DNA from: Roseicyclus persicicus
GTDB lineage: Bacteria > Pseudomonadota > Alphaproteobacteria > Rhodobacterales > Rhodobacteraceae
Direction of reading: 5' to 3'
Length of the DNA stretch: 64,000 nucleotides
Assembly: GCF_012395815.1 (NCBI RefSeq)
Contig: NZ_JAAZQQ010000002.1
Span: forward strand, 186,001-250,000
Below are positions 1 to 64,000 of this stretch, in pieces (position 1 is the stretch's first letter; each line of letters starts with the position of its first letter). A program made the translations under genes and the position numbers. The notes beneath the pieces are model-generated. The model worked only from the letters and a program-made list of their open reading frames with translations, was not told the DNA's origin and ran no database searches.

Positions 1-93
1 GACTGGACGCCGCTGCAGGACCGCTGGGAGCTGTTTCCCGAGGACATCGACCCGGACGAGCCCTGGGCGTTCCGCAACGTGCTGGCGAGCTGA
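1..93 (+). CDS. C-terminal end of a gene cut by the window edge (possibly homospermidine synthase)
   Basis: Only the last 30 codons are present, in frame 1, ending in TGA at 91-93. The tail reads DWTPLQDRWELFPED followed by IDPDEPWAFRNVLAS. From memory, homospermidine synthases of alphaproteobacteria end in a similar pattern (DWTPL, a run of acidic residues, then DPWxFxN), which makes that the best guess. Nothing catalytic is visible in so short a piece, so the identity is an inference. The next gene starts 175 bp downstream and is probably separately transcribed. Confidence 0.35.
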   Translation, partial: DWTPLQDRWELFPEDIDPDEPWAFRNVLAS

Positions 94-166
94 GGGCCGG
101 CTCCTCGGTGCCCTCGTCGCCGGGACGGCGGCGCGACAGGCGGGCCGCGCGCGTGCTCCGGGCGTT

Positions 167-199
167 GCTCCCGAAGGGCGTATTTTGGGAAAGATGAAG
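167..199 (+). repeat. 33-bp intergenic repeat, copy 1
   Basis: The stretch starts gctcccgaagggcgtatttt and ends ggaaagatgaag. It recurs at 19894-19926 with 32 of 33 bases identical. The copy lies 70 bp upstream of the MFS transporter. Its ATG (194-196) opens a 21-codon frame that closes at TAA 257-259, just before the transporter start. A short cccgaaggg dyad sits inside it. Function is unknown; I recall similar strings as frequent in intergenic DNA of this bacterial family, which I could not check. Confidence 0.75.
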
Positions 200-268
200 C
201 AGCGGTCTGTGCGCTGCCGCACCGTCGCGTCGATGGACGGGGGCGGGAAAGCGGCGTAAGGGCGAGGG

Positions 269-1516
269 ATGGCACTTGGCGATACCCTCAGGACGCTGTC
301 CCTTGCGGAGGCGGAGCGGCTGCCCCTCTGGCGGCGGCCGGTGGCGCTTCTGGCGCTGATGGCCTTTGCCATGCCGGTCGCCTTCGCGACCTGGTCAGCG
401 CTGCTGAACAACTTCGTCATCGAGATGGCGGGCTTCGACGGGGCCGACATCGGCTGGCTGCACACGGTGCGCGAGATCCCCGGGTTCCTGGCCATCGGGG
501 TGATCCTGTTGATCCTGTTCATCCGCGAGCAGGTGCTGGCGCTGGTGTCGCTGGTGCTGCTGGGGGTGGCGACCGCGTTGACGGCGCAGTTCCCGACGTT
601 GGGCGGGCTCTTGTTCGTGACGCTGCTGAGCTCGATCGGGTTCCACTACTACGAGACGGTGAACCAGTCGCTGCAGCTGCAGTGGATCGACAAGAAGAAG
701 GCCCCGCAGACGCTGGGCTGGCTGTTGTCGGTGGGGTCGGGGGCGACGCTCCTGGCCTATGCGCTGATCGTGGTGACCTGGCGCGCCTATGACCTGAGCT
801 ACGATTTCGTCTACTGGGTCGCGGGCGGGGTGACGGCGGCCATCGCGGTGGTCTGCTTCTTCGCCTTTCCGCAGTTCGAGAGCCCGAACCCGCAGACCAA
901 GAAGATGGTGCTGCGCCGGCGCTACTGGCTCTACTACGCGCTGCAGTTCATGTCGGGGGCGCGGCGGCAGATCTTCGTCGTCTTCGCGGCCTTCATGATG
1001 GTCGAGCGCTACGGCTTCGACGTGCACCAGATCACGGCGCTGTTCATGGGCACGCTCCTGGCCAACATGATCGCCGCGCCGTTCCTCGGCGCGATCGTGG
1101 CGCGGTTCGGCGAGCGGCTGGCGCTGGTGGTGGAATACGCCGGGCTGGGCGTGATCTTCCTGCTCTACGCGGGGCTCTACATCTACGACTGGGGCCCGTG
1201 GGTGGCCGGGGCGCTCTACGTGCTGAACCACCTGTTCTTCGCGCTGGCGCTGGCCATCAAGACCTATTTCCAGAAGATCGCCGATCCGGGCGACATCGCC
1301 CCCACCGCCGCCGTGGCCTTCACCATCAACCACATCGCGGCGGTGTTCCTGCCGGCCGCGCTGGGCTACCTGTGGCTGACCTCGCCGACCTCGGTGTTCC
1401 TGCTGGCCGCCGGCATGGCCGGGATCTCGCTGCTGCTGTCGCTGCTGGTGCCGCGGCACCCCGAGCCGGGCAACGAGACGGTGCTGGTCCGGCCCGCGCC
1501 CGCGCCCGCCGAGTAG
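269..1516 (+). CDS. Major facilitator superfamily (MFS) transporter
   Basis: The 415-residue protein has about twelve hydrophobic segments, in two sets of six separated by a charged loop near residues 205-220 (QTKKMVLRRR), which is the usual MFS layout. It should sit in the inner membrane and move a small solute; the substrate cannot be read from the sequence. The start at 269 follows an aaggg stretch ending 6 nt upstream. The C-terminus is a short Pro/Ala tail. The next gene, prmA, begins 71 bp later on the same strand. The fold assignment is firm, the function is not. Confidence 0.8.
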   Translation: MALGDTLRTLSLAEAERLPLWRRPVALLALMAFAMPVAFATWSALLNNFVIEMAGFDGADIGWLHTVREIPGFLAIGVILLILFIREQVLALVSLVLLGVATALTAQFPTLGGLLFVTLLSSIGFHYYETVNQSLQLQWIDKKKAPQTLGWLLSVGSGATLLAYALIVVTWRAYDLSYDFVYWVAGGVTAAIAVVCFFAFPQFESPNPQTKKMVLRRRYWLYYALQFMSGARRQIFVVFAAFMMVERYGFDVHQITALFMGTLLANMIAAPFLGAIVARFGERLALVVEYAGLGVIFLLYAGLYIYDWGPWVAGALYVLNHLFFALALAIKTYFQKIADPGDIAPTAAVAFTINHIAAVFLPAALGYLWLTSPTSVFLLAAGMAGISLLLSLLVPRHPEPGNETVLVRPAPAPAE

Positions 1517-1587
1517 CGCGCCCGTTGCCAAGCGCCCGCCAAGGGCGTAGTCCGCGCAGGACACGCGACCGCGACGGAGCCCGACCG

Positions 1588-2454
1588 ATGACCACCTGGA
1601 CCGCCCTGACCACGCTGGCCGACAAGGCGCAGGCCGAGGCGCTCGGCGCCGCGCTCGAGGAGCTGGAGCCCGAGCCGACCGGGGTGGGCGTGTTCGAGAT
1701 GGAGGACGGCTCGGGTCTGTTCGAGGTCGGCGGCTACTTCACCGAGGCGCCCGACGACATCGCGCTGGCGATCCTGGCCGCGGCCCATGGCGCGAGGCCC
1801 TTCACCGTGTCCGAGGTGCCCGAGACCGACTGGGTCGCCCATGTCCGCCGCGAGCTGCACCCGGTCGAGGCCGGGCGCTTCTTCGTCTACGGATCACACG
1901 ACGCCGACCGGCTGCCCGGCGACCGGATCGGCCTGCTGATCGAGGCCGCGATGGCCTTCGGCACCGGGCATCACGGGACCACCAAGGGCTGTTTGGAAGC
2001 CGTGGACAGATTGTTGACGGCCGGCTTCACCCCCCGAAATGTGGCGGATGTTGGATGCGGGACGGCGGTGCTCGCCATCGCCGCGGCCAAGGTGCTGGAC
2101 GGCCCGGTGATCGCCTCGGACATCGACCCGGTGGCGGTCGACGTGGCCCGCGCCAACGTCGCGGCGAACGGCGTGGAGGGGCGGGTGGCCTGCGTCGAGG
2201 CGGCCGGGTTCGACCACCCGGAGCTGGACCGGAACGCCCCCTATGACCTTGTTTTCGCTAATATTCTCAAGGGGCCTCTGGTGGAGCTTGCGCCCGACAT
2301 GGCGCCGCGCGTCGCGCCGGGCGGGCGGGTCATCCTGTCGGGCATCCTGACGCCCCAGGCCGACGACGTGATCGCCGCCTACACGGCCCAGGGCTTCGCC
2401 CTCGAACACCGCCGGGAGATCGGCGAGTGGACCACCCTGACGCTGCGCCGCTAG
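1588..2454 (+). CDS. prmA: Ribosomal protein L11 methyltransferase PrmA
   Basis: This 288-residue S-adenosylmethionine-dependent enzyme would methylate ribosomal protein L11. The family signature AFGTGHHGTT lies at about residues 123-132, the SAM-binding loop VADVGCGTAVLAIAA at about 152-166, SDIDP at about 177-181, and the active-site motif NILKGPL at about 225-231. The length is normal for the family. I chose the ATG at 1588 because the protein then begins with the usual short N-terminal domain; the open frame upstream is a shadow of the MFS gene. Codons 135-160 and 221-232 use unusually many A/T-ending and otherwise rare triplets. Confidence 0.95.
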   Translation: MTTWTALTTLADKAQAEALGAALEELEPEPTGVGVFEMEDGSGLFEVGGYFTEAPDDIALAILAAAHGARPFTVSEVPETDWVAHVRRELHPVEAGRFFVYGSHDADRLPGDRIGLLIEAAMAFGTGHHGTTKGCLEAVDRLLTAGFTPRNVADVGCGTAVLAIAAAKVLDGPVIASDIDPVAVDVARANVAANGVEGRVACVEAAGFDHPELDRNAPYDLVFANILKGPLVELAPDMAPRVAPGGRVILSGILTPQADDVIAAYTAQGFALEHRREIGEWTTLTLRR

Positions 2455-2567
2455 GGCGGGGAGGGGCCGGGCCGCGTCCCAGTTCCGCCGCATTTCGCTC
2501 GCATTTCGTCACAGTTTTTGCTAATTCAGACCTTGGTGGGGGCGACGAGTCATGAACGAGTTGCCCG

Positions 2568-2954
2568 ATGAATCAGGACTATCCGAACTTCCAGGCCCGC
2601 GTTGGACGTATTGAACGTGCCCGGCGCAACCGCGTCGAGGGTGAGTTCGTACTCCAGTCGAACGGTCTGCTCGTGCCCAAACACCGCAGCCTGCGCTTCC
2701 GGTTCCCGTTCCGCGGCCTTCTGGCCGCCTTCGTGATTGCCGTGGCGGTCAAGGCGTATCTGATCTGGTTCCTTGGCCTCGACCTGTACCAGGCCGAGGT
2801 GACGGAATTGCTCAACGGCACCAGCTTCCAGCAGGCCGCCGCGCGCATCCTGATGCCCGACCAGATGACCATGTGGGTGGTCGACCGCTACGACTGGATC
2901 GCCGAGCAGGTCACCACCTGGCGCGCGACGCTGGCGACCGGCGCCGAGGGCTGA
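2568..2954 (+). CDS. Small membrane protein of unknown function
   Basis: The predicted product has 128 residues. The N-terminal 45 residues are basic and cytoplasmic-looking, followed by a hydrophobic helix at about 48-68 (FRGLLAAFVIAVAVKAYLIWFLG) and a soluble C-terminal part with two Trp residues. No family is recognised. The gene stands alone between prmA and a strong bidirectional terminator at 2984-3012. No convincing Shine-Dalgarno sequence precedes the ATG, but the frame is well conserved in composition (G/C-rich third positions) and ends just before the terminator, which supports it as real. Confidence 0.7.
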   Translation: MNQDYPNFQARVGRIERARRNRVEGEFVLQSNGLLVPKHRSLRFRFPFRGLLAAFVIAVAVKAYLIWFLGLDLYQAEVTELLNGTSFQQAAARILMPDQMTMWVVDRYDWIAEQVTTWRATLATGAEG

Positions 2955-2983
2955 CACCGCAACGCGGTCCGCGCAATGAAAAA

Positions 2984-3012
2984 GGGCGCTCCCGATCGCA
3001 TCGGGAGCGCCC
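2984..3012. terminator. Bidirectional intrinsic terminator
   Basis: A perfect hairpin has 13-bp arms (gggcgctcccgat / atcgggagcgccc) and a 3-nt loop. On the minus strand it is followed by TTTTTC and on the plus strand by TTTGTCTT. It separates the convergent 2568-2954 and DUF1127 genes, and serves the minus-strand gene best. Confidence 0.93.
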
Positions 3013-3046
3013 TTTGTCTTGGTCCGCGGTGGCGGCCCGTCCGCGG

Positions 3047-3253
3047 TCAGCGGCGGGTGAAGGTGCCGCGGGCGATCTCTTCGATGTCGCCGCGCACCAG
3101 GCCCAGGTCGTCGAGCTCGCGGTCCGACAGCGCCGAGAGGCTCTTGCGGGTCACGCGGGCATCGTTCCAGGCGGCGATGCGGCCGACGAGGTCGGCAACA
3201 TAGCGGGAGGCGCCGAAGCCGGCGCCGAGGGGGCGGTTCGTCATGGTGGCCAT
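3047..3253 (-). CDS. DUF1127 family small basic protein
   Basis: This 68-residue protein ends with the DUF1127 pattern: Trp29-Asn30, then SLSALSDRELDDLGLVRGDI and IEEIARG. DUF1127 (YjiS-like) proteins are small Arg-rich proteins of alphaproteobacteria, some of which act in RNA and phosphate or carbon metabolism; which role applies here cannot be told. The ATG at 3253 is preceded by GGAGACGACCCG, giving a Shine-Dalgarno sequence at good spacing. An alternative Met lies three codons later. A sigma-70-like promoter and a dyad lie upstream, and a strong terminator follows the stop. Confidence 0.88.
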   Translation of the reverse strand: MATMTNRPLGAGFGASRYVADLVGRIAAWNDARVTRKSLSALSDRELDDLGLVRGDIEEIARGTFTRR

Positions 3254-3326
3254 CGGGTCGTCTCCTGTCCGATCGTCGGTTGAAGGGCATGGGTGCCTGC
3301 GTTTTGTGCACCCTGCGAACACGCCG

Positions 3327-3355
3327 CATCTAGAGAGCCGGAAAGCGTCGGGCAA
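3327..3355 (-). promoter_or_regulatory. Candidate sigma-70 promoter of the DUF1127 gene
   Basis: Read on the minus strand, TTGCCC (3355-3350) and TAGATG (3332-3327) are separated by 17 bp. The predicted transcript start is about 65-70 bp upstream of the ATG. Matches to consensus are partial, so this is a candidate only. Confidence 0.4.
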
Positions 3356-3365
3356 GGAGCATTTC

Positions 3366-3384
3366 TTGCATGGGTCACATGCAA
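3366..3384. promoter_or_regulatory. Inverted repeat next to the DUF1127 promoter
   Basis: Two perfect 7-bp arms, ttgcatg and catgcaa, are separated by 5 bp. The dyad begins 10 bp upstream of the proposed -35 box, which is where an activator would bind. A third half-match (tgcatgg) follows at 3389-3395. The binding protein is unknown. Confidence 0.45.
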
Positions 3385-3548
3385 TTTCTGCATGGCAGAA
3401 AAACCGGGTTAACAGACCGAAAACACAGGCAAAAATCCGCTCATGCGTGTCGTTTTCAGAGCGCGGAATGGCGCTTTTCGACGCCGCGTTTCCGACCTCG
3501 TCGGAAAGCGACATCCGGGGCCCCGAAACGGACCTTGGCCTAGGCAAT

Positions 3549-3563
3549 GTTCGCCTTTCGTGC
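3549..3563 (+). promoter_or_regulatory. LexA-like (SOS) direct repeat upstream of ruvC
   Basis: The sequence is GTTC-N7-GTGC, one mismatch from the alphaproteobacterial LexA target GTTC-N7-GTTC. It lies 65 bp upstream of the ruvC start. The ruv genes are SOS-regulated in many bacteria, which makes the placement sensible, but one imperfect site of this length can arise by chance. Confidence 0.35.
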
Positions 3564-3627
3564 TAGTGATGCAGAAAGGTCGCAGCAAGCGGCCGGTTTC
3601 GAGGCGGCGACGGGCAGGGACCAGCGG

Positions 3628-4131
3628 ATGCGGATCATCGGGATCGACCCGGGGCTCAGGTGCCTCGGCTGGGGGGTGATCGAGGCCGACGGGCCGCGAC
3701 TCAGGCATGTCGCGAACGGCCAGATCCTCAGCGGCGCGGGCGACCTCGCCGCGCGGCTTCTGGCGCTGCATGTGCAGCTGACCGAGATCGTGGCCCGCCA
3801 CGCGCCGGACATGGCGGCGGTGGAACAGACCTTCGTCAACCGCGACGGGGCCGGCACGCTCAAGCTGGGGCAGGCGCGCGGCATCGCCATGCTGGTGCCG
3901 GCGCAGGCCGGGCTGCCGGTGGCGGAATACGCGCCGAACGCGGTGAAGAAGACGGTGGTCGGCGTCGGCCACGCGGAAAAGCAGCAGGTGGACCACATGG
4001 TGCGGATGCAGCTGCCGGGCTGCGCGCCCGCGGGCCCCGATGCGGCCGACGCGCTCGCCATCGCGATCTGCCATGCCTTCCACGCGCAGACCGCCGGGCG
4101 GCTGGCGCAGGCGATCGGGGCGGCGCGATGA
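3628..4131 (+). CDS. ruvC: Holliday junction resolvase RuvC
   Basis: This 167-residue nuclease cuts Holliday junctions held by RuvAB during recombination. The acidic active-site residues are all present: Asp7 in IGIDPG, Glu66 in AVEQTF, and Asp138 and Asp141 in GPDAADA, the same positions as in E. coli RuvC. The start at 3628 gives the family N-terminus MRIIGIDPG; upstream codons in frame have no family counterpart. The gene opens the ruvCAB operon, and its TGA overlaps the ruvA ATG (ATGA). Confidence 0.97.
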
Positions 4132-4802
4132 TCGGCAAGCTGACGGGCCGGGTGGATTACAAGGCGGCCGACCACGTGCTGCTCGACGTGGGCGGGGTGG
4201 GCTACACCGTGCACTGCTCCGAGCGGACGCTGGCCGCGCTGCCCGGGGCGGGGCAGGCGGCGGCGCTCTACACCGAGTTGCTGGTGCGCGAGGACCTGTT
4301 GCAGCTGTTCGGCTTTCTCACCCCCTACGACCGGGAATGGCACCGGCTGCTCACCACTGTGCAGGGCGTGGGGGCCAAGGCGTCCATGTCGATCCTCGGC
4401 ACGCTCGGGGCCGAGGGCGTGGCCCGCGCCATCGCCATCGGCGACTGGGGTGCGGTCAAGGCCGCGCCGGGCGTGGGGCCGAAACTGGCGCAGCGGGTGG
4501 TGAACGAACTGAAGGACAAGGCGCCGGGGATCATGGCGCTGGGCGGCACGCTGGGGCAGGCGGCGGGCACCGTCCCCGACCCGTTGATCGAGCCGGACCG
4601 TCCGATCGTAGCGCCCGCTTCAAAACCGGCCGCGCCCTCCTCCGGTGCCGCGCAGGCCGATGCGCTGTCGGCGCTGTCGAACCTCGGCTATGCGCCGTCC
4701 GAGGCCGCCCGCGCGGTCGCCGAGGCGGCGGGCAACGACCCCGGCGCCGAGGCCCCGGCCCTGATCCGCGCCGCCCTGCGGCTGCTCGCGCCAAAGGAGT
4801 GA
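4128..4802 (+). CDS. ruvA: Holliday junction branch migration protein RuvA
   Basis: RuvA tetramers bind the four-way junction and load the RuvB motor. The 224-residue protein has the N-terminal OB-fold ([10 protein letters not shown]), two helix-hairpin-helix motifs at about 76-85 (VQGVGAKAS) and 113-122 ([10 protein letters not shown]), a Pro/Ala linker at about 140-175, and the C-terminal RuvB-binding domain ([11 protein letters not shown]). The start codon overlaps the ruvC stop by 4 bp, implying translational coupling. Length is typical, slightly long in the linker. Confidence 0.96.
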
Positions 4803-4843
4803 GGGGTGGCGCGCCCCGTCCGCCCCGGGCATAGAGGACCGCG

Positions 4844-5866
4844 ATGACCGAGCCCGACCCCACGCTCCGCCCCGAGGCGCTGCCCGAGGACGCAGACCGC
4901 GCGCTGCGGCCGCAGACGCTGGGCGATTTCATCGGCCAGGCCGAGGCGCGGGCGAACCTGGGCGTGTTCCTCGAAAGCGCGCGGCGGCGGGGCGAGGCGA
5001 TGGACCACGTCCTGTTCCACGGGCCGCCGGGCTTGGGCAAGACGACGCTGGCGCAGATCATGGCGCGCGAGCTTGGCGTGAATTTCCGCATGACCTCCGG
5101 GCCCGTGCTGGCGCGGGCGGGCGATCTGGCGGCGATCCTGACCAACCTCGAGGCGCGTGACGTTCTCTTCATCGACGAGATCCACCGCCTGAACCCGGCG
5201 GTCGAGGAGATCCTCTACCCCGCGATGGAGGATTTCGAGCTCGACCTCGTGATCGGCGAGGGCCCCGCCGCGCGCACTGTGCGGATCGAGCTGCAGCCCT
5301 TCACGCTGGTCGGCGCGACGACGCGGCTGGGCCTGCTGACGACGCCGCTCCGCGACCGCTTCGGCATCCCCACGCGGCTGCAGTTCTACACCACCGAGGA
5401 GCTGACCCGCATCGTCGAGCGCGGCGCGCGGCTGTCGGGCATCCCGTCGGACCCCGAGGGCGTGCACGAGATCGCCGCCCGCGCCCGCGGCACGCCGCGG
5501 ATTGCCGGGCGGCTGTTGCGCCGGGTGATCGACTTCGCGCTGGTCGAGGGCGACGGGCGGCTGACCCGGGCCATCGCCGACAGCGCGCTGACCCGGCTGG
5601 GGGTCGACTACCTTGGCCTCGACGGGGCCGACCGGCGCTATCTGACGCTCATCGCCGAGAACTACGCCGGCGGGCCGGTGGGGGTGGAGACGCTGTCGGC
5701 CGCCCTGTCGGAAAGCCGCGATGCGATCGAGGAGGTGATCGAGCCCTACCTCCTGCAACAGGGGTTGATCGCGCGGACCCCGCGGGGAAGGATGCTGGCC
5801 CAGAAAGGCTGGACGCATCTGGGGCTGCAGGCCCCGCCCGCGCCCGGCCAGGCCGACCTGTTCTGA
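4844..5866 (+). CDS. ruvB: Holliday junction branch migration ATPase RuvB
   Basis: This 340-residue AAA+ motor drives branch migration with RuvA. Walker A is GPPGLGKTT at about 60-68, Walker B is FIDEIH at about 109-114, and the sensor/arginine-finger segment [18 protein letters not shown] follows at about 151-168. The C-terminal winged-helix domain ([15 protein letters not shown]) is complete. The ATG at 4844 lies 41 bp after ruvA, and the N-terminus ([12 protein letters not shown]) matches the family. It closes the ruvCAB set; the next gene begins 11 bp later. Confidence 0.97.
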
Positions 5867-5877
5867 GAATTCGATTG

Positions 5878-6741
5878 ATGCGCCTGGTTTCGTTCTGTTT
5901 TTCGCTTTTCCTGCCCATCGCGGCGCTGGCCGATGTCCCCCTCGGCGATTTCACCCGCTTCGACACCCGCTTCGGCCCGGTCGAGGTGGTCGAGGCGCAG
6001 GGCGCGCCGGCGCTGCGCATCCACGGCCGCGACATCGCGCTCCCGCAGCGGTCTGCGATCACCATTCGCACCGCCTTCGCGCTGGCGGAGGAGCCGGTCG
6101 ACTGGGTGCTCGTCGGGCAGGGCGGTGGTGGCGGGGCCTGCCCGCCGCCTGTCACCATCCTGCGCGTCACCGCCGGCGATGTCGCCGTCAGCCCGCCCTT
6201 CGGCGCCTGCGTCCACACCATCCGCGAGGTCGCGCTGTCGCCGGGCCGGATCGCCGTGCACCTGCCCTCGCCGGTGAACGCCGACCTGAGCCGGGTGTTC
6301 ACCTTCGACGGTGTGACACTGACCGAGGCCGACATCCCGCTCGACCCCGCCGCCTACACGGCCCTGCCGACGCCTGCCGAGATCGCCGCCTGGGCCGGGA
6401 CCTACCGGCATCTGCCCGAGGAACCCTTCGTCCGTGCCGCCCTGCGCGCCTATCTGGCGCAAAGATACGATGATCTGGGCGACTCCGCGCGCGAGATGTT
6501 CGACCGGATCGAGGCGGCCAGCGCCGTCCGACCCGCGCTGATCCGGCGCGGCGACTGGGTGTTCCAGACCGGCTGCCGCGCCCGGCAGTGCGACCAGGTC
6601 CGCGCGATCATCGGGGTCCGCATCACCGATGCGGCGGTCGTCGCTGCCTTGCTGGAGCCGAACGGGCGGGGCGCGAGCCTCGGTCCCGATCTGCTCGACC
6701 CCGCGTTCCGGCAGCTTGTCGAAGAACAGCGCCCGGATTAG
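5878..6741 (+). CDS. Secreted protein of unknown function with an Ivy-like C-terminal Cys loop
   Basis: This 287-residue protein begins with a signal peptide (MRLVSFCFSLFLPIAALA) and should be periplasmic. I do not recognise the full-length family. Near the C-terminus, GDWVFQTGCRARQCDQVRAI resembles the loop of the lysozyme inhibitor Ivy, in which the two Cys of a CKPHDC-type hexapeptide form a disulfide; the following hydrophobic strand also fits. Two more Cys lie at about residues 85 and 106. A lysozyme-inhibitor-like role is an inference. It lies 11 bp after ruvB and 9 bp before the next gene, so it is probably cotranscribed. Confidence 0.7.
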   Translation: MRLVSFCFSLFLPIAALADVPLGDFTRFDTRFGPVEVVEAQGAPALRIHGRDIALPQRSAITIRTAFALAEEPVDWVLVGQGGGGGACPPPVTILRVTAGDVAVSPPFGACVHTIREVALSPGRIAVHLPSPVNADLSRVFTFDGVTLTEADIPLDPAAYTALPTPAEIAAWAGTYRHLPEEPFVRAALRAYLAQRYDDLGDSAREMFDRIEAASAVRPALIRRGDWVFQTGCRARQCDQVRAIIGVRITDAAVVAALLEPNGRGASLGPDLLDPAFRQLVEEQRPD

Positions 6742-6750
6742 GTCCGCCGC

Positions 6751-7389
6751 ATGCAGCCGCTCACCCCCGACGCCGTCATGGCCCTGTTCACCCGCGCCGA
6801 CGGCCAGTTCCTGTTCGCCCGCTGGGGCCGCCCCCTCGTGCCCGTCGTCTTCGGCGTCGAGGACGCGACCGTCTCGATCCTGAAGGGCGCGATCGAGGCC
6901 GTGGTGGCGCTGGCCGGCCACAAGATGGCCGAGACCGACCCAGAGCTGGGCGCGAACCTGATGATCTTCTTCCTGCGCGACTGGGCCGAGCTGACCCAGA
7001 CGCCGAACCTCGACCGGCTGATCCCCGACCTGCCCGAGACCGTCGCCCGGCTGGAGCGGGCCGACGCGAACCAGTACCGCGCCTTCCGCTTCGATGCCGA
7101 GGGCGGGATCAAGGCGGCCTTCGTCTTCGTGCGCATGGACGCCGCGCTGGCCGAGGCGCCGGCCGAGACCATCGCCCTGTCCCAGATCGTGCAGACGATC
7201 CTGCTCTGGTCCGACACCGCCTTTCTCGGCACCTCGCCGCTGGCCGTGCTGTCGGACGGCGGCCCCGCGATCCTGAAGCCCGAGATCGCCGGCCTGATCC
7301 GCGCCGCCTACGATCCTGTCCTGCCGGTGGCCGCGACCGACCCGAGCCACGCGCTGCGCCTGGCCGCCCGTGTGGGGAGGGCGCAGTGA
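6751..7389 (+). CDS. Conserved-looking cytoplasmic protein of unknown function
   Basis: The 212-residue product has no signal peptide or membrane helix. It shows alternating hydrophobic strands (FLFARWGRPLVPVVFGV) and a central motif ANQYRAFRFDAEGGIKAAFVF. No family name comes to mind. It starts 9 bp after the preceding gene, and its TGA overlaps the GTG start of ybgC (GTGA), so it is part of the ruv-to-tol transcription unit. Its fixed place before ybgC hints at an envelope or acyl-metabolism role, but nothing in the sequence proves this. Confidence 0.72.
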   Translation: MQPLTPDAVMALFTRADGQFLFARWGRPLVPVVFGVEDATVSILKGAIEAVVALAGHKMAETDPELGANLMIFFLRDWAELTQTPNLDRLIPDLPETVARLERADANQYRAFRFDAEGGIKAAFVFVRMDAALAEAPAETIALSQIVQTILLWSDTAFLGTSPLAVLSDGGPAILKPEIAGLIRAAYDPVLPVAATDPSHALRLAARVGRAQ

Positions 7390-7796
7390 CCCACCTCTGG
7401 CCGATCCGCGTCTATTACGAGGACACCGACCTTGCGGGCCTCGTCTACTACGCCAACTACCTGCGCTTCATCGAGCGGGCGCGGTCCGAGATGGTCCGGG
7501 CGGCCGGCGTCGACCAGGTGGAGATGAAGGCGCGCGGCCTCGTCTTCGCCGTGCGGCGGGTCGAGGCGGATTACCTCAAGCCCGCGCGCTACGACGACCA
7601 GATCGAGGTGCGCACGACGCTCGACCGGGTGAAGGGCGCCAGTTTCGACATGCCGCAGGAGGTGTGGCGCGGCGACGACCTGCTGTTCCGGGCCCGCGTG
7701 ACCATCGTGGTGCTGGACGCGCAGGGCCGCGCCACCCGGCTTCCGGCGGATATTCGCGCAGCCCTCGCCCCGTTCACGGCAGATGTCGGCCCCTGA
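7386..7796 (+). CDS. ybgC: Acyl-CoA thioesterase YbgC (Tol-Pal associated, hotdog fold)
   Basis: YbgC hydrolyses acyl-CoA or acyl-ACP and is nearly always the first gene of tol-pal operons. The 136-residue protein carries the hotdog signature YYEDTDLAGLVYYANYLRF, with the catalytic Asp in EDTD and the Tyr pair, followed by FIERARSEM. The start is a GTG at 7386 overlapping the stop of the preceding gene; the family N-terminus (a few residues, then IRVYYEDTD) fits this start. tolQ follows after 113 bp. Confidence 0.93.
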   Translation: MTHLWPIRVYYEDTDLAGLVYYANYLRFIERARSEMVRAAGVDQVEMKARGLVFAVRRVEADYLKPARYDDQIEVRTTLDRVKGASFDMPQEVWRGDDLLFRARVTIVVLDAQGRATRLPADIRAALAPFTADVGP

Positions 7797-7806
7797 CAGA
7801 GAAGTG

Positions 7807-7836
7807 TTCGCAATCCCCCTTCCAAACTGGTAAACT
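7807..7836 (+). promoter_or_regulatory. Weak candidate promoter before tolQ
   Basis: TTCGCA at 7807-7812 and TAAACT at 7831-7836 are separated by 18 bp, each matching four of six consensus bases. The 113-bp gap between ybgC and tolQ makes a separate promoter plausible, but the match is weak. Confidence 0.25.
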
Positions 7837-7909
7837 CTCGCTCTAAGAGGCGCGCACGAACGCGCCCGCGATGATTTTGAGGCCGGGGCAGAGGAAGTCT
7901 TTACCAGTC

Positions 7910-8602
7910 ATGGAAACCGAAACGCTCGCCGTCGCGCAACACGCGGAGTATACCGTTGTTGCGCTGTTCTTCCGTGCGACCCTCATCGTCCAGCTTGTCA
8001 TGATCGGGCTGATCGTGGCGTCGGTATGGGTGTGGGCCGTGACCTTCACCAAGGTCGCCATGTTCCGCCGCGCCCGCGCCAATGCCGCGGCCTTCGATTC
8101 CGCCTTCTGGTCGGGCGAGCCGCTGGACGAGCTCTACGACCAGATCGCCGACGCCCCCCGTAGCGCCTACGAGCGCGTCTTCGTCGCCGGCATGACGGAA
8201 TGGCGGCGATCACTGCGCGATGACGGCGCGCTGATCCCGGGCGTGCAGCAGCGCGTCGACCGGTCGATGGACGTGGCCATCGCGCGGGAAAGCGAGCGCT
8301 GGACGCAGGGGCTGAACTTCCTCGCCACCACCGGCTCGGCCGCGCCCTTCGTGGGCCTGTTCGGCACGGTCTGGGGCATCATGCGCTCGTTCCAGGAGAT
8401 CGCGGCCTCGGGCAACACCTCGCTCGCCGTCGTGGCGCCCGGTATCGCCGAGGCGCTGCTGGCCACCGGCCTCGGCCTGCTCGCGGCCATCCCGGCGGTG
8501 ATTCTCTACAACAAGCTCAGCGGCGATGCCGACCGGCTCGTCACCGGGCTGGAAGGCTTCGCCGACGAGTTCTCCACCCTCCTGTCGCGGCAGCTCGACT
8601 GA
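7910..8602 (+). CDS. tolQ: Tol-Pal system inner-membrane protein TolQ
   Basis: TolQ forms the proton-conducting stator with TolR that energises TolA. The 230-residue protein has one membrane helix near the N-terminus (about 25-45) and two near the C-terminus (about 137-160, [17 protein letters not shown], and about 173-198, [21 protein letters not shown]), the ExbB/TolQ pattern. I chose the ATG at 7910 ([10 protein letters not shown]) because gaggaag lies upstream; an in-frame ATG at 7871 has no ribosome site. The stop overlaps the tolR start by one base. Confidence 0.95.
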
Positions 8603-9075
8603 TGGGGGTCTCGCTCGCCACCAACAGCGGCTCGCGCCGGCGCGGGCGGGGGCGCAGGGCCAACCTGCGCCCGATGTCCGAGATCAACGTGACGCCCTTC
8701 GTCGACGTCATCCTGTGCCTTCTGATCATCTTCATGGTCTCGGCGCCGCTGATGACCGTGGGGGTGCCCATCGACCTGCCCGACACCTCGGCCGAGGCGC
8801 TGCCGTCCGAGGACGAGGAGCCGCTGACCGTCACGCTGACGCCCGAGGGCGAGGTGATGATCCAGACCACGGCGGTGCCCGCCGCGGACCTGATCCCGCG
8901 TCTGCAGGCGATCGCGGCCGAGCGGGATTCGACCCGCATCTTCCTGCGCGCCGACGGGGCGATCCCCTACGAGGACGTGATGCGCGTGATGGGGGCGCTG
9001 AATGCCGGCGGGTTCCGCGAGATCGGTCTCGTCACCGATTCGGGCGGCCCGCGTCTCGACGGAACCGGAGAGTAA
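8602..9075 (+). CDS. tolR: Tol-Pal system protein TolR
   Basis: TolR is the ExbD-like partner of TolQ. The 157-residue protein has a basic N-terminus ([14 protein letters not shown]), the signature [21 protein letters not shown] with the proton-carrying Asp at about residue 35, one membrane helix, and a periplasmic domain ([21 protein letters not shown]). The ATG at 8602 shares its A with the tolQ TGA, so the two are translationally coupled. Length is normal. Confidence 0.95.
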
Positions 9076-9088
9076 GGGGGGGCCTCGG

Positions 9089-10198
9089 ATGCGCCGGTCC
9101 CTGTACGCCTCGACCGCCATCCATGCCGTGATCCTGCTGTGGGTCGCGTTCGGTGGAACCGTGTTCCGCGACAGCCCCGAGCCCGAGTTCCAGGTGACCG
9201 GCGTCACCATCCTGTCGACCGCCGAGTTCGAGGCGCTGACCGTCGCGCCCGAGCCGACGCCGGTGGCCGTCACCTCCTCGCCAGCGCCCGCGCAGCGGCC
9301 CGACCCGCCGCCGCCCGCGCCCGAGCCCGAGCCGGAGCCCGAACCGGCGCCCGAGCCCGAACCCGCGCCGCAGCCCGAGCCGACGCCGCCCGGCGAGGTG
9401 ACCGACACCATCGCGCCGCCGGCGCCCCTGTCGGGCGCGCCCGACCTGCCGCCCGACGGCACGCCCACGCCCGACCAGGCCGACCGCATCGCGCCGCTGC
9501 CGACGCCCGCCCCCGAGGAGGATGTCGCCGTCGCGCCCGAGGAGGTCGCCCCCTCGACCGACCCCGCCCCGGCCGAGACCCCGGTGGAAGCCCAGCCCGA
9601 GGCCGCCCCCGAGGAGGCGACGACCCAGATCGTGACCGAGGCCGAGACGCCCTCGGGCGGCCCGCTTGGCCCGCTGGCCTCGATCCGCCCGCCGACCCGG
9701 CCCGCGCGCCCCGAGCCCACGCCCGCCGCCGCGCCCGCGCCCGACCCGGCGCCCACGCCCCCAACCACCCCGGACCCGGCGCCCGCGCCGCAGAGCGACC
9801 CGCTGGCCGACGCCATCGCCTCGGCGGTGGCCGAGGCCGTGACCACGCCCGCGCCGGCCGCCCAGCCCTCGGGCCCGCCGCTGACCGCCGGCGCGCGCGA
9901 AGGGTTCCGGGTGGCCGTGTCGGCCTGCTGGAACGTGGGCTCGCTCAGCACCGAGGCGCAGGGCACGACCGTGGTGGTCGGCTTCGACATGACGCCCGAC
10001 GCCCGGCCGGTGGACGGCTCGCTCCGGCTCGTGTCCTTCGAGAACGGCAGCCAGGCCGCCGCGCAGCAGGCCTACGAGGCCGCCCGGCGCGCCATCCTGC
10101 GCTGCGGCGCCAACGGCTACGGCCTGCCCGCCGAAAGCTACGACTACTGGCGCCAGGTAGAACTGGTCTTCAACCCCGAGGGGATGCGCCTGAGATGA
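9089..10198 (+). CDS. tolA: TolA, with a long Pro/Glu-rich periplasmic linker
   Basis: TolA spans the periplasm and links TolQR to TolB, Pal and the outer membrane. The 369-residue protein has one N-terminal membrane helix (about 9-26), a linker of roughly 200 residues dominated by Pro, Glu and Ala with PEPEPEP-type runs, and a C-terminal domain (about 269-369) with Cys280 and Cys339, like the disulfide-bearing TolA III domain. The usual enteric Lys/Ala helical linker is absent. The start at 9089 follows aaggggg; tolR ends 13 bp upstream. The call rests on context and architecture more than on sequence. Confidence 0.85.
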
Positions 10199-10262
10199 CA
10201 CCGCGCCATTGCCCGATCCTTTCCAGACCCCAGCGCCGCGTCCTGCGGCAGGAGGTGCTTTC

Positions 10263-11600
10263 ATGCTGACCCGCCGTTCCCTGCTCCTTGCCGGCTCCGC
10301 GCTGGCGGCCGCGCCGCTCCTGCCGGCCCGCCTCCGCGCCCAGACCGGGCCGCTCAGGCTCGAGATCACCGAGGGCGTGATCGAGCCCTTGCCCTTCGCG
10401 ATCCCGAGCTTCATCGCCCGGTCCGGGGGCGCGGCCGACGCCGCCGCCGACATCACCCGCGTCATCGCCGCCGACCTGCGCGGCACGGGCCTGTTCCGGC
10501 AGATCCCCGAGACCGCCTACATCTCGACCGTCACCAGCTTCGACGCCCCGGTGCAGTATGCCGACTGGCAGGCGATCAACGCCCAGGCGCTGATCGTCGG
10601 CGAGGTCGAGGAGAGCGGTGGCCGCCTCGTCGTCCGGTTCCGCCTGTTCGACGTGTTCTCGGGCCAGCCGCTGGGCGAGGGGCTCCAGTTCGTCGGCCCG
10701 CGCGAGGGCTGGCGGCGGATGGCCCACCAGGTCGCCGACCAGGTCTACCAGCGCATCACCGGCGAGGGCGGCTATTTCGACACCCGCGTCGCCTTCGTGC
10801 ACGAGGAGGGGCCCAAGAACGCCCGCCTCAAGCGCATCGCGATCATGGACTACGACGGCGCCAACGTGCAGTTCCTGACCGACAGCCGCTCGCTGGTGCT
10901 GGCGCCGCGCTTCAGCCCCACGGGCGACCGGATCATCTACACCAGCTACGAGAGCGGCCAGCCGCGCGTCTACGTGATGGACGTGGCCACCGTCACGCGC
11001 CGTCCGCTCGAGGCGATCTCGGCGGGCAACATGACCTTCTCGCCGCGCTTCACGCCCGATGGCGGCAGCGTGGTGTTCTCGATGGAGCAGGGCGGCAACA
11101 GCGACATCTACCGCGTCGGCGTCGACGGCGGCGGGCGCACCCAGCTGACCAACGCGCCCTCGATCGAGACCGCGCCGTCGTTTTCGCCGGATGGCAGCGA
11201 GATGGCCTTCGAGAGCGACCGCACCGGGGTGCAGCAGATCTACGTCATGCCCTCGGGCGGCGGCGAGGCGCGCCGCATCAGCCAGGGCACCGGGCGCTAC
11301 GGCACGCCCGTCTGGAGCCCCCGCGGCGACTACATCGCCTTTACCAAGCAGGAGGCCGGGCGCTTCCACATCGGCGTGATGCGCACCAACGGGTCCGAGG
11401 AGCGGCTTCTGACGGCCTCGTTCCTCGACGAGGGCCCGACCTGGGCGCCGAACGGCCGCGTCCTGATGTTCACCCGCGAGACCGCCGGCGCCGATGGCGC
11501 GCCCGCGGTCTATTCGGTCGACATCTCGGGCCGCAACCTGCAGCGCGTCGCCACCCCCGGCATGGCCTCCGACCCCGCCTGGTCGCCGCGCCTGCCCTGA
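10263..11600 (+). CDS. tolB: Tol-Pal system beta-propeller protein TolB
   Basis: TolB is the periplasmic partner of Pal. The 445-residue protein has a signal peptide, an N-terminal alpha/beta domain (about 30-150), and a C-terminal propeller with repeated PD40 motifs ([65 protein letters not shown]). The start at 10263 is supported by aggaggt 6 nt upstream. The signal peptide begins [11 protein letters not shown]; the RR pair with hydrophobic followers resembles a Tat signal. It follows tolA by 64 bp. Confidence 0.96.
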
Positions 11601-11671
11601 GCCTTAGCCCCGCATGGACCTGGCGGACAGACCCATGCTAGATTGACCAAAACGACAAGGACCCGAGCACC

Positions 11672-12178
11672 ATGACCTTCCGCTTCCGCGCCTCCGCGCT
11701 TCTCCTCACCGCCGCGCTTGCGCTGTCGGCCTGTGCCCAGGGCGGGCTCAGGGACGGCGACACCACCACCCTGCCGGGCGCCGGCGGGGCCGGGTCGATC
11801 TCGGACCCGACCAGCATCGCCTACTTCAACCAGGTCGTCGGCGACCGCGTGCTGTTCGCGGTGGACCAGTCCACCCTGACGCCCGCCGCCCAGGCCACGC
11901 TGGACGGCCAGGCCCAGTGGCTGCTGACCAACACCGAGTATTCCGTCCTGATCGAAGGCCACGCCGACGAGCAGGGCACGCGGGAATACAACCTTGCGCT
12001 GGGCGCCCGCCGCGCCGCGGCCGTGCGCGACTACCTGGTGTCGCGCGGCGTGCCCGCGGGCCGGCTGAACACCATCAGCTACGGCAAGGAGCGCCCGATC
12101 GAGATCTGCTCGGCCGAGGCCTGCTACCAGCAGAACCGCCGCGCCGTGACGGTCGTGTCCTTCGGGACGGGGGTCTGA
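11672..12178 (+). CDS. pal: Peptidoglycan-associated lipoprotein Pal
   Basis: Pal is an outer-membrane lipoprotein that binds peptidoglycan and TolB. The 168-residue protein has a lipoprotein signal with lipobox LSAC (Cys21), a short linker, and an OmpA-like domain with VLIEGHADEQGTREYNLALG and ARRAAAVRDYLVSRG, the diaminopimelate-binding region. The C-terminus (QQNRRAVTV) completes the domain. The gene lies 71 bp after tolB and 4 bp before cpoB. All features match the family. Confidence 0.97.
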   Translation: MTFRFRASALLLTAALALSACAQGGLRDGDTTTLPGAGGAGSISDPTSIAYFNQVVGDRVLFAVDQSTLTPAAQATLDGQAQWLLTNTEYSVLIEGHADEQGTREYNLALGARRAAAVRDYLVSRGVPAGRLNTISYGKERPIEICSAEACYQQNRRAVTVVSFGTGV

Positions 12179-12182
12179 CCCC

Positions 12183-13013
12183 ATGCGCCGCGTCCTGGTC
12201 CTCGCCCTCTGCCTTGGCCTGTCCGCGCCCGCGGCCGTCGCGCAGGACCGGACGCAGACGCTTGCCGACATCCGGCAGGAGCTGTCGGTGCTGTTCGTCG
12301 AGCTGCAGCGCCTGCGCGGCGAGCTGAACACCACCGGCGGCGCCATGGGCTCGGGCGGGGGCGGCACGGTCCTGTCGCGCGTCGACGCGATCGAGGCCGA
12401 GCTGCGCCGGCTGAACGCCCTGACCGAGGAGCTGCAGATCCGCATCGACCGGGTGGTGACCGACGGCACCAACCGGGTCGGCGACCTGGAGTTCCGGCTC
12501 TGCGAACTGACGCCCGACTGCCGCATCGGCGACATCGGCCAGACCGCGCCGCTGGGCGGGGTCCCGGTGCAGCAGGGCGCGACCGCCGTCGCACCCTCGG
12601 CCCCGGCCGCGCCGGGCGGCGCCAATCTTGCCGTGGCCGAGCAGAGCGACTTCGACCGCGCCCGCGCCGCCTACGAGGCGGCCGACTACGCGCAGGCGGC
12701 GCAGCTGTTCGAGGCCTTCACGCTGACCTACCCCGGCGGGCCGCTGAGCGCCGAGGCGCATTTCCTGCGCGGCCAGGCCGAGGCGCAGCAGGGCCAGTGG
12801 TCGCGCGCCGCGCGGGCCTATCTCGACAGTTTCACCGCCGACACGCAGGGGATGCGGGCGCCGGGCGCGCTCCTGAACCTCGGGATCGCGCTGGGTGAAC
12901 TGGGCCAGCGCGACGAGGCCTGCGTGACGCTGGCCGAGGTCGGCGGCCGCTACCCCGGCAACCCGGCGGTGGCCGAGGCGCAGGCCGCGCGGGCGCGTCT
13001 CGGCTGTTCGTGA
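12183..13013 (+). CDS. cpoB: Cell division coordinator CpoB (YbgF)
   Basis: CpoB couples Tol-Pal action to peptidoglycan synthesis at division. The 276-residue protein has a signal peptide (about 1-20), an N-terminal coiled coil (about 25-95, LADIRQELSVLFVELQRLRGEL) interrupted by a Gly-rich insert, and a C-terminal TPR domain (about 155-270, DFDRARAAYEAADYAQAAQLFEAF). It begins 4 bp after pal. Its TGA overlaps the GTG start of tilS. Confidence 0.94.
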   Translation: MRRVLVLALCLGLSAPAAVAQDRTQTLADIRQELSVLFVELQRLRGELNTTGGAMGSGGGGTVLSRVDAIEAELRRLNALTEELQIRIDRVVTDGTNRVGDLEFRLCELTPDCRIGDIGQTAPLGGVPVQQGATAVAPSAPAAPGGANLAVAEQSDFDRARAAYEAADYAQAAQLFEAFTLTYPGGPLSAEAHFLRGQAEAQQGQWSRAARAYLDSFTADTQGMRAPGALLNLGIALGELGQRDEACVTLAEVGGRYPGNPAVAEAQAARARLGCS

Positions 13014-14287
13014 CGGGCGACAGCCTGGAGGCCCGCTTCGCCGCCCGCATGGGCGCGCTGCTCGGGCCCGACTTCCCGAAGTGCATCGGTCTCGCCGTGT
13101 CGGGCGGCGGCGACAGCATGGCGATGCTGGCGCTGGCCCATGGCTGGGCGCGGGTCATGGGCATCGGGCTCAGGGTGGTGACGGTGGACCACGGCCTGCG
13201 CCCCGAGGCCGCCGCCGAGGCCGCGGCCGTCGCCGCCGAGTGCCGCGCGCTCGGCCACCCGCACGCCACGCTGCGCTGGCACTGGGACGGCACGGGCAAC
13301 CTGCAGGACGCCGCCCGCGCCGCGCGGCTGGACCTGATCGGCGGCTGGCGCGGCGACGTCGGCCATGTGCTTTACGCCCACACCCGCGACGACCAGGCGG
13401 AAACCGTGCTGATGCGCCTCTTGCGCGGGTCGGGGGTGGAGGGGCTGGCCGGCATGGCCGAGGCGCGGCGGGTGCCCGACGCCCGCGGCGGCTGGTGGCT
13501 CCTGCGGCCGCTCCTGTCCGAGACCCGCGCGGACCTGCGCCACTACGCCGACACGCTGCGGCTGCCCTACGTCGACGACCCGTCGAACGCCGATCCCCGC
13601 TTTGACCGGGTGCGGGCGCGGCAGGCGATGGCGGCGCTGGGGCTGGAGGCGGACGGGCTGGCCCGCACCGCCGCCCGGATGGCGCGCGCGGCCGAGGCGC
13701 TGGCGGCCCGCGCGGCCGAGGTCGCGGCGCGCATCGTCACCGACGAGACGCAGGCCGGCGCGCCGACCGGCGACCTCCTGATCGACCGCGACGGGCTGGC
13801 CGCGGTGGAGCGGGACACGCAGATGCGGCTGCTGGCGGGCGCGTTGCAGCGGGTGGCGTCGGCCCCCTACCGCCCGCGCGCGCAGGCGCTGGAGGCGCTG
13901 CTCGACCGGGTTCTGGCGGGGGGCGGCGGCACGCTGCACGGGGTCGAGGTGACGGTGGGGCGGGCGGCGGTCCGCCTGTCGCGGGAACATGCCGCGGTGG
14001 CGGGCCTGGCCGCGCCGGCGATCCCCGGCGCGCTGTGGGACGGACGCTGGCGCGTCGGCGCGGGCGTCGCGCCGGGCCTGACGATCCGCGCGCTCGGCCC
14101 CGACGGCTGGGCGCAACGGCCCGCGGACGCCCCCGTGGCGGCCCCGGCCCGCGCGGCCCGGGCCTGGCCCGCGCTGTTCGACGGCGACCGGCTGGTGGCC
14201 TGCCCGGCGCTGGGCCTCGGGCCGGCCGATGCCATCGTGCCGGCGACCGGGGGCGGCCAAATCGCCCAGTCCAGCAATTCGCATTGA
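13010..14287 (+). CDS. tilS: tRNA(Ile) lysidine synthetase TilS
   Basis: TilS modifies the wobble cytidine of tRNA-Ile(CAU) to lysidine, an essential step. The 425-residue protein has the PP-loop SGGGDS at about residues 29-34 (IGLAVSGGGDSMAML), HTRDDQAETVLMRLLRGSG at about 124-142, and a variable Ala/Arg-rich C-terminal half. The GTG start at 13010 overlaps the cpoB stop (GTGA). The same gene order occurs in related bacteria. ftsH follows after 78 bp. Confidence 0.94.
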   Translation: MTGDSLEARFAARMGALLGPDFPKCIGLAVSGGGDSMAMLALAHGWARVMGIGLRVVTVDHGLRPEAAAEAAAVAAECRALGHPHATLRWHWDGTGNLQDAARAARLDLIGGWRGDVGHVLYAHTRDDQAETVLMRLLRGSGVEGLAGMAEARRVPDARGGWWLLRPLLSETRADLRHYADTLRLPYVDDPSNADPRFDRVRARQAMAALGLEADGLARTAARMARAAEALAARAAEVAARIVTDETQAGAPTGDLLIDRDGLAAVERDTQMRLLAGALQRVASAPYRPRAQALEALLDRVLAGGGGTLHGVEVTVGRAAVRLSREHAAVAGLAAPAIPGALWDGRWRVGAGVAPGLTIRALGPDGWAQRPADAPVAAPARAARAWPALFDGDRLVACPALGLGPADAIVPATGGGQIAQSSNSH

Positions 14288-14311
14288 AGTCCCCCGCCGC
14301 GTGTCTATCTT
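14284..14311 (+). promoter_or_regulatory. Candidate heat-shock-type promoter of ftsH
   Basis: TTGAAG (14284-14289) overlaps the tilS stop codon and is followed after 16 bp by TATCTT (14306-14311), itself part of CTATCTTT. The pair resembles the CTTGAA / CTATnT form used by RpoH in alphaproteobacteria. ftsH is commonly RpoH-controlled. The match is moderate. Confidence 0.35.
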
Positions 14312-14365
14312 TCTAGGGCAACGCGGGCGGTGGGTTTCCCGCCCGGAGTGTAAGGAGATCTCCCC

Positions 14366-16282
<1,917 letters not shown>

Positions 16283-16310
16283 CCCGGCTGACAGGACGGA
16301 AGACCAGAGA

Positions 16311-16336
16311 CCCCCGGCTCGGCCGGGGGTTTTTTC
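16311..16336 (+). terminator. Intrinsic terminator of ftsH
   Basis: The perfect 8-bp stem cccccggc / gccggggg with a 3-nt loop is followed by six T. It closes the tol-pal-tilS-ftsH block. Confidence 0.95.
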
Positions 16337-16400
16337 TTGCGTGCTAGGCGACGGGGTGGGTTCGGGGTAGGCTGGCCCACGCCACGACGGGGACACGCAC

Positions 16401-16895
16401 ATGCTCGGCCAGATTGCGGATATCGCCAGCCTGCTCGCCGCGCTGGGTGTCTTTGCCTCGGTGGCCGTGCTGGCCTACGAACTGCGGCAGACCCGGCACC
16501 AGGCCGAGCTGTCGAACTGGCGCGACGTGCTGCAGACGCTGACCGACTACAAGGCGCGCACCCAGGATCCGCAGCTCGCCGGGATCCTCGTCCGGGGACA
16601 TGCGGATTACGGCAGCCTCGGCCCGGCCGACGCGATCACCTTCGGGATGTACCTGGAGCAGGGCGTGCACATCTATGGCAACTTCCTCAAGCACAACGAC
16701 GCGCTCTCGGTGAAGCTGGTCGGGCTGGAGGGCGCGATCGCCAACCATTTCCACGAGATGCTGACGACGCCCGGCGGCGCGGCGTGGTGGGCCGAGGCGC
16801 AGGCGCGCAAGCGGTTCATGCCGGGCACCTACGAGGTGACCAATGCGCTTCTGGCGCGCCGCGCCGCGGCGGGCGGCGCGCCGGTGACGGTCTAG
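16401..16895 (+). CDS. Single-pass membrane protein of unknown function
   Basis: The 164-residue product starts with one hydrophobic helix at about 4-26 (QIADIASLLAALGVFASVAVLAYELRQ) and continues as a mostly helical soluble domain with many Trp, His and Tyr residues (NWRDVLQTLTDY, MYLEQGVHIYGNFLKHN, GGAAWWAEAQ). This helix-plus-domain layout is common in uncharacterised proteobacterial proteins, but I cannot name the family. A gggga stretch precedes the ATG. It lies between the ftsH terminator and a convergent gene, so it is probably its own unit. Confidence 0.7.
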   Translation: MLGQIADIASLLAALGVFASVAVLAYELRQTRHQAELSNWRDVLQTLTDYKARTQDPQLAGILVRGHADYGSLGPADAITFGMYLEQGVHIYGNFLKHNDALSVKLVGLEGAIANHFHEMLTTPGGAAWWAEAQARKRFMPGTYEVTNALLARRAAAGGAPVTV

Positions 16896-16910
16896 GACGG
16901 GGCCGGGCCC

Positions 16911-17204
16911 TCAGCCGCCCATCATCTTCTTGCGGGCTGCCTCCATCGTCTTTTCCATCTCCTTCCAGGCGCTCTCCATGGATTTCTGGACCTCTTTCAC
17001 GGCCTCCATGTTCGCCTTGCCCATCTCCTCCATCTGGGCCTCGATCTTCTTGCGCTGGGCGTTCATGTCCTCCCATTGCTTCATCATCTGTTGCTGGCCC
17101 TGTGCGCCGGCCTCCACCATCTTGTCCTGCATCTTCTTCATCTCGACGGTCCACTGGTCCATCTGGGCCTTGGCCTGCGCCATGAAGTCGGTCTTGTCGG
17201 TCAT
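16911..17204 (-). CDS. Methionine-rich coiled-coil protein of unknown function
   Basis: The 97-residue protein is one long predicted amphipathic helix without Pro or Cys and with only five Gly. It contains 17 Met (about 18%) and many Lys, Glu and Gln. The heptad-like pattern (MDQWTVEMKKMQDKM, MEEMGKANMEAVKEVQKSM) suggests a coiled coil or a phasin-like amphipathic surface. There is no signal peptide. The ATG at 17204 follows a weak purine stretch. Function is unknown; the convergent upstream neighbour ends 15 bp from its stop. Confidence 0.7.
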   Translation of the reverse strand: MTDKTDFMAQAKAQMDQWTVEMKKMQDKMVEAGAQGQQQMMKQWEDMNAQRKKIEAQMEEMGKANMEAVKEVQKSMESAWKEMEKTMEAARKKMMGG

Positions 17205-17352
17205 CTGCTGGGGTCTCCCGTGGGTTGTCTCGGGCCGAGCCTAGCACGGATCGCGGCCGGATGCGCCCCCGGCGTCCGGCTGTCGCAAGGTCCGGGTTGC
17301 GCCCGCCGGGCGACCCGGGTCAGATCGCGCCAGTGATGTCCCGGAGGCCCCG

Positions 17353-17961
17353 ATGCCCGCGCTCCTGCCGACCCGTTTCACCGCGACCGTCATCTGGCTC
17401 GGCCACAACGCCGACCGCGGCGCGGCGCTGGAAACCGCCCCGCTCACCGAGATGCCGCTGACCTTCGCGGGCTACGCGGGCGAAAGCCGCGCGGGGCTGA
17501 CGCGGCCGTCCGACAGCCGGGTGCTGGCGCAGTACCGGCGCGGCACGCCGATCCGCAACACCCGGCAGCTGTCGATCCTGTCGGCCGAGGATCTGGCCGC
17601 CATCGCCGCCGACATGGGTCTCGACGCGCTCGACCCCGCGCTGGTGGGGGCGTCGATGGTCATCGCGGGCATCCCCGACTTTACCCATGTGCCCCCGTCC
17701 GCGCGGCTGCAGGACGAGGCCAGCGGCACCACCCTGACGATCGACATGGAGAACCGGCCCTGCACCCTGCCGGCGAAGCCGATCGAGGGGCGGCATCCGG
17801 GTTTCGGCAAGGCATTCAAGCGCGCCGCCGTGAACCGGCGCGGCGTCACCGCCTGGGTGGAACGGGAGGGGACGATCAGGCTGGGCGCGACGCTGCGCCT
17901 GCACATCCCCGACCAGCCGGTCTGGCCGCATCTGGATGCCGCCCGCGCCGATCCGGCCTGA
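17353..17961 (+). CDS. MOSC-domain protein
   Basis: MOSC domains bind or transfer sulfur for metal-sulfur clusters and molybdenum-dependent detoxification. The 202-residue protein has the expected beta-rich plan, with RNTRQLSILSAEDLAAIAAD at about 72-91, the conserved Cys in MENRPCTLPAK (about residue 139), and the closing segment NRRGVTAWVEREGTIRLGAT. A ggagg Shine-Dalgarno sequence lies 5 nt before the ATG at 17353. The partner enzyme is not evident from neighbours; fhs follows after 143 bp. Confidence 0.82.
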   Translation: MPALLPTRFTATVIWLGHNADRGAALETAPLTEMPLTFAGYAGESRAGLTRPSDSRVLAQYRRGTPIRNTRQLSILSAEDLAAIAADMGLDALDPALVGASMVIAGIPDFTHVPPSARLQDEASGTTLTIDMENRPCTLPAKPIEGRHPGFGKAFKRAAVNRRGVTAWVEREGTIRLGATLRLHIPDQPVWPHLDAARADPA

Positions 17962-18104
17962 GGGCGCGCGCCGGTTTCGCATCGGAAACGCCGCGTGACG
18001 AATGAGCCCGTGAATGTGTCGGAAACGACCCTCACCCGGCGGCCCGCGCCCGTTATAGGCGAGTGCGAGAGACACGCCCGCGTGGCACAGGGAGCCCGTC
18101 CGAC

Positions 18105-19781
18105 ATGGCCTTCAAGACCGACATCGAAATCGCAAGGGAAGCGCGGAAGAAGCCGATCCAGGAGATCGGCGGCAAGCTCGGCATCCCCACCGAGGCGCTG
18201 CTGCCCTACGGGCATGACAAGGCCAAGATCGGGCAGGATTTCATCACCTCGCTGGCGGACCGTCCGAACGGCAAGCTGATCCTCGTCACGGCAATCAACC
18301 CGACGCCGGCGGGCGAGGGCAAGACGACGACCACCGTGGGCCTCGGCGACGGGCTGAACCGGATCGGCAAGAAGGCCGCCATCTGCATCCGCGAGGCGAG
18401 CCTCGGCCCGAATTTCGGGATGAAGGGCGGCGCCGCGGGCGGCGGCCACGCACAGGTGGTGCCGATGGAGGACATGAACCTCCACTTCACCGGCGATTTC
18501 CACGCCATCACCAGCGCCCACAACCTGCTGTCGGCGATGATCGACAACCACATCTACTGGGGCAACGACCTCGGCATCGACGAGCGCCGGGTGGTCTGGC
18601 GCCGGGTGATGGACATGAACGACCGCGCGCTGCGCGACATCGTGGTGAGCCTCGGGGGGGTGGCCAACGGGTTCCCGCGGCAGACGGGCTTCGACATCAC
18701 GGTGGCGTCCGAGGTCATGGCGATCCTGTGCCTTGCCACCGACCTCGCCGACCTCGAGCGGCGGCTCGGCGACATGATCGTCGCCTATCGCCGCGACAAG
18801 TCGCCGGTCTATGCCCGCGACCTCAAGGCCGACGGGGCGATGACGGTGCTGCTGAAGGACGCGATGCAGCCGAACCTGGTGCAGACGCTGGAGAACAACC
18901 CCGCCTTCGTCCATGGCGGGCCCTTTGCCAACATCGCCCATGGCTGCAACTCGGTCATCGCGACGAAGACCGCGCTGAAGCTGGCCGATTATGTGGTGAC
19001 GGAGGCGGGCTTCGGCGCCGATCTGGGCGCCGAGAAGTTCATGAACATCAAGTGCCGCAAGGCGGGCCTTGCCCCCGACGCGGTGGTGATCGTGGCGACC
19101 GTGCGCGCGATGAAAATGAACGGCGGCGTCGCCAAGGCCGACCTCGGCGCCGAGAACGTGGCCGCGGTGCAGAAGGGCTGCGCCAACCTCGGGCGGCACA
19201 TCGAGAACGTGAAGGGCTTCGGCGTGCCGGTCGTGGTCGGCATCAACCACTTCGCGGGCGACACCGAGGCCGAGATCCAGGCGGTGAAGGACTACGTGGC
19301 GGCGCAGGGCTCGGAGGCGATCCTGTGCAAGCACTGGGCGCAGGGGTCGGCCGGGATCGAGGACCTGGCCCGCCGGGTGGTGGCGCTGGCCGAGGGTGGG
19401 TCGTCGGAATTCCACACGCTCTACCCCGACGAGATGGGCCTGTTCCAGAAGATCGAGACCATCGCCAAGTCGATCTACCGCGCCTCGGAGGTGATCGCGG
19501 ACAAGAAGGTGCGCGACCAGCTGAAGGAATGGGAGGCGCAAGGCTACGGCACCCTGCCGGTCTGCATGGCCAAGACGCAGTATTCCTTCTCGACCGACCC
19601 GAACCTGCGCGGCGCGCCGGTGGGCCACACCATCCCCGTGCGCGAGGTGCGGCTGTCGGCGGGGGCGGGTTTCGTCGTGGCGATCTGCGGCGAGATCATG
19701 ACCATGCCGGGCCTGCCGAAGGTGCCGGCGTCCGAGACCATCCGCCTCAACGACGCGGGGTTGATCGAGGGGCTGTTCTGA
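18105..19781 (+). CDS. fhs: Formate-tetrahydrofolate ligase
   Basis: The enzyme makes 10-formyl-tetrahydrofolate from formate, tetrahydrofolate and ATP. The 558-residue protein carries the nucleotide-binding motif [14 protein letters not shown] at about 67-80, the [21 protein letters not shown] segment in two halves at about 98-118, and a C-terminal [16 protein letters not shown]. The ATG at 18105 ([10 protein letters not shown]) matches the family start; an in-frame Met 14 codons upstream has no family counterpart. It is followed by two strong hairpins and then folD, forming a folate one-carbon pair. Confidence 0.96.
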
Positions 19782-19792
19782 CCCAAACGGGG

Positions 19793-19829
19793 GCGCGCCG
19801 GGCGGGGCATCGAACCCCGCCCGGCGCGC
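19793..19829 (+). terminator. Long GC-rich hairpin after fhs
   Basis: Perfect 15-bp arms (gcgcgccgggcgggg / ccccgcccggcgcgc) enclose a 7-nt loop, starting 11 bp after the fhs stop. No T-run follows, so it may stabilise the 3' end or cause Rho-linked or partial termination rather than act as a classical terminator. Confidence 0.65.
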
Positions 19830-19831
19830 GT

Positions 19832-19851
19832 CCCGCCCCCCTGGGGGCGGG
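19832..19851 (+). terminator. Second hairpin after fhs
   Basis: Eight-base arms cccgcccc and ggggcggg enclose a 4-nt loop, 2 bp after the first hairpin. Again there is no T-run. The two stems stand in tandem between fhs and folD. Confidence 0.5.
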
Positions 19852-19893
19852 CCGGGCACGCCACCGGAGACGGAGGGCGCGGTCGGTCAGGGC

Positions 19894-19926
19894 GCTCCCG
19901 AAGGGCGTATTTTTGGAAAGATGAAG
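19894..19926 (+). repeat. 33-bp intergenic repeat, copy 2
   Basis: This copy is 32/33 identical to 167-199. It ends in aaagATGaag; the ATG at 19921 is in frame with folD, five codons before the start I prefer. The repeat therefore covers the likely folD ribosome-binding region. Confidence 0.75.
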
Positions 19927-19935
19927 GGGGCGGGC

Positions 19936-20835
19936 ATGGCCGCGACGATCATCGACGGGAAAGCCTTTGCCGCGACGGTGCGGGGGCAGGTGGCCGAGCA
20001 CGTGGCGGCGCTGAAGGCCGGGCACGGGATCGTGCCGGGGCTGGCCGTGGTGCTGGTGGGCGAGGATCCTGCAAGCCAGGTCTACGTGCGCAACAAGGGC
20101 AAGCAGACGGCAGAGGCGGGGATGGCGAGCTTCGAGCACAAGCTTGACGCCGCCACGCCGGAGGCGGAGCTGCTGGCGCTGGTCGCGCGGCTGAACGCCG
20201 ATCCGGCGGTGCACGGCATCCTCGTGCAGCTGCCCCTGCCGGCCCACATCGACGCGGCCAAGGTGATCAACGCGATCGACCCGGCCAAGGACGTGGACGG
20301 GTTCCACATCTCGAACGTCGGCCTGCTGGCCACGGGGCAGAAGGCGCTGGTGCCCTGCACGCCGCTGGGGTGCCTGATGATGCTGCGCGACCATCACGGG
20401 TCGCTTGCGGGGATGGAGGCGGTGGTCGTCGGCCGGTCGAACATCGTCGGCAAGCCGATGGCGCAGCTGTTGCTGGGCGACAGCTGCACGGTGACGGTGG
20501 CGCACAGCCGGACGGCGGACCTGGGCGCGGTGTGCCGGCGCGCCGACATCCTGGTGGCGGCGGTGGGCCGGCCCGAGATGATCCGGGGCGACTGGGTGAA
20601 GCCCGGCGCGACGGTGATCGACGTGGGCATCAACCGGGTGGCGCACCCCGACGATCCGGGCAAGTCGCGGCTGGTGGGGGATTGCCATTTCGACAGCTGC
20701 GCGGAGGTGGCGGGCGCGATCACGCCGGTGCCGGGGGGCGTCGGGCCGATGACCATCGCCTGCCTGCTGGCCAACACGCTGACCGCCTGCTGCCGCGCCC
20801 ATGGCCTGCCGGAGCCGCAGGGCCTGACGGCCTGA
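19936..20835 (+). CDS. folD: Bifunctional methylenetetrahydrofolate dehydrogenase / methenyltetrahydrofolate cyclohydrolase FolD
   Basis: FolD interconverts 5,10-methylene- and 10-formyl-tetrahydrofolate with NADP. The 299-residue protein has the signature [19 protein letters not shown], then [13 protein letters not shown], the NADP-binding [14 protein letters not shown] at about 165-178, and [18 protein letters not shown] at the C-terminus. I prefer the ATG at 19936 ([11 protein letters not shown]), which matches the family; an in-frame ATG at 19921 inside the repeat would add MKGAG. It works with fhs just upstream. Confidence 0.95.
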
Positions 20836-20841
20836 AACGGA

Positions 20842-21270
20842 TCAGGCGGGGATCATGGTGCCCTGCAGCAGCGCCACGGCGGTGCGCGTGCCGTCCTCGG
20901 CCTCGGCCTCGACCGTGGCGCGGACGACGGTCAGGCGCCGGCCCGGCTTGACCACCTCGCCGGTGGCGACGAGGCGCAGGCCGGCCGCCGGGGCGATCAG
21001 GTTGATCTTCATCTCCACCGTCAGAACCTCGGCCCCCTCGGGCATCGCCGACAGCGCCGCGTAGCCCGCCGCGCTGTCGCCGAGCGCGAAGGTGGCCCCG
21101 GCATGGGCGAAGCCGTGCTGCTGCGACAGGCCGGCGGCGATGGGGGCGCTGAGCACCACCCGGCCCGGCGCGATCGCGTCGATCCGGGCGCCGAGCGTCG
21201 CCATCATCCCCTGCCGGGCGAAGCTGTCGCGGATCGCCCGCGCCACCGGGTCCGGAACGGGCCTGTCCAT
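20842..21270 (-). CDS. PaaI-family hotdog thioesterase
   Basis: The 142-residue protein has the hotdog signature QQHGFAHAGATFALGDSAAGYAAL (split around the G-F-A-H core), in which the conserved His, Gly and Asp line the acyl-CoA pocket, followed by the strand LTVEMKINLIAPA. PaaI-type enzymes hydrolyse aromatic or short acyl-CoA thioesters; the substrate here is unknown. An aggagg Shine-Dalgarno sequence precedes the ATG at 21270. It converges on folD with a 6-bp gap and diverges from the LytTR gene. Confidence 0.85.
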   Translation of the reverse strand: MDRPVPDPVARAIRDSFARQGMMATLGARIDAIAPGRVVLSAPIAAGLSQQHGFAHAGATFALGDSAAGYAALSAMPEGAEVLTVEMKINLIAPAAGLRLVATGEVVKPGRRLTVVRATVEAEAEDGTRTAVALLQGTMIPA

Positions 21271-21320
21271 GGGTGTGTTCCTCCTGTCGCGCCGGCCGGG
21301 CCCACGGCCGCATCACCGAC

Positions 21321-21348
21321 TTGATCGGCCATGTCATTGATCTAGGAT
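21321..21348 (+). promoter_or_regulatory. Candidate promoter of the LytTR gene
   Basis: TTGATC (five of six matches) and TAGGAT (four of six) are separated by 16 bp. They sit in an A/T-rich stretch 36 bp upstream of the start codon. The motif is a reasonable but unproven sigma-70 site. Confidence 0.4.
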
Positions 21349-21383
21349 ATGCGGATAGATTGTTGTTCAGCAAAGATTATTGA

Positions 21384-22199
21384 ATGATCCGTTCCGACGA
21401 GCCCATGGTCTCGGATATTCGGGGCCGCGTTCTGAGCCGGCTTGTGGCCTGGCTTGCGGCAACCGTGGTGGTGGCGTTGATCGGGCCCTTCACCACCTAT
21501 CTGTCCTTCACCTTCGCCGAGCGGCTGGCCTACTGGGGCACGCTGATCGGCGGCGCGATCCTGGTGGCGGAGGCTGTGCGCGCCGTCACGGGCCGGGTGT
21601 TCGGCGACGAGAGCCTGTCCAGCGATCTGGCGGGGGCGCTGGTGCTGGCGCTTGTCCTGGGGCCGGCGATCTGGGCCGTGAACCTGCTGCTGTACGGGTT
21701 CGACGTGGCGGGGTTGTTCTGGCTGGCGGAACATGTGGTCGTGGTGCTGGCCGTCTGCCTGTGCATCGTGCTGGTCCGCGACCAGCTGCGCCGGAGCCGC
21801 GACCGGGCCGCGGCGCGGCAGCCCGCGCCGCCCGCGCCCATGCCGGACGTGGAGCTGTCCGCGCCTGTGCCGGAGCCCGAGCGGCGGCCCGGGTTTCTCG
21901 ACCGGGTGGAGGGTGTGCCCGAGGGCCGGCTGCTGCGGGTGTCGGCCGACGACCATTACCTCCACGTCGTGACCACGGCGGGTTGCGGGCGCATCCTGAT
22001 GCGGTTCCGCGACGCGCTGGAGGAGCTCGAGGCGCTGCCGGGCCACCGCATCCACCGCTCGCACTGGGTGGCCGAGGGGGCGATCCTGCGCATCCGGGCC
22101 GAGGGGCGGCGGCACCTGGCCGAACTGGGCGACGGCACCGCACTGCCGGTCAGCCGGGCCTATCTCGACGACCTCCGGGCGGCGGGGCTGCTCGGCTAG
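21384..22199 (+). CDS. Membrane-anchored LytTR-type DNA-binding regulator
   Basis: The 271-residue protein has four hydrophobic segments in its first 130 residues, a Pro-rich linker (about 142-170), and a C-terminal LytTR domain (about 175-268) recognised by LLRVSADDHYLHVVTTAG, FRDALEELEALPGHRIHRSHWVA and GTALPVSRAYLDDL. LytTR domains bind DNA through beta strands; the membrane part may sense a signal. No histidine kinase is adjacent. Its stop codon TAG at 22197-22199 lies within a CTAG that also ends the convergent pdeM gene. Confidence 0.85.
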   Translation: MIRSDEPMVSDIRGRVLSRLVAWLAATVVVALIGPFTTYLSFTFAERLAYWGTLIGGAILVAEAVRAVTGRVFGDESLSSDLAGALVLALVLGPAIWAVNLLLYGFDVAGLFWLAEHVVVVLAVCLCIVLVRDQLRRSRDRAAARQPAPPAPMPDVELSAPVPEPERRPGFLDRVEGVPEGRLLRVSADDHYLHVVTTAGCGRILMRFRDALEELEALPGHRIHRSHWVAEGAILRIRAEGRRHLAELGDGTALPVSRAYLDDLRAAGLLG

Positions 22200-22858
22200 C
22201 GCGGCATCGGCAGGCGCACGGGCTGCGGGCCCAGCAGGATCGCCTCGGCGCCGGCCTCCATCAGGGTCGCCAGTTCGGGCCGGTCGCAGGACAGGCCGCC
22301 GGTATAGGTGCCGTAGGCGGGCAGGATCAGCCGGGCGCTGTCGACCAGCAGGCAGCGCCGGCTGAGGGACCGGCCGCGCAGGGTGACGCGGGCCTTGGGG
22401 TGGTAATGGCCCGAGACCTCGCCCGCCGCGCCGGGTTCGGCGATGTGGCGGAACACCAGCGGCCCCGCGCGGTATTCGGCCAGGTGCGTGCCGCCCAGAT
22501 CGACCGGGCCGGGGTCGTGGTTGCCCAGCACCCAGATCCAGCGGCGGCCCGCCATCAGGGCGGCGATGCGCGCCCGCACGGGCCCGGCCAGGTCGCGCCC
22601 GGCCGCGAGGTCGTCGAAGCTGTCGCCGAGGCAGACCACCTCGGAGGGGCCCGTGGCGGCGATGTCGTCGGCCAGCCGGTCGAGGGTGTCGAGGCTTTCG
22701 TAGGGCGGCAGCATCGGGCCGCCGCGCCGCGCCATGCGGTCGGATTTGCCCAGGTGCAGGTCGGCCACGCAGAGCAGCCTGCGGGCCGGCCAGTGCAGGC
22801 CGCCGGAGGGGAGCGCGTGGAGCGTTTCGCCGCGGAAGGGGAAGGGCAGGGCGTTCAT
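22196..22858 (-). CDS. pdeM: Ligase-associated DNA damage response endonuclease PdeM
   Basis: This calcineurin-like phosphoesterase belongs to a DNA-repair gene set found with an Lhr-like helicase. The 220-residue protein has metal-binding motifs VADLHLGKSDR, CLGDSFDD, GNHDPGPV and SGHYHPKAR, in the family order. I chose the ATG at 22858 (MNALPFPFRGETLHALPSGGL), which matches family starts; a TTG at 22894, 6 bp after the helicase stop, would add 12 residues. Neither has a strong ribosome site. It is the downstream gene of the helicase operon. Confidence 0.88.
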   Translation of the reverse strand: MNALPFPFRGETLHALPSGGLHWPARRLLCVADLHLGKSDRMARRGGPMLPPYESLDTLDRLADDIAATGPSEVVCLGDSFDDLAAGRDLAGPVRARIAALMAGRRWIWVLGNHDPGPVDLGGTHLAEYRAGPLVFRHIAEPGAAGEVSGHYHPKARVTLRGRSLSRRCLLVDSARLILPAYGTYTGGLSCDRPELATLMEAGAEAILLGPQPVRLPMPR

Positions 22859-22900
22859 GCTTTGTTCATAGCCGTGCGGCAGGATGGGGCGCAAGGGCGG

Positions 22901-25315
22901 TCAGGCGGCGAGGCCCGCGGCGGTCATCAGGCGCTGCGCCTCCTCCTCCAGCAGGCGCTGGTCGGCCATGCCCGCGATGGGGATGCGGCCGGGTTCGAGG
23001 AACAGGGGCGCGGCCAGCGGGCTGACGCGGGTCAGGCGGGCGTGGTCGATGCGGTCGCCGATGCGGGCCAGCATTTCCTCGATGCGGCCGAAATCGACGA
23101 GGCCGCGCATCGCCTCGGCGCGGGTGATCTCGAGCATGACATGGTCGGGGTCGTACTTGCGCAGGGTGTCGTAGAGGATGTCGGTGGAAAAGGTTGCCTG
23201 CCGGCCGGTCTTGCGCTGGCCGCCGGGCTGGTTGCGGTCGATCAGCCCGGCGATGATGGCGCTGCCCTTGAAGGTGCGCTTCATCACGGCGTTGTCGGCC
23301 AGCCAGGCCTCCATCGTCTCGACCAGGTTGTCGCGGGTGAACAGCGGGCGCGGGTCGTCCAGCGGGTCGAGGCCCCAGATCAGCGTCGCGTAGTCGGTGG
23401 AGACGAAGCCCATCGGGTTCAGGCCCATCTCCTCCATCCGCTTGGTGATCAGGAGGCCGAGGGTCTGCTGCGCGTTCTTGCCGGCGAAGCCGTAGGCCAC
23501 CACGTGCTCGCGCCCGTCATGGGGGAAGCTTTCGATCAGAAGGCGGTCGCGTTCGGGCAGGCGGCTGACCTCGCGCTGGAGGCGGAGCCAGTCGCGGGTG
23601 TGGCCGGGCAGCTCGGGCCAGTCGTCCTGCCGGAACATCTGCAGGATGCGGTCCGACAGCTGCGTGGAGGTGGCGAATTTCGTGCCCATGAAGGTGGCGA
23701 TCTTGGGCTTGAGGTAGGGGGTGCGGCTGACCTCGACCACCATCTCGCGCATCCCCTCGTAGCGCACGATCTGGCCGCCGATCAGGAAGGTGTCGCCCTT
23801 GCGCAGCATCGAGGCGAAGTATTCCTCGACCTCGCCCAAGGGCGCGCCGCCGCGGCTGCGCTGGTAGCGGACCTGCATCTTGTCGGCGTCCACGATGGTG
23901 CCGATGTTCATGCGGATCCGCAGCGCGCGGCGCGGGTCGCGCAGCTGCCACTGGCCGTCCGGGCGCTGGATCAGCCGCTGCCACTGGTCGTAGGCCCTGA
24001 GGGCGTAGCCGCCGGTGGCCGCGAAATCGAGGCAGCGGTCGAAGGTGGCGCGCGGCAGGTCGGCATAGGCGCCGGCGGTGCGGATCTCGGCGAAAAGGTC
24101 GTCGGCGTGGAAGGGGCCGGCGCAGGCGCGGATCAGGATGTGCTGGCAAAGGACGTCGAGCGGGCCGGTGTGGTCGGTGTCGCCGTCCAGCGCATGGGCG
24201 CGCACGGCGTCGAGCGCGGCGGTGCATTCGATCACCTCGAAGCGGTTCGCGGGCACGATCAGCGCCTTGGAGGGCGCGTTGTAGCGGTGGTTGGCGCGGC
24301 CGATCCGCTGCACGAGGCGTTTTACGTTCTTGGGCGCGCCGACCTGGATCACGAGGTCGACGTCGCCCCAGTCGATCCCCAGGTCGAGCGAGCCGGTGCA
24401 GACAATGGCCCTCAGCCGCCCGTCGACCATCGCCTGTTCCACCTTTTCGCGCTGCTCGCGGGCCAGTGCGCCGTGGTGGATGCCGATGGGCAGCTGCGCG
24501 TCGTTGGCCAGCCAGAGGTGGTGAAAGAACAGCTCGGCCTGCGCGCGGGTGTTGTGGAAGATCAGCGTGGTGCGGTGGCGTTTGACCTGCTCCAGCACGG
24601 CGGGAATGGCGTATTTGCCGCCGCCGCCGGACCACGGTGGGGGCGCCTCGGTCGTCAGCATGGCGATGTCGGGGTCGGGGCCGGGGTCGGCCTGCAGGAT
24701 CTCGCAGGGGTCGGGGTGGCGGGCCAGCAGGCGGGCGATGGCGGCGGGGTCCTCGACGGTGGCCGACAGGCCGACGCGTCGGAGGCCGGGGGCGAGCGCG
24801 GACAGGCGCGAGAGGGCGAGCATGAGCTGGTCGCCGCGCTTGGACTCGGCCAGCGCGTGGATCTCGTCGACGATGATGCGCTGGAGGCCCGCGAAGGTGC
24901 GGTGGGCGTCCTCGTAGGAGACGAGGAGGGCGAGCGACTCCGGCGTCGTCAGCAGGATGTGCGGCGGGTCGGCGCGCTGGCGGCGCTTGGTGTGGGAGGA
25001 GGTGTCGCCGGTGCGGTCCTCGACGCGGATGGGCAGGCCCATGTCGGTGATGGGGCCGGTGAGGTTGCGCTTGATGTCGGCGGCCAGCGCCTTGAGGGGC
25101 GAGACGTAGAGGGTGTGCAGGCCCGCGCGGCTGCCGTCGGCCAGTTCGGCCAGCGTGGGCAGGAAGCCCGCCATGGTCTTGCCGCCGCCCGTGGGCGCGA
25201 TCAGGAGCTGGCAGGGGGCCGCGGCCCTGTCCAGCATGGCCTGCTGGTGGGGGTGGATGGACCAGCCGCGGGCGGTGAACCAGCCTGTTATGGCGGGGGG
25301 CAGGGGGCGCGTCAT
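22901..25315 (-). CDS. Ligase-associated DNA damage response DEXH-box helicase (Lhr family)
   Basis: The 804-residue superfamily 2 helicase has motif I APTGGGKT at about 40-47, motif II DEIH at about 150-153, motif Ia YVSPLKALAADI, TTPESL, and the C-terminal helicase motif LVQRIGRANHRYN. A long C-terminal Lhr-specific region follows. This bacterial subfamily usually neighbours an ATP-dependent DNA ligase, an exonuclease and pdeM; only pdeM is present here. The ATG at 25315 gives the compact N-terminus seen in relatives. Upstream lies a triple palindrome array. Confidence 0.93.
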   Translation of the reverse strand: MTRPLPPAITGWFTARGWSIHPHQQAMLDRAAAPCQLLIAPTGGGKTMAGFLPTLAELADGSRAGLHTLYVSPLKALAADIKRNLTGPITDMGLPIRVEDRTGDTSSHTKRRQRADPPHILLTTPESLALLVSYEDAHRTFAGLQRIIVDEIHALAESKRGDQLMLALSRLSALAPGLRRVGLSATVEDPAAIARLLARHPDPCEILQADPGPDPDIAMLTTEAPPPWSGGGGKYAIPAVLEQVKRHRTTLIFHNTRAQAELFFHHLWLANDAQLPIGIHHGALAREQREKVEQAMVDGRLRAIVCTGSLDLGIDWGDVDLVIQVGAPKNVKRLVQRIGRANHRYNAPSKALIVPANRFEVIECTAALDAVRAHALDGDTDHTGPLDVLCQHILIRACAGPFHADDLFAEIRTAGAYADLPRATFDRCLDFAATGGYALRAYDQWQRLIQRPDGQWQLRDPRRALRIRMNIGTIVDADKMQVRYQRSRGGAPLGEVEEYFASMLRKGDTFLIGGQIVRYEGMREMVVEVSRTPYLKPKIATFMGTKFATSTQLSDRILQMFRQDDWPELPGHTRDWLRLQREVSRLPERDRLLIESFPHDGREHVVAYGFAGKNAQQTLGLLITKRMEEMGLNPMGFVSTDYATLIWGLDPLDDPRPLFTRDNLVETMEAWLADNAVMKRTFKGSAIIAGLIDRNQPGGQRKTGRQATFSTDILYDTLRKYDPDHVMLEITRAEAMRGLVDFGRIEEMLARIGDRIDHARLTRVSPLAAPLFLEPGRIPIAGMADQRLLEEEAQRLMTAAGLAA

Positions 25316-25360
25316 GCCCCCCTAGATAACCGTTGCCGCGCGATTGGCCACCGGGGGCGT

Positions 25361-25423
25361 CTTGCTGCAGCAAGTCGAAGGGGAAAACTGCAGTTTTCCG
25401 TGCCGCGAAACTGCAGTTTCGCG
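25361..25423. repeat. Array of three tandem perfect palindromes with CTGCAG cores, 23-bp period
   Basis: The dyads are 25361-25374 (half cttgctg), 25382-25399 (half ggaaaactg) and 25404-25423 (half cgcgaaactg). Each is perfectly self-complementary, each centres on CTGCAG, and the centres lie exactly 23 bp apart. The arms differ from one to the next. The array starts 5 bp after the AAA ATPase stop codon on the minus strand and ends 46 bp before the helicase start. As RNA it would form three hairpins in a row. A related array lies at 60314-60382. Confidence 0.9.
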
Positions 25424-25428
25424 CGCCT

Positions 25429-26751
25429 TCAGTGGATGATCTTCTCCTGCTTCACGAACAGGTTCTCCCAGGCGCGGTCGATGAATTCGGGGCGCATCTG
25501 GTAGGGGATGCCCTCGAATTCGCAGATCGCCTTGATCTGGTCGCACAGGAACACCGGGTGGTAGTTCGCGTAGATGTGGTCGATCGTGGGGTACTTGGTC
25601 TTAAGCAGGTGGATCAGCGACGCCTCGTCCAGCGGCACGCCCTTCTTCTTGGCGACCATGGCGAAGATCTTGAGGAACTGCTCCTGCGTCGGGCCGTCGA
25701 TCTTGACCTTGAAGAAGATCCGGCGCAGCGCCGCCTGGTCGAAGATGTCGTTGGGGTGGAAGTTGGTCGAGAACACCACCAGCGTGTCGAAGGGCACCTC
25801 GAACTTCTCGCCCGACTGCAGGGCGAGGATGTCGTAGCCCATCTCCATCGGAACGATCCAGCGGTTGATGAGCGCCTGCGGCGGCTCTTCCTGGCGGCCA
25901 AGGTCGTCGACGATGAACACGCCGCCGGTGGACTTCAGCTGGAGCGAGGCCTGGTAGGTACGGCTGACCGCGTTGTAGTTGAGGTCGAGCATCGACAGCG
26001 TCAGTTCGCCGCCCGTCATCACCGTGGGCCGGGTGCACAGGATGTAGCGGGTGTCGAAGCGCGCCGAGGCCTTGCGCAGCGGGCTGGTGCCGGTGGCGTC
26101 CTCGTCCTGCTTGACCGGACTGTGGACGATGGGGTCGAACAGCGTGATGACCTGCCCCGCGTAGGACAGCGCGTGGGGGACGAAGATGTTGTCGCCCATG
26201 GCCTTGCGGATGCCCTCGGCGATGGAGGACTTGCCGTTGCCGGGCGGGCCGTACATCAGCACCGACCGCCCCGAGCCCACGGCCGGGCCCAGCTGGTCGA
26301 TCAGGCCCTTGGGCAGGATCAGGTGGCCCATGGACCGTTCCAGCATGTCGCGGGTCAGCTTGATGTCGCGGATCGACTGGCGCTTGACCTGCGCCTTGTA
26401 GTCCTCGAGCGGCACCGGCATCGGCCCGTAGTATTCCGACTGCGACAGCGCATCGAGCGCGCGCGCCTTGCCGCCGTCGGTCAGCTGGAAGCCCATTTCC
26501 GAGCTGGAGGTGGCGTGCAGCGTGCCGGTGGCCTGCATCAGACCCATCTCGCGCAGGTTGTCGATCAGCTCCTGCGTCAGCGGGATCGGCAGGGCGACGG
26601 CCCGGGCGATCTCGGAGGTCTTTTCGACGTTCTTGCGGAAGACGGTCTTGAGCAGGATGTCGCGCATCATCACGGGCGTCAGCCCGGTGTCCGCGAGCCG
26701 GCGCAGCGGCGGGGGCGCCATGGGCTCGGGCTGCGTGACTTGCATGTTCAT
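25429..26751 (-). CDS. AAA (MoxR-like) ATPase at the end of the tad pilus locus
   Basis: The 440-residue protein has an N-terminal winged-helix-like region (about 15-110, LTPVMMRDILLKTVF, TSEIARAVALPIPLTQELIDNL, GFQLTDGGKARAL), Walker A YGPPGNGKSS at about 167-176, Walker B GGVFIDD-type segment (GGVFIVDDLGRQ), and the sensor region VVFSTNFHP. It resembles MoxR-type chaperone ATPases. Its role beside tad genes is unknown; it might remodel or regulate pilus assembly. No von Willebrand factor partner, usual for MoxR, is adjacent. The weak ribosome site leaves Met1 or Met3 as start. Confidence 0.8.
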   Translation of the reverse strand: MNMQVTQPEPMAPPPLRRLADTGLTPVMMRDILLKTVFRKNVEKTSEIARAVALPIPLTQELIDNLREMGLMQATGTLHATSSSEMGFQLTDGGKARALDALSQSEYYGPMPVPLEDYKAQVKRQSIRDIKLTRDMLERSMGHLILPKGLIDQLGPAVGSGRSVLMYGPPGNGKSSIAEGIRKAMGDNIFVPHALSYAGQVITLFDPIVHSPVKQDEDATGTSPLRKASARFDTRYILCTRPTVMTGGELTLSMLDLNYNAVSRTYQASLQLKSTGGVFIVDDLGRQEEPPQALINRWIVPMEMGYDILALQSGEKFEVPFDTLVVFSTNFHPNDIFDQAALRRIFFKVKIDGPTQEQFLKIFAMVAKKKGVPLDEASLIHLLKTKYPTIDHIYANYHPVFLCDQIKAICEFEGIPYQMRPEFIDRAWENLFVKQEKIIH

Positions 26752-26835
26752 GTGGTCAAACCCCTTGTCTCGACGCGCATGACCCTGCCGGGCGATTGCG
26801 GCGGATTCGGGGCGCGGCGGGGGAGGCGGCGGGGC

Positions 26836-27357
26836 TCAGAGCCCCGCGGACAGACCCAGCGCCAGGTAGATCGCCAGCGCGCCGGCCAGCGCCACGCCCA
26901 TCGGGAACAGCTTGCCCTGGTCCCAGGACGCCCAGTCGGCGGTGGCGCGCCGCAGCGCCGGCACCCGGCCCGCGGTGCGGTGCGTGACCCAGGACCCGAT
27001 CAGCACCAGCGCGAAGAGCATCAGGAAGAACAGCCCGTCGCCCGGCGCCACGAAGGGCGCCATCGCGGCCGCGAACTTGGCGTCGCCCGCGCCGACGAGG
27101 CCCAGCGACGAGATCACGAAGCCGATCACCAGCACGACGCCCAGCGCCGCGAGGCGCCACAGGTAGGTCTCGAAGGTCCAGGCCCCGACGCCCAGCACCA
27201 GCACGAGCCCGATCCCGAGGAACACGCCCGCCAGCGCCAGCACGGCCACGTTGGGGATGCGCATGGCGCGCAGGTCCGACAGCGCCACCCAGATGCAGAT
27301 CGGCAGCACGAAGGGCAGGAACCAGAGGGCTTCGGTCAGGGTCAGGGACAGCGTCAT
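26836..27357 (-). CDS. cpaA: Prepilin peptidase TadV/CpaA
   Basis: This integral membrane aspartic peptidase cleaves the leader of Flp prepilins. The 173-residue protein has about six membrane helices and both catalytic Asp residues: Asp28 in LSDLRAMRIPN and Asp92 in GAGDAKF. It has only the peptidase A24 domain, without the N-terminal methylase domain of PilD, as expected for TadV. Its ATG overlaps the TGA of the upstream tadD-like gene (ATGA). It is the last recognised pilus gene before the AAA ATPase. Confidence 0.92.
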   Translation of the reverse strand: MTLSLTLTEALWFLPFVLPICIWVALSDLRAMRIPNVAVLALAGVFLGIGLVLVLGVGAWTFETYLWRLAALGVVLVIGFVISSLGLVGAGDAKFAAAMAPFVAPGDGLFFLMLFALVLIGSWVTHRTAGRVPALRRATADWASWDQGKLFPMGVALAGALAIYLALGLSAGL

Positions 27358-28217
27358 CAGCCGCGAACCTCCGTGTCGAGGGCGTCGAGGGCGCGCACGG
27401 CGGCCTCGAAGTGCTGGGGATGGGTTTCGATCGCCTCGGCCAGCAGGGCGCGGCCGATGTCGGTCTCGCCTTGCCGGATCGCGGCCAGCGCGGCGGTGTG
27501 CAGCAGCTGCGCGCGCTCGATCTCGGTCATGCGGACGAGGGGCAGCTGGTAGTTGCCCTGCGCCGCGCGGGCGAGCACGAGGTTATTCTTGGCGGTGAAC
27601 AGGTCGGGGTCGTAGCGGATCGCCTCGAGGAACAGCTCCTCGGCGCCCCGGTACTCGCCCCGGCTCAGGCGCGAGTAGCCCCAGTTGTTCAACACGTTGG
27701 CCGGCCGCGTGGTCAGGCCCACGGCGGTTTCGTAGAAATGGTCGGCGCGGTCCCATTCCTGGTTCGAGTCCGCCACCATCGCCTCGAGCCGGTAGCGCTC
27801 GTAGGTCTCGAGGGTGGGCGGCACCAGGTCCAGCTGGCGCTCGGCCTCGTCCCAGTCGCCGGTGCGGATCAGCGCGCCGGCATAGTCGATGCGGTCCTGC
27901 TCGATTGCGCCGTCGCTGTCGACGATCTCGCGCCAGAGCGGCACCGCCTCGTCGGCACGGCCGGCGCGCACCAGGCTGGCGGCGAGGCCGCGGCGCAGGT
28001 CGACGCGGTCGGGCTGCTCGCCGACGGCGCGCTGGAAGTAGGCCACGGCCTCCTCCGGGGCGGCCGCGGTCAGCATGATGTCGCCGAGGTTCGACTCGTC
28101 GATGACGTTCATGGGGTCGAGTGCCCGGTCGACATCGGGCGAGCGGGCAGCGTCGCATCCGGCCAATGCGGCCAGTGCGAGCGCGACCACCGGAAGGGTC
28201 CGGGGGCGGAGCATCAT
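27357..28217 (-). CDS. TadD-like TPR lipoprotein (second copy)
   Basis: The 286-residue product starts with a lipoprotein signal (lipobox LAGC, Cys21) and is otherwise made of TPR-type helices (AVAYFQRAVGEQPDRVDLRRGLAASLVRAGR and NVLNNWGYSRLSRGEYRGAEELFLEA, each read in parts). In tad systems TadD is a lipoprotein needed for secretin assembly. The ATG at 28217 is preceded by gaggt; in-frame codons upstream run into the neighbouring gene. It overlaps the peptidase start by 1 bp and ends the lipoprotein pair. Confidence 0.82.
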   Translation of the reverse strand: MMLRPRTLPVVALALAALAGCDAARSPDVDRALDPMNVIDESNLGDIMLTAAAPEEAVAYFQRAVGEQPDRVDLRRGLAASLVRAGRADEAVPLWREIVDSDGAIEQDRIDYAGALIRTGDWDEAERQLDLVPPTLETYERYRLEAMVADSNQEWDRADHFYETAVGLTTRPANVLNNWGYSRLSRGEYRGAEELFLEAIRYDPDLFTAKNNLVLARAAQGNYQLPLVRMTEIERAQLLHTAALAAIRQGETDIGRALLAEAIETHPQHFEAAVRALDALDTEVRG

Positions 28218-28258
28218 GGGCGACCTCTTACTGCTCGGTCTCAAGGCCCCGATCCCTC

Positions 28259-28840
28259 TCACGGGTCGGCAAGGAGGACGTAGACCCCCCCACCGCGCCG
28301 GATCAGCCCGGGGCCATTCTGGTTATTGGCTTCACTATAGACGTTATTTTCCATTCGCGCGATAGCCAGTCGCAGGTTGTCGCGAATCGCGTCCGAACGG
28401 CCACTATCCAGCGCGAAGGCCTGCTCGAACACGCGCCGCGCCTCGCCGTATTCGCCCTGCTCCATCAGCGCGACGCCCAGGTTGTTCCAGGCCGGCACGA
28501 AGCGGTCGTCGTCGTCCAGCGCCTGGCGGAACTGGTCCTCGGCCTGGCCGACCCGGCCGAGGCGCAGGTTGGCCGACCCGATCGCGGTGAGGATCTCGGC
28601 GTCGAGCCCGCGCTCGGCGGCGGCGCGGTAATAGGCCCGCAGCGCCAGCTGGTGCTGGCCCGCGTCCATCAGCCGGTCGCCGACGAGGAGCTGGTCCACG
28701 CCCTCGCGCAGGACGACGGTGCCCTCGGGGGCGGCCACCTCCATGGCCTGCTCCAGCGGGTCGAGCCGCGCCGGGTCCGATGTGCCGACGCAGGCCCCGA
28801 GGCCTGCGCAGGTCGTCAGGATGATGAGCCCCCTCATCAT
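28259..28840 (-). CDS. tadD: TadD-like TPR lipoprotein (first copy)
   Basis: The protein of about 193 residues has a lipoprotein signal ending LGAC and two or three TPR motifs (QLALRAYYRAAAERG, AEDQFRQALDDDDRFVPAWNNLGVA, EARRVFEQAFALD). The C-terminal tail (GPGLIRRGGGVYVLLADP) is not TPR. I place the start at 28840, 2 nt after GGAGGGC on the minus strand; Met codons at 28849 and 28837 are alternatives. It lies directly after tadC and before the second TPR lipoprotein, as in other tad loci. Confidence 0.83.
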   Translation of the reverse strand: MMRGLIILTTCAGLGACVGTSDPARLDPLEQAMEVAAPEGTVVLREGVDQLLVGDRLMDAGQHQLALRAYYRAAAERGLDAEILTAIGSANLRLGRVGQAEDQFRQALDDDDRFVPAWNNLGVALMEQGEYGEARRVFEQAFALDSGRSDAIRDNLRLAIARMENNVYSEANNQNGPGLIRRGGGVYVLLADP

Positions 28841-28879
28841 GCCCTCCATGTCAGCGCGGGGGCGCCCCGCGTCGGACCG

Positions 28880-29866
28880 TCACGGCCCGACGCCCCCCGA
28901 CAGGTTCTGGGCGATGCCGTAGACCGACGGCCCGATCAGGATGATCAGCAGCGGCGGCAGGCAGAACATCATCGTCCCGAGCGTCAGCTTCGTGGGCAGC
29001 TTGTTCGCCTTTTCCTCGGCCCGCATCACCCGTTTGTCGCGCATCTCGTCGGCGTAGACCCGGAGCGCCTCGGCGATCGAGGTGCCGAAGGTGGCCGACT
29101 GGATCAGTGTGGTGACGAAGCTGTTCACGTCCTGGATGCCGACGCGCTCGCCCATGTCGCGCAGCACCCGCGACTTGTCCTTGCCGGCCTTCATCTCGTA
29201 GGCGACGATCTCGAATTCCTCCGACAGCGCGGGATAGCCGGCGCGGATCTCCTTGGCGACGCGGATGATCGCCTGGTCGAGCGACTGGCCCGCCTCGACG
29301 CAGACCAGCATCAGGTCGAGCGCATCCGGGAAGCCGGCCGTGATCTCGCCCTCGCGGCTCTGGACCCGGCGCTGCACCCAGTATTTCGGGGCATAATAGC
29401 CGACGGCGCCGGGGATGAGAACGGTCATGATCGAGCTCTGGGCCGTGCCGCCGCCCGACAGGATCACGAACAGCGTGCCGAGGAGCAGCCCCCCGATGCC
29501 GAGCGCGAACTGGGCGAAGTGGAAGGTCTGCACCGCGCCCTTGGAGCGGTAGCCGGCGCGCACCAGCGTCATCTGCGCGGCGCTGTATTCGGCCTGGTTC
29601 TGCGGTTCGAGATACTGGGCGAAGCGGTTCAGGCGCTCGTCCTTGCCGCCCCGGCGCAGGGCGTGCGGCGTCTCGGACACGTCGGTGCCCAGGCGCATCG
29701 CCTTGATCTTGTCGAGCGGGTCCTTCTTGCGGAACAGCATCGAGGGCAGGGCCACGATGATCAGCAGGAGCCCCAGACCCCCGGCCACGATCAGCGGCCC
29801 CATCTCGCCCAGCTGCGCCACGAGGAAGGCGTTGGCGTCGTCGAAGAGGCTTGTGAGAAAGTCCAT
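28880..29866 (-). CDS. tadC: Tad pilus platform protein TadC
   Basis: TadC is an inner-membrane GspF-domain protein on which the Flp pilus is assembled. The 328-residue protein has an N-terminal helix (about 22-42), a cytoplasmic segment, a helix pair near 120-165, a T2SSF domain (AGFPDALDLMLVCVEAGQSLDQAIIRVAKEI) and a C-terminal helix. A strong ggaggg site precedes the ATG. It pairs with tadB, which ends 15 bp upstream of its start. Confidence 0.93.
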   Translation of the reverse strand: MDFLTSLFDDANAFLVAQLGEMGPLIVAGGLGLLLIIVALPSMLFRKKDPLDKIKAMRLGTDVSETPHALRRGGKDERLNRFAQYLEPQNQAEYSAAQMTLVRAGYRSKGAVQTFHFAQFALGIGGLLLGTLFVILSGGGTAQSSIMTVLIPGAVGYYAPKYWVQRRVQSREGEITAGFPDALDLMLVCVEAGQSLDQAIIRVAKEIRAGYPALSEEFEIVAYEMKAGKDKSRVLRDMGERVGIQDVNSFVTTLIQSATFGTSIAEALRVYADEMRDKRVMRAEEKANKLPTKLTLGTMMFCLPPLLIILIGPSVYGIAQNLSGGVGP

Positions 29867-29881
29867 CGCGTAGCCCTCCGT

Positions 29882-30850
29882 TCACACCTTGATGTTAACG
29901 AGCATCTTCATGAACATCATGTTCATGAACAGCATGACCGCCACCACGGCGCAGGCCGGGATGAAGACGGGCGTGCCCATGACCTCGTCGTAGTAGTCGG
30001 GCTGCATCACGTTGATGCCGACCAGCGCCAGCAGCGGGAACACCGACAGGAAGGTGCCCGACCACTTGGCCTCGGCGGTGATCGCCTTGACCTTGCGGAA
30101 CAGCTTGAAGCGGGCGCGGATCACGCTGGCCAGGCCGGCGAGGATCTCGGCGAGGTTGCCGCCCGATTTCTGCTGGATGCCCACGGCCACCGCGAGGAAG
30201 CGCAGGTCCTGGCTGTCCAGCCGCTCGGCCATGGCGCGGATCGCCTCGGACACGTCGCGGCCATAGGCGGCCTCGTCGGCGATGACGCCCAGTTCCGAGG
30301 CCAGCGGGTCGGCGATTTCCTTGGCCACGGTGTTGATCGCGGACACGAAGGGGTGGCCGACGCGCAGGCTGCGCACCATCAGTTCCACCGCGTCGGGCAG
30401 CTGTTCGTCGATCATGGCCATGCGTTTCTTGGCCTTGCTGTTGACCCAGTAGTAGACGCCGCCGACGCCCATGGCTACCGCGACCAGCAGCCGGATCGGG
30501 AACGACGCCGTGGTCATGATCGTCAGCATCAGGAAGGCCGCGACGCCGAGGCCCAGCATCACCAGCATCAGCTGGCCGGGGGTGAAGGCGATGTTGGCCT
30601 TCTGCGCCTTGTCGGCGATCAGCGCGTAGAGCGGCAGCCGGACCGAGCCCTTGTGCTGGTTCATCTCCTTGCGGAGCTTGGCCAGCACGTCCTCGCGCGA
30701 GGTGCCTTTTTCCAGCATGGCGAGGCGTCGGTTGACGCGCGCGTTCAGGCTGATCGACTTGCCGAAGATCGCCAGGTAGACGCCTTCGACCAGCATGATG
30801 ACGCCGACGAAGATGCCGATGTAGATGAGCGGTTCGATGGAGAGCTGCAT
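29882..30850 (-). CDS. tadB: Tad pilus platform protein TadB
   Basis: TadB is the second GspF-domain membrane protein of the pilus platform. The 322-residue protein has an N-terminal helix (about 8-28), two central helices (about 90-130), the T2SSF region (LPDAVELMVRSLRVGHPFVSAINTVAKEIADP, read in parts) and a C-terminal helix (about 293-315). The start lies 6 bp after the cpaF stop on the minus strand. It is part of one tight operon from cpaE to cpaA. Confidence 0.93.
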   Translation of the reverse strand: MQLSIEPLIYIGIFVGVIMLVEGVYLAIFGKSISLNARVNRRLAMLEKGTSREDVLAKLRKEMNQHKGSVRLPLYALIADKAQKANIAFTPGQLMLVMLGLGVAAFLMLTIMTTASFPIRLLVAVAMGVGGVYYWVNSKAKKRMAMIDEQLPDAVELMVRSLRVGHPFVSAINTVAKEIADPLASELGVIADEAAYGRDVSEAIRAMAERLDSQDLRFLAVAVGIQQKSGGNLAEILAGLASVIRARFKLFRKVKAITAEAKWSGTFLSVFPLLALVGINVMQPDYYDEVMGTPVFIPACAVVAVMLFMNMMFMKMLVNIKV

Positions 30851-30856
30851 GTCGCG

Positions 30857-32323
<1,467 letters not shown>

Positions 32324-32340
32324 CCGAGACCCCTTTCAGA

Positions 32341-33630
32341 TCACTTCGCGGCCGCGGCCTCGCCCAGCATGGCCTTGTGCAGGCCCGCGGCGAGCTTGGC
32401 GATTTCCTTGCGGAGCACGTTCTTGCGGGCGGTGGCGGCCAGAGGCTCGCCGTGGTCGCCGGCCTGCATCACCTGCTTGCCGCCGTCGGGCAGCTGGGTC
32501 GCGATCTTGACGCCCAGGCTTTCGGCCAGCTTCTTGACCCGGCCCTTGCCGTTCAGGTCCGTCAGGCCCGGCGCCCGGTTCAGCACGAAGTTCAGCTTTT
32601 CCACCGGCAGGTTCTCGGCGCGCAACGCCTTGATGAAGCGCATCGCGTTCTGGGCCGAGCGCATGTCCAGCTCCATCGTGGTGAAATAGACGTCCGCGCG
32701 GTGCAGCACGGTCTCGGTCCACATCACCAGGGTGTGCGGCATGTCGACGACGACGATGTCGAAGCACTGGGTGGCGAGGTTCAGGAGCGCCTCGACCTCT
32801 TCCGGGCCGATCAGGTCCAGCGGCAGCAGCTCGGGCGGCGCCGGGAAAACCGACAGCTTGTTCTCGTAGCCCAGAAGCGCCTGCTTGAACGCCTCGACAT
32901 CCATCGTCTGCGCGTCCTGCAGCACCTCGATCACGGTGTCCCGCCGGGGCAGGTCGAGGTAGGTGGTCACGGTCCCGGCCTGCAGGTCGAGGTCGAGAAG
33001 GCAGACCGACGGCGCCCTCTGCTTGTCGATATTGGCCAGTTCCCAGGCCAGGTTCACCGCCAGCGTCGAGGCGCCGGTGCCGCCGGCCAGGCCCTGCACC
33101 GCGAAGACCGCGGCCTTGCCCCCGATGCGGGGCGCGATGGCCATGGGGGCGGCGGGTTCCGGCTGTGCGGCGACGACCGGGGCCACCGGGGCGGCGGCCG
33201 CGGCCGGCTCGGGGGTCGGCTGCGGGGCCCGGACCCGGGCGATGGCGTCGTGCAGGGCGCCCTCGGCCAGCGGGTAGGGCACGAAATCGTCGGCGCCGAG
33301 GCGCAGCAGCTCGTGCAGCGCGGCGGGCCCGAGGTCGTGGGCGACGAGGATCGTGCGGATGCGGCGCGCCTTGGCCGCGACCACCAGTTCGCCCACCATC
33401 CCGAGATCGAGGTCGTCCTCCGCCGTCACCGCGAGCGCCAGGAACTGGAGCGCCGAGGCGTCGGGCTGGTCGAGAAAGGCGCGCGCCTCGTCGAAGGTGA
33501 GATCGCCCCACGCTTCGCCGAGCTCGGCCTCCATGTCCTCGATCAGAAGATCGAAGTGATGGACATTCTGCGAAACGGTGCACGCCAGGACGGGCGCCGG
33601 TTCGGATCGCAAGGCAAGTCCGCTACTCAT
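32341..33630 (-). CDS. cpaE: Pilus localisation protein CpaE/TadZ with degenerate P-loop
   Basis: CpaE places the pilus machinery in the cell. The 429-residue protein has an N-terminal receiver-like domain (about 20-140), an Ala/Pro linker, and a MinD/ParA-like ATPase domain. The P-loop reads GLAGGTGASTLAVNLAW: the signature Lys and the Walker Lys of KGGxGKT are both replaced, so ATP hydrolysis is doubtful. The following switch (LLDLDLQAGTVTTYLDL) and DMPHTLVMWTE segments are kept. The ATG at 33630 follows tgaggaa; longer frames upstream look non-coding. cpaF begins 17 bp downstream. Confidence 0.9.
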   Translation of the reverse strand: MSSGLALRSEPAPVLACTVSQNVHHFDLLIEDMEAELGEAWGDLTFDEARAFLDQPDASALQFLALAVTAEDDLDLGMVGELVVAAKARRIRTILVAHDLGPAALHELLRLGADDFVPYPLAEGALHDAIARVRAPQPTPEPAAAAAPVAPVVAAQPEPAAPMAIAPRIGGKAAVFAVQGLAGGTGASTLAVNLAWELANIDKQRAPSVCLLDLDLQAGTVTTYLDLPRRDTVIEVLQDAQTMDVEAFKQALLGYENKLSVFPAPPELLPLDLIGPEEVEALLNLATQCFDIVVVDMPHTLVMWTETVLHRADVYFTTMELDMRSAQNAMRFIKALRAENLPVEKLNFVLNRAPGLTDLNGKGRVKKLAESLGVKIATQLPDGGKQVMQAGDHGEPLAATARKNVLRKEIAKLAAGLHKAMLGEAAAAK

Positions 33631-33862
33631 TTCCTCAAGTCCTTCACTGCCCGGGTTCCCCGGATCGTCTTTCTGGCCCGACGGCCTGCACCGTCGTGGC
33701 ACCCGGCGCCCTGCTCCGGGCGGAGTCGGGGCGGTCGGGCTCAGTCTCGGACGATGGTGGGGAAAAGAGGCAACAATAGGACGAAACGGGGGGATTCGTT
33801 TGCAGCCTGGGACCTGTAGGTCGGGCCGGGGCGACCGTGGCCGCCCGGGCCTGCGGCGTGGC

Positions 33863-34471
33863 TCAGGAGCCGCCGCCGCCGCCGCCGCCGGTCGTGTAGG
33901 ACCGGTAGACGATCTGGGCATAGCGCCCGTCCAGCACCAGCGGGTTCGTGGCGACGAAGCCCGACACCTCGGTCACGGTGCGGCGGTTGCGGCGTTCCTC
34001 GGCCTCGGTCGCCACCAGGGGCTGCGATTCCCCGAAGGACACCAGCGCCTCGAGCCGGGACCGGTCGATGCCCTGGCTGACGAGGAAGTCGACCGCGGCC
34101 CGCGCCCGGCGCAGGCCCAGCCGGTGGTTGTAGGCGCGGCTGCCGACCAGGTCGGTGTGGCCGTAGACCGAGAACCGCACCTCGGGGAAGTGCCGGATGA
34201 AGGCCGCCTGCTGGCGCAGGACGGCGCGCGCCTCCTCGTCCAGCGTGGCCGAGTTGAAGGCGAAGTTGATCGTCGTCGGCACCTCGCGGGCGAAACGCTC
34301 GCTCAGCACCTCGGCATACTGCAGCTCGCCCGAGTGGTAGAGGATGTTGTTCATCGTCGGGTTGCCGAACCCGCCCTCGTCGAGCTGCGATCCGAGCGGG
34401 GTGTTGCCGCAGGCCGACAGCGCCAGCGCGGCGGCCACGGTCAGGGCAAGGGGGCGGGCAGTCCTGGTCAT
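33863..34471 (-). CDS. OmpA-domain lipoprotein of the tad locus
   Basis: The 202-residue product has a lipoprotein signal with lipobox LSAC and an OmpA-like peptidoglycan-binding domain (about 75-180, FSVYGHTDLVGSRAYNHRLG and LRRARAAVDFLVSQGI). In tad loci of this bacterial group such a gene stands where cpaD is found elsewhere, and may anchor the secretin to peptidoglycan. It ends in seven Gly and a Ser, encoded by a GCC-type repeat. I prefer the ATG at 34471, since the gagagg before the ATG at 34480 would have no spacing. Confidence 0.85.
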   Translation of the reverse strand: MTRTARPLALTVAAALALSACGNTPLGSQLDEGGFGNPTMNNILYHSGELQYAEVLSERFAREVPTTINFAFNSATLDEEARAVLRQQAAFIRHFPEVRFSVYGHTDLVGSRAYNHRLGLRRARAAVDFLVSQGIDRSRLEALVSFGESQPLVATEAEERRNRRTVTEVSGFVATNPLVLDGRYAQIVYRSYTTGGGGGGGS

Positions 34472-34484
34472 GGGGCGCATCCTC

Positions 34485-35834
34485 TCACTCCATCACGTAG
34501 CCGTAGGAACCCGAAAAGTCCTGCCGCGCGACATCGCCCGCGGCGCCCGCCTGGGGCGTGCCATAGAGGCGGCCCTGCAGGAACAGCTGGTTCGCGGTGG
34601 GGATCGTCACCCGGTCGGTGGGCAGGGCCAACGCCTCGCCGCGGACCGGCGTCACCATGTGGGCGGTGACGATGATCACGAGTTCGGACTGCTCGCGCTG
34701 GTAGCTGGCCGAGCGGAACAGCGCGCCCAGCACGGGCAGATCGCCCAGCCACGGCACCTGGCCGATCGAATCGCGGAAGTCGTCCTGCAGCAGGCCCGCG
34801 ATGGCGAAGCTTTCGCCGTCGCGCAGCTCGACCGTGGTCGATGCCTCGCGGGTGCGCAGGCCCGGAAGGCCGCTTTCGTTGCCCGGGATCTCGGCGTCGA
34901 TCGAGCTGACCGTCGCGCCCAGGCTGAGGTTGATGATGTCGTCGTCCACGACCGTGGGCGTGAATTCCAGCTCGACGCCGAAGGGCTGGAACTGGACCGC
35001 CACCGAGCCGTCCTCGTCCCGGGTCGGCACCGGGAACTCGCCGCCGGCCAGGAAGCTGGCGGTCTGGCCCGACAGCGCGGTCAGGTTCGGCTCGGCCAGG
35101 GTGCGCACCAGGCCCTCGGTTTCCAGCGCCTCGAGCATGATGTTCATGCGCACGTTGCCGAAGGTCGAGGCGACGCTCAACACACCGCTCGGCGGGGCCG
35201 AGGAGCCGCTGAAGGTCGACCCGGTGCCGCCGGCGTCCTCGGTCAGGCCGAGGCGGACCCCGAGTTCCTGCCGGACTGTGCGGCTCATCTCGGCGAAGCG
35301 GACCTGCAGCATGACCTGCTGGCTGCCGCCGACGAGCATCAGGTTCGACACCCGGCCGGGCGCGTAGCGGTCGGCCAGTTCCATCGCGCGCTCGACCACG
35401 CGGCCCGAGCTGACGGTGCCCGACAGGACGATGCCGTCATTGGCGGTGCGCACCTCGATCTGTTCGCCGCGCAGGATCTCGCGCAGGCGTTCGCGCAGTT
35501 CGGCCACGTCGGGGACGACCTGCACCTCGATGTTGGCGATCAGCGCCCCGTCGGCGCCGAGCAGCGTCATGGTGGTCCGCCCCGGTGCCCGGCCCAGCAC
35601 GTAGATCGTGCGTTCCGACAGGGTGGCGATGTCGGCGATCGAGGGGTTGGCGACGCTGATCTCGGCGAAGAGCAGGTCGCTCTCGACGACGACCGCCCGG
35701 TTCATCGGCACCGAGAGCGTGGCCGAGGTCTGACCCTCGACGACCCTCAGGCCCTGGGCGTCGGCGCCGGCCGCCGGAATGACGGCGAGCGCGCAACCCA
35801 CCACGCATGCGCGCAGAAAATGCTTCAGGGACAT
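34485..35834 (-). CDS. cpaC: Tad pilus secretin CpaC/RcpA
   Basis: CpaC forms the outer-membrane channel for the Flp pilus. The 449-residue protein has a signal peptide (about 1-24), an N-terminal pilus-secretin domain (about 30-100), a BON-like segment (VRTANDGIVLSGTVSSGRVVERA) and the secretin core with VQFQPFGVELEFTPTVVDDD, PGLRTREASTTVELRDGESF and VPWLGDLPVLGALFRS. The ATG at 35834 starts the signal peptide; in-frame Met codons upstream do not. The ompA-like gene follows after 13 bp. A hairpin upstream separates it from cpaB. Confidence 0.95.
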   Translation of the reverse strand: MSLKHFLRACVVGCALAVIPAAGADAQGLRVVEGQTSATLSVPMNRAVVVESDLLFAEISVANPSIADIATLSERTIYVLGRAPGRTTMTLLGADGALIANIEVQVVPDVAELRERLREILRGEQIEVRTANDGIVLSGTVSSGRVVERAMELADRYAPGRVSNLMLVGGSQQVMLQVRFAEMSRTVRQELGVRLGLTEDAGGTGSTFSGSSAPPSGVLSVASTFGNVRMNIMLEALETEGLVRTLAEPNLTALSGQTASFLAGGEFPVPTRDEDGSVAVQFQPFGVELEFTPTVVDDDIINLSLGATVSSIDAEIPGNESGLPGLRTREASTTVELRDGESFAIAGLLQDDFRDSIGQVPWLGDLPVLGALFRSASYQREQSELVIIVTAHMVTPVRGEALALPTDRVTIPTANQLFLQGRLYGTPQAGAAGDVARQDFSGSYGYVME

Positions 35835-35983
35835 GGTGATCCTGCCTCTATGACTGCTCTGCCGGCGTCTTGACGCGCCATCTTTCATCGCACCCTGCCT
35901 CAAAAACGGATTCCGCGCAAGAATCAGTCAATTGACGCGGCCTGTTCATGTGCTTTTTCCACAACTGCCTCGGAAAATCGGCA

Positions 35984-36015
35984 GCGGCCCGGCAGGGGTT
36001 AGCCTGCCGGGCCGC
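35984..36015 (-). terminator. Terminator-like hairpin after cpaB
   Basis: Perfect 13-bp arms (gcggcccggcagg / cctgccgggccgc) enclose a 6-nt loop, 21 bp after the cpaB stop on the minus strand, followed by TGCCGATTTT. It may end or attenuate the flp-cpaB transcript before cpaC. Confidence 0.65.
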
Positions 36016-36035
36016 GCGGGATGTCGGGGGCGGGG

Positions 36036-36866
36036 TCAGTTGGTGCAGGGCACCTGAACCACCACCACGTCGGCGCCGTTGCGCTGGCGCACGGTGCAGA
36101 TGCGCGGGCCTTCGACCGCCTCGGCCACTTCCTCGCGGGCGCCGAGCAGCGCGTCGCGGGACACCTCGACCGGCTCGATCTCGGTCTCGTCGTTCAGGCC
36201 CACCAGCGCCAGCGTCAGCCGGCCGGCGGCCTGCGCCTGGGTCAGCGCCGCGATGTCCTCGGGCTGGGCGGCGAAGGTGATGGTGCGCGCGATGATGGGG
36301 TTGTTGCGCTCCTCGTCGGCGGTCTGGTCGAGCGCCATGATCTGCAGCGACGAGCGCAGCAGGCGGGTGACGCTTTCGCCGTTCCGCCCGGTGCCCGTCC
36401 AGTAGACGTCGACCCGGTCGCCCGGCCGCAGGAAGCCCGACACGCCCGCGATCACGTCGATCTGCAGGGTGAAGGCGCGGGTGCCGGCCTCGAGGCGCGA
36501 GGCGACGCCGGCGTCCTCGCCGGGGCCCGTGACCTTGCTGATCAGCAGCGGCTCGTGCTGCTCCATGGTGCGCAGGACGGTGCGGGAGCCCTCCTCGCCG
36601 GGCGGGAAGATCGCGTCCGCCTCGGTGAAGGCGCCGAAGGGCACGAAGTCGGCCGGCCAGCGCACGGCCTGCACGTCCGCCGGGGTCAGCCGCTCGCCGT
36701 AGCGCAGCTGGCGCGTGACGACGAAGACCTGCGTGGTCGGCACGATCGCGGTCTGCTGCTGGGCCAGCGCCGCCTGGTACTGCTCGAAACGTTCCATGGC
36801 GACCTTCACGGCAAAGCCCGCAAGGCCAACGCCGAGGATCAGCACCAATCCGAAAACCAGTCTCAT
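36036..36866 (-). CDS. cpaB: Flp pilus assembly protein CpaB/RcpC
   Basis: CpaB is a periplasmic, membrane-anchored protein that works with the CpaC secretin. The 276-residue protein has an N-terminal helix (about 3-22), a SAF domain (VVTRQLRYGERLTPADVQAVRWP at about 48-70) and the RcpC-type domain (FTLQIDVIAGVSGFLRPGDRVDVYWTG, read in parts). The start at 36866 has aaagga at good spacing. It is the first non-pilin gene of the locus, 221 bp from flp copy 3's end. Confidence 0.92.
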   Translation of the reverse strand: MRLVFGLVLILGVGLAGFAVKVAMERFEQYQAALAQQQTAIVPTTQVFVVTRQLRYGERLTPADVQAVRWPADFVPFGAFTEADAIFPPGEEGSRTVLRTMEQHEPLLISKVTGPGEDAGVASRLEAGTRAFTLQIDVIAGVSGFLRPGDRVDVYWTGTGRNGESVTRLLRSSLQIMALDQTADEERNNPIIARTITFAAQPEDIAALTQAQAAGRLTLALVGLNDETEIEPVEVSRDALLGAREEVAEAVEGPRICTVRQRNGADVVVVQVPCTN

Positions 36867-37036
36867 TGCATCGGTCCTTTCCTGTATTTGCCCCGACCGG
36901 CCGCAGATACGGCGCCGGGACTGAACCTGCCTCGCCAAGGCTGTTCCGAAAATCTGGCGTTTTCGTGGTGCTGCGGCGGAATTGTTTCGCCTGCGGACGG
37001 AATGGGCCGGGCACCCACGGCCGGCCCCGTCATGCG

Positions 37037-37065
37037 GCGGGCCGCGCGATCGCCGCGCGGCCCGC
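37037..37065 (-). terminator. Hairpin after flp pilin gene (37088-37321)
   Basis: Perfect 12-bp arms (gcgggccgcgcg / cgcgcggcccgc) enclose a 5-nt loop, 22 bp after the stop on the minus strand. No T-run follows. The structure may stabilise pilin mRNA or stop part of the transcription. Confidence 0.6.
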
Positions 37066-37087
37066 TGCCGTGTCGGGGGATCGAGGA

Positions 37088-37321
37088 TCAGTCGGCCAGC
37101 GTGTCGCCGCCGCCGATGATCGGGTTCACGAAGAAGGTGCCGTCGCCCGGATCGGTCGCGCCGAGGGCGGCCTGGACCTCGCCCGAGAGGTCCTGGACGC
37201 CGCCGGACACCACGGCCATCACGGCCAGGCCGAGGCCCACGAGGGCCGCGGTCAGGACAACCCAGTCGACGGTGACGGCGCCGGATTCGGACGTGGCGAA
37301 GGTCTTGAGGTAGGTAATCAT
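37088..37321 (-). CDS. flp: Flp-type pilin, divergent copy
   Basis: The 77-residue prepilin has a short leader MITYLKTFATSESG, a cleavage site after Gly14, and the hydrophobic assembly helix AVTVDWVVLTAALVGLGLAV. Position +5/+6 is Asp-Trp in place of the usual Glu-Tyr of Flp pilins. The C-terminal tail differs from the two other copies in the middle (ATDPGDGTFFVNP) but ends in the same IIGGGDTLAD. The ATG at 37321 follows ggagcaccacc. It is the pilin copy nearest cpaB. Confidence 0.92.
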   Translation of the reverse strand: MITYLKTFATSESGAVTVDWVVLTAALVGLGLAVMAVVSGGVQDLSGEVQAALGATDPGDGTFFVNPIIGGGDTLAD

Positions 37322-37517
37322 GGTGGTGCTCCGTTTTTCGTACTGCACAGATCGCCTGCCCGGCGGGGGCCGGGGCCGAGGGATGCCCATACGTCCCATG
37401 GAATTTGGGCCTAATTTGGCCCGGTTCGGGAAAACCCGGAGACAAGGGCCCCGATGATCGGGCGGCGGGCGGGGCGATCGTCAGACGCCGGCCGCCGGGG
37501 TGGTGCGCCATGCGAAA

Positions 37518-37542
37518 GGGCCGCGAGACATGCTCGCGGCCC
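37518..37542 (-). terminator. Terminator hairpin after flp pilin gene (37575-37817)
   Basis: The stem gggccgcgag / ctcgcggccc with a 5-nt loop is followed on the minus strand by TTTCGC. It lies 33 bp after the pilin stop codon. Confidence 0.75.
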
Positions 37543-37574
37543 GATCGTGAAGTTCTGCTGGGAAAGACCCGGGA

Positions 37575-37817
37575 TCAGTCGGCCAGGGTGTCGCCGCCGC
37601 CGATGATCGCGGTGCCGAAGGCCGGAACGCCATCGGTGCCACCGGGGTTCTGGGCGCCGAGCGCGGCCTGCACTTCGCCCGAGAGGTCCTGCACGCCGCC
37701 CGAGACGACGGCCATCACGGCGAGACCCAGGCCCACGAGGGCGGCGGTCAGCACGACCCAGTCAACGGTCACGGCGCCGGATTCGGACTTGGCGAAGTTC
37801 TTGATCAGGTTGGTCAT
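37575..37817 (-). CDS. flp: Flp-type pilin, tandem copy B
   Basis: The 80-residue prepilin has leader MTNLIKNFAKSESG with cleavage expected after Gly14, then AVTVDWVVLTAALVGLGLAV. It differs from copy C (38189-38431) at two residues only (Val/Ile and Ala/Thr near 49-51). A ggagag site precedes the ATG. Its upstream block also resembles that of copy C, so gene and promoter were duplicated together, with an offset of 614 bp. The product would be the main pilus subunit. Confidence 0.94.
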   Translation of the reverse strand: MTNLIKNFAKSESGAVTVDWVVLTAALVGLGLAVMAVVSGGVQDLSGEVQAALGAQNPGGTDGVPAFGTAIIGGGDTLAD

Positions 37818-38188
37818 TGTTTACTCTCCAGGTTCAGGTTCGAGCGGGGCGTGACGGTGTGGTGCGTGCCGCTCTGGTTGCGATGACCCTGTTTTGCCGG
37901 CCGATCAGGGCGGGAATGGGGCCGCGCCGGGAAATGTTTGCGATTTCTGTAAGGATGTTTCGGGGCGTTTGCCCTGCCGCCGGGCCTGTCCGACAGGCCC
38001 CGGGGCTGACCGGCGCGCGCGGGGGCCAGGCGCGCGGGCGGGCGGCGGAGACACGTCCGGGGCGCGAGCTGCGCCTGCGCCCGGGACGGCCGCGCCGCGG
38101 GGCGCGCGGGCGCATCCCGGACGCGAAAAGGCCGCGAGCGGTGCTCGCGGCCAATTCGTGAACTGGTGTTGGGCCAGCCCGTCCGGGA
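37818..38188. other. 371-bp region between two flp pilin genes
   Basis: The part next to the left gene (about 37818-37970) is a promoter and leader block that resembles the block upstream of the right gene (about 38432-38580), including the shared stretches gccgggaaatgtttg and aggcgggaat-like segments. The right part is very G/C-rich and ends in the terminator of the right pilin gene. I see no coding sequence in it. Confidence 0.6.
38130..38152 (-). terminator. Terminator hairpin after flp pilin gene (38189-38431)
   Basis: The stem ggccgcgag / ctcgcggcc with a 5-nt loop is followed on the minus strand by TTTTCGC. It lies 37 bp after the stop. It closely resembles the hairpin after the neighbouring copy, as expected from duplication. 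Confidence 0.8.
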
Positions 38189-38431
38189 TCAGTCGGCCAG
38201 CGTGTCGCCGCCACCGATGATCGCGGTGCCGAAGGCGGGGACGCCATCGGTGCCACCGGGGTTCTGGGCGCCCAGGGCGGTCTGGATTTCGCCCGAGAGG
38301 TCCTGCACACCGCCCGAGACGACGGCCATCACGGCCAGGCCCAGGCCCACGAGGGCGGCGGTCAGCACGACCCAGTCAACGGTCACGGCACCGGACTCGG
38401 ACTTGGCGAAGTTCTTGATCAGGTTGGTCAT
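38189..38431 (-). CDS. flp: Flp-type pilin, tandem copy C (first of the locus)
   Basis: The 80-residue prepilin shares 78 of 80 residues with copy B. The leader, the cleavage site after Gly14, the AVTVDW start of the mature helix and the IIGGGDTLAD tail are all present. The mature protein has no Cys. A ggagag Shine-Dalgarno sequence lies 7 nt before the ATG. It is the most upstream gene of the tad locus and diverges from a lytic transglycosylase gene across 252 bp. Confidence 0.94.
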   Translation of the reverse strand: MTNLIKNFAKSESGAVTVDWVVLTAALVGLGLAVMAVVSGGVQDLSGEIQTALGAQNPGGTDGVPAFGTAIIGGGDTLAD

Positions 38432-38683
38432 TTGTCTACTCTCCAGGTTTTGCGTTCTGCGTTTGCCTCACCGGTCTCTTGCGTGTCTGCGCCGGTTCGG
38501 ATGAGCCTGTTTTCCCCTCGGATCGGGGCGGGAATTGGGCTGCGCCGGGAAATGTTTGGGAATTGTGTGCGGAAGTTTCGGGGCAGATCGGCCGTCCGGG
38601 ATGTGCTATCTTGCGCCTCGCAGGCAGTCCGACACCAAGAAAACAAGGGCCCTGCGGGCAGGATCGAGCAGGCAGGCAGACGA

Positions 38684-39538
38684 ATGGGCATGTTATCCGC
38701 GCGGCTTGGCGCGATGTTTCTGGCCGTGACGCTGGGCGGCGGTGCCGCGGCGCAGGAGGCGGCCGCGCCCGGGGCGTCCCCGGGGATTCGCCGCGTCGTG
38801 GCCCCCACGGCGGGCCAGACCGGGCCGCGCATCACCATCCAGATCACCGCCGAGGAGCACGCGCGGAACACCACGCCGCCCGGGCCGCGGGCGGTGTCGC
38901 CCCTCACGCCCCCGCCCGACGACGCGCCACGGGCCGCGGCGACGGACACCGCGGCCTGGTTCTGGTCGGCGATCTCGCCCGCGCTGCCCGCCGATCCCGG
39001 GCGGTTCCACACCGCGCAGGAGCTGCTGGCCGCCGCCCCCGAGACCGCGGGCCTGCGCGTGCCGCGGCTGGCCACGCTGCACGGCATCGTCGAGCGCCAC
39101 GGCACCGAGATCCTGATGGCCAGCATCGGCACCGAGGTGTCGCCCGCGCTGGTGCTGGCGGTCATGGCCGTCGAATCGGCCGGCCGGGCCGAGGCGGTCA
39201 GTCACGCGGGCGCGCAGGGGCTGATGCAGCTGATCCCGGCCACGGCCGAGCGATTCGGGGTCGATGACCCCTTCGACCCGTCCCAGAACATCGCCGGCGG
39301 CGTCGCCTATCTCGACTGGCTGCTGGGCGAGTTCGGGGGCGACCCGCTGCTGGCGCTGGCCGGCTACAACGCGGGCGAGGGCGCGGTGCGGCAGGCCGGC
39401 GGCGTGCCGCCCTATGCCGAGACACGCGACTACGTGCCCAAGGTGCTGGCGACCTGGATGATGGCGCGCACCCTGTGCCGGACCCCGCCGGAACGGGTGT
39501 CGGACGGCTGCGTCTTCACGCCCATCGCGGTGAACTGA
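38684..39538 (+). CDS. Lytic transglycosylase (SLT domain), divergent from the pilin genes
   Basis: The 284-residue protein has an N-terminal hydrophobic signal (about 7-23, ARLGAMFLAVTLGGGAAAQ), a Pro/Ala-rich linker, and an SLT domain (about 145-260): the catalytic Glu in VMAVESAGRAEA, then GAQGLMQLIPATAERFG and LALAGYNAGEGAV. It would cut glycan strands in the periplasm. Its place beside the pilin genes suggests opening the cell wall for the pilus, which is an inference. A second ATG lies two codons later; aggcagg upstream fits either. Confidence 0.88.
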   Translation: MGMLSARLGAMFLAVTLGGGAAAQEAAAPGASPGIRRVVAPTAGQTGPRITIQITAEEHARNTTPPGPRAVSPLTPPPDDAPRAAATDTAAWFWSAISPALPADPGRFHTAQELLAAAPETAGLRVPRLATLHGIVERHGTEILMASIGTEVSPALVLAVMAVESAGRAEAVSHAGAQGLMQLIPATAERFGVDDPFDPSQNIAGGVAYLDWLLGEFGGDPLLALAGYNAGEGAVRQAGGVPPYAETRDYVPKVLATWMMARTLCRTPPERVSDGCVFTPIAVN

Positions 39539-39542
39539 CGGA

Positions 39543-39824
39543 TCAGTCGAACACGTCCGCCCATTCGGGGTGCCGCCGCGCCTGCGCCTTCACGAAGGGG
39601 CAGAGCGCCACGATCTTGACCCCCTCGGCGCGGGCGTCGGCCACGAGGCGCTCGACCAGCTGCCGGCCCGCGCCGGTGCCGCGCATCGCGTCGGGCACGC
39701 CGGTGTGGTCGGCGATGATGCGGGTCGGCGACAGGATGGAATAGGTCAGCTCGGCCTCGGCGCCGTCCGCGCGCAGGACGTAGCGGCCCTTGGTGCCGGT
39801 GATCTCGCGCGCGATCTCGGTCAT
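39543..39824 (-). CDS. Small GNAT-like N-acetyltransferase (YjdJ type)
   Basis: The 93-residue protein is the short acetyltransferase fold of COG2388: a beta sheet (GRYVLRADGAEAELTYSIL), the acetyl-CoA loop IADHTGVPDAMRGTGAGRQLVERLVADA (with R-G-T-G-x-G) and the ending IVALCPFVKAQARRHPEW. The substrate is unknown. Its ATG overlaps the stop of the thioesterase gene (ATGA). It is the last gene of the minus-strand unit that begins at the CoA-transferase genes. Confidence 0.85.
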   Translation of the reverse strand: MTEIAREITGTKGRYVLRADGAEAELTYSILSPTRIIADHTGVPDAMRGTGAGRQLVERLVADARAEGVKIVALCPFVKAQARRHPEWADVFD

Positions 39825-40205
39825 GCGGGGGTCTCCGGGGGCAGGGGGCGGGTCACACCCGATTCGGCGATGGCGACGAAGGTGAAGTCGCCCTCGGTCA
39901 CCAGCATCTGCTGGCCGGTGCGCTGGCGGCGCACCCAGGCCTCGACATGCATGGTGATCGAGGTGCGCCCGGTCCGTGTCACCTGGGTGAACACGCTGAA
40001 CAGGTCGCCCACCAGCACCGGCGCGTGGAACCGCAGCGCCTCGATGGCGACGGTGGCGCAGCGGCCCTGCGCGCGGTCGGTCGCGGTGACGCCGGCGGCG
40101 ATGTCCATCTGGCTGACGACCCAGCCGCCGAACACGTCGCCGCCCGAGTTGGTGTCGCCCGGCATCGGCACGGTCTGCAACGTCAGGGTGCCCGCCGGGC
40201 GGCGC

Positions 40206-40213
<8 letters not shown>
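39821..40213 (-). CDS. YciA-type acyl-CoA thioesterase
   Basis: The 130-residue hotdog protein has the YciA signature: [24 protein letters not shown] with the catalytic Asp and Gly-rich helix, then [21 protein letters not shown]. It should hydrolyse acyl-CoA esters in the cytosol. The start is a TTG at 40213, 6 nt after GAGG and inside the scoB reading frame (8-bp overlap); no in-frame ATG preserves the domain. It is translationally linked to both neighbours. Confidence 0.85.
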
Positions 40214-40829
<616 letters not shown>

Positions 40830-40834
40830 GGGCG

Positions 40835-41641
40835 TCACTCCTTGGTATCCGGGGTCGGGAATTCTGTCGCGGCAAGGGCTAGCGCAAAGGCGCGGAAAAG
40901 CGAAGCGCCAAACGCCGCGTTCATGTGCCGGTGATCGTCAAGAATGCGGCCCTCGGCGCGGAAATCCATCGCGCCCACCGCGTAGGCGGGCTTGGTCAGG
41001 AACGGCGCCGCCACGGTCTCCTCGGGCTGCGGCACGAAGGTGATGCCGCGCCGCGCCAGCGCGTGGGTCAGCGCCGCGCGGTAGAGCGTGTGGACGCGCC
41101 CGATCTCGGGCGCGCGGGCGGCCGAGGCATAGGGTTCCTGCCGGTGCGGCCCGGTGCGGGTGACGGCGACAGACGGGTAGGGGGCCAGCGCGGCATAGAG
41201 GGGCGCGACGCCGCGGAACTGCCGCGCGAGGAGGTCGACGCGGTCGGCGATGGCGGTCTCCATCGCGGCCTGGAAGCAGGCGGCCGAGATCAGCGGCAGG
41301 TCGCGCCGCGTCGGCCAGTCGACCACGTCGCAGCGGGCCGCGAGGAACAGGGTCTGCGCCATGCCCAGCGTGTCCGAGATGACGAAGGTCGCGTCGATTT
41401 CGGTCAGGTCCAGCGCCTCGGTGCCGTTGATCCGCGCGGCGAGGCGGGCGGTCTCGGCGTCGCCGGGGGCGGGGCGGAACCGCCCCTCGGCATCCACCGC
41501 GGCCTCGGCGAACTTGCCGCCGGGCAGGCCGTAGAAGGTCACGGCGAGGTCGGGAAACTCGGCCGCGATGGTGTCGGCGGCGTATTTCAGCGCGCCGGTG
41601 TTCGAGGTTCCGACGACGGCGATCCGGCGCGGCGCGGTCAT
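40835..41641 (-). CDS. SGNH-hydrolase-like protein of unknown function
   Basis: The 268-residue protein opens with [19 protein letters not shown], a beta strand followed by a Ser in a nucleophile-like turn, and ends with [15 protein letters not shown], an Asp-x-x-His arrangement like block V of SGNH/GDSL enzymes. The middle ([19 protein letters not shown]) is not familiar to me. I infer a hydrolase-like fold, acting on an unknown ester or glycan. It overlaps the stop of the GSCFA gene by 4 bp and ends 5 bp before scoB, so it is cotranscribed with both. Confidence 0.65.
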
Positions 41642-42684
41642 GGGCGGAAGGCATCCAGCAGGATGTCCTCGCAGATCGCCGCGTCGGCGGCGTCCGGCGT
41701 CCCGGCGGGTGCCCCGGCCTCGGGCAGCGGCGCAAGGCCGTGGGCGGCGAGGAACAGGCCCATGATCCCCTCCACCACCTCGGGCCGCACGCTGCGCAGG
41801 TCGCCCGTGAAGGCGCCCGACGGGTGGGCGGGCGACATGACCAGCTCGTAGGAGGGGAAGTAGTCGATCCGCTCCGAGCTGTCGCGGAGGATGTCGCAGA
41901 CCACCCGCAGCACGGCCTTGGACCGCGCCGTGGCGGTCAGCACGTGGTCGTCGGTGGCCGTCGCGGCCAGCGGCACCGGCGACACCGTCAGGAGCCAGCG
42001 CAGATCCGGGTTCACCTGCGCGAGCAGCCCCTCCAGCGCCGTGAAATCCTCCAGCACCTCGGCCACGCCGTGGTTGCGGAACGCGATGGTGTCGGGGTCC
42101 CACGCCCCCGCGATGGTGCCGGGGGCGGTGGGGTAGACGGTGCCGGTCTCGCGGTGCTCCCAGGCTTCGGTCAGGCCCAGGGTAAAGACGATCACCTCGG
42201 CCTCGCGCAGCGCGCCGGCCAGCGCGGCAAGGTGCTGGGCGCGCATCTCGGCGACCTGCTCGGGCGACGCCAGCCCCTCGGGCTCCACCCCGGGGCGCAG
42301 CGCGTCCCAGTGGCGGCCGTCCTTTTCCCAGACGGGCAGGGCGGGGGTGCGCAGGCCCAGCACCTCCTCGACCAGCTGGCGGAACTGCCGCACCGTGTAG
42401 ATGTTGCCGAAGCGCGCCGCGTAGACGCCGTAGCCGAAGCGCCGCGCCACCTCGGGCGGCATCCCGCGCGGGGCGGGCTCGGCGTCGATCACCTTGAGCC
42501 CCGCGCCCTTCAGCGCCGCGCCGACATGGCTTGCGAAACAGGAGCCCGCGGTAAAGACGCGGGTCTCGGGCGTGATCGGAAAGCGCGGGCGGTAGAGGTC
42601 GGGCAGGTCGAGGGGCCCCACCCCGGCCACGCCCCCGCGCCAGAAGGCACGCTGGGGCCGGCCGCTGTAGGGGGAGGCGCCCAC
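41638..42684 (-). CDS. GSCFA-domain protein
   Basis: The family name motif appears as TAGSCFASHVG at about residues 46-56, followed by FGNIYTVRQFRQLVEEVLG, VFTLGLTEAWEHRETGTVYP and LLTVSPVPLAATATDDHV, all typical of GSCFA proteins of the SGNH superfamily. The 348-residue length is normal. The function of the family is poorly known and may involve polysaccharide or ester processing. The start is a GTG at 42684, 4 bp after the scoA stop; the SGNH-like gene overlaps its stop. Both lie inside the CoA-transferase operon. Confidence 0.88.
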   Translation of the reverse strand: MGASPYSGRPQRAFWRGGVAGVGPLDLPDLYRPRFPITPETRVFTAGSCFASHVGAALKGAGLKVIDAEPAPRGMPPEVARRFGYGVYAARFGNIYTVRQFRQLVEEVLGLRTPALPVWEKDGRHWDALRPGVEPEGLASPEQVAEMRAQHLAALAGALREAEVIVFTLGLTEAWEHRETGTVYPTAPGTIAGAWDPDTIAFRNHGVAEVLEDFTALEGLLAQVNPDLRWLLTVSPVPLAATATDDHVLTATARSKAVLRVVCDILRDSSERIDYFPSYELVMSPAHPSGAFTGDLRSVRPEVVEGIMGLFLAAHGLAPLPEAGAPAGTPDAADAAICEDILLDAFRP

Positions 42685-42688
42685 GGGC

Positions 42689-43390
42689 TCAGGCGGCGCG
42701 CGGCCGCGTGGTGCGCTGCTCGATGCGCTTCTCGTGCTCGCCCTGGATCAGGCGGTGCACGTAGATGCCCGGCAGGTGGATGGTGTCGGGGTCGAGGCTG
42801 CCGGTCGGGACGATCTCCTCCACCTCCATGATGCAGACCTTGCCGCACATGGCCGCCGGCGGGTTGAAGTTGCGGGCAGTCTTGCGGAACACCGCGTTGC
42901 CGGTCTCGTCGGCCTTCCACGCCTTGACGATGGACAGGTCGGCGAAGATGCCCCGCTCGAGGATGTAGGTCTGCCCGTCGAAGTCCTTGTGCTCCTTGCC
43001 CTCGGCGATGACGGTGCCGACGCCGGTCTTGGTGTAGAAGCCGGGGATGCCCGCGCCGCCCGCGCGCATGCGCTCGGCCAGCGTGCCCTGCGGGTTGAAC
43101 TCCAGCTCCAGCTCGCCCGACAGGTACTGGCGCATGAATTCCGCGTTCTCGCCCACGTAGGACGACATCATCTTCTTCACCTGCCGGGTCGCCAGCAGCT
43201 TGCCGAGGCCGAAGCCGTCGATGCCGGCGTTGTTCGAGGCGACGGTCAGGTCCTTGACGCCCGACTCGACGATGCCCTCGATCAGCAGCTCGGGGATGCC
43301 GCAGAGGCCGAAGCCCCCCGAGGCGATCAACATGCCGTCGAACAGAACCCCGTCGAGCGCCTCTTTCGCCGAGCCGTAGACCTTTTTCAT
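42689..43390 (-). CDS. scoA: 3-oxoacid CoA-transferase, subunit A
   Basis: The alpha subunit binds CoA. The 233-residue protein starts MKKVYGSAKEAL and has the signature GGFGLCGIPELLI (about 26-38), SNNAGIDGFGLGKLL and GKEHKDFDGQTYILE. Together with subunit B it would transfer CoA from succinyl-CoA to a 3-oxoacid, as in ketone-body or polyhydroxybutyrate use. The gene heads the minus-strand unit; its downstream neighbour is the GSCFA gene rather than scoB. Confidence 0.95.
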   Translation of the reverse strand: MKKVYGSAKEALDGVLFDGMLIASGGFGLCGIPELLIEGIVESGVKDLTVASNNAGIDGFGLGKLLATRQVKKMMSSYVGENAEFMRQYLSGELELEFNPQGTLAERMRAGGAGIPGFYTKTGVGTVIAEGKEHKDFDGQTYILERGIFADLSIVKAWKADETGNAVFRKTARNFNPPAAMCGKVCIMEVEEIVPTGSLDPDTIHLPGIYVHRLIQGEHEKRIEQRTTRPRAA

Positions 43391-43474
43391 CTGGGCGATC
43401 CTCTGCTTGTCCGATGTTGGGCCGCAACCTGCCGTCCGGGGCGGGCGAAGTCAACGCGGCCCGCGGTGCGGCGC

Positions 43475-44581
43475 TCAGGGGTCGAGCGCGGCCTCCATCT
43501 CGGCCAGAAGGGTCGAGCAATAGGCCTCGAAACGCGGCCCGGGCTGCTGGCTGTCGAGCCGTTCCTTCAGCGGGTCTGGGGCGGTGATGTCGCTGCCCGA
43601 CAGCGCCTCGAGCACCGCGTGGCCGCAGAACGGCACATGCGCCTCGGAATAGCCGCCCTCGTGGGTCAGCACGAGCTTGCCTTCGCACAGGTCGCCGGCG
43701 GCCTCCATCGTCATCTCGGTCAGCGCGCGGAAGGTGTCGGACCCCGCCATCATGCGGCCCAGCGGGTCGACCCCCGAGGCGTCGAAGCCGCAGGCGACCA
43801 CGATCGCGTCGGGCTGGAACGCGTAGAGCTGCGGGATCACCAGCCGCTCGAACGCCTCGAGATAGGTCGCGTGCCCCCCGCCCGGCGGCAGCGGGATGTT
43901 GAGGTTGCAGCCCGCGCCCGCGCCCGCGCCGCGGTCCTCGAAATCGCCCGAGTCGCGGGGGTAGTTGCGTTCCTGGTGGATCGAGATCGTCAGCGTGTCG
44001 GGCCGCTCGTAGTAGATCGCCTCGGTGCCGTTGCCGTGGTGCACGTCCCAGTCGATGACCGCAACCCGGTCGGTCAGCCCCGCGGCCCGGGCCGATTCCA
44101 GCGCGATGGCGATGTTGTTCAACAGGCAGAAGCCGTTGGGGAAATCCGGCAGGCAATGGTGCCCCGGCGGGCGCGACAGGGCATAGGCGTTGTCGAGCCG
44201 CCCCTGCAGCACGTCGAACAGCGCCGCCTTGGTCAGCCCCGCCGACAGCGCCGCGATCTCGAAGCCGTCGGGGCCGAAGGGGGTGCGCAGGCCGAGCTCG
44301 CCCCCGCCCTCGGCGCTTTTCTGGCGGAACAGGTCGATGTAGCTCCGGGGATGGATGCGCAGCAGGTCCTCCTCGGTCGCGGGCTGCGCGCTGGGCGTGG
44401 CCAGTTCGGCCATCAGCCCGGTCACCTCGACGAGGTTCTTGAAGCGCCGCTTGGTCTCGGGGTTCTCGGGCAGGCCGCCGGCCGCCGGGGGCTGCATCAG
44501 CCCGCCGACCCGGACCAGAAAGCTGTAGTTGCCGCCCGAATGCCAGAAGCAGCGCTCGTTGACGTAGAACCCGGTCGCCAT
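43475..44581 (-). CDS. Histone-deacetylase-family hydrolase (class II, acetylpolyamine-type)
   Basis: This zinc hydrolase would remove acetyl groups from polyamines or similar amides in the cytosol. The 368-residue protein keeps the active site: His141-His142 in RPPGHHCLP, zinc ligands Asp179 and His181 in DWDVHHGNGT, and Asp267 in ACGFDASGVDPLG. The ATG at 44581 follows gggagg. The natural substrate cannot be read off. It is separated from scoA by 84 bp on the same strand and diverges from the 44683 gene. Confidence 0.9.
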   Translation of the reverse strand: MATGFYVNERCFWHSGGNYSFLVRVGGLMQPPAAGGLPENPETKRRFKNLVEVTGLMAELATPSAQPATEEDLLRIHPRSYIDLFRQKSAEGGGELGLRTPFGPDGFEIAALSAGLTKAALFDVLQGRLDNAYALSRPPGHHCLPDFPNGFCLLNNIAIALESARAAGLTDRVAVIDWDVHHGNGTEAIYYERPDTLTISIHQERNYPRDSGDFEDRGAGAGAGCNLNIPLPPGGGHATYLEAFERLVIPQLYAFQPDAIVVACGFDASGVDPLGRMMAGSDTFRALTEMTMEAAGDLCEGKLVLTHEGGYSEAHVPFCGHAVLEALSGSDITAPDPLKERLDSQQPGPRFEAYCSTLLAEMEAALDP

Positions 44582-44682
44582 CTGGCCCTCCCCGTCCCGT
44601 TCGGCCACAGTATGGCGGGCGCCGCAGGGCGCTGTCCATGGCCGATGCGGGGGTGTGGACAGGTCTGGGGAAAGGTTGCGGA

Positions 44683-44940
44683 ATGAAAAGGGATCTGCCG
44701 GATCTCAGCGCGCTTGCCGTGCCCGGCGCGGTGTTCCTGATACGCGCCACCCCCAAGGCCTCGCGCGACCGGATCGAGCCCGGCACGCCCCTCCGCATCC
44801 ATGTCACCGCCCCCGCCGACAAGGGCGCGGCCAATGCCGCGATCCTCGCGCTGATGGCCGAGGCGCTGGGCGTGTCAAAGTCGCGGTTGACGTTGATCCG
44901 GGGCGCGACGGGCCGCGACAAGGCCATCCGGCTCGACTAG
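44683..44940 (+). CDS. DUF167 (YggU-type) small protein
   Basis: The 85-residue protein has the DUF167 core: FLIRATPKASRDRIE, then LRIHVTAPADKGAANAAILALMAEALGVSKSRLTLIRGATGRDK (read in parts), where the A-D-K-G-x-A-N pattern is diagnostic. Function is not established. The ATG at 44683 leaves a short N-terminus (MKRDLPDLSAL); an ATG 15 codons upstream has a weaker site. Its TAG stop lies in a CTAG shared with the convergent gene. Confidence 0.88.
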   Translation: MKRDLPDLSALAVPGAVFLIRATPKASRDRIEPGTPLRIHVTAPADKGAANAAILALMAEALGVSKSRLTLIRGATGRDKAIRLD

Positions 44941-45179
44941 TCGCCGCGCTCCAGCCGGTAGACCCCTTCGGGCAGATCCAGCGCCGCGGCGAGGTCGCGC
45001 AGCTGCGCCATCGACAGCGTCACCACCTGCTCGCGGTCGGTGCGGGCGTCGTACTGGGTGACGGTGACGCATTCGGCGAAGGCCGCGATGGTCACGTCTT
45101 CCTGCAGGGGTTGCCCGGCCTCGCCGTCGTCGACGAGGGTGATCACGGTCGCGTCGAACTCGTGCTCGATGGTGAACAT
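44937..45179 (-). CDS. Small acidic protein of unknown function
   Basis: The 80-residue product is acidic and beta-rich at the start (MFTIEHEFDATVITLVDDG), then has a short helix (TLSMAQLRDLAAALDLPEGVYRLE). It has no signal peptide and one Cys. I do not recognise the family. The stop TAG is read from the same CTAG as the convergent DUF167 gene. The upstream DUF393 gene ends 10 bp before its start on the minus strand, so they are cotranscribed. Confidence 0.7.
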   Translation of the reverse strand: MFTIEHEFDATVITLVDDGEAGQPLQEDVTIAAFAECVTVTQYDARTDREQVVTLSMAQLRDLAAALDLPEGVYRLERGD

Positions 45180-45189
45180 GGGGCCGAGC

Positions 45190-45582
45190 CTAGGCCCCGC
45201 CGCCCGTCCCCGCAAGCCCACGCGCCTCGCGCCGCATCTGGCGGCGGTAGAGCCAGGGCGCCGCGACCCGGTTGTACAGCAGGTCGGCCACCCCCCGCAC
45301 CCCCGGCAGCATCACCAGCCGCGCCAGCCACCCCATGCCGGGCAGCGCCGCCCAGATGGCCGCGAAGGCCGGGATGCCGCTCACGATGGTCCCGTCGGGC
45401 AGGGCCGCGTGCATCCGGCGCCTGGCCTGGTCGGGGGTCAGACGCCAGCCGCCCAGGTCGGCGCGGTTCAGGTCCTCGAACACCAGCGCGGCGCCCGTCG
45501 TCTCGGCGCGGCGGCGGTAATGGGCGATCTCGGCCCGGCAGATCGGGCAGCGGTCGTTGTAGAGGATGCGGGTCTGGCTCAT
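45190..45582 (-). CDS. DUF393 / DCC-family thiol-disulfide oxidoreductase-like protein
   Basis: The 130-residue protein has the family start ILYNDRCPICRAEIAHYRR with Cys12 and Cys15 in CPIC, similar to a thioredoxin active site. A conserved RRRMHAALPDGTIVSGIPAFAAIW follows (read in parts), with a hydrophobic stretch near 85-105. The redox partner is unknown. The ATG at 45582 matches the family N-terminus. It diverges from a lipoprotein metalloprotease gene. Confidence 0.85.
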   Translation of the reverse strand: MSQTRILYNDRCPICRAEIAHYRRRAETTGAALVFEDLNRADLGGWRLTPDQARRRMHAALPDGTIVSGIPAFAAIWAALPGMGWLARLVMLPGVRGVADLLYNRVAAPWLYRRQMRREARGLAGTGGGA

Positions 45583-45704
45583 GCCATGGCACCTATGCGG
45601 CGGTGACCCGCCGTCAACCGCGACGCCGCGCCACAAGCCCGTGATCGGGGCTGGACCCCGCCGGCCGCGCCTCTACGGTCCGCCCGAGCAGACAAGAGGG
45701 CCCC

Positions 45705-46421
45705 ATGCGCCTCCCCGCCCTGATTCTCGTGGCCGCCGCCGCCCTGTCGGCCTGCGTCCCGGCCCTGTCCCCGCCGCCGCCCGGCCCGCCCAGCGAGGCG
45801 GAGCTGGCCGCCCGCGCCCGGCAGGCGGTGCGCAACTTCGACGAGGTGGTGGCCCGGGTGGAACCGGTGGCCGAACAGGTCTGCCGCGAGGAAACCCCCG
45901 ACCAGCCGTGCGATTTCGCCATCTACGTCGACCGGGCGCCGGAAAGCGGGGTGAACGCCTTCCACCTGATCGACCCCAACGGGCAGCCGGCCATCATCTT
46001 TACCCTCGGCCTGATCGCGGTGGCGCGGAACACCGACGAGCTGGCCTTCATCATGGGCCACGAGGCCGGCCACCACATCGCCCGCCACATCCCGCAGGCG
46101 CAGGCCCGCGCGGCCGAGGGCGCCCGCGTTTTCGCGGAACTGGCCCGCTCGGGCGGCGCCAGCGCCGCCGAGATCGGCGAGGCCGCCCAGATCGGCGCCT
46201 TCGTCGCCAGCCGCGAGTTCGGCCAGCAGGCCGAGCTGGAGGCCGACGCAGTCGGCACGATCATCGCCGTCCGCGCCGGCTACGACCCGCTGGTGGGCGC
46301 CGAGTTCTTCACCCGCATCCCCGACCCGGCGCGCGAGTTCCTGTCGACGCACCCGCCGAACGCCGCCCGGATCGAGGTCGTCCGCCGCACCCTCCGCGCG
46401 CTCGCCGCCCCCGGCACTTGA
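45705..46421 (+). CDS. M48-family zinc metalloprotease lipoprotein
   Basis: The 238-residue protein has a lipoprotein signal (lipobox LSAC, Cys17), a Pro-rich linker, and an M48 catalytic domain with the zinc motif HEAGHH (about residues 119-124) and the third ligand Glu in QQAELEADAVG. It likely acts in the periplasm in protein quality control, like YcaL/LoiP proteases. It is shorter than BepA because the TPR domain is missing. The ATG at 45705 begins the signal. An FNR-type box overlaps its stop codon. Confidence 0.9.
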   Translation: MRLPALILVAAAALSACVPALSPPPPGPPSEAELAARARQAVRNFDEVVARVEPVAEQVCREETPDQPCDFAIYVDRAPESGVNAFHLIDPNGQPAIIFTLGLIAVARNTDELAFIMGHEAGHHIARHIPQAQARAAEGARVFAELARSGGASAAEIGEAAQIGAFVASREFGQQAELEADAVGTIIAVRAGYDPLVGAEFFTRIPDPAREFLSTHPPNAARIEVVRRTLRALAAPGT

Positions 46422-46431
46422 TCTGCGTCAA
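46418..46431. promoter_or_regulatory. FNR/FnrL-type box before the DUF6455 pair
   Basis: The sequence is TTGAT-CTGC-GTCAA, one mismatch from TTGAT-N4-ATCAA and of the form used by FnrL and Dnr in Rhodobacteraceae. It overlaps the stop codon of the metalloprotease gene. Its centre lies 83 bp before the first DUF6455 start. A poor -10-like TAGCGT at 46453-46458 sits where a class II promoter would have it. Confidence 0.6.
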
Positions 46432-46507
46432 GGCGCCCCTTGGCGGCCCGCGTAGCGTGGGGGTCGGGAAGGGAGCCCTTGGCACCGACAACAGAGGGGA
46501 TGCGCCC

Positions 46508-46762
46508 ATGCAGGGCAAGACCACGCGCGACCGACACGAGGCGCTGATGACCCGGATGGCCCGGACGCTGGGCGCCGATCTCGACGATGCGGAGCTGCGC
46601 GGCGACCTGCCGCCCGAGCTGCGCGAGGAGATGCTGCTGGCCTGCACCGGCTGCGCCGACCCGACCGGCTGCGCCCACTGGCTCGACCGCCACAAGGAGG
46701 CCGACGCCGCGCCGGGCTACTGCCGCAACGGCGACCTCCTGCGCGGCCTCGCCGCCGAATGA
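46508..46762 (+). CDS. DUF6455-family protein, first of a pair
   Basis: The 84-residue protein has a helical N-terminus (RHEALMTRMARTLGADL) and a Cys-rich centre LACTGCADPTGCAHWLDRH, then YCRNGDLLRGLA. The Cys spacing (C-x2-C-x5-C, with one more Cys later) and the ending are what I recall for DUF6455 of Rhodobacterales. Function is unknown; the Cys cluster could bind metal or an iron-sulfur cluster. Its stop overlaps the start of the second copy, and an FNR-type box precedes it. Confidence 0.8.
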   Translation: MQGKTTRDRHEALMTRMARTLGADLDDAELRGDLPPELREEMLLACTGCADPTGCAHWLDRHKEADAAPGYCRNGDLLRGLAAE

Positions 46763-47046
46763 CCGGCCCCGATCCCCGCCCGCAGCCGCTCGGCGACGAG
46801 AAGCGGCACTACTGGCTTGCCGTCACCATGGCCCACAGGACCGGCGCCGACATGCAGCAGGCGCTGGAGGCCGGCGTGATCTCGTCCGGCGACTGGGCCG
46901 GGCTGGTGCAGGCCTGCCGCGGCTGCGGCTGGACCGAGGGCTGCGACTGCTGGATGGCGCGGCAGGAGGACGGCGCGGCCGACCCGCCCGCGGCCTGCCC
47001 CAACGCCGATGTCTTCGCCCGGGTCCTGGCGTCGCAGGGCGGCTGA
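46759..47046 (+). CDS. DUF6455-family protein, second of a pair
   Basis: The 95-residue product is a divergent paralogue of the gene before it: HYWLAVTMAHRTGADMQQAL, then QACRGCGWTEGCDCWMARQ and ACPNADVFARVL line up with the first copy, and the C-x2-C-x5-C spacing is kept. An extra Cys (CDC) is present. The ATG overlaps the first copy's stop (ATGA), so the pair is translationally coupled and perhaps forms a heterodimer, which is an inference. Confidence 0.78.
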   Translation: MTGPDPRPQPLGDEKRHYWLAVTMAHRTGADMQQALEAGVISSGDWAGLVQACRGCGWTEGCDCWMARQEDGAADPPAACPNADVFARVLASQGG

Positions 47047-47052
47047 CCGCGC

Positions 47053-47358
47053 TCAGCGGGTCTCGCGGGCGAGCCAGGCCGCCGCGTCGGGCGTGGTGTC
47101 CAGCCGCTCCCAGGTGATGACCGGCACGTCATAGGGGTGTTCCGCCTCGAGAAAGGCGACCAGCGCCGGCCGCGCTGCCTCGGAGGTCTTGAAGATCACC
47201 ATCACCTCGTCGTCCTCGGCGATCTCGCCCTGCCAGTGGTAGAGGCTGCGCACCCCGCCAAGGATGTTGGCGCAGGCGGTGACATGCTCGGCCAGCGCGG
47301 CGCGGGCCAGCCGCTCGGCGCTGGCGCGGTCGGGGCAGGTGGTGGTGACGTGGATCAT
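47053..47358 (-). CDS. cutA: Divalent-cation tolerance protein CutA
   Basis: CutA is a small trimeric cytosolic protein; its exact role is unsettled, though copper tolerance was proposed. The 101-residue protein has all family marks: TTTCPDRASAERLARAAL, CANILGGVRSLYHWQGEI, VMVIFKTSEAARPALVAFLE and HPYDVPVITWERLD. It lies 32 bp downstream of rimO on the minus strand and converges on the DUF6455 pair with a 6-bp gap. Confidence 0.95.
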   Translation of the reverse strand: MIHVTTTCPDRASAERLARAALAEHVTACANILGGVRSLYHWQGEIAEDDEVMVIFKTSEAARPALVAFLEAEHPYDVPVITWERLDTTPDAAAWLARETR

Positions 47359-47390
47359 GGCGCCAGCCTAGCCGCGGCGCGGGGCGGCCT

Positions 47391-48758
47391 TCAAGCCAGC
47401 CGGCGACCCCAGAGGTCGTACTCGCCCGCCTCCTCCACCTCGACCTCGACGAGATCGCCGGGCTGCAGCCCCTCGAAGCCCGCGTCGATGTAGAGGTTGC
47501 CGTCGATCTCGGGCGCGTCGGCCTTGGTGCGGCAGGTCGCGCCCTCGTCGTCGACCGTGTCCACCAGCACCGTCATGCGCTGCCCGACCTTGGCGGCCAG
47601 CCTGGCCTCGGAGATGGCCTGCGCCTTTTCCATGAAGCGATGGAACCGCTCCTCCTTCACCTCGTCGGGCACGTGGTCCGGCAGCGCGTTCGACCGGGCG
47701 CCGGCGACGTTCTCGTAGCGGAAGCAGCCCACCCGATCGAGCTGCGCCTCGTCCAGCCAGTCAAGCAGCGTCTGGAACTCGGCCTCGGTCTCGCCGGGGT
47801 AGCCGACGATGAAGGTGGAGCGCAGCGTGATGTCTGGGCAGTCGCGCCGCCAGGCCGCGATCTCGTCCAGCGTGCGCGACGCCGCGGCGGGGCGGGCCAT
47901 GCGCTTCAGCACCTCGGGGTGGGCGTGCTGGAACGGGATGTCGAGGTAGGGCAGGAGGCCGTTCGCGGGGTCGGCCATTAGCGGGATCAGCTCGCGCACA
48001 TGCGGGTAGGGATAGACATAGTGCAAGCGAATCCATGCGCCCAATGTGGACAACTCTCTGGATAGATCGAGAATCGGAAACTTCGAGTCCCTCCCTTTCC
48101 AGTCCGTGCCATAGGCCGAGGTGTCCTGCGAGATCACCAGGATCTCCTTCACGCCCGCCTCGACCAGCTTTTCGGCCTCGCGCATCACCGCCTTGACCGG
48201 GCGCGAGACCAGCCGGCCGCGCATGTCGGGGATGATGCAGAACCGGCACTTGTGGTCGCAGCCCTCGGCGATCTTGAGGTAGCTGTAGTGCCGCGGCGTC
48301 AGCTTGATGCCGGCGGGCGGCAGGAGATCGATGAACGGGTCGGGCGCGGGCGGCACGGCGCCATGCACCGCGTCGAGCACCTGCTCGTATTGCTGGGGGC
48401 CGGTCACGGCCAGCACCTTGGGGTGCGCGCCGGTGATGTAGTCGGGCTCGGCGCCGAGGCAGCCCGTCACGATCACGCGCCCGTTCTCGCGCAGCGCCTC
48501 GCCGATGGCGTCGAGGCTTTCGGCCTTGGCGCTGTCGAGGAACCCGCAGGTGTTCACGATCACCGCGTCCGCGCCGGCATAGTCCGGCGAGATCGCGTAG
48601 CCCTCGGCGCGCAGCCGCGTCAGGATGCGCTCGCTGTCGACCAGCGCCTTGGGGCAGCCGAGCGAGACCATCCCGATACGGGGCTGGCCGGGGCGGGCGG
48701 CATCGGGAACTTGGGCGCGCGCGAGGTCGGGGCGCAGGTCGGGCGGGTTCTGGCTCAT
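47391..48758 (-). CDS. rimO: Ribosomal protein S12 methylthiotransferase RimO
   Basis: RimO adds a methylthio group to Asp88 of ribosomal protein S12. The 455-residue radical-SAM enzyme has the N-terminal cluster domain ([40 protein letters not shown]), the radical-SAM motif [10 protein letters not shown], and a C-terminal TRAM domain. The ATG at 48758 gives an N-terminal extension of 28 residues, usual here. Codons in 48024-48110 include AGG, CTA, AGA and several TTG, unlike the rest of the gene. Confidence 0.96.
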
Positions 48759-48872
48759 GCGCGGCAGATAGCCCTTGGCGGGCCGGAGGGGAAGGGAGGC
48801 CGCGAAAACGGGTGCACAAGCCCGCCCGCTTCGCGCTAGAGTGGTGCAAAACAACGGGCAGAGGCGGTTCCC

Positions 48873-50867
48873 ATGCGGTGGATCATCCGGATCGTCGGTG
48901 TGGTGGTGCTGGTCGCCGCGCTGGGGCTTGTCGCGCTGGTGGTGATGCCCACCGAGCGGATCGCCGCGCTGGCGGCCGACCGGCTGGGTCAGGCGCTGGG
49001 CCGCGAGGTCAGCCTGTCCGGGGAGGTGCGCCCGACGCTCTGGCCCGCGCTCGGCGTCCGGGCCGAGGGGCTCCGGGTGGGCAACCCCGACTGGGTCGCC
49101 GAGGGCCCGCTGATCGCGGCCGAGGCGCTGTCGATCCGGGTGCCGTGGTCCGCCGCGCTGTCGGGGGCCGTGCAGATCGACGAGGTGACGCTGATCGCCC
49201 CCGAGATCACGCTGGTCCGCGCCGCCGATGGCCGCGTCAGTTGGGCGATGGGCGGGAACGCCGCCGCGCCGGCCGCGGACGGCGGGGCGGGCGGCGGTGC
49301 CGCGCCCGCCATCGGCATCACCGCGGCCCAGATCCGCGACGGCGCGCTCACCTACCTCGACGCCGGCACCGGCGAGGCCCTGCGCATCTCGGGTCTGGAC
49401 GCGGAGCTGAGCCTGCCCACCGGCGGCCCCGCCACCTTGTCGGGCCGCGCCGTGGTGAACGGCACCGCGCTGGGCCTCGAGGCCGAGGTCGCCGCGCTGC
49501 CCGCCCTGCTCGACGGGGCGCTCAGCGCCGTCACCGCCGCGCTCGACTGGCCGGGCGGCACCGCGCGCTTCGATGGGCAGCTGGGCCTTGCCCCGGCCCT
49601 CGACGGCACGATCGCGGTCGACACCACCGACCCCGGGCCGCTCCTTGCGCTGCTGGGGGCCGCCATGCCCGACCTGCCGCAGGGCTACGGCCGCGACCGA
49701 ATCGCGCTGACGGGCCGGGCCACCCTGACCAGCGAGGGCAGCGCGCATCTGCGCGACGGGCGGCTCAGGCTGGACGACACCGACCTTGCGCTGGCGCTCG
49801 ACGTGACACCGGGCGCCGAGCGCCCGCTGATCCGCGGCACCGTCACCGGCACGCGGCTGGCCCTGCCCGACAGCGGGGGATCGGCGGGCGGCGCCCCGGC
49901 CGCCGCGACCCCGGGCTGGTCCCGCGCACCGATCGACGTGTCGGGCCTGTTCGCCGCGGATGCCGAGGTCGCGCTGGCGGTGGCCGAGCTGCAGGGCGCC
50001 GGCGTCACCGTCGGCCCGGTGGACCTGCGCGCCACGCTGACCCGGGGCCGGCTCGTGCTCGACATCGACCGGGTCGGCGCCTACGGCGGCACGCTGACCG
50101 GGCAGTTCGTGGTGAACGGGCGCGGCGGCCTGTCGGTGGGCGGCGACCTGCTGCTGGCCGGGGTCCAGCTGGCGCCGCTCCTGACCGATCTGGCTGACTA
50201 CGACCGGCTGGAAGGCACCGGCAGCGCCAGCCTGCAGTTCCTCGGCGTCGGCAACGACATGTCGACGATCATGGACGGGCTGAGCGGCGAGGGCGACCTG
50301 GCGCTGGGCGCCGGCGCGATCCGGGGCCTGGACCTGGCCGGCATGATCCGCACGCTGGACACCTCCTACCAGGGCGAGGGCGCGCGCACCGTCTACGACC
50401 AGGTGTCGGGCAACTTCACCATCGCGGACGGCATCCTGCGGAACGACGACCTGTTCCTCGACGCGCCCTGGGGCGAGGTGCGCGGCGCGGGCAGCGTGGA
50501 CCTGGGCGCGCAGACGCTGGACTACCGGCTGATCCCGGGCGTGATCACGGGCGCCGAGGGCGCAGCGATCCGGGTGCCGATCCTCGTGCGCGGGTCCTGG
50601 GCCGACCCGTCGATCCGGCCCGACCTCGAATACCTGGCCGAGCAGAACCTTGCCGAGGAACGCGCCCGCCTGGAGGCCGAGGCGCAGGCCCGCCTTGACG
50701 CCGAGGCGGCGCGGCTGGAGAACGAGGCGCGCACGCGGGCAAACGAGCTGCTCGGCACCCAGTTCGACGCCGGGACCACGGGCGACGCCGCCCGCGACGA
50801 GATCGAGCGCCGCCTGCGCGAGGAGGCGGAACAGCAACTCCTGCGCCTGCTCGGGCAGGGCAACTGA
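48873..50867 (+). CDS. AsmA-family inner-membrane protein
   Basis: AsmA-like proteins are anchored in the inner membrane and are thought to help lipid transport or outer-membrane assembly. The 664-residue protein has an N-terminal membrane helix (about 4-26), the family start [30 protein letters not shown] (in parts), long beta-rich repeats, and the conserved C-terminal part ([29 protein letters not shown] in parts, then [11 protein letters not shown]). A coiled segment rich in Glu/Arg/Ala ends the protein. It diverges from rimO. Confidence 0.88.
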
Positions 50868-50881
50868 CGGGGGTCAGGGAC

Positions 50882-51367
50882 ATGCGGATCACCACGGCGC
50901 TGGTCGCGGGGGCGATGGCCCTCCTGCTTGCGGGATGCGGCGGGCGGGCGCCCTCGGCCTCCACCTCGGCGGGGCTCTACCCCGGCGAGACGCCGCAGAT
51001 GCGCGCGCTGGTGCAGCGCTACGCCCGCATCCACGACATCCCCGAGCCGCTCCTGCACCGGGTGATCCAGCGTGAGAGCGACTACCGCGCCGATGCCCGC
51101 AACGGGCCCTACTACGGCCTCATGCAGATCCTGCCGCAGACCGCGCGGACCATGGGCTTCGACGGCCCGCCCGAGCGGCTGCTCGACCCCGAGGTGAACC
51201 TGCAATACGCCGGCCGCTACCTGCGCGGCGCGTGGCTGGTCAGCGACGGCGACATGGACGAGGCGGTGCGCTGGTACGCGAGCGGCTACTACTACGAGGC
51301 GCGCGACCGCTGCCTGCTGGTGGAAACCGGCCTCAACGACCGCGAGATCGCGCGGCACTGTCGCTGA
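50882..51367 (+). CDS. Lytic transglycosylase lipoprotein
   Basis: The 161-residue product has a lipoprotein signal (LLLAGCGG) and a compact SLT domain: VIQRESDYRADARNGPYYGLMQILPQTARTMGF with the catalytic Glu in QRESDY (read in parts), then NLQYAGRYLRGAW and YYYEARDRC. It would cut peptidoglycan from the outer membrane. It follows the AsmA gene by 14 bp. Its last 35 bp overlap the 3' end of the convergent TetR gene. Confidence 0.9.
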   Translation: MRITTALVAGAMALLLAGCGGRAPSASTSAGLYPGETPQMRALVQRYARIHDIPEPLLHRVIQRESDYRADARNGPYYGLMQILPQTARTMGFDGPPERLLDPEVNLQYAGRYLRGAWLVSDGDMDEAVRWYASGYYYEARDRCLLVETGLNDREIARHCR

Positions 51368-52004
51368 CGGGGTCGGCCATCGCGGGGGGCGCGGACAGGT
51401 CCACGCCGGCGAGATAGCCGAAATCGGGCATCAGCCCCGAGGCCGGGAAGGGCGCGCCGCCATCGGGCGCGCGGGCGATCTGCCCCTCGATCAGCAGCAT
51501 CGCGTAGCCGTGCACCAGGCTCCAGAGCATCCATTCGGTGCGCCAGGGCGCGCCGGGCGCGCCGGCCTTGTCCCAATCGAGACCGTGGGCGATGCCGCGC
51601 AGCACCTCGTAGCTGGCGCGGGAGGCGCGCCGCAGCTCGGGGTCGTCGTGGTTGCACAGCGTCCGCGAGAACATCAGCCGGAACAGCTCGGGGTGGGCGA
51701 GGGCGAAGCGCAGGTAGCCGTCGCAGGCGGCCTGCAGCCGCGCCTTGCCGGGCGGCTCGGCCTCGGCACCCCGGCGCATCTCGGCGGCGTGGCGGCGGAA
51801 CCCCTCGGTGGCGATGGCGGTCAGGAGGCCCTTGAGCCCGTCGAAGTGATTCTTCGGCGCCGTGTGGCTGACCCCGACCTCCGCCGCGATCGCCCGGAGC
51901 GAGAGTGCCTCCAGCCCCCGATCCTCCAGAAGCCGAAGCCCCGCCGCGATCAGCGCCGGCTTCAGGTCGCCGTGATGGTAGGTCTTTCTCTTTTCTTTCA
52001 GCAT
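51333..52004 (-). CDS. TetR-family transcriptional regulator
   Basis: The 223-residue protein has the TetR helix-turn-helix at about 12-58 (HGDLKPALIAAGLRLLEDRG, LSLRAIAAEVGVSHTAPKNHF) and a C-terminal ligand-binding domain with the TetR_C-type motif FRLMFSRTLCNH. The ligand is unknown. A gaaggga site precedes the ATG. The gene diverges from a two-gene membrane unit across 100 bp that hold a long dyad (52027-52090), so it probably represses that unit and itself. Confidence 0.9.
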   Translation of the reverse strand: MLKEKRKTYHHGDLKPALIAAGLRLLEDRGLEALSLRAIAAEVGVSHTAPKNHFDGLKGLLTAIATEGFRRHAAEMRRGAEAEPPGKARLQAACDGYLRFALAHPELFRLMFSRTLCNHDDPELRRASRASYEVLRGIAHGLDWDKAGAPGAPWRTEWMLWSLVHGYAMLLIEGQIARAPDGGAPFPASGLMPDFGYLAGVDLSAPPAMADPVSDSAARSRGR

Positions 52005-52026
52005 GATGTCCCTTCCATGTTTCCAA

Positions 52027-52090
52027 TGTAAATTTTTCTGCTGGACTCCGCAAGGGATCGGTGCCCATAAATCACCAGTGGAAATTTACA
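52027..52090. promoter_or_regulatory. Widely spaced inverted repeat in the tetR divergent promoter
   Basis: Perfect 9-bp arms tgtaaattt (52027-52035) and aaatttaca (52082-52090) are separated by 46 bp. They flank the region where both promoters should lie. The arms sit near the two start codons (22 and 14 bp away), fitting a TetR-type repressor that binds both half-regions. Confidence 0.55.
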
Positions 52091-52104
52091 GCGGAGATAT
52101 TCCG

Positions 52105-52572
52105 ATGACCCCCGAAGACCTCTTCTCCCTCGCCGGGACGGCCGCGATGACGGGGTGGGCGCTGCTCATCCTCGGCCCGCGCCGCTTCGGCTGGCTCAAC
52201 GCCATCCCGCTCTGGGTGATCCCGGCGGGCCTGTCGGCCGTCTACGGCCTGCTCGTCTTCAGCCGGTTCTCCGGCATCGGCGGCGGCTTCGACAGCCTGG
52301 CCTCGGTGGCGACGCTCCTGTCCGACGACTGGGCGCTGCTGGCGGGCTGGGTGCACTACCTTGCCTTCGACCTCTTCGTCGGCGCGGTGATGGCCGCGCG
52401 GATGGACCGGGCCGCCGTGGGCCGCATCGTGCAGGCGCCGATCCTCGCCGCGATCTTCCTGCTCGGCCCGCTCGGCTTCCTGATCGCGGGGCTGACCGAA
52501 CTGGGGCTGCGCGCCCGCCTCGTCCCCACGCAGATCCATGCCCTGAAAGGAGCTTCCCATGTCGCTGCTTGA
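52105..52572 (+). CDS. ABA4-like (DUF4281) membrane protein
   Basis: The 155-residue protein has four membrane helices (about 8-25, 31-50, 78-100, 112-132). The segments WVIPAGLSAVYGLL, WVHYLAFDLFVGAVMAARM and LLGPLGFLIAGL match DUF4281, named for the plant protein ABA4. The bacterial function is unknown. The ATG at 52105 follows ggagat. The stop of this gene overlaps the start of the next by 14 bp. A TetR gene diverges on the other side. Confidence 0.8.
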   Translation: MTPEDLFSLAGTAAMTGWALLILGPRRFGWLNAIPLWVIPAGLSAVYGLLVFSRFSGIGGGFDSLASVATLLSDDWALLAGWVHYLAFDLFVGAVMAARMDRAAVGRIVQAPILAAIFLLGPLGFLIAGLTELGLRARLVPTQIHALKGASHVAA

Positions 52573-53377
52573 TGCCAACCTTCCCGCGGTCCGTACCGAG
52601 GTGCCGTCGCAGTTTCACGTCCTGACGGTGGTCGCGGTCGTTCTCCTGGCGCTGTCGGCCGCCTGGGGGCTGGTCGACCCCCGCCTCGTCGACGGCGCCC
52701 CGGTCTGGATGAAGCCGCTCAAGTTCGCGCTCAGCTTCGCCGTCCTCTTCGGCACCCTTGCGCTGGTCGAGGCCCGCCTGTCGCCCGCCGTCCGCGACGG
52801 CTGGCCGCTGCGGATCACCGGCTGGGTCATGGCGGCGGCCTTCCTGTCGGAAATGGCCTACATGATGTACCAGGGCGCGCGGGCCGAGCCGTCGCATTTC
52901 AACATGTCCACGCCGTTCCACGAGTTCATGTACACGGTCGTCATGGCCGCCGGCGCGGTGTCGCTGGTGGTGGCGGTGGGGGTGATCGGCTGGATCGCCC
53001 GCCGCGACCGTGGCGCCGACCTCGGGCCCGCGCTGCGGGAAGGGGTCTGGCTGGGCTTCGGCCTCAGCTTCGTGCTGACGCTGGTCGTGGCGGGCTACAT
53101 GTCGGGCGGCACCGGCCATTTCGTGGGCCTCCACCGCGAGGGCGCGCCGACCCTGCCGCTGATGGGCTGGTCGGGCGTCACCGGCGACCTGCGGCCGGCG
53201 CATTTCGCCGCGCTTCACGCGATGCAGGTGCTGCCGCTGCTCGGGCTCTGGCTCGACCGGCGCGGCACGGTGGGTGCGGTGCGCACGGTGCGCCTTGCGG
53301 CGGCGGGTTACGCGGCGGTCACGCTGGCCGTCTTCGTCCAGGCGCTCATGGGCCTGCCGCTGATCCCGCTGGCCTGA
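52559..53377 (+). CDS. Multi-pass membrane protein of unknown function
   Basis: The 272-residue product has seven hydrophobic helices (starting at about 22, 54, 81, 122, 157, 213 and 242). Motifs such as PVWMKPLKFALSFAV, HEFMYTVVMAAGA and HFAALHAMQVLPLLGL, with conserved-looking His residues inside helices, could bind a cofactor, but I do not recognise the family. An aaggag site lies 6 nt before the ATG, which overlaps the DUF4281 gene by 14 bp, so the two form a TetR-controlled unit. A bidirectional terminator follows. Confidence 0.75.
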   Translation: MSLLDANLPAVRTEVPSQFHVLTVVAVVLLALSAAWGLVDPRLVDGAPVWMKPLKFALSFAVLFGTLALVEARLSPAVRDGWPLRITGWVMAAAFLSEMAYMMYQGARAEPSHFNMSTPFHEFMYTVVMAAGAVSLVVAVGVIGWIARRDRGADLGPALREGVWLGFGLSFVLTLVVAGYMSGGTGHFVGLHREGAPTLPLMGWSGVTGDLRPAHFAALHAMQVLPLLGLWLDRRGTVGAVRTVRLAAAGYAAVTLAVFVQALMGLPLIPLA

Positions 53378-53393
53378 TCCCCCGCGAAAAGAA

Positions 53394-53422
53394 AAAGCCC
53401 CGGTCCTCGCGGCCGGGGCTTT
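53394..53422. terminator. Bidirectional terminator between convergent genes
   Basis: The stem agccccgg / ccggggct has a 9-nt loop and flanking A and T runs (aaa at the left, tt at the right). On the minus strand it is followed by TTTTTCTTTT. It serves both the membrane gene and gcrA. Confidence 0.92.
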
Positions 53423-53441
53423 GCCATGTCTCGCGGCGGCC

Positions 53442-54059
53442 TCAGCGGCGGCGGTCGCGGCGCGAGGACATCGGCTGGAACGCCACGCCCACATGCGCCT
53501 CGCAGTAGGGTTTGCCCTGCTGCACCGGCAGCCCGCAGAAATAGAAATCCTCGGTCGCGGGGTCGCCGATCGGCCATTTGCAGGTGCGCTCGGTCAGCTC
53601 CATCAGGCTGATGCGCTTGGCGGTCTTTTCCACCTCCTGCACCTTGGCCAGCGCCTCGGGGCTGATCTCGTTGGCCGAGGGCTGCGGCGGCAGGGGCTGG
53701 CCCGCCGGCACGATCGGCTTGCGCAGGGGCGTCACGTTCGACGGGCGCGGCGCGGGATCCGCCTCGACCTCGACCGCGGCCTCGGGACGCTCGGGGTCGG
53801 CCTGCGGCTCGTCCTTCTTCGGCTTCGGCGCCGGCTTGGCCTCGGCGGCCTCGCGCGCGGGCGCGGGCTTGGCGGGCGCGGGGGCCGCGGCCGCCGGCGC
53901 CGGGGCGCCGCCGACGCGGTTCGACAGGCCCAGGCGGTGCACCTTGCCGATCACCGCGTTGCGGGTGACGCCGCCCAACTCCTTGGCGATCTGGCTGGCC
54001 GATTGCCCCTCGGTCCACATCTTCTTCAGCAGCTCGACGCGTTCGTCGGTCCAGGACAT
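53442..54059 (-). CDS. gcrA: Cell-cycle regulator GcrA
   Basis: GcrA is an alphaproteobacterial transcription factor that acts with sigma-70 at CcrM-methylated promoters. The 205-residue protein starts MSWTDERVELLKKMWTEGQS and has the HTH SASQIAKELGGVTRNAVIGKVHRLGL (in parts) at about 20-45, a long Ala/Pro/Lys linker, and the C-terminal domain ERTCKWPIGDP, FYFCGLPVQQGKPYCEAH. An aggaga site precedes the ATG. No GANTC site is visible in the 122 bp upstream. Confidence 0.95.
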   Translation of the reverse strand: MSWTDERVELLKKMWTEGQSASQIAKELGGVTRNAVIGKVHRLGLSNRVGGAPAPAAAAPAPAKPAPAREAAEAKPAPKPKKDEPQADPERPEAAVEVEADPAPRPSNVTPLRKPIVPAGQPLPPQPSANEISPEALAKVQEVEKTAKRISLMELTERTCKWPIGDPATEDFYFCGLPVQQGKPYCEAHVGVAFQPMSSRRDRRR

Positions 54060-54181
54060 GCCCGTCTCCTGATCATGGGGCCGGCACGGCCCATCCTGAG
54101 CCCACCCATATGGCCGTTTCCGCGCTGGAATTGAAGCCCCATTCTAGCCGCGACCCCGCCCCGCGCAAGGGCGCGCGACCC

Positions 54182-55120
54182 TCAGCGCCGCCTTCGCCGC
54201 GCCACGGCCTCGCGCCAGGCCAGCAGCGCCGCCCCCGCCACGACGGTCAGCGCGCCGACAAGGCCCACGGGCGTCGGCACCACCCCGAACAGCGCCGCGT
54301 CGTAGGCCGCCGCGAAGACAAGGGTCAGGTAGGAGAAGGGCGTGACGAAACTGGCGTCCGCCCGCGCCAGCGCGCTGATGAAGAAGCCCTGCGCCCCCGC
54401 CATCACCAGCCCGATGCCGACCATCCCCGCCCATTGCGCCGGCGTCGGCGGCTGCCAGACCCAGACCACCGCCGCCGTGGCGAGGCACAGGCCGATGGAG
54501 TTGTTGACCAGCAGGATCTGCAGCGGCCGCTCGCGCCCGGACAGCCGTTTCATGAAGATCAGCTCCATCCCAAGCGCCAGCGCCGCCCCCAGCGCCAGGA
54601 GCGCGCCGGCCTGCATCGCCGCGGTGCCGGGCCGGATCAGGATCATCGCGCCGGCCAGCGCGATCGCCGCCGCGGCCCAGCGCCAGGGGCCCACCCGTTC
54701 GCCCAAGAGCGGGATCGCCAGCAGCATCGCGAAGACCGGGTTGACGAAGGAGATCGCCGTCGCCTCGGCCAGCGGGATCGCGGCGGCGGCGGCGAACATC
54801 AGCGTGACGCCGGACCAGCCGCAGACCGTCCGCAGCGCGTGGGCCTTGAGGTCGGGCCGCGTCAGCCGGGGCCGGAGCGCCGCGGCCGTGGCGAGGATGG
54901 CGACCCAGGCGAAGAGGAACCGCCCAAAGCTCACCTGCAGCGGGTGCAGCGCGGGCCCCAGCGTGTCGGTGCCGAGCGCCTTGGCGATCAGCGTGGTGGC
55001 CGCGATCAGCGCGGTCGCGCAGATCATCAGCCCGACGGCGAGGCCGGGCGCGGGCCGGTGCAGCGGCGGCGGCAGGGCGGCGGGCGGCACCTGCCCCTGC
55101 GGGGTGAAGGGCGCGGTCAT
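54182..55120 (-). CDS. EamA/DMT-family transporter
   Basis: The 312-residue protein has about ten membrane helices in two EamA repeats (the first around 30-160, the second around 170-300), recognisable by LRTVCGWSGVTLMFAAAAAIPLAEATAISFVNPVFAMLLAIPLLGE (in parts) and the matching segment of the second half. It should export or take up a metabolite; the substrate is unknown. Its ATG overlaps the stop of the upstream hydrolase gene (ATGA), so they are cotranscribed. Confidence 0.88.
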   Translation of the reverse strand: MTAPFTPQGQVPPAALPPPLHRPAPGLAVGLMICATALIAATTLIAKALGTDTLGPALHPLQVSFGRFLFAWVAILATAAALRPRLTRPDLKAHALRTVCGWSGVTLMFAAAAAIPLAEATAISFVNPVFAMLLAIPLLGERVGPWRWAAAAIALAGAMILIRPGTAAMQAGALLALGAALALGMELIFMKRLSGRERPLQILLVNNSIGLCLATAAVVWVWQPPTPAQWAGMVGIGLVMAGAQGFFISALARADASFVTPFSYLTLVFAAAYDAALFGVVPTPVGLVGALTVVAGAALLAWREAVARRRRR

Positions 55121-56070
55121 CGCGGGGCCAGCAGGACCCCGGCGATGGCGGGCACGAGCACGTCATGCAGCGGCAGGGACGGGTCGGCGTAGGTCGCAAG
55201 GCTTGCCGCGGTCAGCGCCGCGGCGCTGTCGTCGGCGGGGGCCGCGCGCTTGAGCGTGTGGGTCATGCCCGGCAGCGTGATCCTTGGGGCGTCGGGCCGC
55301 GCGGCGGCGAGCCGGTCGCCCTCGGAGGGCGGCACCTGGATGTCCGCGTCGCCGTCGAGGATCAGCACGGGCAGGTCCGTCGCCGCCAGGAGCGCGGCGG
55401 GGTCCGTCGTCACAAGCTCGCGCAGGTAGCCGCGCGTGGCCGGGCCGAAGATCGCGGCCAGCGGCGGCGGCAGGCCGGCGGTGTCGGGCGCGCCGGTTTC
55501 CACCAGCGCCGCCAGCGCCGTCTCGAAGGCGGGCAGGGCGGGGGCCAGCGCGGGCTGCTGCGCGACCTGGTCCCGCATCAGCGCGCCGAGGTCGCGGCCC
55601 GGCGCGGCGAGCAGCACGAGACCGCAGACCCCGGGCAGGCCGGCCGCGTCGAGCGCCAGGAGGCCCCCCTCGGAATGGCCGATCAGCCAGGCGCAGGGCG
55701 CCCCCGTCTCGGCCCGGATCGCGGCGATCCAGGCTTCGGTGTCGGCGCGATAGGCCGCGAGGCTGACGGCGTCGGGGTCGCCGGCGCTGGCGCCGATCCC
55801 GCGCTTGTCGATCCGCAGCGTGGCGATGCCTTGCGCCGCCAGCGCCTCGGCCAGCAGGCGGTAGGCGTCGGTCCTGAGGCCGAGGGGCGAATTGCCGTCG
55901 CGGTCGGTCGGCCCGGAGCCGGGCAGGATGACCGCGGCGGCCCGCGCCGGGCCCGGGGCCGTCTCCAGCGTGCCGTGCAGCGCGCCGAAAGGGCGGTCGA
56001 CCGACAGCGCCACGGGCTCCGCCGCGGCGGGCAGGGCCGACAGCGCAAGGATCAGCGCGGCGCGGCGCAT
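55117..56070 (-). CDS. Secreted alpha/beta hydrolase
   Basis: The 317-residue protein has a signal peptide (about 1-17, ending LPAAAEP) and an alpha/beta hydrolase fold: ILPGSGPTDRDGNS near the start, the nucleophile motif GHSEGG (Ser about residue 131), the acid in ILDGDADIQVPPSEG and His in LPGMTHTLKRA. It would act on an ester in the periplasm. It follows argF by 10 bp on the minus strand and may be in the same transcript; a link with arginine synthesis is not evident. Confidence 0.88.
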   Translation of the reverse strand: MRRAALILALSALPAAAEPVALSVDRPFGALHGTLETAPGPARAAAVILPGSGPTDRDGNSPLGLRTDAYRLLAEALAAQGIATLRIDKRGIGASAGDPDAVSLAAYRADTEAWIAAIRAETGAPCAWLIGHSEGGLLALDAAGLPGVCGLVLLAAPGRDLGALMRDQVAQQPALAPALPAFETALAALVETGAPDTAGLPPPLAAIFGPATRGYLRELVTTDPAALLAATDLPVLILDGDADIQVPPSEGDRLAAARPDAPRITLPGMTHTLKRAAPADDSAAALTAASLATYADPSLPLHDVLVPAIAGVLLAPR

Positions 56071-56080
56071 CGGGTTGGGG

Positions 56081-57007
56081 TCAGACGCCGAGGCACCAGC
56101 GCAGGATCGCCTTCTGCGCGTGGAGCCGGTTTTCCGCCTCGTCGAACACCACCGACTGCGGCCCGTCCATCACCGCGTCCGTCACCTCCTCGTTCCGGTG
56201 CGCGGGCAGGCAGTGCATGAACAGCGCGTCGGGTTTCGCGTGTTTCATCAGCGCCTCGTTCACCTGGTAGGGGCGCAGCTGGTTGTGGCGCCGCTCGCGG
56301 GTGGACTGGCTGTCGTGCATCGAGATCCAGGTGTCGGTGACGACGAGGTCGGCGCCCTGCACCGCGCGGACGGGATCGCGGATGATCTCGACGCTTGCGC
56401 CCTTGGCGCGGGCCTCCTCGAGGAACACGCGCTCGGGGTCGAGCGTCTCGGGCCCGCAGAAGGTGAGGTCGAAGCCGAACTGCCCCGCCGCATGGGCGAA
56501 GCTGGCGAACACGTTGTTGCCGTCGCCGCACCAGGTCACCTTGCGCCCGGCGATCGGGCCGCGGTGTTCCTCGTAGGTCAGGATGTCGGCCATGATCTGG
56601 CAGGGGTGAGTGCGGTTCGTCAGCCCGTTCACGACCGGCACGCTGGCGTGGTCGGCCATCTCCAGCAGCACGTCCTCCTCGTAGGTGCGCAGCATGATGA
56701 GGTCGACGTAGCGGCTGAGGACGCGGGCGGTGTCGGCGATGGTCTCGCCGTGGCCGAGCTGCATCTCGGAGCCGGTCAGGACCATGGTCTGCCCGCCCAT
56801 CTGCCGCACGCCCATGTCGAAGGACACGCGGGTGCGGGTGGACGGCTTCTCGAAGATCAGCGCCACCATGCGCCCGGCGAGCGGCTGGTCGTCGTCGGGC
56901 GCGCCCTTGGGTCGGCCCGCGCGGGCGGATTTCATCGCCGCGGCCTGGTCGATCATGGCGCGCAGGTCGGCCGGGTCGGTCTTGTTGATGTCGAGGAAAT
57001 GGGTCAT
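56081..57007 (-). CDS. argF: Ornithine carbamoyltransferase
   Basis: ArgF makes citrulline from ornithine and carbamoyl phosphate. The 308-residue protein has the carbamoyl-phosphate motif STRTR at 56-60 ([12 protein letters not shown]), [14 protein letters not shown] and the ornithine-side motif [11 protein letters not shown]. The ATG at 57007 (MTHFLDINK) matches the family; codons upstream in the same frame do not. It lies 126 bp after argD on the minus strand, forming the arginine pair argD-argF common in this group. Confidence 0.96.
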
Positions 57008-57101
57008 CGGCGGGGCCTTTCTGCGGGCGGCGGCGAGGGGGGCTGTCTGCCCCCGTCGCCATTGTCTCTCGGACCAATGGCGCGACAATGGCGACCCCCC
57101 C

Positions 57102-57125
57102 GAGAGTATTTCAGAAGCAAAGATG
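57102..57125. repeat. Degenerate relative of the 33-bp repeat
   Basis: The sequence gagagtatttcagaag followed by caaagatg keeps the GTATTT, GAA and AAAGATG blocks of the repeats at 167-199 and 19894-19926, with an insertion and changes between. It lies between argD and argF. Homology is a suggestion only. Confidence 0.35.
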
Positions 57126-57133
57126 GGGCGGGG

Positions 57134-58324
57134 TCAGGCGGCCGCGATCTTTCGGCTGACGGCGACGGCGGCGGTGTCGAGGCGCGCCACGCCCTCGGCG
57201 ATCTCGTCCTCGGTGATGGTCAGCGCGGGCAGGATGCGCAGCACGTTTTCCGCCGCGGGCACGGTCAGGACCTGGGCGTCGTAGCCGGCGGCCACGATGT
57301 CGGTGTTGGGCGCCTTGCACTTGAGGCCCAGCATCAGGCCGGCGCCGCGGACGCCCTCGAACACGTCGGGGTGGGCGGCGACGAGGCCCTCGAGCTTCTG
57401 GCGCAGGAAGCCCGACTTGGCGCGCACCTCCTCGAGGAAGCCGTCGCGGGTGATCTCGTCCATCACGGCGGCGCCGACCGCGCAGCCGAGCGGGTTGCCG
57501 CCGTAGGTGGAGCCATGCGTGCCCGCGGTCATGCCCTTGGCGGCGTTCTCCGTCGCCAGCAGCGCGCCGATCGGGTAGCCGCCGCCGATGCCCTTGGCGA
57601 CCATCATGATGTCGGGCGCGATGCCCGCCCATTCATGCGCGAAGAGCCGCCCGGTGCGGCCGACGCCGCACTGGATCTCGTCGAGGATCAGCAGGTGCCC
57701 GTGCTCGTCGCAGAGGTCGCGCAGGCCCTTGAGGCAGACATCGGGCAGGAGGCGGATGCCGCCCTCGCCCTGTAGCGGTTCGACCATGATCGCGCCGACG
57801 CTCGGGTCCCTGGCCGCCTCGCGCAGCGCGTCGTGGTCGCCGAAGGGCAGCTGCCGGAAGCCGGGCAGGAGCGGGCCGAAACCCTTGGTCAGTTTCTCGG
57901 ACCCGGCGGCCGAGATCGCGGCGATGGAGCGGCCGTGGAAGGCACCCTCGAAGGTCAGGATCGTGGTGCGCTCGGGCGCGCCGCTCTCGTACCAGTATTT
58001 CCGGGCCATCTTGACGGCGAGTTCCGTCGCCTCGGTGCCGGAATTGCAGAAGAACACCGTGTCGGCGAAGGTGTGTTCCACCAGCCGGCTCGCCAGCGCC
58101 TCCTGCTCGGGGACGGTGTAGAGGTTCGAGGTGTGCCAAAGCTTGCCGGCCTGCTCGGTCAGGGCGCGGACCAGCGCGGGGTGCCCGTGGCCGAGCGCCA
58201 TGACCGCGATGCCCGAGCCGAAATCGAGGAAGCGTCGCCCGTCGGCCTCGATCATCCACGAGCCCTCGCCTTTCACGAAGGACAGTTTCGACCGGTTGTA
58301 GCTCGGCAGGACAGGCGAGATCAT
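57134..58324 (-). CDS. argD: Acetylornithine aminotransferase
   Basis: ArgD transfers the amino group in arginine (and possibly lysine) synthesis, using pyridoxal phosphate. The 396-residue protein has FFCNSGTEATELAVKMARKY, the DEIQCGVGRTG stretch with the cofactor Asp, and the Schiff-base Lys244 in MMVAKGIGGGYP. The ATG at 58324 follows ggagacggag. It is transcribed before argF. A hairpin with a T-rich tail lies 27 bp upstream of the start. Confidence 0.96.
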   Translation of the reverse strand: MISPVLPSYNRSKLSFVKGEGSWMIEADGRRFLDFGSGIAVMALGHGHPALVRALTEQAGKLWHTSNLYTVPEQEALASRLVEHTFADTVFFCNSGTEATELAVKMARKYWYESGAPERTTILTFEGAFHGRSIAAISAAGSEKLTKGFGPLLPGFRQLPFGDHDALREAARDPSVGAIMVEPLQGEGGIRLLPDVCLKGLRDLCDEHGHLLILDEIQCGVGRTGRLFAHEWAGIAPDIMMVAKGIGGGYPIGALLATENAAKGMTAGTHGSTYGGNPLGCAVGAAVMDEITRDGFLEEVRAKSGFLRQKLEGLVAAHPDVFEGVRGAGLMLGLKCKAPNTDIVAAGYDAQVLTVPAAENVLRILPALTITEDEIAEGVARLDTAAVAVSRKIAAA

Positions 58325-58350
58325 CTCCGTCTCCCATGGGAAAAAAGGAA

Positions 58351-58372
58351 GGCCCTGCATTGGCGCAGGGCC
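58351..58372 (-). terminator. Terminator-like hairpin between metF and argD
   Basis: The stem ggccctgc / gcagggcc has a 6-nt loop and is followed on the minus strand by TTCCTTTTTT. It can end metF transcription or act as a leader attenuator of argD, since it lies 27 bp before the argD start. Confidence 0.7.
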
Positions 58373-58433
58373 ACCCCCATGTCAATTCAGGAGCGGTGAT
58401 GGGGTCAAGTGCCCATCTTCATGGGCGGCTACC

Positions 58434-59300
58434 TCAGGCGACCTCGGACAGCGAGACGCGCGGGGCGACGCCGAGGGCCGCGCAGACGTCGCGGGTCAGG
58501 TCGGGCGAGTTCAGGGTGTAGAAGTGCAGGTCCTCGACCCCGCCCTCGATCAGGTCGGTGCAGAGCTCGGTGGCGAGCGCCGTGGACAGGAGCGCCTCGC
58601 GCCCGTCGCGGGCGGCCTTGTCATAGGCCTCGTCCAGCCAGGCGGGGATCGAGGTGCCGCAGGCGGCGGCGAACTTGCGCACGCCCGACCAGCTGTTGAT
58701 CGGCAGGATGCCGGGGATGATCGGCGCGGTGATGCCGGCCGCGGCGCAGGCGTCGCGGAAGCGGAAGAAGGTCTCGGCCTCGAAGAAGAACTGGGTGATG
58801 GCCGAGGACGCGCCGGCGTCGATCTTGCGCTTGAGGAAGTCGACGCAGTCCTGCATCGACGCGGCCTCGGGGTGCGGCTCGGGGTAGGCGCCCACGCGCA
58901 GGTGGAACTTGCCCGTGGCGGCCAGCGCCTCGATCAGCTCGATCGAGGAGGCGAAGCCCTCGGGATGCGCGGTGAAGCGGCCCTGGCCCTTGGGCGGGTC
59001 GCCGCGGAGCGCGACGATCTGGGTCACGCCGGCCGCGGCGTAGCTGTCGGCGATGGCCAGCGTTTCCTCGCGCGTGGCGTCGACGCAGGTGAGGTGGGCC
59101 GCGACCGCGACGCCGTAGTTGGCGTGGATCGTCTTGACCGCGTCATGGGTCAGCGCCCGCGTGGTGCCGCCCGCGCCGTAGGTCACCGACACGAAGCTGG
59201 GCGCCAGCGGCGCCAGCACGTTCAGCGTTTCCCACAGGCGGAAGGAGGCCTCGAGCGACTTGGGCGGGAAGAACTCGAAGGAGACGCGGGGGGAGGCCAT
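58434..59300 (-). CDS. metF: Methylenetetrahydrofolate reductase
   Basis: MetF reduces methylene- to methyl-tetrahydrofolate for methionine synthesis, with FAD. The 288-residue protein has the family start VSFEFFPPKS, then FVSVTYGAGGTTRALT, ALRGDPP, FHLRVGAYPEPHPEA and ITQFFFEAETFFRF, all around the TIM-barrel active site. The ATG at 59300 follows a ggaa stretch. It diverges from the LysR-type gene at 59394, which is close to MetR in sequence. Confidence 0.96.
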   Translation of the reverse strand: MASPRVSFEFFPPKSLEASFRLWETLNVLAPLAPSFVSVTYGAGGTTRALTHDAVKTIHANYGVAVAAHLTCVDATREETLAIADSYAAAGVTQIVALRGDPPKGQGRFTAHPEGFASSIELIEALAATGKFHLRVGAYPEPHPEAASMQDCVDFLKRKIDAGASSAITQFFFEAETFFRFRDACAAAGITAPIIPGILPINSWSGVRKFAAACGTSIPAWLDEAYDKAARDGREALLSTALATELCTDLIEGGVEDLHFYTLNSPDLTRDVCAALGVAPRVSLSEVA

Positions 59301-59360
59301 GGCGATTCCGATGCTTGATGTGTCGGGATCGGATGTCGCATAGAGTGGGCCTTGCGACAA

Positions 59361-59388
59361 ATTCATAATCCTCAAGATCAATATGAGT
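59361..59388. promoter_or_regulatory. Imperfect dyad in the metF-metR intergenic region
   Basis: The arms attcata (59361-59367) and tatgagt (59382-59388) match at six of seven pairs with a 14-bp spacer, in the A/T-rich 93-bp gap between the divergent genes. It is a candidate LysR-type site for MetR, but does not fit the E. coli MetR consensus. Confidence 0.3.
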
Positions 59389-59393
59389 CTCAC

Positions 59394-60302
59394 ATGCATC
59401 TCGAGTTCCGCCACCTGAGGACGATCAAGGCGATCCACGAGGAGGGCGGGCTGGCGCGCGCGGCCGACCGGCTGCACATCACCCAGTCGGCGCTGAGCCA
59501 CCAGATCAAGGGGCTGGAGGACCAGGCGGGGCTGGAGCTGTTCGTGCGGCGGTCGAAGCCGATGCGCCTGTCGGCGGCGGGGCTGAAGCTGCTCAGGCTG
59601 GCCGAAGAGGTGCTGCCGCGCATCGACGCGCTGCAGGAAGAGTTCGACTCGCTGCGGAAGGGGAAATCGGGGCGGTTGCACATCGCCATCGAGTGCCACG
59701 CCTGTTTCGACTGGCTGCTGCCGGTGCTGGAGGCGTTCCGGGTCGCCTGGCCGGACGTGGACGTCGACATCCGCCCGGGCCTCCAGTTCGAGGCGCTGCC
59801 GGCGCTGATGCGCGAGGAGGTGGACCTGGTGGTGTCCTCCGACCCCGAGAAGCTGGCCGGCGTCGATTTCACGCCGCTGTTCGACTACGAGCCCGTGTTC
59901 GTCTGCGCCGCCGACCACCCGCTGGCCGCGAAACCCTGGATCGAGGCGCAGGATTTCGTCGACCAGGCGCTGATCACCTACCCGGTGGAACGGTCGCGGC
60001 TGGACGTGTTCAGCCAGCTCCTCTTCGCCGCCGGGGTGGAGCCGAAATCGATCCGGCAGGTGGAGCTGTCGGCGGTGATCCTGCTGCTTGTCGCCTCGGG
60101 GCGCGGGGTGGCGGTGCTGCCCGACTGGGTGGTGCGGGACAGCGCGCGGCACCCCTCGCTGGTGACGCGGCGCCTGACCGAGACCGGCATCACCCGCAGG
60201 CTCTACGGCGCGACGCGGGCCGAGGATACGGGCAAACCCTTCATGGCGCAGATGCTGAAGCTGTGCCGGACCGAGCCGCCCAAGCTGCAGCGCCGCGCCT
60301 GA
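59394..60302 (+). CDS. metR: LysR-family regulator MetR
   Basis: MetR activates methionine and folate genes, with homocysteine as co-effector in enterics. The 302-residue protein has an N-terminal winged HTH (GLARAADRLHITQSALSHQIKGLE) and a substrate-binding domain whose segments IAIECHACFDWLLPVLEAF, DLVVSSD, YPVERSRLDVF and ALLPDWVV-like VLPDWVV closely follow E. coli MetR as I remember it. The ATG at 59394 gives the family N-terminus. It diverges from metF, its likely target. Confidence 0.88.
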   Translation: MHLEFRHLRTIKAIHEEGGLARAADRLHITQSALSHQIKGLEDQAGLELFVRRSKPMRLSAAGLKLLRLAEEVLPRIDALQEEFDSLRKGKSGRLHIAIECHACFDWLLPVLEAFRVAWPDVDVDIRPGLQFEALPALMREEVDLVVSSDPEKLAGVDFTPLFDYEPVFVCAADHPLAAKPWIEAQDFVDQALITYPVERSRLDVFSQLLFAAGVEPKSIRQVELSAVILLLVASGRGVAVLPDWVVRDSARHPSLVTRRLTETGITRRLYGATRAEDTGKPFMAQMLKLCRTEPPKLQRRA

Positions 60303-60313
60303 CCCCGGCCCGC

Positions 60314-60382
60314 GCAACAGCCTTGCAAGGCTGTTGCCAGAGGCTTGCAAGCCTCTGGCCAATTCCTTGCAAGGAATTGGCC
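60314..60382. repeat. Array of three tandem perfect palindromes with CTTGCAAG cores, 22-bp period
   Basis: The dyads are 60314-60337 (half gcaacagccttg), 60336-60359 (half gccagaggcttg) and 60357-60382 (half ggccaattccttg). Each is perfectly self-complementary over 24-26 bp, they overlap by 2-3 bp, and their centres lie exactly 22 bp apart. The core is constant and the arms vary. The array starts 11 bp after the metR stop codon. As RNA it would fold into three adjacent hairpins with the same UUGCAA loop. Confidence 0.92.
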
Positions 60383-60447
60383 CCCTTGGCACGCCGGGGC
60401 GCGGGGTCTATAGGCTCGCCCCTGTCCCCGCACCCGAGGAAGTCCCG

Positions 60448-61242
60448 ATGCAAGGCTCTGCCAACCTCAACATCATGCTCAAGGCCGCCCGCAAGGCCGG
60501 GCGCAGCCTCGTCAAGGATTTCCGCGAGGTGGAGAACCTGCAGGTCTCGGCCAAGGGCCCCGGCGATTTCGTCAGCCGCGCCGACCGCGCCGCCGAGGAG
60601 ATCCTCAAGACCGAGCTGATGGAGGCGCGCCCCAACTACGGCTTCCTCGGCGAGGAAGGCACCGTGATCGAGGGCAAGGACCCGACCCGCCGCTGGATCG
60701 TCGACCCGCTCGACGGCACCACCAACTTCCTGCACGGGATGCCCCATTGGGCCGTGTCGATCGCGCTGGAGCACAAGGGCGAGATCGTCGCCGGCGTCGT
60801 CTACGACCCCGCCAAGGACGAGATGTTCTACGCCGAGAAGGGCGCCGGCTGCTGGCTCAACGACAGCCAGCGCCTGCGCGTCTCGGGCCGCACCCGCCTG
60901 ATCGAGAGCGTGTTCGCCACCGGCGTGCCCTATGGCGGCGGGAAATACCTGCCCGCCACGCTGCAGGACCTGGCCCGGCTGATGCCCACCTGCGCCGGCG
61001 TCCGGCGCTGGGGCTCGGCCGCGCTCGACCTCGCCTATGTGGCCGCGGGCCGCTACGAGGGCTACTGGGAACGCGGGCTGCACGCCTGGGACATCGCCGC
61101 CGGCATCCTGCTGGTGCGCGAGGCGGGGGGCTTCGTGCAGCCGATCCGCGAGGGGCAGGACATGCTGGTGGACGGCCATGTCGTCGCCGCCGCCGAGCCG
61201 ATCTTCGACCAGTTCGCCGCGATCATCCGCGACCGCGAGTGA
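60448..61242 (+). CDS. suhB: Inositol-monophosphatase family protein SuhB
   Basis: This magnesium-dependent phosphatase acts on inositol phosphates or similar substrates; E. coli SuhB also aids ribosomal RNA transcription. The 264-residue protein has the metal site FLGEEG (about 66-71), DPLDGTTNFLHG (about 86-97) and WDIAAGILLVREAGG. The ATG at 60448 follows gaggaag. It lies 65 bp after the palindrome array and converges on pcs with a 9-bp gap. Confidence 0.93.
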   Translation: MQGSANLNIMLKAARKAGRSLVKDFREVENLQVSAKGPGDFVSRADRAAEEILKTELMEARPNYGFLGEEGTVIEGKDPTRRWIVDPLDGTTNFLHGMPHWAVSIALEHKGEIVAGVVYDPAKDEMFYAEKGAGCWLNDSQRLRVSGRTRLIESVFATGVPYGGGKYLPATLQDLARLMPTCAGVRRWGSAALDLAYVAAGRYEGYWERGLHAWDIAAGILLVREAGGFVQPIREGQDMLVDGHVVAAAEPIFDQFAAIIRDRE

Positions 61243-61251
61243 CCCGCCGGC

Positions 61252-61941
61252 CTATGCGCGCCGCGGCGGCACCAGCTGCTGGGCGATGCCGGCGAGCAGC
61301 AGGTAGAGCGACGTCGCCGTCACCACCCCGGTCAGGAGCGGGTTCGACGTGAACCCCGTCCAGGCGGCGCAGGCGATGGCGAAGGTCCAGACCAGCGCCA
61401 CCGGCAGCGTCACCGCCTGCCAGCGCTTCGTGCGCACGGGGTGGACGAATTTCAGGTTCAGGAACTGCGCGATGCACAGCGCCACCACCAGCCCCAGGAT
61501 CACCTCCCAGGGCGGCACGATGACCAGCAGCGCCAGCGTCACCATGTTCCAGCAGCCGGGAAAGCCGCGGAACGACTTGTCCTCGGTCTTCATCCGCGTG
61601 TCCGCGAAATAGAGCGCCGAGGCGAAGGGGATCAGCAGGACCACGATCCAGCCCGACCACCCCGGCAACAGACCCGAGCCGTAGAGCGCGTAGGCCGGGA
61701 TCATGACGTAGGTCAGGAAGTCGATGATGAGATCGAGCAGCACCCCGTCGATCACCGGCGCGTTCTCGGTCACCGCATATTTGCGGGCCAGCGGCCCGTC
61801 GATGCCGTCGACGATGAAGGCCACGGTCAGCCAGATCGTCATCATCGCCCAGTCGTGCTGCACCGCCTCCAGCAGCGCCAGCATGGCCAGCGATGCCCCG
61901 ATCGCGGTGAAAAGGTGGACGGAATAGGCCCGTTTGGTCAT
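61252..61941 (-). CDS. pcs: Phosphatidylcholine synthase
   Basis: Pcs joins choline and CDP-diacylglycerol to make phosphatidylcholine, a one-step route known from alphaproteobacteria. The 229-residue membrane protein has about eight helices and the CDP-alcohol motif DG-x2-AR-x8-G-x3-D-x3-D, read as VDGIDGPLARKYA and VIDGVLLDLIIDF. ALYFADTRMKTEDKSFRGFP in the middle is typical of Pcs. It stands alone, 59 bp after xerC on the minus strand. Confidence 0.92.
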   Translation of the reverse strand: MTKRAYSVHLFTAIGASLAMLALLEAVQHDWAMMTIWLTVAFIVDGIDGPLARKYAVTENAPVIDGVLLDLIIDFLTYVMIPAYALYGSGLLPGWSGWIVVLLIPFASALYFADTRMKTEDKSFRGFPGCWNMVTLALLVIVPPWEVILGLVVALCIAQFLNLKFVHPVRTKRWQAVTLPVALVWTFAIACAAWTGFTSNPLLTGVVTATSLYLLLAGIAQQLVPPRRA

Positions 61942-62000
61942 GCGGCTCAATTGACGGGTTCGGGATCGCTTGGCAACAGGGTCGTGACCGTTTTGTGACG

Positions 62001-62924
62001 TCAGGCCTTGGGGTGGGCGGCGGCGTAGACCTCCAGCAGCCGCGCGGTGTCGACGGCGGTGTAGGCCTGGGTGGTGGACAGCGAGGCGTGGCCGAGCAGC
62101 TCCTGTATGGCGCGCAGGTCGCCGCCCGCGTCCAGCAGGTGCGTGGCAAAGCTGTGGCGCAGCGCGTGCGGCGTGGCCGTGGCGGGCAGGCCCAGCTGCA
62201 TCCGCGCCTGCTCCATCACCTTGGCCACCAGCCGCCCGTTCAGCGGCCCGCCCCTGATGCCGCGGAACAGCGGCGTTCCGGGCGCCAGGTCGTGCGGGCA
62301 GAGCGCCGCGTAGCGCGCCACCGCCGCCCGCGCGGCGGGCAGCACCGGCACCTCGCGCTCCTTGCCGCCCTTGCCGCGGATGCGCAGCGTGTCGGACAGG
62401 GGCAGGGCGCGGGCATCCAGCGTCAGCGCCTCGGACCGCCGCAGGCCGCAGCCGTAGAGCAGCGTCACGATCGCCACATCCCGCGCAGCCACCCAGTCGC
62501 GCGCGTCCTGTTCGCCCACCGTCTCCAGCATCCGCGCCGCGCCCTCGACCGACAGGGGGCGGGGCAGGCGGCGGCCGTGCTTCGGCGCCCGCATCGACAG
62601 CACCGGCGTCGCGTCGAAGCCCTCGCGCTCGGCCCACCAGCGGTAGAAGCCCTTGACCGCCGACAGCCGCCGCGCCAGCGACCGCGATCCGACGCCGCGG
62701 TCGCGCTGGGCGGCCATCCAGGCCCGCATGTCGGACGCCGTCAGGCCGCGCAGCGCGGCGGGCCCCAGCGTCTCGCCCGCGTGCCGGGCCTGGAAGTCGA
62801 GGAAATCGGCCAGGTCGCGCCCGTAGGCGTCGACCGTGGCGTCGGAGGCCGCGCGCAGGCTGGCCAGCGTCGTCAGCCAGCCCTGCATCAGGTCGCGCAG
62901 CGCGGGGCTGAGCGCGAGGCTCAT
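62001..62924 (-). CDS. xerC: Tyrosine recombinase XerC
   Basis: XerC resolves chromosome dimers at dif with XerD. The 307-residue protein has the N-terminal SAM-like domain and the catalytic residues of tyrosine recombinases: Arg162 in CGLRRSEAL, Lys in GKGGKER (about 185-188), His253 and Arg256 in HALRHSFATHLL, His279 in LLGHASLSTTQ, and the nucleophile Tyr288. It starts 1 bp after the DUF484 stop, the same pairing seen in gammaproteobacteria. The length is normal for XerC. Confidence 0.93.
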   Translation of the reverse strand: MSLALSPALRDLMQGWLTTLASLRAASDATVDAYGRDLADFLDFQARHAGETLGPAALRGLTASDMRAWMAAQRDRGVGSRSLARRLSAVKGFYRWWAEREGFDATPVLSMRAPKHGRRLPRPLSVEGAARMLETVGEQDARDWVAARDVAIVTLLYGCGLRRSEALTLDARALPLSDTLRIRGKGGKEREVPVLPAARAAVARYAALCPHDLAPGTPLFRGIRGGPLNGRLVAKVMEQARMQLGLPATATPHALRHSFATHLLDAGGDLRAIQELLGHASLSTTQAYTAVDTARLLEVYAAAHPKA

Positions 62925-62925
62925 C

Positions 62926-63657
62926 TCAGTCGAGCCAGCGCCGCATCAGCCGCTCGAACACGCCGGCAAAGAAGGTCAAAAGGTCGGTGCCCTGGCTCGG
63001 GCGGAACTGGTGCGGGTCTTCCGCGCCCATCACCAGCATCGCCGGCAGACGCCCGCGCCCGAGGTCGAGCACCAGGAGCGCCTCGGACTTGATCCAGTCC
63101 GCATCGGCCCCGAAGATCAACGCGCTGCCGTCGCCCACCTGCCGCAGCGTGACCTGCCGGTGCGGCACCGGCCGGCCGCCCGTGACGTAGCCCTCGACGA
63201 AGCCGGGCGCGACGATGGTCAGCACGTCCTCCAGCTTCTGCACATGGGGCGCGGCGGTGGCCGTCGCCTCGGGGCTTTCCAGCACCAGACGGATGCGGTC
63301 GACCCTGAGGGTGGCGGCCACGTCGGTCGCCAGCACCTTGAGGAACCCCGTGAACTCGCCCTGGTCCAGCAGCCGCAGGATCGCCCGGTGGATCTGGTTG
63401 GTCCCCGCCAGGTTCTCGTAGGCCGCGGCGATGACCGAGCGGTGGGTGTCCTCCAGCCGGTCGAGCCGGTTTTCCAGCCGCTCCATCGCGATGCCGCGCA
63501 TGTCGACGATGTTGCCGCCCATCTGGCGGTCGTTCGCCGCGATCAGCGCGCGCATCAGGTCGCGGTCGTCGAGGATCAGGTCGGGATCGGCAAGGATCCG
63601 GTCCCGCCAGTCGTCCAGGTCGTAGGATGCAAGGTCTTGGGCTTCAACGCTGCTCAC
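62926..63657 (-). CDS. DUF484-family protein
   Basis: The 243-residue protein has the DUF484 layout: an N-terminal helical region (LDDWRDRILADPDLILDDRDLMRALIAAN, in parts), VDMRGIAMERLENRLDRLE (coiled), and a GAF-like C-terminal part. It is usually found with xerC; its role is not known. The start is a GTG at 63657 with agagg upstream. xerC begins 1 bp after its stop, so they share a transcript. Confidence 0.88.
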   Translation of the reverse strand: MSSVEAQDLASYDLDDWRDRILADPDLILDDRDLMRALIAANDRQMGGNIVDMRGIAMERLENRLDRLEDTHRSVIAAAYENLAGTNQIHRAILRLLDQGEFTGFLKVLATDVAATLRVDRIRLVLESPEATATAAPHVQKLEDVLTIVAPGFVEGYVTGGRPVPHRQVTLRQVGDGSALIFGADADWIKSEALLVLDLGRGRLPAMLVMGAEDPHQFRPSQGTDLLTFFAGVFERLMRRWLD

Positions 63658-63709
63658 GGGGCTTGCCTCTTGGTGCTCTTTTTCGTGTTCCCGCGACCTT
63701 ACACCAAGG

Positions 63710-64000
63710 TTACAGGATTTTCTGCCCCGTTTTTGCCCAATCCTTCAGGAACCCGTCCAGCCCCTTGTCCGTCAGCGGGTGGGCGGCCATGGATTTGATC
63801 ACGCTGGGTGGCGCGGTGGCCACATCGGCACCGATCAGGGCGGCCTGTTTCATGTGGTTCAGCGTGCGGATCGAGGCTGTGAGGATCTCTGTGGAGAAAT
63901 CGTAATTATCGTAGATCTCCCGGATCTCGGCGATCAGTTCCATGCCGTCGAGGTTGATATCGTCCAAGCGCCCCACGAAGGGCGAGATGAAGGTCGCGCC
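63710..64000 (-). CDS. tal: Transaldolase, C-terminal part (cut by the window edge)
   Basis: The last 96 codons are present; the gene runs past 64000. The text [15 protein letters not shown], then [31 protein letters not shown] and [15 protein letters not shown] is typical of small transaldolases / fructose-6-phosphate aldolase-type proteins, with the ending [20 protein letters not shown]. The Schiff-base Lys lies in the missing part. The enzyme moves a dihydroxyacetone unit in the pentose phosphate pathway. It precedes DUF484-xerC on the minus strand by 52 bp. Confidence 0.9.

Follow-up and report, generated by a model that had tools for sequence, protein, structure and literature searches.

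TTGCAA hairpin arrays at gene 3' ends in Roseicyclus represent a clade-specific, REP-like family

Background

How can three neighbouring palindromes share a core and an exact spacing and keep their arms fully complementary, while the arms themselves are unrelated in sequence from one palindrome to the next? This question is raised by a site behind a metR-like gene of Roseicyclus persicicus (assembly GCF_012395815.1, contig NZ_JAAZQQ010000002.1), in a stretch of 64,000 nucleotides that was analysed as a whole and is referred to below as the window. A first-pass annotation of the window offered three options for the site: a 3' RNA structure in which three hairpins have the same type of loop, an array of protein-binding sites two helical turns apart, and a mobile palindromic element. 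We report that the three palindromes are one copy of a genome-wide family. The TTGCAA arrays, which are real and not the outcome of chance, are strand-symmetric rows of hairpins at the 3' ends of genes. They form a clade-specific, REP-like family, and their function is one that we infer from sequence.

Results

The array behind the metR-like gene

The three dyads (Table 1) have the core CTTGCAAG in common and their centres are 22 bp apart, and the lengths (24, 24 and 26 bp), constant core and exact spacing given in the first-pass annotation are exact. Its statement that the arms are unrelated yet complementary also holds. The dyads are the sole perfect palindromes longer than 20 bp within the window; the next longest, of 20 and 18 bp, both belong to the CTGCAG triplet. 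The best match of the upstream gene is NCBIfam PRK15421 (MetR; E 1.3e-75, 255 bits, the curated cut-off of 382 not being reached), and the downstream gene matches PRK10757 (E 2.1e-65) with 220 bits, under its cut-off of 332. Situated between these co-oriented genes, the array begins 11 bp past the stop codon of the first, as had been noted, and ends 3 bp before a promoter-like site, TTGGCA-17-TATAGG. By eye this site is alike in five genomes with the metR gene order, R. persicicus included; it was not picked up by a consensus scan.

A terminator scan of positions 60250-60470 returned neither T-tracts nor terminator-like sites, which bears out the reported absence of a T-run, and the GC-rich hairpin with T-tract of an intrinsic terminator is not found at this array. 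The array folds into three hairpins on the plus strand (z -5.05, 0 of 200 shuffles as stable) and on the minus strand (z -4.13, 1 of 200). The window holds one chain of three hairpins with stems of length ≥6, and six Markov-shuffled versions had none. Rfam 15 gave seven matches up to E 5 at positions 60000-60700, none of which reaches its gathering score; the best, mir-3130, was rejected (23.7 bits versus a gathering score of 95).

Table 1. Features of the window referred to in the text (window coordinates)
Feature	Position	Strand	Sequence or detail	Remark
Dyad 1	60314..60337, 24 bp	.	GCAACAGCC-TTGCAA-GGCTGTTGC	perfect palindrome; hairpin folds on either strand
Dyad 2	60336..60359, 24 bp	.	GCCAGAGGC-TTGCAA-GCCTCTGGC	perfect palindrome; hairpin folds on either strand
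Dyad 3	60357..60382, 26 bp	.	GGCCAATTCC-TTGCAA-GGAATTGGCC	perfect palindrome; hairpin folds on either strand
Upstream gene, MetR-like LysR-type regulator	59394..60302	+	stop codon 60300-60302	gene call
Downstream gene, inositol-monophosphatase-like	60448..61242	+		gene call
Promoter-like site of the downstream gene	60386..60414	+	TTGGCA (60386-60391), 17 bp, TATAGG (60409-60414)	by eye
CTGCAG triplet, second family	25361..25423	.	dyads of 14, 18 and 20 bp; spacing 23 bp	

Size and anatomy of the family

Two cores separated by 13-16 bases were matched 75 times in the forward and 77 times in the reverse direction in the R. persicicus genome, compared with 0 and 0 matches for a control pattern read backwards, and three cores in a row occur 52 times. 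Triplets of this kind, whose frequency relative to a control had been proposed as the measure of the original claim, are thus commoner than the control. At least 27 arrays of three to five TTGCAA-centred dyads, with 104 units, are present in this genome; they were drawn from 50 of the 52 core triples, and one or two arrays may be missing. For the four congeneric carriers (R. persicicus, G003, G004 and G011) we collected 80 chains of three to five cores (306 units), found by the cores alone in stretches fetched around the arrays. Four units are present in 58 of the 80 chains, and the spacing between units is 22 in 141 steps, 23 in 75, 21 in 7, 24 in 2 and 20 in 1.

The constancy of the loop is partly a matter of design, the cores having been searched as TTGCAA; the variants TTGAAA, TTGGAA, TTTCAA and CTGCAG were met. 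The pair flanking TGCA is likewise T-A by search design, and it is C-G in one unit (CTGCAG) and throughout the CTGCAG family. We therefore read the loop as a TGCA tetraloop. Since TGCA is self-complementary, the hairpins resemble perfect palindromes.

Paired changes in the arms

An array set found through perfect stems is biased with respect to pairing, and the pairing count was repeated on the arrays found by cores alone. Of the 1836 cells that make up the six inner arm pairs (80 arrays, 306 units), 1828 are Watson-Crick. Among the 88 distinct units of the 104 in R. persicicus, both sides have changed in 249 cells, where shuffling gives 69 on average, and covariation scores 0.74 compared with 0.18 in shuffled data; none of 500 shuffles was as high in either case. 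Shifting the partner by one to three columns lowers the pairing in these units from 94% to 29-52%. Two of the five covariation measures showed no excess over the shuffles, namely pairs changed on both sides (219 of 500) and further pair types (413 of 500).

By flank comparison, 70 of 86 arrays fall into 23 orthologous groups (in this list L189 and L249 stand for two entries each, L227 gave no array, and L173, L175, L177, L238 and L239 are unused). The ortholog count was repeated in the same way; with array boundaries still taken from the perfect-stem search, 259 aligned pairs of orthologous units gave 114 cells changed on both sides and still Watson-Crick, 8 changed on one side and 1420 the same, leaving out two unit pairs with more than three changes (four and five) and with species pairs within a group not being independent. 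All eight one-sided changes are at the sixth pair. In our reading, the TTGCAA arrays diverged by paired changes. Isolated switches of a single pair (29) comprise 22 transitions and 7 transversions, and the latter, being transversions, cannot have passed through a G-U intermediate. Moreover, G-T pairs on the gene strand account for 2 of 582 cells in arrays between co-oriented genes; as a rough yardstick, PMC5381666 gives approximately 4% GU for Bacillus cereus terminators. This near lack of G-T pairs could reflect antisense transcription at these places, a function at the DNA level, or copying that renews both arms together.

Placement at the ends of genes

Genes were called with a home-made codon HMM trained on the window. 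According to these calls, the flanking genes are convergent for 45 of the 80 arrays, co-oriented for 25 and divergent for 2; a further 4 lack a call on one side, and 4 were called inside a gene and are not assigned either way. Both arrays called divergent are actually behind the 3' end of a gene overlooked by the finder. Convergent neighbours are found at 45/80 arrays versus 10 of the 66 adjacent gene pairs in the window.

The first-pass annotation had suggested a check on whether the dyads sit after stop codons, and they do: 98 of 119 gene 3' ends facing an array are at most 15 nt from it, with a median of 7 nt. At convergent arrays both ends are within this distance in 33 cases, one end in 7 and none in 5, and at co-oriented arrays a stop codon is within 15 nt in 21 of 25.

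History within the genus

The LysR gene is present at ≥90% identity in all 13 genomes of the genus searched. Core pairs were found in five of these (70, 36, 35, 35 and 2) and in none of the other eight, including G012. In the tree based on the LysR region the four carriers form one clade (support 1.000), and G012 joins next (support 0.967). Behind the LysR gene itself, a short array-free spacer leads to the same promoter-like site in G005, G009 and G012. The G001 genome carries three hairpins in a row there, with different stems and with GCAA, TCAG and TCCG as loops. The eight other congeners have a different sequence after the gene, and the stretch inspected in them showed no array. Absence from the same locus in close relatives with no further copies was to have counted against the initial claim; an array of this sequence is indeed absent after this gene in the 12 congeners inspected, but many other copies exist.

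At eight orthologous convergent sites the sister species G012 has no TTGCAA-family array. Six of these have no strong hairpin, and there the spacers are approximately 3-30 nt long (by eye); one has a single hairpin and one has two hairpins of other sequence. At one G012 locus between convergent genes (L290, orthologous to L256) about a dozen TGACGGC copies follow a single hairpin. For 16 of the 27 R. persicicus loci an array is present at the orthologous place in another carrier, which indicates that arrays persist across speciation. Given this sharing and the absence from the G012 sites, many arrays were most likely gained together within the four-carrier clade, and some later. Four pairs of R. 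persicicus loci have two or more adjacent arm pairs in common; 1000 shuffles gave 0.09 such locus pairs on average and never more than 3. The 15 cases in which one adjacent arm pair is shared are not extreme (shuffled mean 5.6, maximum 19).

Non-carrier congeners have tandem hairpins of other sequence at three of eight array sites. Pairs with a CCGG loop occur in G001 and G010, and G008 has a similar one. Rows of four are present in G002 and G006 (loops TGCA or TGCC, TGGA, TGGA or TAGA, and CCGG), G001 also has a row of three, and at the third place rows of four were seen in G001 and G008. A fixed detector, applied to 50 orthologous spacers from seven array-free congeners, saw no strong hairpin in 26, a single one in 13 and tandem hairpins in 11; three of the last, all at the place of L028, look different in kind.

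Distribution beyond the clade

Among 394 genomes of the family (393 genera, two genomes of the own genus being in the draw), TTGCAA triples were found in one, that of R. persicicus. Among the at least 101 stretches matched in a scan of genome contigs are at least three loci in Roseibacterium sp. SDUM158016 and at least five in Rhodobacteraceae bacterium UBA8790; the latter (L053, L060, L107, L132 and L143) are three-unit CTTGCAAG arrays with perfect arms of different composition. Many arrays with the core CCTTGCAAGG and a spacing of exactly 22 bp were observed in Bacteroidaceae Horse_feces99, of an unrelated phylum (L046, L048, L052 and others). Core and spacing are alike, and arm complementarity is lost beyond the third pair; at the fourth arm pair just 17 of 120 units (from 32 of 41 loci) are Watson-Crick, and these loci were rejected as relatives. 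In a genome of another genus (G017, L174, 13153-13199) two adjacent hairpins with GAC loops lie between convergent genes, whose stop codons are 13 and 11 nt off. The ranked results of searches in one open-access library showed no description of these arrays, and a search on the core sequence was discarded, being swamped by unrelated oligonucleotides.

A second family with other cores

The CTGCAG triplet of the window is followed, after 5 bp, by the end of a gene on the minus strand (25429-27357 as called). In the R. persicicus genome the CTGCAG-core pattern has 38 matches per strand versus 1 in the control, several of them chance-like and without a dyad. Nine CTGCAG arrays from this genome comprise five convergent and four co-oriented cases, and the centres met in this second family are CTGCAG, CTCGAG, CGCGCG and CCCGGG. 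We also observed GAAAA/TTTTC stems with the loops TGCA, TCGA and GCGC (window triplet and L031-L045). Loops of the second type are self-complementary in 37 of 47 units, a count in which TGCA is inflated by the CTGCAG-based search of the R. persicicus loci; among congener units not found by loop sequence the figure is 11 of 19. Of 248 family genomes, 5 have tandem pairs of the second type: 25 in R. persicicus, 3 in G263 and 1 in each of three others, the last being the same as in the control (1 in each of five genomes). Single hairpins number 56 in R. persicicus, 10 in G023 (control 1) and 0-7 in the other 59 genomes (control 0-6).

Discussion

Relation to known elements

REP and BIME elements, as described in PMC3733652, carry a GTAG or CGTC tag, and those between convergent genes lie no more than 20 bp from either gene's 3' end. 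The TTGCAA family resembles them as portrayed there in being composed of short palindromic repeats with many extragenic copies, clusters and clade-specific families. Palindromic repeats of 20-40 bp between genes are what the 52 core triples of R. persicicus represent, and the siting near 3' ends between convergent or co-oriented genes is the one found here. The tags are another matter: GTAG or CTAC occurs 3 times in the 27 array segments (104 units) of R. persicicus, and CGTC or GACG 20 times, counted anywhere regardless of position, which makes this a weak test. The REP-associated tyrosine transposase (Y1_Tnp, PF01797) was detected in 0 of 11 congeners, carriers and non-carriers together, by a search that found it in 5 of 14 known genomes used as control; CGTC REPs are said in PMC3733652 to have no dedicated transposase. 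Unlike REPs, the arms of the TTGCAA arrays vary almost freely around a fixed loop and rows of three to five are normal, and G-T stem pairs, which that text calls frequent in REPs, are nearly absent. We therefore regard the family as REP-like in placement and do not claim its membership in REP/BIME, since the GTAG tag pattern and the Y1 transposase are lacking in the material searched and the arms vary almost freely.

The bidirectional intrinsic terminators of PMC5381666 are similar in that one stem is common to two convergent genes and undergoes compensatory changes. They have a T-tract and a single stem, whereas the TTGCAA arrays have no T-tract, consist of several hairpins, start a few nt past the stop codon and form a dispersed repeat family. 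Strong hairpins near gene ends without a U-tract are also dealt with in PMC13289151, where they mark ends trimmed back after Rho-dependent termination and are thought to be protective; those are measured 3' ends in Escherichia coli, in contrast to a repeat family known from its sequence. Finally, REPs of E. coli that lie 15 nt or less from a stop codon are reported in PMC12306157 to stall ribosomes. The distance to the stop codon is the same and sequence and array form differ, and by analogy ribosome stalling is a possible further effect of the TTGCAA arrays.

A proposed two-way RNA structure at gene ends

Of the three options first offered for the site, the RNA structure appears best supported, by the covariation, the siting after stop codons and the presence, at some of these sites in congeners, of tandem hairpins with a different sequence. 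With moderate confidence, we read the arrays as probable REP/BIME-like, clade-specific bidirectional RNA 3'-end hairpin arrays, which may aid termination, insulate genes or block exonucleases. An array would be a cassette of three to five back-to-back hairpins with stems of approximately 8-11 bp and a UGCA loop in RNA, placed at a gene 3' end that is most often common to two convergent genes, and transcripts from both sides would fold into the same row. The row would define and protect the mRNA 3' end by blocking 3'-5' exonuclease trimming after factor-dependent termination, may help termination itself, and would insulate the neighbour; at the metR site the promoter-like site of the inositol-monophosphatase-like gene would be shielded from metR read-through.

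According to PMC4824070, an E. coli terminator a few bp past a gene is repressed and recovers with distance. Since the arrays start approximately 7 nt past the stop codon, the first hairpin would be masked by a ribosome that terminates there and the further copies would stay free, and in a shared spacer the hairpin distant from one gene would be close to the other. We favour arrays acting in RNA in both directions because the far hairpins would stay free and because hairpins without a U-tract have been described as ends that are stabilised once Rho has terminated transcription. A need for the RNAs of both strands to fold would account for the almost perfect Watson-Crick pairing of the arms and for the self-complementary loop. 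The family would have spread within one clade by copying. Effects on transcription, termination, stabilisation and ribosomes are what these arrangements would predict; the arrays, their covariation, placement, clade, gain relative to the sister species and partly common arm order are observed.

A role as stand-ins for T-tract terminators was considered and is weakened, as 26 of the 50 array-free spacers have no strong hairpin and the window keeps four T-tract terminators; given that G012 has no strong hairpin at six of the eight sites, arrays are not needed for termination at the sister's sites. The main objection to the RNA reading is that G-T pairs on the gene strand are so few (2/582) even in co-oriented places, and for this reason we keep a DNA-level function and selfish dispersal as alternatives.

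Alternative explanations

A more tentative proposal is that the arrays form a distinct class, a dispersing strand-symmetric gene-end element made of perfect hairpin rows with a fixed self-complementary loop, which would serve two convergent genes, would have spread in a burst without a REP-type transposase, and whose arms would change together, new stems arising with scarcely any mismatched forms in between, either by template switching or under very strong selection on both strands.

Unlikely, in our view, is that the arrays act as DNA, as clusters of perfect palindromes which would extrude cruciforms or be recognised by a protein that senses DNA structure, such as gyrase or a nucleoid protein, and which would deal with supercoils between convergent genes, as proposed for BIMEs. 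Such a role would fit the scarcity of G-T pairs in co-oriented places, the regular 22-23 bp spacing and the self-complementarity of the second-type loops (37/47, and 11/19 in congeners). However, co-oriented arrays are also directly past the stop codon (21/25 within 15 nt), and the arms have no sequence in common.

We give similarly low credence to the idea that the palindromic repeat is selfish and disperses without serving the host. Its dyads would be kept perfect by template switching between arms, and its copies would survive behind genes only, being harmful elsewhere. The gain within one clade, with absence from the sister at eight sites, the four locus pairs sharing at least two adjacent arm pairs, the scarcity of mismatched intermediates and the seven transversions among 29 switches are as expected from it. 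Against this, 16/27 loci have kept an array at the orthologous place in another carrier, sharing of one adjacent arm pair stays inside the shuffled range, a Y1 transposase was found in 0/11 genomes, and chance insertion and loss alone leave the median of 7 nt to stop codons unexplained. The mobile element of the first-pass annotation is thus supported as to gain in one clade and common arm order at some loci, but not as to a REP-type transposase.

Finally, the protein-binding option, in which a dimeric protein would recognise the core CTTGCAAG every two helical turns, is very improbable and we disfavour it: the constant core (itself a product of search design) and the 22-23 bp spacing suit it, but freely varying yet complementary arms are left unexplained and the second family, similarly placed, has other centres.

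Conclusions

Our data suggest that the TTGCAA arrays represent a two-way gene-end signal that has spread recently. With 80 arrays in four species, a sister species whose spacers are short and empty at several corresponding places, and paired changes between orthologs, two questions become testable: the role of REP-like palindromes at gene ends, and one-step compensatory changes in bacterial stems. As compact two-way insulators of natural diversity, such arrays would also be useful parts for gene circuits.
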